21,328 nt of DNA from a virus, in IMG/VR virus record IMGVR_UViG_3300010296_000112, positions 1 through 21,328 of that record; one strand, given 5' to 3'. Numbering within the stretch: the stretch's first letter is position 1; every line of letters begins with the position of its first letter. Position numbers and translations under genes: made by a program. The notes below the pieces were generated by a model. The model worked only from the letters and a program-made list of their open reading frames with translations, did no database searches and was not told where the DNA came from. Below are positions 1-21,328 of the stretch, one piece after another.

Positions 1-161
1 ATATCTAATGTATTAGTACCTAAATATAAAGGACTACCTATGCCTTCTCCATCAAATACTCTTTTAGCAGTTGTTTCTAATCCTTCATTTGCAGTTGTAC
101 CTGCAACTGTTAATAAATCTTTATACGAATCTTTTATCGCTTTATCTTGTAAACTAGCCAA
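1..161 (-). CDS. Fibre-like virion protein, N-terminal part (runs off left edge)
   Basis: Only the first 53 codons are in the window. The start is a TTG at 161: GGAGG lies at 168-172, six bases upstream, and no ATG is available in this frame. The visible peptide begins MASLQDKAIKDSY and later reads GEGIGSPLYLGTNTL, a Gly/Thr-rich pattern resembling the N-terminal part of phage tail-fibre or other elongated virion proteins, so the call rests on style and on position at the downstream end of the structural operon. It overlaps the end of the preceding gene by 8 bases, which suggests translational coupling. The function is inferred, and the missing C-terminal part would decide it. Confidence 0.6.
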   Translation of the reverse strand, partial: MASLQDKAIKDSYKDLLTVAGTTANEGLETTAKRVFDGEGIGSPLYLGTNTLD

Positions 162-408
162 TTGATACCTCCGTAAATGTTGGTTTTGCTACTTGTGCTA
201 CTGCAGTATATGTTGGTAATGGAATGTCAGGTACATTAGTATATACAGGTGTATCTATATTTATCTCAGATAATGTTGTAGTATTATCTATTATAACTGT
301 AGCAGTAAGTGAGTTAAATGAAAAATCTGCAGTATTAAATGTAATATCAGCAAGATTCCATGTAGCACTTATTTCCTGTTCTTGTCCATATTGTGTAACA
401 AATCCCAT
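154..408 (-). CDS. Small beta-rich structural protein of unknown function
   Basis: An 84-residue protein with no cysteine and a high content of Thr, Val, Ile and Asn, suggesting an all-beta fold as in small virion proteins. Its ATG shares one base with the TAA of the upstream gene (TAATG at 408), so it is probably translated by coupling; there is only a weak purine-rich site ahead of it. It lies between connector-type genes and the fibre-like gene, so a role in the tail or head-tail region is plausible. I do not recognise a family. Confidence 0.7.
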   Translation of the reverse strand: MGFVTQYGQEQEISATWNLADITFNTADFSFNSLTATVIIDNTTTLSEINIDTPVYTNVPDIPLPTYTAVAQVAKPTFTEVSIG

Positions 409-779
409 TATATATCATATCCTGCAATTGTATAACCAGAACCATCTATACCTTTGTTAGCAGCTTCTAAAGCATCTCTAGCTTTTAATTCAAATAGTTG
501 TCTAAAATATCCTGCTAATTCTAATGTTTCTGGTTTTTTTTCATAACCTTCAGCAATAACTTTATAAGCTAATGCTTCGTGAAACTCAGGGTCAAATGAA
601 GGTGATTGAGTCATATGTATTTTTTCATCTGTGTTAGAAGTTCCTGATATAAATTCATCATCTTCTTTTATTACAAACATTGTAACTGTTTTAACAGATG
701 TTGGACTTGCAAAGTTTTGACCACCACTATGTTTAACTATTGCAATAGCACCTCGTTCTATAAAATATAAATGTTCCAT
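408..779 (-). CDS. Putative virion protein, connector/tail region
   Basis: A 123-residue protein of the structural operon. The N-terminal half (about 1-55) looks beta-rich; the C-terminal half (about 65-115) is predicted helical and charged, with the stretch ALAYKVIAEGYEKKPETLEL followed by a helix-like segment ending in KARDALEAANKG. The ATG overlaps the previous stop (TAATG at 779). Gene order after the capsid genes suggests a head-tail joining or tail-completion protein, but I see no diagnostic motif and do not name a family. Confidence 0.65.
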   Translation of the reverse strand: MEHLYFIERGAIAIVKHSGGQNFASPTSVKTVTMFVIKEDDEFISGTSNTDEKIHMTQSPSFDPEFHEALAYKVIAEGYEKKPETLELAGYFRQLFELKARDALEAANKGIDGSGYTIAGYDI

Positions 780-1042
780 TATGTCAAATCTCTTTCTTCT
801 GGTCTAACTAAACTTCTTTGTATAGTTTTACCATCAAAATCAACATGTTTAACTTCTATAATTCTACTATCTAATCCGTAATATCTTTTACCTACTTCAG
901 TATCAAACTGAAATGCTCCTTCAAGACTTCTGCTTTTTCTAGCAAACTCTTTAGACGCATTGTTTAATCTTATGCGTATTTCTGTTTCGCTCATATCAGG
1001 ATGATGCCCACGAATTAATTCATGTAATTGTTGTTGTGTCAT
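779..1042 (-). CDS. Small putative head-tail connector protein
   Basis: An 87-residue, mostly hydrophilic protein. The N-terminal 40 residues look helical (MTQQQLHELIRGHHPDMSET, then an Arg-rich helix); the rest looks beta-rich and includes GKRYYGLDSRIIEVKHVDFD. The pattern, small helical front plus a segment describing local geometry, is like short adaptor proteins, but that is an impression only. The start overlaps the 3' end of the upstream gene by 4 bases (ATGA type), so it is co-translated with the 199-aa protein. Confidence 0.65.
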   Translation of the reverse strand: MTQQQLHELIRGHHPDMSETEIRIRLNNASKEFARKSRSLEGAFQFDTEVGKRYYGLDSRIIEVKHVDFDGKTIQRSLVRPEERDLT

Positions 1043-1638
1043 ATTAATGCTCCTAACCTCTGTAATTCTTGAGCATATAGAGGAGTTAATGATTGTATTT
1101 GTAATGTAGTACCTTGTGCTAACTCTACATCTTCGTCTGTTTGCACCTGTGTGTTTAATACATTTTGTAAAAATTTAATAGCAGCACCTAATACAACAGC
1201 GTAATAAGCTGTACTTGGCATATTACTTATTGTTGTGTCACTACTACTAACTGTAGGATAACTTATAGTGTATAATCTTGCAGGAGCTGAAACAGTAGGA
1301 TCTGGCTTAATCATTACTTTTGTTCCTTGCATATAATAAACAGGAGTTCTAGCAGTTGCAAAACTTAAACTATTTGTGTCTTCTATTTCTGCCTTACTTC
1401 CTAAAGGAACTTCAGAAACACTACGACCATTAAGTTCTATATTTACAACTTCTTTATCTTCTATATTTAAACCATCTGCATTGTTTAATACGTTTTCTGA
1501 ACCATAACGCATTTTTAATCTAGGTGGTAAAGCAGACTGAACTTCTCTAGCAGAAGCAGTCAGATATTGCAATATTGCAGTATCTAATCCACTATCTTGG
1601 TCACCAATTAAATCTTCTACTTGTTGTATAAAAGTCAT
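1039..1638 (-). CDS. Putative head-tail adaptor protein
   Basis: A 199-residue protein. The first 30 residues form a probable helix (MTFIQQVEDLIGDQDSGLDT). The middle is beta-rich (YYMQGTKVMIKPDPTV, then LYTISYPTV), and the C-terminal 60 residues are helical, ending in LTPLYAQELQRLGALI. A beta sandwich flanked by helices is common among phage adaptor proteins that bind under the portal. It overlaps the next gene by 4 bases and is 2 bases from the gene before it, so it is inside one translational unit. Family assignment is inferred from context. Confidence 0.6.
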   Translation of the reverse strand: MTFIQQVEDLIGDQDSGLDTAILQYLTASAREVQSALPPRLKMRYGSENVLNNADGLNIEDKEVVNIELNGRSVSEVPLGSKAEIEDTNSLSFATARTPVYYMQGTKVMIKPDPTVSAPARLYTISYPTVSSSDTTISNMPSTAYYAVVLGAAIKFLQNVLNTQVQTDEDVELAQGTTLQIQSLTPLYAQELQRLGALI

Positions 1639-1640
1639 TA

Positions 1641-2006
1641 TTAACCTATATAAGCTATTATACTACCACTTGCTAAATCTATTTCAGTCCATCTTCCATA
1701 TATAGTACTGCCTGCTGGAAATGTATTACTTACATCTATTTGTTTTCCACCAGAACCTTCTTGATATGTTTCAGAGCCACCTGTTGCATCATGTGCTGAT
1801 GCTTCTGTGCTTGGATAAAATGTACTATTTTCTGCTACTAATCCACCTGACGAATCAAATGTAGTTGCTGCTAAAAATTGTATTGCTACAAACGCTTTAC
1901 CATCTGGAGGTTTAATTGCACCACTATTATCATCTGTAAAAATAGAACCAGATTGTCCTAAATTAATATTGTTTGCTTCTAATACTGTGTATTTGTGTAT
2001 TGCCAT
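1641..2006 (-). CDS. Putative virion surface/structural protein
   Basis: A 121-residue protein rich in Gly, Ser, Thr and Ala with few charged residues, probably all-beta. The start MAIHKYTVLEANNI follows a weak AAGAAAG ribosome site. Such composition is usual for head decoration or small tail proteins. It is encoded between the AT-hook gene and the adaptor-like gene. I cannot assign it to a known family from sequence alone. Confidence 0.6.
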   Translation of the reverse strand: MAIHKYTVLEANNINLGQSGSIFTDDNSGAIKPPDGKAFVAIQFLAATTFDSSGGLVAENSTFYPSTEASAHDATGGSETYQEGSGGKQIDVSNTFPAGSTIYGRWTEIDLASGSIIAYIG

Positions 2007-2059
2007 CTTGTATCTTTCTTATAACTTACCGAGCTTGACAACTCTCATGGTTATATAGT

Positions 2060-2167
2060 TTATTTCTTATATTTCTTTTTACCCATTTTCTTAGGCATGG
2101 ATTTACCTTTTTTCTTTTTTGGAGGTCTGCCTCTTTTAGAGCCATACGTTCCTTTGCCCATTGGCAT
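2060..2167 (-). CDS. 35-aa AT-hook DNA-binding protein
   Basis: A very short but convincing gene. It encodes a 35-residue protein in which 16 residues are Lys or Arg and which contains the AT-hook core RGRP (residues 12-15) inside KRGRPPKKKKGK, followed by a second basic run near the C-terminus. AT-hooks bind the minor groove of AT-rich DNA, which suits this AT-rich genome. The start at 2167 (MPMGK) is preferred over the inner ATG at 2161 because AGGAG at 2174-2178 sits six bases upstream. Lying among capsid genes, it may be a virion-internal DNA-binding protein or a late regulator; this is inference. Confidence 0.75.
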   Translation of the reverse strand: MPMGKGTYGSKRGRPPKKKKGKSMPKKMGKKKYKK

Positions 2168-2188
2168 ATAATGCTCCTATCTAGAGCA

Positions 2189-2207
2189 GGGGAGCATAAA
2201 GCTCCCC
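2189..2207 (-). other. Intergenic stem-loop between two structural genes
   Basis: GGGGAGC at 2189-2195 pairs perfectly with GCTCCCC at 2201-2207 around a five-base loop. It lies just past the stop of the 139-aa gene and before the ribosome site of the AT-hook gene. No T-run follows on the minus strand, so it is not a typical terminator; it may be an mRNA processing or stability element. Confidence 0.5.
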
Positions 2208-2220
2208 ATACTCATTTTGT

Positions 2221-2640
2221 TTATGATGACCTAAAAGCTAAACCATTAGTAGTTACTTTCATGCAACTATCAACGATATACCATTTAGAACCATCAGATA
2301 CCATAGATACATAGTCACCAGCAACACTACCAGAACCAAACTCGATATAATCTACGTTTGGACCTGCATTATCACCAGCTCCTGTTTGAGCCTGTAGATG
2401 TCCTACAAAGTTGTTACCTTCAGCAGATGTAATTTTACATGCTGCTGTATCGTAATCAGCTATTTGTATAATCTTTAACTCGTATCCTTTTTTACACGCA
2501 GGTAAAGTTATGTTTAACGCACCAGCACTAGAAGGTGGAGTAAAACAAATTACTTTTCCACTATCTGAACTACCAAGTGTAGCACTAGCTGTTAAAGATT
2601 TAACTCCTGCACTTGAACCACCTAAGTAAGGTCTAGCCAT
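2221..2640 (-). CDS. Putative head decoration protein
   Basis: A 139-residue protein directly downstream of the major capsid gene. Composition is Gly/Ser/Thr/Ala-rich and probably beta. Features include MARPYLGGSSAGVKSL at the start, a central segment KKGYELKIIQIADYD, and VSMVSDGSKWYIVDSCMK near the end; the SDGSKWYIVDS pattern is seen in small beta-structured phage capsid-surface or fibre-tip proteins. A strong AGGGGG ribosome site precedes the ATG, consistent with high expression. Decoration or head-fibre function is inferred from position and composition. Confidence 0.6.
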   Translation of the reverse strand: MARPYLGGSSAGVKSLTASATLGSSDSGKVICFTPPSSAGALNITLPACKKGYELKIIQIADYDTAACKITSAEGNNFVGHLQAQTGAGDNAGPNVDYIEFGSGSVAGDYVSMVSDGSKWYIVDSCMKVTTNGLAFRSS

Positions 2641-2651
2641 AATATGCCCCC

Positions 2652-3962
2652 TTAATCTGTGATTTTAAATAGAGAATGACTTTCAATTAACTGTATTCCA
2701 AGTCCTTCATCAGACATATACTGGTCTTTAACACCATCAAAGGCATTATCAGTTTTAATATTAGCCTGATACATAGAAGGTCTATACTGCGCATGAAATA
2801 GATTCTCATCAGATACTACAACCATGTACTTATTGTACTGATTACGTAGAGCTGGTGTTGGAATCAACTGTAACATACCATGAGGTGTCTCAAGTACTCT
2901 GTAGTTAAATCCTAATGAATCACGTTTCATGTCACCAAGGTTAACACTCCATCCAGAGTTTCCAGCTAATCCAGAATCTCCTGCCATTTTAGACCAATAA
3001 CCTAAAGCACCAGCTCCCACGAAAGCACGCTTTACGCCTACTTCTGGAACATACTGGAATACTTTTTCCATATCGTCTACAAACTGACCATAAGAGTAAC
3101 TAGCCTCAGATACAGTAAAGATGTTTTGATAATCAACAGAAGAACTAGAAGATCCATACTGCTCTAATGCAGATACAATTCCATATGTACTTCTAATTAA
3201 ATTACCATTAGCATCAGTTCTTCCACCATCAGCAAAAGAATCAGATGTAGAACCATCTTGTAAGTCAAGACCTGTTCCACCAAGCCTCTTACCAAATAAG
3301 AAAGCTTTTTCTTTTTGCATCTTATGCTCTTGTGCTTTGATTCTGCGTAGTCTAGCTAATTCAGATGATTCACCTCTAAGTACTGCAGCTTGTAAAGTTC
3401 CAGTAACTTGTAGTGGTGTTTTAAAAATCTGACAACTATTAAACACAACATCAAGGTCATCTGACCATGCATCTGGAGCAGAACTACCTTCACCATGTGC
3501 ATTACCAATTACACAAAAGTAATCATCATCTGATACAGAAATAGCACCACTAATTGGTTTTACTGTAATGTGATTATCTTCTGGAATAGCAGTAATTACT
3601 ACAACACCTCTGTTTGTAGTCTTAGCTGAGTCCCATACTTCACATTGTAAACCAATATAAGATGAATCTGGTGAAGATGCTAGGTTATAGATATTGTCAA
3701 TTTCTAAGCTATCACCATTGTTATCATCACTTAATGTAGCTGATTCTGCTGCTTGGAACTCTTGTTTAATCCAAGGATTCCTGTGTTCAAACATTTTGAA
3801 AACAGGGTCTGGTACTGAGCGTAGCTCCTGATTACTAACCATTGTAGTAAAGGGAGCAACATCAGTCCATAGTTCTTTAGTAACTTGTGGGTCTACATAA
3901 AAATCTCGTCTTTCGTTGTAGATTACACCACTAGCACCAAGTTTCTTTTCAGTTGCCGCCAT
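2652..3962 (-). CDS. Major capsid protein (SU10-like family)
   Basis: A 436-residue protein. The N-terminal segment includes IYNERRDFYVDPQVTKELW and VAPFTTMVSNQEL. The block IFKTPLQVTGTLQ (residues 179-191) followed by a long basic helix containing LARLRRIKAQEHKMQKEKAF (about 202-221) is typical, from memory, of the SU10-like major capsid proteins, which have the HK97 fold. These proteins form the icosahedral shell. A good AAGGAG site precedes the ATG. The gene follows the scaffold-like gene and precedes the decoration-like gene, the usual capsid order. Residues 72-160 look like an inserted beta domain. A profile search against the SU10 capsid family would settle the assignment. Confidence 0.85.
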   Translation of the reverse strand: MAATEKKLGASGVIYNERRDFYVDPQVTKELWTDVAPFTTMVSNQELRSVPDPVFKMFEHRNPWIKQEFQAAESATLSDDNNGDSLEIDNIYNLASSPDSSYIGLQCEVWDSAKTTNRGVVVITAIPEDNHITVKPISGAISVSDDDYFCVIGNAHGEGSSAPDAWSDDLDVVFNSCQIFKTPLQVTGTLQAAVLRGESSELARLRRIKAQEHKMQKEKAFLFGKRLGGTGLDLQDGSTSDSFADGGRTDANGNLIRSTYGIVSALEQYGSSSSSVDYQNIFTVSEASYSYGQFVDDMEKVFQYVPEVGVKRAFVGAGALGYWSKMAGDSGLAGNSGWSVNLGDMKRDSLGFNYRVLETPHGMLQLIPTPALRNQYNKYMVVVSDENLFHAQYRPSMYQANIKTDNAFDGVKDQYMSDEGLGIQLIESHSLFKITD

Positions 3963-3979
3963 TGCGTAACTCCTTATTA

Positions 3980-4882
3980 CTAGCGACCTAGTAATGCATC
4001 ATTAAAAGATTGCTCATCAGTTCTAGGTTGTTCAGATTTACCTGTTATAACACTAGGGTCTTTAGGTACTGATAACCTTTGAGCTTGATTTTGCATCTCT
4101 TGTGTTTTTTGTTGCACTACTGGATTCGCATTTGTTCTTAATTCAAATAACTTAGCTAAATTATCCATAGAAAGATTATCTGGTGCAGAAGCCCATTTGA
4201 TAAAATCATTAGCTTTTGCATTATCCCAGCCATAGTTATTAACAGCATGACTATACGCTTGTTGTTGTATAGCTTGCTGTTGTTGTACAGCCATTTGTTG
4301 TTCATATTGAGCCTGCATTTCTGCTTGCCTTTGTGAATCAACATTTCTAAGATAACTAAGATATTCATCTCTATAGTTTTCTTTAGCTACTCGATACTCA
4401 AACGACTTTGATTCTGGGTCATTATAAGCATCAACTTCATTGTAATTAACTGGTTTCTCAGGTTCTGTAGGCTCCTTCAATGAAGTCTGCTGAACTCCCA
4501 TTTGGGTTTGTCCTGCAGGTTGTCCATTGGAGAGCTTTGCTTCTAAACTATCGAGAACCTCTGGATTATTTTTAATAATTTGCTCAACAGGAGCCATACT
4601 ATTTCTATAATAATCTAGTTCTTCTCTAAGATTAGATAGTTCACTCTTGGCTTTATCAGCCTGTGACTGCCAGTACTCATACCTATTAGTGTCTTCTTTT
4701 GGGTCAACACCGTTTTCTGTGGTTTCACTAATTGGAGCTGCAACTTCTTGACCACTAGTAGGGTCTAAGTCAGTATTAGGAACTGATTCAACTTGAGGTG
4801 CTTCACTAGCATACTCTCCTTGAAACATTTCCACATCTTGCGAAGGTGCAGAACCAGCATCAACTACTTCCAAATTATCCAT
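3980..4882 (-). CDS. Putative capsid scaffold protein
   Basis: A 300-residue acidic, low-complexity protein between portal and major capsid genes, the usual place for a scaffold. Residues 1-60 are rich in Glu, Asp, Pro and Ser; about 65-120 form a coiled-coil-like helix (SQADKAKSELSNLREELDYY); about 180-215 are strongly Gln-rich and helical; the C-terminus is short and charged and ends in LLGR. Scaffolds guide procapsid assembly and are then released or degraded. No protease motif is visible, so I do not call it a protease-scaffold fusion. An AAGGA site precedes the ATG. Confidence 0.7.
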   Translation of the reverse strand: MDNLEVVDAGSAPSQDVEMFQGEYASEAPQVESVPNTDLDPTSGQEVAAPISETTENGVDPKEDTNRYEYWQSQADKAKSELSNLREELDYYRNSMAPVEQIIKNNPEVLDSLEAKLSNGQPAGQTQMGVQQTSLKEPTEPEKPVNYNEVDAYNDPESKSFEYRVAKENYRDEYLSYLRNVDSQRQAEMQAQYEQQMAVQQQQAIQQQAYSHAVNNYGWDNAKANDFIKWASAPDNLSMDNLAKLFELRTNANPVVQQKTQEMQNQAQRLSVPKDPSVITGKSEQPRTDEQSFNDALLGR

Positions 4883-4930
4883 TTTCTTTTTCCTTTATTT
4901 GCGATTTGGTTAATTCCAGCAACCGCTTCC

Positions 4931-7162
4931 TCAATTCTCTTCATTTATACTTAGTATAGTTTCATTCATCTCACGCTGTGGATTGTCTTCAGCAGCTATA
5001 GATAAATCATTTCTTGCATTCTTTAACTCATCACTAAGTCTAGATTGATATAATTTTTGTGCCATTTCTACTTTGGCTTCAGCTTTAGCAAGCTTCTTTT
5101 CAAATTCTTTTACTTCTACACGCTTTCTATCATGTAGTGATTCCCTCTGTGCAGTCTGTAAATCACCTTTAAGTTTCTTAATTTCCTCATCCTGCATTTG
5201 CAACTGTTGTTGTAATTGTTTCATCTGTCCAGATCTTTCTAGTACACCTTCCATATCTGCAACATCAGTTTGTTTTAATAACTCTATTTGGTCAATTAAA
5301 CCAGCTTGATATAACTGCATGTAGTACTCAAATCTTCCCCAACGATTACTTGGTAATGTAGAACCAGATAATACTATAACATCATATTTACCAACAGTAA
5401 TATCATTTTGTTTGCCTACAACATTTCCTATATCATCATACATAGGACTATTAACTACAACTTCCATAGGTTTATTATTAGGTTGCATTATTCTCATAAC
5501 TTTTTGGTCTGTATAAACTTGCTGTATTAAACCTATAACTACTTTAGCTAATTGATTTATTCCTTCTTCTATGTCATCTCTTTTAGATTTTATACGTCTT
5601 TGACCATATTCATCTAAAGCAACAGTACCTTTAAAAGTTTGTGGTGCAGCACCCATGTCGCCCTGCATTAAAGCGTATATACCAAGGATTCTTTCAATAT
5701 CAGCTTTTGCATCTGCCTCATTTTTATATAATTCATTAGGCAAAGGTATAGGGGATGCTACTATAGGACTACCTAACTCTGGGTCAAACTCTATGACCGC
5801 TGTTCCTGCTCTACCCCAATCTTGTTCTACCTGCTGTTTGTTTACTGCACCACGAGGGATTAATAATTTTACATTTGTACTACTAGATGCATGTGCAATA
5901 ATTAATGAACGTATTTTATTTATATACTCTTGCAATCCTTTTACAAGCCTTACATCAGACATAGGATAAGGATTACGATTAAAACCATTCATAAATGGTA
6001 CAATTGGATATTCTTCTATAGGTAATATTGATTTATATAACATATGGTCACCTACAGAAACACATTGCTCTATATTTGTAACTTCTATTTCGTTTACTAA
6101 AATTCTATTATCTTGTATTAAATGGTCTTTAGTAGCAATGTCTATATAGCTTGTAGAGTTAGGTATTGACCCTTCATGTTCTTTACCTGCCATTGGCATA
6201 GGTTGACCTGACATAGGGTCTTGCATCATATGAAACGTATCACCCATTTGTTCATGTAATTGAACATAACCTCTAACTTGTTTTTCATCAGTAAATATTT
6301 GAACATCACCATTATTGTCAGTTAATATAACTACTTCTTCTTTTTTGTAATCATCATATTGGTCTATGTTTAATACTTTTTCTTCATTAGAGTATGGGTC
6401 ATATATTTTATAATAAGGCATACGTATTTTTGTATACCTTGTAAACATTTCTAATTCTCTATCCCCAGTTAATTCTTCTCCTGCTATTCTGCTTTTTAAT
6501 GTAACATCTTCAGAGTATAAAGGAGTTCTACTTTCAGCAGGTATATTAATGTGACTAGTTTCTTGAACTTGTAATATTTGTTCTTCAAACTCAGGGAAGT
6601 ATTGTATTAATTGATTTTCACTCATCAATTTAGCTACAATTATATGACCACAATCTCTAGCAAAGGGATCTTTACTGCTTGGGTCAAAATATACTTCAAG
6701 GGGGTCTATTGATTTAAGACAAACTTCACCACGACCAAAGTCTTTATCTGGGTCTGTATATGCCATCATAACTCCCATGCCTTTAACATAGTAGTCATCG
6801 ATGCATTGCTTGAGTTCTACGTTGCCATGTGAATTATCCCAGACGTAGGACATCAAGTCAGAAAATAAACGACCAACTTCTGTATCGCTGGTTTCTCTGG
6901 CAGTTGACTGAAATCGTGGCTTGTTAGCAGAGAGCATAGCTTTTGCTTGCTCTACTGCAGAAAAAACTACATTTACGACAATAGGTTCTTGAGCTTTATT
7001 GCGTAAGGTGTCAGCTTGTTCTTTTGTCCATTGCTTACCATTACGAAACTCATTATCCTCTACAGCTTGCTTTGCCCAGTTTTCTCTGGCAGAGCTGTAT
7101 TCTTTTAATAGGTCGTGTGTAAATTGTACTTCTGGGTCTTTACTAGAGTTATTATTATGCAT
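4931..7162 (-). CDS. Portal protein, P22-like
   Basis: A 743-residue protein, close in length to the P22 portal (about 725). It lies directly downstream of TerL, the classic order. Recognisable segments are the N-terminal SARENWAKQAVEDNEFRNGK, the mid-region MSDVRLVKGLQEYINKIRSL, and ILGIYALMQGDMGAAPQTFK followed by GTVALDEYGQRRIKSKRDDI, which matches the P22-type portal clip/stem region as I know it. Residues from about 640 to 725 form a long coiled coil (barrel helix and C-terminal extension). The portal forms the dodecameric channel through which DNA enters the head. No Shine-Dalgarno sequence is seen ahead of the ATG, unusual for a late gene. Confidence 0.85.
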   Translation of the reverse strand: MHNNNSSKDPEVQFTHDLLKEYSSARENWAKQAVEDNEFRNGKQWTKEQADTLRNKAQEPIVVNVVFSAVEQAKAMLSANKPRFQSTARETSDTEVGRLFSDLMSYVWDNSHGNVELKQCIDDYYVKGMGVMMAYTDPDKDFGRGEVCLKSIDPLEVYFDPSSKDPFARDCGHIIVAKLMSENQLIQYFPEFEEQILQVQETSHINIPAESRTPLYSEDVTLKSRIAGEELTGDRELEMFTRYTKIRMPYYKIYDPYSNEEKVLNIDQYDDYKKEEVVILTDNNGDVQIFTDEKQVRGYVQLHEQMGDTFHMMQDPMSGQPMPMAGKEHEGSIPNSTSYIDIATKDHLIQDNRILVNEIEVTNIEQCVSVGDHMLYKSILPIEEYPIVPFMNGFNRNPYPMSDVRLVKGLQEYINKIRSLIIAHASSSTNVKLLIPRGAVNKQQVEQDWGRAGTAVIEFDPELGSPIVASPIPLPNELYKNEADAKADIERILGIYALMQGDMGAAPQTFKGTVALDEYGQRRIKSKRDDIEEGINQLAKVVIGLIQQVYTDQKVMRIMQPNNKPMEVVVNSPMYDDIGNVVGKQNDITVGKYDVIVLSGSTLPSNRWGRFEYYMQLYQAGLIDQIELLKQTDVADMEGVLERSGQMKQLQQQLQMQDEEIKKLKGDLQTAQRESLHDRKRVEVKEFEKKLAKAEAKVEMAQKLYQSRLSDELKNARNDLSIAAEDNPQREMNETILSINEEN

Positions 7163-7214
7163 AGAGTTAGGTTTTTAATTACTTAAACTATTAATGTCTA
7201 TAAAAAGTTCCCAT

Positions 7215-8687
7215 TTAAGATGTTTTCCAATCATAGCTCTTTGCAGCAACTCTGCTGCTAGGTTCATTTTCTTTATTTTCTAATACATGGCTTGGAGCGT
7301 AGCATTTCTTCATTGCATAATACAATCCATCTAATAAGTCATCATGCTTACCTCTAGGATACAATAGCAATTCATCTTTTAATGCTAGTTGTTCTTTTTT
7401 AATATACATTTTCTTTTGTGCAAAATATGGCTCCATTGTTTCTAGTCTTGATGATTTACTAGTTCTTGGTGCTTCTTTTATTTCTAATCCACTAATAAAC
7501 AGATTCTCTTCTTCTGTTCTTTGTCTCAGGTACTCTCGTAGCATTTCCTGATAACCTACAGACTCAATACGTACTTTTACAGGCTTGTATAGTTTAAAAT
7601 ACTCTATGATGCTTTCTGCTAAATTCATAGGGGTTGCTCTTTTGCGGTAGTATTCTAGAACATACCTGTTGTTTTTGTTATCAACTGCTACAGGCATAAT
7701 AACACTATAGTCAGCTGTCTTGCGTATTGAGGATGCAGGGTCAACCCCCATAAAGACGTTTACTGGTATCTTTTTATCACCAGCAGTTAGATAGTGTTGA
7801 TTATCACTATCTATTTCTAATTTATAATTATGATATTGTATATACTCTTCTTTAAACAGCTGGTCTTCATCGCCAACTATTTGACATAAATATTCTCTAT
7901 AAAATACACTTACTCTTGCTATAGACTCTAATTCTTCTTTTTTTTGTTTTAATTTTTTTATAGGTTGCCAATCTTCCCACAATGCTACTTCATTATCCAT
8001 GTCTGGACTAAAATGCATATTAACCCATCCCTTCATTTGTTTTAGTATTTCTACCATGCAGCGTTGATGCTGCGGTGTACCAATAACTATTATTCTACCT
8101 TTAGTAGGATCTAGTGAAGGAACTGCTGATTGCAATAACCATCTAAGGTTTTGCTCCATAGCTTCTGCAGTTTTAGTATTGTTTTCGTCTTCTGGGTCAT
8201 CTACAATAATTAACGTAGGTCTTTGACTGCCTACTTTAATACCTCTAAGCTGTTGACCTGTACCTTTACATATTATCATAGAGCCATCTTTTAACTCTAT
8301 CTCTGACTTAGCCCATTGTTTAGCACTATGTTGACCCCAGTATCCATATATAGCTCTAAATGTTTCGCTATAATCAAGAACATCTTTTATTGTACCTAAT
8401 AATTTTATAGCATGGTCTTGGGTTCTGGATACTAAGACTATTAATTTACTCCCCTCGTGATGCATAAGGTGGTATAAAGGGTAGACACCACCCACAATGG
8501 AGGATTTTGCATGACCACGAGGGGCAATGATGTTTACTTGCTTGGAGGCACTATCAAGTAAAGCATCAGCAATCTTATAATGAAAATCTGGTGAAGGAAC
8601 TGTAAACATATTTGGCATTATAATCTTACCAAACATTATCATGTTCTTCTTTAATTTATTTACTACTAGCTTTTTATCTTCTGCCAC
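7215..8687 (-). CDS. terL: Terminase large subunit
   Basis: A 490-residue DNA-packaging motor. The ATPase domain has a Walker-A-like motif APRGHAKSS (residues 55-63), Walker B LIIVDDPED (159-167) and the coupling motif IGTPQHQ (202-208). The C-terminal RNase-H-like nuclease has acidic residues at FMGVDPAS (D316), RIESVGYQ (E375) and HDDLLDG (D449-D453). It cuts concatemeric DNA and pumps it through the portal. The start codon is GTG at 8687, placed inside the end of the upstream Cys-rich gene (14-base overlap) with only a purine-rich run ahead, so translation is probably coupled. Confidence 0.95.
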   Translation of the reverse strand: MAEDKKLVVNKLKKNMIMFGKIIMPNMFTVPSPDFHYKIADALLDSASKQVNIIAPRGHAKSSIVGGVYPLYHLMHHEGSKLIVLVSRTQDHAIKLLGTIKDVLDYSETFRAIYGYWGQHSAKQWAKSEIELKDGSMIICKGTGQQLRGIKVGSQRPTLIIVDDPEDENNTKTAEAMEQNLRWLLQSAVPSLDPTKGRIIVIGTPQHQRCMVEILKQMKGWVNMHFSPDMDNEVALWEDWQPIKKLKQKKEELESIARVSVFYREYLCQIVGDEDQLFKEEYIQYHNYKLEIDSDNQHYLTAGDKKIPVNVFMGVDPASSIRKTADYSVIMPVAVDNKNNRYVLEYYRKRATPMNLAESIIEYFKLYKPVKVRIESVGYQEMLREYLRQRTEEENLFISGLEIKEAPRTSKSSRLETMEPYFAQKKMYIKKEQLALKDELLLYPRGKHDDLLDGLYYAMKKCYAPSHVLENKENEPSSRVAAKSYDWKTS

Positions 8688-8835
8688 GCTTTTTTTTCTT
8701 TGGTTTAGGGCATGTTGTTATGTTATGTATTTTAGTTTCTTCATAATTACCTGTTTTTATGCCACAATGTTTATGGTCACCACAATCTGTAGCAAATGCA
8801 CACATCTTATCTATGATAGGACAATGTGCAAACAT
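8674..8835 (-). CDS. Small Cys-rich protein with basic tail
   Basis: A 53-residue protein. Cysteines at 5, 12, 18, 24 and 42, with histidines at 4, 21 and 23, suggest a small metal-binding knot; the C-terminus is a strongly basic tail (KPKKKKRGRR), as in DNA- or RNA-binding peptides. The ATG overlaps the stop of the previous gene (TGATG at 8835), and the 3' end overlaps the terL start by 14 bases, so three genes are coupled in a row. Its place between TerS-like gene and terL suggests an accessory role in packaging or late gene control, but no family is recognised. Confidence 0.7.
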   Translation of the reverse strand: MFAHCPIIDKMCAFATDCGDHKHCGIKTGNYEETKIHNITTCPKPKKKKRGRR

Positions 8836-9035
8836 CAATACATTTCATCATTCCACAATATGCCATAGGTTTCCATTTCTTTCAACGCATCAATAGCTAC
8901 GGAAGAAAGAAACTCTGGGTCACTACTAGGCATAGCAGAAATAACATGCAACGCTCTTACAGCTACATCAAGCTGGTCTTCCATAATGTTAGCATTTACA
9001 TGCTCATAATCATCAGGATTCTTGGGGATGCTCAT
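8835..9035 (-). CDS. Small acidic protein of unknown function
   Basis: A 66-residue acidic protein, mostly helical by appearance (MEDQLDVAVRALHVISAM; then SVAIDALKEMETYGILW). It overlaps the end of the TerS-like gene by 23 bases in another frame and its stop is shared with the start of the Cys-rich gene, so it belongs to the terminase operon. No motif recognised. Confidence 0.65.
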   Translation of the reverse strand: MSIPKNPDDYEHVNANIMEDQLDVAVRALHVISAMPSSDPEFLSSVAIDALKEMETYGILWNDEMY

Positions 9036-9795
9036 TTGTTTCCTCTTTTCTTTGTAATGTTAGTTTATTTTCCTCCATCGCTATAGTATCAGCTATTTGT
9101 TTAGTAACATCTATCTGTACTGTATCTGTTAATACTTTTTTACTAGGTTTCATTTCTAGTAAATCCATTATTGCATCGTTTGCTTTAAGAAAATTGTTAA
9201 CATCACCCTTGCCTTCTGCCATATGTAACGCTCTAAGTAGGTTATCTAATGCAAATTCTTTGTTAATACTCTTTTCAGCCAATAATTCTTTTAATTTTTG
9301 TTCTACCATGTCTTTTGATACCTTTTGTTTTAGAAATCTTCGTACTGTTGCTGCTGGAATCTTTTGGTCAGGTCTATATATCTGTCCTAACTTGTCAAAA
9401 TCTACCTTATCTCCAGATAATAGCATATTAGCATATGTATTTATCGTATTTTTTGCTCTTGTAGTATTTATTTCCTGTTGTTTCCAATCTTTTGCAGGAT
9501 TAGTCTTAGAATAACACTCATATGCATGATTTAACTCAAATTTTATTGTAGAAAACGAACTTCCCCATCCTACACCACATGTTAGTTTAATAAATGTTTT
9601 AGTATGTCCATTCTTATCTGTATAATCTTTTCTAGATACACATTCACTAACATAATCATCGTCTGTAAGACCCCAGTCACCAGTATTACATTCTTTCCAA
9701 TATAAATACTTTATATTTCTATCATCTGCTTCTTGTTTTGTGTAAACAGGGTATTCTGCAGTTTTTCTATTAATTCTTCGTTTTATTTTTATCAT
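9013..9795 (-). CDS. Putative terminase small subunit / packaging initiator
   Basis: A 260-residue protein two genes upstream of terL. The N-terminal part (about 1-100) is a mixed domain containing CNTGDWGLTDDDYV. The central part has a helix-turn-helix-like region (IPAATVRRFLKQKVSKDMVE, about residues 145-165). The helical C-terminal part contains LLRALHMAEGKGDVNNFLKA and MDLLEMKPSKKVL and resembles the oligomerisation region of phage TerS proteins. TerS recognises viral DNA and loads TerL. The length is above that of a typical TerS, so a larger DNA-binding adaptor is also possible. There is no Shine-Dalgarno site; the leader is instead occupied by the palindromes at 9803-9850. Confidence 0.5.
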   Translation of the reverse strand: MIKIKRRINRKTAEYPVYTKQEADDRNIKYLYWKECNTGDWGLTDDDYVSECVSRKDYTDKNGHTKTFIKLTCGVGWGSSFSTIKFELNHAYECYSKTNPAKDWKQQEINTTRAKNTINTYANMLLSGDKVDFDKLGQIYRPDQKIPAATVRRFLKQKVSKDMVEQKLKELLAEKSINKEFALDNLLRALHMAEGKGDVNNFLKANDAIMDLLEMKPSKKVLTDTVQIDVTKQIADTIAMEENKLTLQRKEETNEHPQES

Positions 9796-9802
9796 GTTTT
9801 CT

Positions 9803-9850
9803 TAGTAACTGTTACTAACTAGTAACTGTTACTATATAAGTAACTTATAT
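9803..9850. promoter_or_regulatory. Three consecutive palindromes, likely operator
   Basis: The 15-base palindrome TAGTAACTGTTACTA occurs at 9803-9817 and again, identically, at 9820-9834. It is followed immediately by the palindrome ATATAAGTAACTTATAT at 9834-9850. All three share AGTAACT, at 9804, 9821 and 9839, spaced 17-18 bases. They sit in the leader of the terminase operon, 8 to 55 bases ahead of its ATG. This is the pattern expected of a dimeric repressor or activator binding a tandem operator; an iteron-like role is an alternative. Confidence 0.6.
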
Positions 9851-9867
9851 ATAATATACTATATACT

Positions 9868-10074
9868 TTAATCCATACTCTCATCAGATTTATCGTGTAA
9901 ACCATGTTTTTGTTCAATAATACGAGTAATTATCTCATATTCTGCCTCTAATTCTTCTGTAGACATGTTAACTCTATCCAAGATCCTTTGATATTCTGCA
10001 TCAGTCATAGAAGATTCTTCCCATTTACCTGTTGCAACGTTAAATACTTCGTAAATTCGCTTTTTATCAGTCAT
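9868..10074 (-). CDS. Small acidic protein, first gene of the minus-strand operon
   Basis: A 68-residue protein, charged and mostly helical: IYEVFNVATGKWEES at the start, then a helix containing EELEAEYEIITRIIEQKHGL. No cysteine or membrane segment. The ribosome site is poor (AAAAAGAC). Being the most upstream minus-strand gene beside the divergent region and just ahead of the palindromes, it could be a regulator, but no DNA-binding motif is visible. Confidence 0.6.
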   Translation of the reverse strand: MTDKKRIYEVFNVATGKWEESSMTDAEYQRILDRVNMSTEELEAEYEIITRIIEQKHGLHDKSDESMD

Positions 10075-10164
10075 GTCTTTTTAATTTAAAGTAAAACTTT
10101 ATGCTATTTCAACTCTGATTTGTATATATATGTTCCAAATACTCTATTGCAACTAGAACAAGAA

Positions 10165-10355
10165 TGGGAGTGAGAGGTATGTTACGTTGCCTACCCCCAC
10201 GTTAGTTGGGTTGCAGGGGGTTGATTTGGTTGAGTTCAAACATCGAGTTAAGGTGTTGCTTACGCAACTCGTTCTTTACTCACCAATATCACTCCCACCC
10301 TGACGTACAGCTCACGACCCCCAAAGCTTACGCTTTGCCGCAGTCGTAGAGGTAC
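10165..10355 (-). ncRNA. Structured RNA or leader in the divergent intergenic region
   Basis: The 445-base gap between the divergent operons has no ORF I can support but has G+C near 48% here, against roughly 30% in genes. One domain is closed by TGGGAGTGA (10165-10173) with TCACTCCCA (10289-10297). It encloses ACCCCC (10193-10198) with GGGGGT (10216-10221), and CGA at 10244 with TCG at 10269 leading to GTTGC/GCAAC (10255-10268). A second domain pairs 10305-10318 with 10343-10355 (GTAC, CTC and ACGAC with their partners, small bulges) around the hairpin CAAAGC/GCTTTG at 10322-10337. Read on the minus strand both hairpin loops are GUAA, a GNRA tetraloop, so I favour minus strand: a leader of the virion operon. 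The strand is uncertain. Confidence 0.5.
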
Positions 10356-10519
10356 TTGTTACCACACATGTATGTATGCCCAGCTATATACTATAATCCT
10401 TACACATAGACAGAGTACTTATACTGATTTGTGATGTTATTTATGTTCAGTTGAAAACTTTCTCATATGTTACTGGACTTCTTTATTTGTGAATTTATTC
10501 ACTAAAATAAGGAGTTCTT
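10356..10519 (+). promoter_or_regulatory. Divergent leader with hairpin before ribosome site
   Basis: This stretch is AT-rich and non-coding. GTGAA (10489-10493) pairs with TTCAC (10498-10502) around a TTTA loop, seven bases before the AAGGAG ribosome site (10509-10514) of the first plus-strand gene. A TATAAT lies at 10392-10397 but without a matching -35 box, so I do not call a promoter. The early promoter is probably in this stretch. Confidence 0.35.
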
Positions 10520-10684
10520 ATGTTAAAATTCGTAAAAGATATATTGTACATTGTTCTTGGAGCAATTGGTGCAATAGTATATGTTTCGTATAAAACTGGT
10601 AAACATATTGCAGATAGTATACCAGAGGATAAAAAGTTTATCAAAGATACATATTCTCAAGTTAAAGCAGTAATCAAAAAGTAA
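10520..10684 (+). CDS. 54-aa single-pass membrane protein
   Basis: First gene of the plus-strand side. The 54-residue product has a short N-terminal segment, a hydrophobic stretch at about residues 8-23 (ILYIVLGAIGAIVYV) and a basic, charged C-terminal half ending in VIKK, typical of a small single-pass inner-membrane protein with a cytoplasmic tail. A strong AAGGAG site precedes the ATG. It is followed at once by a good terminator, so it is its own transcription unit, probably expressed early. Small phage membrane proteins of this type often act on the host envelope or in exclusion, but nothing here proves that. Confidence 0.75.
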   Translation: MLKFVKDILYIVLGAIGAIVYVSYKTGKHIADSIPEDKKFIKDTYSQVKAVIKK

Positions 10685-10687
10685 AAT

Positions 10688-10725
10688 AAAGAGTCAGGCG
10701 TATGCTTGGCTCTTTTTTATTTTTA
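10688..10725 (+). terminator. Rho-independent terminator
   Basis: AAAGAGTCAGGC (10688-10699) pairs over 12 bases, with two G-U pairs, with GCTTGGCTCTTT (10704-10715) around the loop GTAT, and is followed directly by TTTATTTTT. This is a textbook intrinsic terminator on the plus strand, ending the 54-aa gene. Confidence 0.9.
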
Positions 10726-10763
10726 GTATCTATTCAACAATAACAATCAACGGAGGTATAATT

Positions 10764-11057
10764 ATGTTGGAATTATGTGTAATAGTATTATTTGGGTATA
10801 TAGCCCTAACCTTATTGTATATCGTGTATATACTTATAGGTAAAATTAGTGAAGTATATCAAATGAAAGAGTCTCTTGAGTTTGATGTAAAATGCATGGA
10901 AGAGCAACCATATGGTAATCATCATCCTGATACAGGATATTGGTATGACCATTATGAAAGGAATGTGTACCCACATATGCTCATCCAAGCAAAGAGAGAT
11001 TGTGCAAAGTTTGATGAAATTATTGAATCATTTCCTTTTAAATACTTTGTAAAATAA
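10764..11057 (+). CDS. Membrane-anchored protein of unknown function
   Basis: A 97-residue protein with an N-terminal hydrophobic helix (about residues 3-26, MLELCVIVLFGYIALTLLYI and onward) and a charged C-terminal domain of about 70 residues, rich in His, Tyr and Asp (YGNHHPDTGYWYDHYERNVY). GGAGG at 10752-10756 is a good ribosome site. It probably sits in the inner membrane with a soluble domain; the orientation cannot be read reliably. It lies between the terminator and a structured intergenic region. No family recognised. Confidence 0.7.
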   Translation: MLELCVIVLFGYIALTLLYIVYILIGKISEVYQMKESLEFDVKCMEEQPYGNHHPDTGYWYDHYERNVYPHMLIQAKRDCAKFDEIIESFPFKYFVK

Positions 11058-11213
11058 TTGCCCTAAAAGGCAAAAGACCTAGCGTTACATAACCTGTTAT
11101 AGGCGTAATAAAGTATCGTATAAATCGATATCAGTTTCGAAGAAGTATCTGCAGTACAGACTCGTTAATAGGCACCTGAATTTATTTAGGGGTGTTGTTT
11201 AAATGCCCCTAAA
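11058..11213 (+). ncRNA. Structured intergenic RNA element
   Basis: This 200-base gap holds no gene. Hairpins by eye are TTGCC/GGCAA (11058-11073); TTAC/GTAA with an inner ATAA/TTAT (11085-11108); and a 12-bp stem of TTTAGGGGTGTT (11185-11196) with AATGCCCCTAAA (11202-11213) containing two adjacent G-U pairs that hold only on the plus strand. The 5' arm of that last stem can also pair with upstream CCTGAA (11175-11180) through TTTAGG, giving two exclusive folds. It may be an attenuator-like leader for the next small gene. Confidence 0.45.
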
Positions 11214-11257
11214 ATATTCTACAATCTTTTTTATTTCTGAATCAAATGGAGGTTATC

Positions 11258-11431
11258 ATGATAGTATGTATAAGTGAACGGAGCTTGTATTATGAATTTC
11301 AAGATTTAAACTCAGGCTCCGTTGAGTTAGTGAATAAAGAGCAGTTCAACACTAAAGAACTTGCTCGTGATGAGGCAACTCATAGATTTGCACACAATAG
11401 TGCTATACAATCTGTAGAGTTCACTCAATAA
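11258..11431 (+). CDS. 57-aa protein of unknown function
   Basis: The start is taken at 11258 (MIVCISERSLYYEF) because GGAGG at 11249-11253 lies five bases upstream; the in-frame ATG at 11246 overlaps that site and is unlikely. The product is small and mixed alpha/beta, with a probable beta hairpin at residues 8-27 and a helix around 33-48. No membrane segment or metal site. It sits between two stem-loop regions. Function unknown. Confidence 0.65.
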   Translation: MIVCISERSLYYEFQDLNSGSVELVNKEQFNTKELARDEATHRFAHNSAIQSVEFTQ

Positions 11432-11439
11432 ACCAAAAT

Positions 11440-11476
11440 CCCCCTCGTAAAAACTCTCCTAATGGAGTTGAGGGGG
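11440..11476 (+). terminator. Strong hairpin, possible terminator
   Basis: CCCCCTC (11440-11446) pairs with GAGGGGG (11470-11476). Inside, AACTC (11452-11456) pairs with GAGTT (11465-11469), with a five-base bulge on one side. It begins nine bases after a stop codon. Only a loose TAAACTTTCTT follows, so termination may be weak; it may instead protect the mRNA end. Confidence 0.5.
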
Positions 11477-11507
11477 TAAACTTTCTTAAATAACAACGGA
11501 GTAAATA

Positions 11508-11750
11508 ATGCAAAAAGATAATAAAAGTACATTTGATATAGCTATGCAGTTCAAAGACGTAGAACTTAATCAATTAAAAGCTTTGAAAAAGCAAAGTGAT
11601 AAACGTATCAAAGAGCTTGAGCATAGATGTAGTCAATACAGCAGACTATGCCAACAGCATGTGGATAGCTTGCAAAAGAAAAATAATGAAATCTGGGATT
11701 TAAAAGCCAAATTAAAAGAGGCTGAAGATTTCAATAAAATGCAAGATTAA
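11508..11750 (+). CDS. Small coiled-coil protein
   Basis: An 80-residue, highly charged helical protein. Residues from about 16 to 75 show heptad-like spacing of Leu, Ile and Met among Lys, Glu and Gln (LNQLKALKKQSDKRIKELEH, later LQKKNNEIWDLKAKLKEAED), so a dimeric coiled coil is likely. Two cysteines (about 41 and 48) lie inside the coil. An ACGGAG site precedes the ATG. Phage proteins of this type can be adaptors that bind host factors; this one is not recognisable as any of them. Confidence 0.7.
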   Translation: MQKDNKSTFDIAMQFKDVELNQLKALKKQSDKRIKELEHRCSQYSRLCQQHVDSLQKKNNEIWDLKAKLKEAEDFNKMQD

Positions 11751-11756
11751 TATAAT

Positions 11757-11957
11757 ATGGGGAGCTAATTAATACTATGACGATAGGGTGGCTCGCAAGC
11801 AACCAACTTGTTCCCCATTAGTCTCGGAGAGCTTCGCTCTCCTCTACTTGTGTGAGTCTACTAGCTCTCTAATTTGCTAGTAGCCTCACCCAGTATCTTT
11901 ATATTATAATGTGTGCTTTACGCACCCTTTACTTAATAATGTCTTGCTTAACGCAAG
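11757..11957 (+). ncRNA. Cluster of RNA stem-loops (candidate small RNA)
   Basis: The 298-base gap between two genes has G+C near 45% at its start and five stem-loops. ATGGGGAGC (11757-11765) pairs with GTTCCCCAT (11810-11818), one G-U on the plus strand, enclosing a hairpin at 11787-11804. GGAGAGC pairs with GCTCTCC around TTC (11826-11842). GTGAG plus CTACTAGC (11852-11865) pairs with GCTAGTAG plus CTCAC (11876-11889), 13 bp with one mismatch. GTGC/GCAC (11913-11925) and CTTGC/GCAAG (11943-11957) follow. No ORF with a ribosome site fits here. The order and density suggest a structured transcript. Confidence 0.5.
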
Positions 11958-12048
11958 CCCAATATCTTTACCCTCATATACTGAATTTTTTATCTATAGC
12001 TTATACACAATGTATAGGTGTAAACGTCTAAAGTTAGGAGATAACATA

Positions 12049-12390
12049 ATGACTGAATTACATAAAGTACTATCAAAGTACAAAGAGCAAATCGAGGATA
12101 TAACCAAAGCACGAAATGAAAAGCGTGCTAATAATCCTGTATGGTTTAATCGTAGCAAACAGGTTGACGGAGTCTGGAGTGATAACCCTATATCCATAGA
12201 CAAAATTAATGAATCTATGGATGACGGTTATATAGTTAACATGTTTATCAAAGATGTAGAAGACAAAGACAATGTTCTTACTACGACTTTGGCAGATTTG
12301 TTGAAAGACAAATTGATGTTGGCTTTGGGTACAGAGAGAGAGTGCAAAAATAACACATTGCGCTATATGGTAGTCAGTACTGAAGAGTAA
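12049..12390 (+). CDS. 113-aa protein of unknown function
   Basis: The start at 12049 (MTELHKVLSKYKEQ) is chosen because AGGAG at 12036-12040 precedes it by eight bases. The open frame continues upstream to 11911 but there runs through stem-loops and has no ribosome site. The product is soluble and mixed charge, with a helical N-terminus, a middle segment ANNPVWFNRSKQVDGVWSD and a helical region around LADLLKDKLMLALG. No motif recognised. Its last codons and stop form one arm of the first helix of the large RNA element that follows. Confidence 0.7.
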   Translation: MTELHKVLSKYKEQIEDITKARNEKRANNPVWFNRSKQVDGVWSDNPISIDKINESMDDGYIVNMFIKDVEDKDNVLTTTLADLLKDKLMLALGTERECKNNTLRYMVVSTEE

Positions 12391-13327
12391 TCATCTGTCG
12401 TGTTAATAGCAAGTGTGGTGTCTGTAAAAGGATACCACATTTGCTAAAAAAGATGTGCTTCATTCTTCAGCTCAGTATTATAGTTCGCCAAAAAGCTCAC
12501 ACTCACCACCATAACCTGCAACTGCAATGTCACATGAACAAGCTAGAACAAGCTTAGTAATATTTACTGCTTTTTTTATTTGTGATGTATCTGGTTTGGT
12601 AATTAATAGTTAGTAACGTCGTAAGGATCTCTGAAATGTACAGACACGAGTGAACACTATACCCAGTAATACATCATGCTACTGCAAGCTCTCATGAACT
12701 AGGTAGTCATGTCTGTCTTGGTACCAGAATCTGTATACATAGAAATGACAGCAGAGCCATTAGACCCCAGTCATCAACTTGGAGTTAGAGTGAATTTGGC
12801 AACTAACTCAGTCAGGTAGCATACACAATGAGGTAAAGCCATCAGTTTAATTAACAGGAGGTTTTACCTTGTTGTGTAATTTCGTTAAAAAATCCTTACA
12901 TATTCCCTGCGATTTAAAGTCTTGAAAAAGGTAAGAACTAGTCTAGACTCACTTTAAACGTACACAGTTAGAATTAAATGTAAGGTTAGAGAACAATGGC
13001 TAAACGAGCATACTGTTACTCTAGTGAGGTTAGCCCCTGCACCTTACAACAACCAAAGCAGGGCAAAACGTTATAACAGACACTAGGATGTACAAGAGCA
13101 GAGTAGAAGTTGAGAACTATCGTAAACATGGATATTACGCTCACCATGAACATCCTAGAAGATATAAGAGCCTATGCACATTAACATTCGTTAACGTCAT
13201 GACATTAGCCACGATGGAAACCTACAAACTTTTTAAAACGCAGTAGGTAGTACACGACACGAAGAATCTACCACGAGTTTGCAACGGTGTGGCAGTAGAA
13301 GAAGTGTTAGGGTTGTGTATAGGCTCT
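12380..13327 (+). ncRNA. Large structured non-coding RNA (about 950 nt)
   Basis: No ORF with a ribosome site exists here on either strand, G+C is about 42-48% in the lines I counted, and many helices can be drawn. (1) 12380-12388/12462-12470 encloses 12392-12396/12451-12455 and a 16-bp stem 12407-12422/12431-12446. (2) 12640-12646/12710-12716. (3) 12782-12788/12803-12809. (4) An unbroken 19-bp stem 12822-12840/12860-12878. (5) 12894-12901/12978-12985 encloses 12908-12920/12951-12962. (6) 12998-13003/13030-13035 is followed by 13036-13040/13058-13062. (7) 13083-13091/13150-13158 encloses hairpins at 13108-13118 and 13121-13139. (8) A 14-bp stem 13167-13180/13314-13327 encloses three hairpins. 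G-U pairs place the RNA on the plus strand. Size, ornateness and phage setting recall GOLLD and ROOL RNAs; identity is not established. Confidence 0.7.
12551..12580 (+). terminator. Possible internal terminator
   Basis: AGTAA (12556-12560) pairs with TTACT (12564-12568), extended by AGC/GCT across a two-base bulge, and is followed by a run of T at 12571-12577. If it works, the first domain of the region would be a 3' untranslated end and the large RNA would begin downstream of it. The stem is short, so I rank it as weak. Confidence 0.3.
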
Positions 13328-13350
13328 AAAAAATTAACAAAGGAGGAATA

Positions 13351-13710
13351 ATGCAAAAACTAGTAGTAAAACAAAGAGTAACAACTTCATCATTAATGAT
13401 ATTAGAACAAAACGATTATAAACGAAGTGCATATACTTGGATTGATTTAGGTATAGTATGTCGTGGTTTTAGAAACGATGAAGGTTGTGTTCTTGTGCAA
13501 ATGAAAATAGGTTTATTAAACAATACAGGAGCAGAATACAGAAACTACCCAGATGAAATTGTAGATGTAATAGAAAAATACTATGGAGAACATCATGGTA
13601 TTAGACATCAAACACCACATCTTGTTGAAGCAGTATTGTGGCGTAAACCAAACAATCTTAAAAGACTAATTAAAAAACATAAAGGAAAGGACATGAGAAC
13701 AAAATGGTAA
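13351..13710 (+). CDS. 119-aa protein of unknown function
   Basis: An excellent AGGAGG site (13341-13346) precedes the ATG, 23 bases after the closing stem of the large RNA. The product begins MQKLVVKQRVTTSS, has a probable beta region around YTWIDLGIVCRGFRNDEG and VLVQMKIGLL, and ends in a strongly basic helix (WRKPNNLKRLIKKHKGKDMR). The basic tail suggests nucleic-acid or nucleoprotein contact, but no known domain is evident. Being directly downstream of the large RNA, it is the first candidate for a partner protein of that RNA; this is speculation from position. Confidence 0.7.
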   Translation: MQKLVVKQRVTTSSLMILEQNDYKRSAYTWIDLGIVCRGFRNDEGCVLVQMKIGLLNNTGAEYRNYPDEIVDVIEKYYGEHHGIRHQTPHLVEAVLWRKPNNLKRLIKKHKGKDMRTKW

Positions 13711-13841
13711 TAACAGAACAACATTTTAAAGATATGTGTATTGAACATGGTGGTGACCCTGACGATTACAAACGTTTTGATAGACTAGGCGTTTGGATGT
13801 TTCAAGATGGCAGAATAATACACCAACAAGAAGAAAACTAA
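13704..13841 (+). CDS. 45-aa protein of unknown function
   Basis: A short gene beginning inside the last codons of the previous gene (7-base overlap), with AGGAAAGG upstream at 13684-13691. The 45-residue product (MVITEQHFKDMCIEHGG and onward) is acidic, with a compact middle DDYKRFDRLGVWMFQDGRII. The overlap and the ribosome site support it as real. No family recognised. Confidence 0.55.
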   Translation: MVITEQHFKDMCIEHGGDPDDYKRFDRLGVWMFQDGRIIHQQEEN

Positions 13842-13968
13842 TAGGAAAAATCTTATATATTAATTAAATTATAACAGAGATAGGAAGAACTATTTTTCAT
13901 ATGTTATCTTCCTTCTTGTAGCAATACGGTTTTTCCTATCTCTAAAATATAAACAAACGGAGGTAATT
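13842..13968 (+). promoter_or_regulatory. Leader with long stem-loop and alternative pairings
   Basis: AGAGATAGGAAGAACT (13876-13891) pairs over 16 bases with GGTTTTTCCTATCTCT (13928-13943), two G-U pairs included. The same 3' arm can pair through TTTTTCCTAT (13930-13939) with ATAGGAAAAA at 13841-13850, and the 5' arm can pair through AGGAAGA with TCTTCCT at 13907-13913. The folds exclude one another. The element ends 15 bases before the GGAGG site of the next gene, so a regulatory leader is likely. Confidence 0.5.
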
Positions 13969-14262
13969 ATGAGATGTATGATACATCCAGACATTAAACC
14001 AGAAATGACTGAAACTAGTTATATAGAAATAGATAAAAATACTGACGAGTATATAACTAGAAGTCACGATGTAGTTTATTGTCCACAATGCTTTGAAGAA
14101 GCAGCAGAAGAAGGTAAAACAATGCAGATGCAAATGCAACCTGCTCCCATTAGATACAATCTAACTAAGGATGAGGTCAAAACAATCAAAATACAAAACC
14201 AACTAAGAGATCTTGAGAATAATCACATAGATAGATGGTTGGAAGGAGGAGAATGGAAATGA
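13969..14262 (+). CDS. Small zinc-finger-like protein
   Basis: A 97-residue acidic protein. Cys3 and His6 (MRCMIH) plus Cys38 and Cys41 (YCPQC) could form one zinc site, as in short treble-clef or ribbon fingers. The C-terminal half is helical, with LTKDEVKTIKIQNQLRDLEN. The GGAGG site at 13959-13963 gives the start. The 3' end overlaps the next start (ATGA). A role in nucleic-acid binding or protein bridging is possible; the family is not recognised. Confidence 0.7.
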   Translation: MRCMIHPDIKPEMTETSYIEIDKNTDEYITRSHDVVYCPQCFEEAAEEGKTMQMQMQPAPIRYNLTKDEVKTIKIQNQLRDLENNHIDRWLEGGEWK

Positions 14263-14558
14263 GTAAAATGACATTGATTGGTCAATTTAGTAGAACACTA
14301 GGTTATCTTGCTTTTGGTCTTAACAATGTGTTGAGATTTGTTGGCACAGCAACTAATAAAGTATCAAATGTAGTAAGTAATAAACAACGATATGACATTG
14401 AAATACTTGTAGATGGCGCAACAACAATAACACACAATAATCAAACTGAGACACAATTGCGTAATTGTCTTGAAGGTATGGATAGATTTGGTGTTACAGA
14501 AGTCATTATAAAACAACATGTTAAAGAACAACAAAAGGAGAAAGAAAATGACAACTAA
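14259..14558 (+). CDS. 99-aa protein of unknown function
   Basis: The start is taken at 14259 (MSKMTLIGQFSRTL) because GGAAGGAGGAG lies at 14241-14251, seven bases upstream; two upstream in-frame ATGs (14235, 14253) overlap or precede that site. The N-terminal 40 residues are amphipathic to hydrophobic (GYLAFGLNNVLRFVGTATN), followed by a domain with IEILVDGATTITHNNQTETQ and a Lys/Glu-rich tail. It overlaps both neighbours by a few bases, so it is part of a tightly coupled early operon. Function unknown. Confidence 0.65.
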   Translation: MSKMTLIGQFSRTLGYLAFGLNNVLRFVGTATNKVSNVVSNKQRYDIEILVDGATTITHNNQTETQLRNCLEGMDRFGVTEVIIKQHVKEQQKEKENDN

Positions 14559-14697
14559 AGAGTTACTACAAGACATACAAGAGTTTCTAGACCAACTTGG
14601 TACAGCTAAACCATTGTATGTAAGCAGAGCTAAAGAGTTATCAAAAGCTATTGATTATCACATGGGAGTTTTAGACAATGTATCTGAAACTAAATAA
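14548..14697 (+). CDS. 49-aa helical protein of unknown function
   Basis: AAAAGGAG (14533-14540) precedes the ATG at the proper distance, and the gene overlaps the previous one by 11 bases and the next by 20. The product, starting MTTKELLQDIQEFLDQLG, is almost entirely helical, with two predicted helices separated by a GTAKPLYV turn, resembling small helical-hairpin proteins. No motif identified. Confidence 0.6.
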   Translation: MTTKELLQDIQEFLDQLGTAKPLYVSRAKELSKAIDYHMGVLDNVSETK

Positions 14698-14875
14698 AGA
14701 CAATAGATTGCAGTTTGGAGTGCTGTTAACATTAGACGAAGTTGATACTATCATACTTGGTTTAAGTGAATTAACAGCACCAGAAGCTGACAAACTACAA
14801 ACAGAGCTGATACATTTAAAGGCTAAAGCTAAAATCAAAGGGAAACAAACTTATGGAGAAACAAAAAGACTGTGA
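14678..14875 (+). CDS. 65-aa protein of unknown function
   Basis: GGGAG at 14664-14668 is its ribosome site. The product begins MYLKLNKDNRLQFGVLLTLD, continues with helical segments around VDTIILGLSELTAPEADKLQ, and ends with a basic stretch KAKAKIKGKQTYGETK. It is expressed within the run of overlapping small genes. I do not recognise it. Confidence 0.6.
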   Translation: MYLKLNKDNRLQFGVLLTLDEVDTIILGLSELTAPEADKLQTELIHLKAKAKIKGKQTYGETKRL

Positions 14876-14984
14876 ACATGAAAACAGATTATATATACCT
14901 GCAGAAATTGACAATTATGTAGTTGAAAATTTAGTCTGTTTAGATTGTCACAGTAACTTATCACTAGAAAGGGAGGACATATGA
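14853..14984 (+). CDS. 43-aa putative zinc-binding protein
   Basis: A short gene that overlaps the preceding gene by 23 bases and the next by 4 (ATGA). The 43-residue product has Cys7 and His9 (KDCEHE) and Cys29, Cys32 and His33 (LVCLDCH), enough for one zinc site. AAAGGG lies upstream at a fitting distance. It is similar in style to the other zinc-finger-like small proteins of this region. Confidence 0.6.
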   Translation: MEKQKDCEHENRLYIPAEIDNYVVENLVCLDCHSNLSLEREDI

Positions 14985-15976
14985 GTCCAGCATTTATAGA
15001 CAATATGATGTACGTTGGAGACACACCTTGGCATAAACAAGGTACTAGAGTAGACGATGCTCCAACAATAGAAGAAGCGTTGCATTATGCAAAGCTTAAC
15101 TGGGAGGTAATAAAAGAACCTACTTATATATATCCTAACAATGGATATGGAGGTAAAAAGACAGGTCATTATGTAACTTTACGAGAAGATACTCATCAGA
15201 TACTTGGTAATGTATCTGGTAAATATGGTATTTTGCAAAATCGTGAAGCATTTGCACCATTTGAACCATTACTTGATATGGGTTTTAAACTAGAAACAGC
15301 AGGTAGTGTGCAAGATGGTAAGAAAGTATGGATACTTGCTAAATCTCCAGAAAACTATAAAGTAGGTGAGGATTTGATAGAACAATATGTATTATTATAT
15401 ACATCACACGATGGTTCAGCTGGTAGTGTATTTAGACCTACAGGTGTTCGTGTAGTATGTTATAATACTATTGAACTAGCATTGTCAAGAGAAGCCAAAT
15501 GGCAATATTCACTTAAACATACTAGTAGTATTAAAGACAGAGTTAAGAATCTTACAAAAATTATAGGAAGATCTAACGGAGACTTTAAAGCTGCTATTGA
15601 TGATATGAATAACTTTGGTGAAGTAGAAATGAACGAAGATTCATTAGACTTATATCTTGAAACAGTTATACCATTCTTAAAAGACAGAAACAAAGAATCT
15701 AATCCAGAAATGGGTATCTTTGTACGCAATACTGCGTTACCTGTCTACAATAAGATTAAAGATAACTTTTACAATGGTATGGGTAACAAAGGTGAAACAC
15801 TTTGGGATGCATACAATGCAATCACTCAGTATTACACACATGACAAACAATACAAAGACTGGGTAAGAACTACACAGTTTGGTGCTGGCTATGATTACAA
15901 TGTAAAAGCATTTAAAATAGCACAGAAGTTTGTAAATGTTACAAGAAAAAACAATCAATCATTCAGCTTAAATTAG
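14981..15976 (+). CDS. DUF932-family protein (TIGR03299-like)
   Basis: A 331-residue protein of the phage/plasmid-like DUF932 family, recognised from the N-terminal TPWHKQGTRVDDAPTIEEAL, the block NVSGKYGILQNREAFAPFEP and the conserved GSVFRPTGVRVVCYNTIELA. The biochemical role of the family is not well established; its genes commonly lie beside recombination genes, as here, where ERF follows after 10 bases. GGGAGG (14971-14976) is the ribosome site, and the start overlaps the previous stop by 4 bases. Probably cytoplasmic and acting on viral DNA in recombination or replication (inference). Confidence 0.85.
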   Translation: MSPAFIDNMMYVGDTPWHKQGTRVDDAPTIEEALHYAKLNWEVIKEPTYIYPNNGYGGKKTGHYVTLREDTHQILGNVSGKYGILQNREAFAPFEPLLDMGFKLETAGSVQDGKKVWILAKSPENYKVGEDLIEQYVLLYTSHDGSAGSVFRPTGVRVVCYNTIELALSREAKWQYSLKHTSSIKDRVKNLTKIIGRSNGDFKAAIDDMNNFGEVEMNEDSLDLYLETVIPFLKDRNKESNPEMGIFVRNTALPVYNKIKDNFYNGMGNKGETLWDAYNAITQYYTHDKQYKDWVRTTQFGAGYDYNVKAFKIAQKFVNVTRKNNQSFSLN

Positions 15977-15986
15977 GAGGTAATTA

Positions 15987-16610
15987 ATGGATGACTTTAA
16001 AACAGCAACTATTACAGAGAAACTTAACTTTATACAGCATGAGCTAAAAGTTAAAAAGTCAAATGTAAATAGTTTTGCTAAGTTCAATTACAGGACACTA
16101 GATGACATCTTTGAAAATGTAAAACCATTGCTAGATAAAACTGGCTGTGTTATTACAATTTCTGATGAACTAGTAGATAAAAATAATGGTACTTACATTA
16201 AAGCAACAGTTGAGCTATCAGACGGAAATGACAGTATATCTGTAGATGCATTTGCCAGAGAATCTGTTGGTAAGAAAGGTATGGATGACCCACAGATGAC
16301 AGGTACTGCATCAACGTATGCTCGAAAGTATGCTTGTAATGGTTTGTTTGCAATTGACGATACAGAAGATTCTGATAGTATGGACAATCGTGAGCAAACA
16401 TTACTTAATGGTAAGAAACCAACTAAAGGTCATATAACAGTAGACCAGAACCTTAAATTAGATAGATTGTCACGAGATCCTGCTTTAAAAGGTACAGATA
16501 CACCTGCAAAAGTAAGGAAACTAATTGACGAAAATCCTACTGAAGATAGAGCTGCTAAAGCTATAGTTAAGTTACAAAACGCAATCAAAAAAGCAAAGGA
16601 GGCTAAGTAA
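15987..16610 (+). CDS. erf: ERF-family single-strand annealing protein
   Basis: A 207-residue ERF recombinase. The core (about 10-130) ends in the diagnostic stretch GTASTYARKYACNGLFAIDD followed by TEDSD (residues 106-130), matching the ERF pattern of an alanine/tyrosine/arginine helix and an acidic end. ERF proteins anneal complementary single strands and serve in circularisation and recombination-dependent replication. The C-terminal 60 residues are basic and helical (VRKLIDENPTEDRAAKAIVK), a likely DNA- or partner-binding extension. GGAGG precedes the ATG; the TAA stop shares its last base with the next start. Confidence 0.9.
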   Translation: MDDFKTATITEKLNFIQHELKVKKSNVNSFAKFNYRTLDDIFENVKPLLDKTGCVITISDELVDKNNGTYIKATVELSDGNDSISVDAFARESVGKKGMDDPQMTGTASTYARKYACNGLFAIDDTEDSDSMDNREQTLLNGKKPTKGHITVDQNLKLDRLSRDPALKGTDTPAKVRKLIDENPTEDRAAKAIVKLQNAIKKAKEAK

Positions 16611-17140
16611 TGGCTGGAAGTTATAGACAAGTCGTTAAAGCTAAATCTGTATCTGCAAGATACAATGAACCACCTAAATCATACATGTCATGGAACAATG
16701 ACGTATGTTTAGATGTTGTAATAGAGAAACAAAGTAAAGATGGTAGTTCTTATGACTACACATTTACTATTTCTGGCAACTACAAGAAAGACAATCCTAA
16801 GAATCCTTGGGGTAGTGCATTCAAAGTTGCTAAGTTCTTTGAGGCTGTTGGTGTAAACACTAAAGACCTCAATGGAGATATGGTAATACCTGATGCATGG
16901 TTTGACCAAGCAATAGGTAAAGAGTTCTCTTACATTACATATCCTAGCGATAGACTCAGAGACAATGGCAAACCATTTTGGAATGACTTTGACATTGTAA
17001 TGTCTGCAGATGCTGGTCAAGATGCTCACAAAGCAGAATTTGACAAGCAAGTTCGTGATGGATGGATTAAAGTTTATGAAGAACCTACTGAAGAACCTTC
17101 TGCTGATAGTTCTGATGTAAGTGATGACATGGACTTATAA
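16610..17140 (+). CDS. Likely single-stranded DNA-binding protein
   Basis: A 176-residue protein translated from a start overlapping the ERF stop, with AAGGAGG at 16596-16602. The N-terminal 140 residues look beta-rich with aromatic residues suited to ssDNA stacking (YMSWNNDVCLDVVIEKQS, then YDYTFTISGNYKKDNPKNPW). The C-terminus is a strongly acidic tail ending SSDVSDDMDL, a hallmark of SSB-type proteins that use such tails to recruit partners. Together with position between ERF and the primase-helicase, an SSB role is the best guess; no family-level match is claimed. Confidence 0.6.
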   Translation: MAGSYRQVVKAKSVSARYNEPPKSYMSWNNDVCLDVVIEKQSKDGSSYDYTFTISGNYKKDNPKNPWGSAFKVAKFFEAVGVNTKDLNGDMVIPDAWFDQAIGKEFSYITYPSDRLRDNGKPFWNDFDIVMSADAGQDAHKAEFDKQVRDGWIKVYEEPTEEPSADSSDVSDDMDL

Positions 17141-17142
17141 TC

Positions 17143-17415
17143 ATGGGTAAGCCAACAGTTACACAAATATTGATAAATTGGCTTAAATCTCGTATGGAGG
17201 TTGGCAACTTTAGGGTTGCCAGCCATGAGGTTGAGAATCAATTAACTCAGTATGGTTTAGTATATTACGACAAATTATTTAATGCAGGTACTGCAGGTAG
17301 ATATTGGCGTGAGTTTAAACGTACTCCAGAGTTAATGCAACGTATCGATATTAAAGAGATTAAACGAGTTAAAACGAAAAGCGCAGAACACACATGGGAA
17401 ATAACACTTATCTAA
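17143..17415 (+). CDS. 90-aa protein of unknown function, possibly DNA-binding
   Basis: A basic 90-residue protein beginning MGKPTVTQILINWLKSRMEV. The segment FRVASHEVENQLTQYGLVYY and the following AGTAGRYWREFKRTPELM could form a winged-helix-like fold, with an Arg/Lys-rich C-terminal strand (KEIKRVKTKSAEHTWEITLI). It begins 3 bases after the SSB-like gene and overlaps the primase-helicase start by 22 bases, so it is made in step with them. An accessory factor for replication initiation is possible. Confidence 0.6.
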   Translation: MGKPTVTQILINWLKSRMEVGNFRVASHEVENQLTQYGLVYYDKLFNAGTAGRYWREFKRTPELMQRIDIKEIKRVKTKSAEHTWEITLI

Positions 17416-19235
17416 TAGAATATGCAATTAACACAGTTGCAAATCGTAATAAGTTTTGCACAGTTCCTGAGTTCAAAGATGTTTTAAACAAAAACAAAGG
17501 TAGAGAAATATATCGTAGTATGTTTCTATATGAACCTGATGAAATAAAAAAACATCATGCTGAACATGGCACAGTAGCAAGATACAATGGTAAGCAAGCA
17601 GTAGATAAATTATACATTGACGTAGATTTAGAAGGTCAAAAACAAGGTGATGCAACTATAGAAAAAGTTGGACATCTTGTTAATGATATACTAGAACTAG
17701 GTGTAAAAGAAGAACATATTAATGTATGGTTTTCTGGTAGAGGTTTCCATATACATCTACCAAACATCTATGGTTTTGAACCAAGCAGCAATCTTGCTGC
17801 GCAAGTCAAAGCTACAATGCAAAGAGACTTTGCTAAGTATATAGATAATATCTACGACAATGCTAGACTTATTCGTGCTAGTTATTCTCTTAACAAAAAA
17901 TCTAATAGGTATAAAGTTCCCTTGCCTCTCGTAGCAGTAACTACTAATCAATGGGCATACTCTGAAGTATTGGACTTCGCTAAAACCAATTCTAAGATGT
18001 TTGCACATAGTAAGTTACCTGATGAGGTAAGTGAGCTTTATCCTAATCTCCTTCCACATATACCTAGTGAGAAAAATGAAAAGATAACAAAAGCTATTTT
18101 TACTAATGTAAAATACAAACCAACTAAACATATTACATGCATACAACATATGTATAATGCTGGATATGTACATGGTCATAGACATAAGCATTTGTTACGT
18201 CTTGCTAGTTTATGGATTACCAAGTTTGGTTTTCCTAAAGAAGCAGTTATGAGTATGGCTAGAACGTGGAATAATTCATTGACACAACCATTGCCAAACG
18301 AAGAAGTTAGTTCTGTATTACGCAGTATAACTACTAAAGATGGATACAATTATAGTTGTAGAGATGAAGTGCTTTCAAGATATTGCGATAGCAAATGTAC
18401 TTTATACAAATACAAAGATCTGGATGATAATGTAGCAGCAGTTAACTCTAGTCAAATGGCACAGATATTACTAGAAGCTTACACAGAAGACTTTACTAAT
18501 AGGTCATTTAACATAAAGGATATATTTCCATTTATGACACAAGACTATGTAGTTAAATGTGGTGAGCTTGTTGTACTAACAGGTGATACTAAACTAGGTA
18601 AGACTGCTTTCTGGCAATATATTATTGCTAACATTGACATACCAACTTTGTTCTTGTCTTTAGAAGTACAAGCTAAACTAATGTCTAGACGTTTCTATCA
18701 GATAGCATTAAACAAAAGCAAAGAACAGATAGAAGATATGTTTATTGCTGGTAATACTGATATGATAGAAGAAGGCGTAAATAAACTTGCACATCTAGAA
18801 ATTATAGATTCTAGTGCAGCACCTGATGTAAGTCAGTATGCTGAAATGGTAGATAAACATGATGTCAAGATTATTGTAGTAGATACACTAGACGTAGTTC
18901 AAGCTAAGTTTGCTAAGAAAGAACCATTACAACAGCAGATATATATTATTAATGCTCTAAAGAACCTTGCTGTCGAAAAAGACATTATTGTACTTGCAGT
19001 AAATCATTTATCTAAAACTGCAAGCTACAGACATAAAGAAGGTGAAGAGCTTGATGTATATAGTGCAAAAGGTGCTAGTGATGTAGCACAAAAGTCAGAC
19101 AAGATGATAGCGTTTATGGGTAATAAACAAAGTAAGAAACGTAAGATTAAATCTCTTGCATCTCGTGACGAGTCAGACTTTGAAATAGTCACAGCATTTG
19201 ACTGGAAAACATTTAGTTTTTCTAAATATGCATAA
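17394..19235 (+). CDS. AEP primase-helicase fusion protein
   Basis: A 613-residue bifunctional replication protein. The N-terminal archaeo-eukaryotic primase (AEP) domain shows the metal-binding pair in LYIDVDLE (D76, D78), the SGRGFHIHLP motif (114-123) and RASYSLNKKSNRYKVPLP (161-178). A PriCT-like helical region follows (about 260-312), then a possible metal site with Cys322, Cys331 and Cys335. The C-terminal RecA-like helicase domain has Walker A GDTKLGKT (397-404), Walker B KIIVVD (492-497) and the sensor-like VLAVNHLSK (533-541). It makes primers and unwinds DNA at the fork. No clear ribosome site is seen; translation probably relies on coupling with the overlapping upstream gene. Confidence 0.9.
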   Translation: MGNNTYLIEYAINTVANRNKFCTVPEFKDVLNKNKGREIYRSMFLYEPDEIKKHHAEHGTVARYNGKQAVDKLYIDVDLEGQKQGDATIEKVGHLVNDILELGVKEEHINVWFSGRGFHIHLPNIYGFEPSSNLAAQVKATMQRDFAKYIDNIYDNARLIRASYSLNKKSNRYKVPLPLVAVTTNQWAYSEVLDFAKTNSKMFAHSKLPDEVSELYPNLLPHIPSEKNEKITKAIFTNVKYKPTKHITCIQHMYNAGYVHGHRHKHLLRLASLWITKFGFPKEAVMSMARTWNNSLTQPLPNEEVSSVLRSITTKDGYNYSCRDEVLSRYCDSKCTLYKYKDLDDNVAAVNSSQMAQILLEAYTEDFTNRSFNIKDIFPFMTQDYVVKCGELVVLTGDTKLGKTAFWQYIIANIDIPTLFLSLEVQAKLMSRRFYQIALNKSKEQIEDMFIAGNTDMIEEGVNKLAHLEIIDSSAAPDVSQYAEMVDKHDVKIIVVDTLDVVQAKFAKKEPLQQQIYIINALKNLAVEKDIIVLAVNHLSKTASYRHKEGEELDVYSAKGASDVAQKSDKMIAFMGNKQSKKRKIKSLASRDESDFEIVTAFDWKTFSFSKYA

Positions 19236-19241
19236 ACAATA

Positions 19242-19277
19242 ATAAATAGGGGAAGTATAACAGCTTTCCCTATTTAT
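19242..19277 (+). terminator. Stem-loop after the primase-helicase gene
   Basis: TAAATAGGGGAAG (19243-19255) pairs with CTTTCCCTATTTA (19264-19276), one G-U on the plus strand; one further A-T pair makes 14 bp, with an eight-base loop. It starts seven bases after the stop codon. What follows is AT-rich (AAATAAAATAAAG) but not a T-run, so it may be a processing or stability hairpin rather than a full terminator. Confidence 0.5.
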
Positions 19278-19296
19278 AAATAAAATAAAGGGTACT

Positions 19297-19533
19297 ATGA
19301 AAAATGCAACACATTACACTATATTAGGTGTACCAATAGTTAAAATTACAAAAAGAGTAGATAGTGATGGAACCAATACCTATCATAGTAATAGAATAAT
19401 ATTGTTCAATTTGTTCTTGTTTGGTGCAGGATACGCCTCACAAAAAGAAAGTGAACATATACATTTTAACGTAGGAATTACAAAGTTTGAAATACTTTGG
19501 AGTTTCTGCATAAGAAAAAGGTGGTTATTATGA
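19297..19533 (+). CDS. 78-aa protein of unknown function
   Basis: Begins MKNATHYTILGVPIVKITKR and contains a hydrophobic stretch around IILFNLFLFGAGYASQ (about residues 34-49), which could be a membrane segment or a buried core. The C-terminus is basic (FCIRKRWLL). AAAGGG lies upstream. The 3' end overlaps the next gene by 4 bases. Not recognised. Confidence 0.6.
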   Translation: MKNATHYTILGVPIVKITKRVDSDGTNTYHSNRIILFNLFLFGAGYASQKESEHIHFNVGITKFEILWSFCIRKRWLL

Positions 19534-19715
19534 AAATATATCCTAATTTAAAATCAACTAAAATGCAGCAATTAATATCATTATTAGGTGATTTAGAACA
19601 TACAGACAGGCAAAGAATGTCTAGAGATGGTCAAGAAATACTAGATAATATATTTGAATTATTAGGTATGCCTAAATATGATGATATGATTAAAGCATCA
19701 CAGGAGGAAGAATAA
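19530..19715 (+). CDS. 61-aa helical protein of unknown function
   Basis: The start at 19530 (MKIYPNLKSTKMQQ) is preferred because AAAGGTGG lies at 19517-19524 and the ATG overlaps the upstream stop (ATGA); an in-frame ATG at 19497 lies inside the upstream gene without a site. Predicted helices cover most of the protein (LISLLGDLEHTDRQRMSRDG and onward). The tail is acidic (SQEEE). Function unknown. Confidence 0.65.
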   Translation: MKIYPNLKSTKMQQLISLLGDLEHTDRQRMSRDGQEILDNIFELLGMPKYDDMIKASQEEE

Positions 19716-19903
19716 TGGCTAAAGCAGATTGGAACGTAGTTAAACGTAAATATGGAACAGAAGTATTCGTTGGTAACGGATATAGAGAAATATTTATTGG
19801 ACACTCTGATGAAATGACATCTCATGAATCACACAGAACTACTGTTCTTATTGCTCACATAATTAAAAAAGCATTAAATAAGGATAATCCATATGATAAA
19901 TAA
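19715..19903 (+). CDS. 62-aa protein of unknown function
   Basis: GGAGGAAG precedes the ATG, which shares a base with the upstream TAA. The product begins MAKADWNVVKRKYGTEVFVG and continues with a probable helix at residues 39-55 (SHRTTVLIAHIIKKALN). Mixed alpha/beta, slightly basic. The 3' end overlaps the next gene by 11 bases. No motif recognised. Confidence 0.65.
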   Translation: MAKADWNVVKRKYGTEVFVGNGYREIFIGHSDEMTSHESHRTTVLIAHIIKKALNKDNPYDK

Positions 19904-20222
19904 AGAGAAACTAATAAAAAAATTAATAGATGCATATGAAGATTATATTATAGAAGCATCTGTTAATATACCATTAGATGAAGTAATGATGAATCATCCA
20001 GATGGTGCAGAGTTTGGAGTTGTACAAACAGAGCTTGGTGCAAAGTTAAATAATTATAGAGATGTAATTAATACTTTAAAATTCTGTTTATTAAATGAAG
20101 AACGTTTTCCATTAATAAGACATTCATACGATGAACAAACAAAACAAGAAATGAAAAACGAAACACAAGATTTATTTGATTTAATGATGGATGAAAATCA
20201 TCCAGCAAATAATAAGTCATGA
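19893..20222 (+). CDS. 109-aa helical protein of unknown function
   Basis: AAGGA at 19880-19884 is the likely ribosome site. The product is acidic and largely helical: KEKLIKKLIDAYEDYIIEAS at the start, then LGAKLNNYRDVINTLKFCLL, and a Glu/Asp-rich C-terminal third containing QDLFDLMMDENH. The 3' end overlaps the resolvase-like gene by 4 bases (ATGA), so the two are made together. No family recognised. Confidence 0.65.
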   Translation: MINKEKLIKKLIDAYEDYIIEASVNIPLDEVMMNHPDGAEFGVVQTELGAKLNNYRDVINTLKFCLLNEERFPLIRHSYDEQTKQEMKNETQDLFDLMMDENHPANNKS

Positions 20223-20545
20223 GTGGAGGTAGAGCTGCCAAGCAAAAAGGCAATAGAGTAGAACGAGAATGTGTTAATTTAGCTAAAGGTTTTGGATTTG
20301 AATCACGCAGAGCATGGGGTTCAGATGGAAGATCTTTAGGTTGGCACGAGGAAGTAGATATGGTAATAGATTTACCAAAATCAAAACCATATAAATTTCA
20401 AGTCAAAGCTCGTAAAAAAATTGGTGACCTGTATAAACCTTGCGATGATGTCTATGGACAAATCATAAAGGAAGATAGAGGAGAACCATTAGTAACTATA
20501 CGTTACAAAGACTTCTTACTGCTGTTAAAAAAAATAACAGGGTAG
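20219..20545 (+). CDS. Holliday-junction-resolvase-like nuclease
   Basis: A 108-residue PD-(D/E)XK-type nuclease. The N-terminal KGNRVERECVNLAKGFGFES (with E15 and E17), then RRAWGSDGR, EEVDMVI (D47) and FQVKARKK (Q61, K63) follow the arrangement of archaeal Hjc-like resolvases and related phage nucleases, with Q replacing the acidic residue of the E-x-K part, as is known in this superfamily. It probably cuts branched DNA made during recombination or before packaging. There is no ribosome site; the start overlaps the previous stop. A VRR-NUC-like or restriction-type nuclease is an alternative. Confidence 0.75.
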   Translation: MSGGRAAKQKGNRVERECVNLAKGFGFESRRAWGSDGRSLGWHEEVDMVIDLPKSKPYKFQVKARKKIGDLYKPCDDVYGQIIKEDRGEPLVTIRYKDFLLLLKKITG

Positions 20546-20617
20546 AAGAGATGTCTCTTATTGACATAGGATTTTAATCAACAATCGTGGATTTCTATAA
20601 ATGTAAGAGGCTGATAA
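20546..20617 (+). other. Short non-coding stretch with small hairpins
   Basis: After the nuclease gene, AAGAG (20546-20550) can pair with CTCTT (20555-20559), and CTCTTA (20555-20560) can alternatively pair with TAAGAG at 20604-20609. Nothing else is recognised. With the leader-peptide hairpin downstream, this forms the untranslated leader of the next small genes. Confidence 0.35.
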
Positions 20618-20677
20618 ATGAAAGAGGTGGTACAGGTTGGCGCTAGTGCCACCTCAACAACAAAGGAGATAAAATGA
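20618..20677 (+). CDS. Possible 19-aa leader peptide overlapping a hairpin
   Basis: A short frame starting at 20618 (MKEVVQVGASATSTTKEIK) follows AAGAGG (20605-20610) at the right distance and ends in a TGA overlapping the next gene's ATG (ATGA at 20674-20677). Inside it GAGGTGGTAC (20624-20633) pairs with GTGCCACCTC (20646-20655), ten bases with one G-U, just before the AAAGGAG site of the next gene. Ribosomes on the leader would open the hairpin. Whether the peptide is made is uncertain. Confidence 0.35.
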   Translation: MKEVVQVGASATSTTKEIK

Positions 20678-20853
20678 ATAAACATATCCAATCAGAAATA
20701 GAAGATATAACTAGTATCTTAAACCATGTGGAAAGTTTTACATCATGTCCTCACGTTAAAGATGCAGTACCATTACTTAAAATAAAATACAATCGTGTAA
20801 AGGAATATATAAATGAATCACATAATAGAGAACTATTTGGAAAGGACTACTAA
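20674..20853 (+). CDS. 59-aa helical protein of unknown function
   Basis: AAAGGAG at 20662-20668 precedes the ATG. The product starts MNKHIQSEIEDITSILNHVE and is predicted mostly helical, with one cysteine (SCPHVKD) and a basic helix KIKYNRVKEYINESH. The 3' end overlaps the next gene by 41 bases in another frame. Not recognised. Confidence 0.6.
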   Translation: MNKHIQSEIEDITSILNHVESFTSCPHVKDAVPLLKIKYNRVKEYINESHNRELFGKDY

Positions 20854-21070
20854 AGAAAAAGTAGTTACTGGAAATGGTAGGAAGACTTGTGGATTAGATA
20901 AAAAAGCAGATAGAGATATAAAACATTGCAAACAATGTAAACGTTGCTGGGAACCAGTATGTAAACCTGATAATTCTAAAACACAATTTTTATGGTACAA
21001 TGATTTTCCTGCATACGGAAAGGAAACTGAAACATGTCCTACATGTCAGACGAAGAACAAAAACAATTAG
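20813..21070 (+). CDS. Zinc-ribbon protein
   Basis: An 85-residue protein with cysteines at 26, 39, 42, 45, 50, 75 and 78. HCKQCKRCWEPVC and TCPTC would form at least one zinc ribbon, with the loop between them carrying aromatic residues (FLWYNDFPAYGKETE). Small zinc ribbons of this kind bind nucleic acids or act as protein bridges; the precise role is unknown. AAGGA lies about ten bases upstream of the ATG, inside the preceding gene. Confidence 0.75.
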   Translation: MNHIIENYLERTTKEKVVTGNGRKTCGLDKKADRDIKHCKQCKRCWEPVCKPDNSKTQFLWYNDFPAYGKETETCPTCQTKNKNN

Positions 21071-21192
21071 AAGAAATGTTATCAAAAGCAATCGAGGGAT
21101 ACGATAAAATTTTAACAACTAACGCAGACAGCGGCACAATTAAAAAAATTGCTCAAGAACATTTAAATAGAATAATACATAACAAAAAATAG
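21034..21192 (+). CDS. 52-aa helical protein of unknown function
   Basis: Starts at 21034 inside the end of the zinc-ribbon gene (37-base overlap), with AAGGAA upstream. The product, beginning MSYMSDEEQKQLEEMLSKAI, is acidic at the front, helical throughout and basic at the end (HLNRIIHNKK). No motif recognised. Confidence 0.55.
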   Translation: MSYMSDEEQKQLEEMLSKAIEGYDKILTTNADSGTIKKIAQEHLNRIIHNKK

Positions 21193-21200
21193 GAGGAGTT

Positions 21201-21328
21201 ATGGAAGTAATATCAGCTAAAGAATTAGCTAATAAAAAGTATAATGCAAAAGAACTTACTAGAATGTATGATATGGAAAGAATGTACAGAAGAGGTTATC
21301 GTCATGGATATTCAAATGGAATGGATGA
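21201..21328 (+). CDS. Partial gene at right edge, function unknown
   Basis: An AGGAGG site (21191-21196) precedes the ATG and 42 codons are visible before the window ends. The peptide starts MEVISAKELANKKYNAKELT and continues with a Met/Arg/Tyr-rich stretch (MERMYRRGYRHGYSNGMD). It is basic and probably helical. The C-terminal part lies outside the window, so no call can be made. Confidence 0.6.
   Translation, partial: MEVISAKELANKKYNAKELTRMYDMERMYRRGYRHGYSNGMD

Follow-up and report, generated by a model that had tools for sequence, protein, structure and literature searches.

Between two plus-strand genes of a marine phage lie about 950 bases in which a reading of the sequence alone found no gene but a series of folded domains. 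The question raised by this locus is what such a stretch encodes, and whether it belongs to one of the known classes of large RNA. We addressed the question in a window of 21,328 nucleotides, the whole stretch of DNA that was analysed, which makes up the complete IMG/VR record IMGVR_UViG_3300010296_000112. Approximately 750-950 of these bases encode a large folded RNA and no protein. Comparison with related phages indicates that the architecture is very probably that of a plus-strand structured RNA assembled from exchangeable cassettes.

Genomic context and coding status

In this marine phage record the structural genes for the large terminase and portal are on the minus strand, and the plus strand of the window carries DUF932, ERF and DnaB-type primase-helicase genes. 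The region is bounded by an upstream early gene of 113 aa (12049-12390) and a downstream gene of 119 aa (13351-13710), both on the plus strand and both without a match in Pfam and PHROG searches. The closest large terminases from cultured phages have ~25% identity to that of the window. A 46-kb contig in a Prochlorococcus single-cell genome encodes a terminase relative at 70% identity and a primase-helicase 33% identical to that of the window; on these matches it is a related phage, which makes a picocyanobacterial host of the window phage possible. Contamination is possible in single-cell genomes.

Two other long intergenic regions attracted attention. In L137, a related phage contig from a Prochlorococcus single-cell genome, ORF-free stretches of the same early region (3144-3705 and 5707-6032) are apparently structured by eye, contain none of the elements described below and have no Rfam match. 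In the window itself, 10075-10763 lies between divergent gene blocks, is conserved among relatives and contains a strong terminator at 10688-10715 and a short ORF.

In line with the sequence-only reading, no ORF of at least 60 aa is present on either strand from 12391 to 13350. Most of the indels that separate it from close homologues have lengths not divisible by three (16/19, 11/17, 9/12 and 11/17), so the region is not a protein gene, and the conserved protein-like frame named by that reading as the alternative was not found in it. The G+C content had been described as clearly above that of the neighboring genes. There is an excess (38.4% versus 34.0% for the window), but it is modest and is matched by some coding stretches (0.388 at 4501-5000).

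Single-sequence fold energy was rejected as evidence of structure. Relative to shuffles, the region has z values of -3.7 on the plus strand and -4.2 on the minus strand, but coding 960-nt windows of the same phage range from -3 to -7 and fold as well. In 150-nt windows the mean z is -0.89 inside the region, where there are only five windows, versus -1.07 outside. The case for a structured RNA on the plus strand is therefore made by covariation in homologues and not by the folding of one sequence.

Modules, covariation and transcript boundaries

Mapping with nhmmer gave seven modules on the plus strand in the order A-C-D-E-F-G-H, fewer than the eight or more consecutive domains originally proposed, and the three long helices of that proposal are all present. 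Hairpin A (12407-12449, 17 bp) shows the compensatory change GCAAGTG/CATTTGC to GTAAATG/CATTTAC in L003 and is probably the 3' end of the upstream transcript. Module C (12590-12821), the 5' domain, occurs in every relative with a full array. Module D (12822-12879) is a hairpin of ~19 bp with one internal loop; its tip, ATCAGTTTAATTAACAGGA, recurs in L127 on another stem, CATCC/GGATG. Module E (12886-12985) consists of four nested helices with conserved CCTGCGA...CGTAyAyAGTTA, and brick E2 (12913-12958) is plugged into its tip, where brick E3 or other tips are found elsewhere. Module F (12996-13064) forms, by eye, an H-type pseudoknot (13024-13030/13041-13047 and 13035-13040/13058-13063). Module G (13077-13159) is closed by the stem CTAGGATG/CATCCTAG. 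Module H (13161-13331), the 3' domain, has a 14-bp closing helix (13167-13180/13314-13327) around an inner stem-loop (GACAC/GTGTT, TCTAC/GTAGA), with a variable hairpin between.

Covarying base pairs, which the earlier reading expected in homologues, are present in both H and E. In the closing helix of H, all 96 of 96 cells are paired across eight variants, and 11 of the 12 pairs have changed on both sides; none of 500 shuffles reaches the observed value, which is also far above that of slid versions of the helix. The inner helices of H are 100% paired with few changes. The four nested helices of E are 96% paired, with a double change at ten pairs, and on four of five measures 0/500 shuffles match them. 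The alignments used for counting (A4 and A5) were built by hand from the helix arms with loops removed, one bulged base being dropped in L127; because MAFFT misaligned the closing helix of H when L039 was included, the arms were taken by their core motifs. The H cells include 31 G.U and 0 A.C combinations, consistent with an RNA of plus-strand sense.

Two further comparisons concern the stems. The F pseudoknot occurs by eye in just two stem variants, which are compensatory to each other: CAAGGT/ACCTTG with GCTCTG/CAGAGC, and TGAGGT/ACCTTA with CCCTGC/GCAGGG. In a comparison of 17 modules, each with two or more stem variants, arms from the same sequence pair at 6.49 of 7 positions and arms exchanged between variants at 5.50 (P ~2e-13, with related sequences treated as independent, the best offset chosen and G.U counted as paired). 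Matches of the G pattern in L008, L010, L013 and L115 are false and depress the G score in this comparison; they are not used in the argument.

Upstream of module C, the promoter-like motif CTTTTTTTATTTGTG (12570-12584, plus strand) matches exactly the motif YTTYYTYTATTTNTG, a type that recurs before early genes of the window phage and its relatives. Motifs near CTTCCTTTATTTNTG lie on the early strand upstream of genes at 10477-10491, 11225-11239, 12570-12584 and 19264-19278 of the window, and in relatives they are often joined to a terminator-like hairpin. This recurrent motif is likely an early phage promoter. Given its recurrence before early genes, transcription of the functional RNA probably begins near 12585 and continues into the downstream gene, in which case 12391-12585 would be the end of the upstream unit. 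No terminator was found between module H and the ribosome site AAGGAGG of the next gene (13340-13346), so the RNA would also be the mRNA leader of that gene unless it is processed.

Exchange of cassettes and bricks among phages

The locus had been proposed to be either a diverged member of GOLLD or ROOL or an undescribed class. A cmscan of the window with Rfam 15, including the GOLLD and ROOL models, returned nothing at gathering score; down to E = 5 there was only STnc50, on the minus strand, at 24 bits versus a gathering score of 55, which is a chance match. The covariance models of OLE, HEARO and the other large Rfam RNAs had no match in the window, nor did any known Rfam family of self-splicing introns or riboswitches, and the Rfam 15 search of the relatives also gave no family. 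Membership of any Rfam family was rejected, the STnc50 and SNORA79 matches being far below gathering score. The window has no tRNA gene. Thus the GOLLD/ROOL reading is unsupported and the undescribed class is the half of the proposal that holds, with the qualification that the array is a mosaic of exchangeable cassettes and not one fixed RNA class. It could alternatively be counted among the large ornate phage RNAs. Our literature search on modular phage RNAs, which covered few subscription papers, gave no matching case. We rate the architecture as new because no kind of RNA built of nested, exchangeable cassettes was found.

Searches with the downstream gene, with a pair of conserved 16-18-mers and with the large terminase identified close relatives (L002/L011, L003, L005 and L012) and more distant ones (L021, L023, L026, L028, L032, L036, L039, L095, L098 and L103). 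Queries with the window region and the L095 and L130 arrays found no match to the RNA by blastn in 50,697 cultured phage records. Lactobacillus-type loci from a first pattern scan (L004-L010 and L013), together with L014, were discarded as chance 16-mer matches without blastn homology to the window; the Lactobacillus-type loci have one unrelated repeated stretch in common.

Among the relatives, the frame C...F...H is constant in order, and the cassettes between are gained, lost and reordered. The L002 array is a clean loss of G, and the L005 array a clean loss of D and E. More distant arrays read C-E-F-K-H (L026), C-E-F-G-H (L028, L098 and L103), C-F-J-M-K-G-H (L032), C-F-I-J-N-H (L021) and C-F-P-I-J-Q-M-H (L023 and L095). 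Because the flanking genes of the window and L002 are ~93% identical, these gains and losses of cassettes are recent. Several of them (G, H, I, E3 and Q) are also found as lone cassettes in short spaces between genes, often 25-45 nt upstream of a start codon. In L077, L081 and L104-L108 a lone G occupies the space between DUF932 and ERF, which in the window measures 10 nt; in L134 that site holds Q carrying E3, and the site in L122 and L126 appears equivalent. The gene 3' of H varies, with at least four different genes across relatives. It is convergent in L036 and L039, the lone H of L036 lying behind one gene and before the convergent one.

Exchange extends to bricks within bricks. The tip of E, which is E2 in the window, is the 22-nt brick E3 (GGATTCATTGAAATTATTCAAC) in L003, L026 and L028. 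E3 also tips other copies of E (L123, L127, L130 and L131), helices of Q (L122, L126 and L134), S (L119, L120 and L132) and X (L121 and L129), and plain hairpins (L124 and L125). The stems that carry it differ and are all self-complementary, e.g., ATTATGT/ACATAAT, ATAAAAT/ATTTTAT, AGGGAGT/GCTCCCT and ATTTAGT/GCTAAAT. Short matches between stretches that do not otherwise align were also searched for blindly; 28 of 4,687 were flanked by stems of at least 6 bp at both loci, with 0.4 expected, these 28 pairs being mutually dependent. At least 15 bricks were recognized in total.

With two mismatches allowed, E3 was found once in each of 18 records and brick I once in each of 11, and every copy is exact; for records that came from exact-match scans this exactness is by construction, and it is unbiased only for L003, L012, L026, L028 and L073, which came from protein searches or from a scan for another brick. 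The terminases of E3 or I carriers range from 95% down to 31% identity to that of the window, and both bricks are identical in phages whose terminases are only ~31-37% identical to it, in every case on a different stem that is again self-complementary. Such identity across phages with ~31% identical terminases points to strong constraint or to very recent transfer. E3 is absent from 84,980 cellular genomes and so, at this stringency of identity, was not copied from a host RNA.

No record has both E3 and I (18 versus 11 records, many of them fragments, among 34 scanned over their whole length), which may be functional exclusion or chance. Among 23 brick carriers other than the window, only L127 has a tRNA gene, a tRNA-Met (L127:943-1017, reverse) that adjoins an E module with the D tip and E3. 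This arrangement recalls GOLLD and ROOL, which are often, although not always, near tRNA islands (PMC12286853).

Possible functions of the array

The reading that we prefer, with a probability of about 0.4, is a trans-acting early RNA made of exchangeable bricks, each of which binds a host factor. A phage promoter near 12570 would drive it along with the early genes, and the RNA would probably be processed out of the resulting early transcript. Its constant frame, with C at the 5' end, the pseudoknot F and H at the 3' end, would receive variable cassettes; every brick would on its own bind a host factor, for instance a nuclease, an RNA-acting toxin or a defense protein, and phages engaged in an arms race would trade bricks much as they trade small accessory genes. 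Decoys or inhibitors acting in trans are proposed by analogy with phage PhiTE, which escapes ToxIN through RNA mimicry of the antitoxin (PMC3475682). On that analogy, a decoy or counter-defense role would be the most likely single function, though well short of even odds. In the fullest version, marine phages draw on a common pool of bricks, which are tiny structured RNA genes conserved to the letter. Any one genome would have a given brick once, recombination of the DNA would insert it at a tip or joint of a longer early RNA, and even very distant phages would pass it on to one another. The RNA so assembled would be a multi-target arsenal that acts in trans against host factors; we hold this version only tentatively.

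Several observations bear on the trans-acting reading. Gene-specific control in cis is unlikely, because the gene after H differs among relatives and is convergent in two of them, and the occurrence of a brick only once in a record speaks against a general operator or repeat. Distinct, highly conserved units that are shared across phages and vary in combination within an early operon most resemble a stock of small accessory RNA genes. Against a role in trans, lone cassettes often sit before start codons, as cis elements would.

That placement leads to the possibility of intercistronic mRNA elements, i.e., interchangeable leader, stability or processing units (5' protection, RNase sites) that act in cis and are freely swapped. 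Bricks lie between co-directional genes, usually directly before a ribosome site; the DUF932/ERF site can hold G, Q carrying E3, or nothing, as in the window; and no terminator follows H. RNase III sites lie between the early genes of T7, and they too are structured elements between early phage genes, but here there are many distinct conserved cores, each once per record. Stability would need a hairpin only, not a dozen or more distinct cores conserved to the letter. Moreover, E3 and I are each limited to one copy in a record and are not spread over many genes, the order of the frame C...F...H is constant, and H is also found before a convergent gene. We consider this explanation somewhat unlikely. 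A further reading retains the conserved cores but makes them ribozyme-like processing units that self-cleave and so cut the early transcript. Small ribozymes are characteristically a conserved core on stems that vary freely, and this is what is seen here, together with the pseudoknot in F and complex junctions in Q and H. However, the Rfam ribozyme families have no match, and a dozen or more unrelated new classes in one locus would be unlikely, which leaves this reading quite improbable. Brick I (TGATGAG...GAAAC) was also considered as a hammerhead, but inspection by eye placed the letters of the motif in its closing stem, and the idea was abandoned.

An RNA-only assembly, in which one ornate RNA with constant ends and a variable periphery multimerizes like GOLLD and ROOL, fits the size, the many domains, the phage origin and the constant 3' domain with a more variable interior, and the tRNA-Met of L127 would correspond to the tRNA neighborhood of those RNAs (PMC12286853). 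The array resembles GOLLD as a large multi-domain phage RNA with a conserved 3' part and a variable 5' part, some GOLLD members being marine, and resembles ROOL as a large ornate phage RNA with pseudoknots (PMC12286853). It differs from GOLLD in its exchangeable, nested cassettes that also occur alone and in having no tRNA island, from ROOL in that domain content and order change between close relatives, and from both in the absence of a covariance-model match. With G, H, I, E3 and Q also found alone in small intergenic spaces and a module content too variable for one fixed quaternary structure, this assembly is unlikely. Ordinary non-coding filler, with terminators, promoters and chance structure, would account for a fold energy no better than that of coding windows and for the promoter-like motif, but not for covariation in H and E that 0/500 shuffles reproduce or for identical bricks on different complementary stems in distant phages. 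It is the least probable explanation by far; provided that the alignments are right, the covariation already contradicts a chance structure.

To return to the trans-acting reading, its model is ToxI and the pseudo-ToxI of PhiTE, pseudoknotted small RNA units that a phage can use against a host RNase toxin (PMC3475682, PMC5086642); module F, with its pseudoknot read by eye from two stem variants, may have a comparable fold. Unlike type III antitoxin RNAs, which are tandem repeats of one short pseudoknot unit, the region contains no tandem family, and no toxin was recognized adjacent to it, neither neighboring gene having a Pfam or PHROG match that would indicate an endoribonuclease. The likeness is suggested to be limited to the mode of action. 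Structured domains also recombine as modules in viroid RNAs (PMC8865084), but the present array is in DNA phage genomes and its bricks are inserted into the tips of other bricks.

That phages exchange genes as mosaics is well established; for structured-RNA domains, let alone nested ones, we found no precedent in the literature. If every brick functions independently, there is in phage genomes a class of very small RNA genes that escapes both Rfam and gene-finding programs, and the identity of bricks across distant phages makes their binding partners testable individually. A brick array would also be relevant to the function of the large phage RNAs, GOLLD and ROOL among them. If the arsenal reading is true, the array would be an RNA counterpart of an anti-defense island.

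Other loci in these records have related features. Candidate bricks of ~66-72 nt lie in other intergenic spaces on different complementary stems (L011:6261-6332/L031:140-211 and L112:3632-3697/L117:7929-7994). Long ORF-free regions with different modules and an ornate appearance are present at L036:3646-4169, L121:5110-5649 (reverse strand) and L130:11200-12111.
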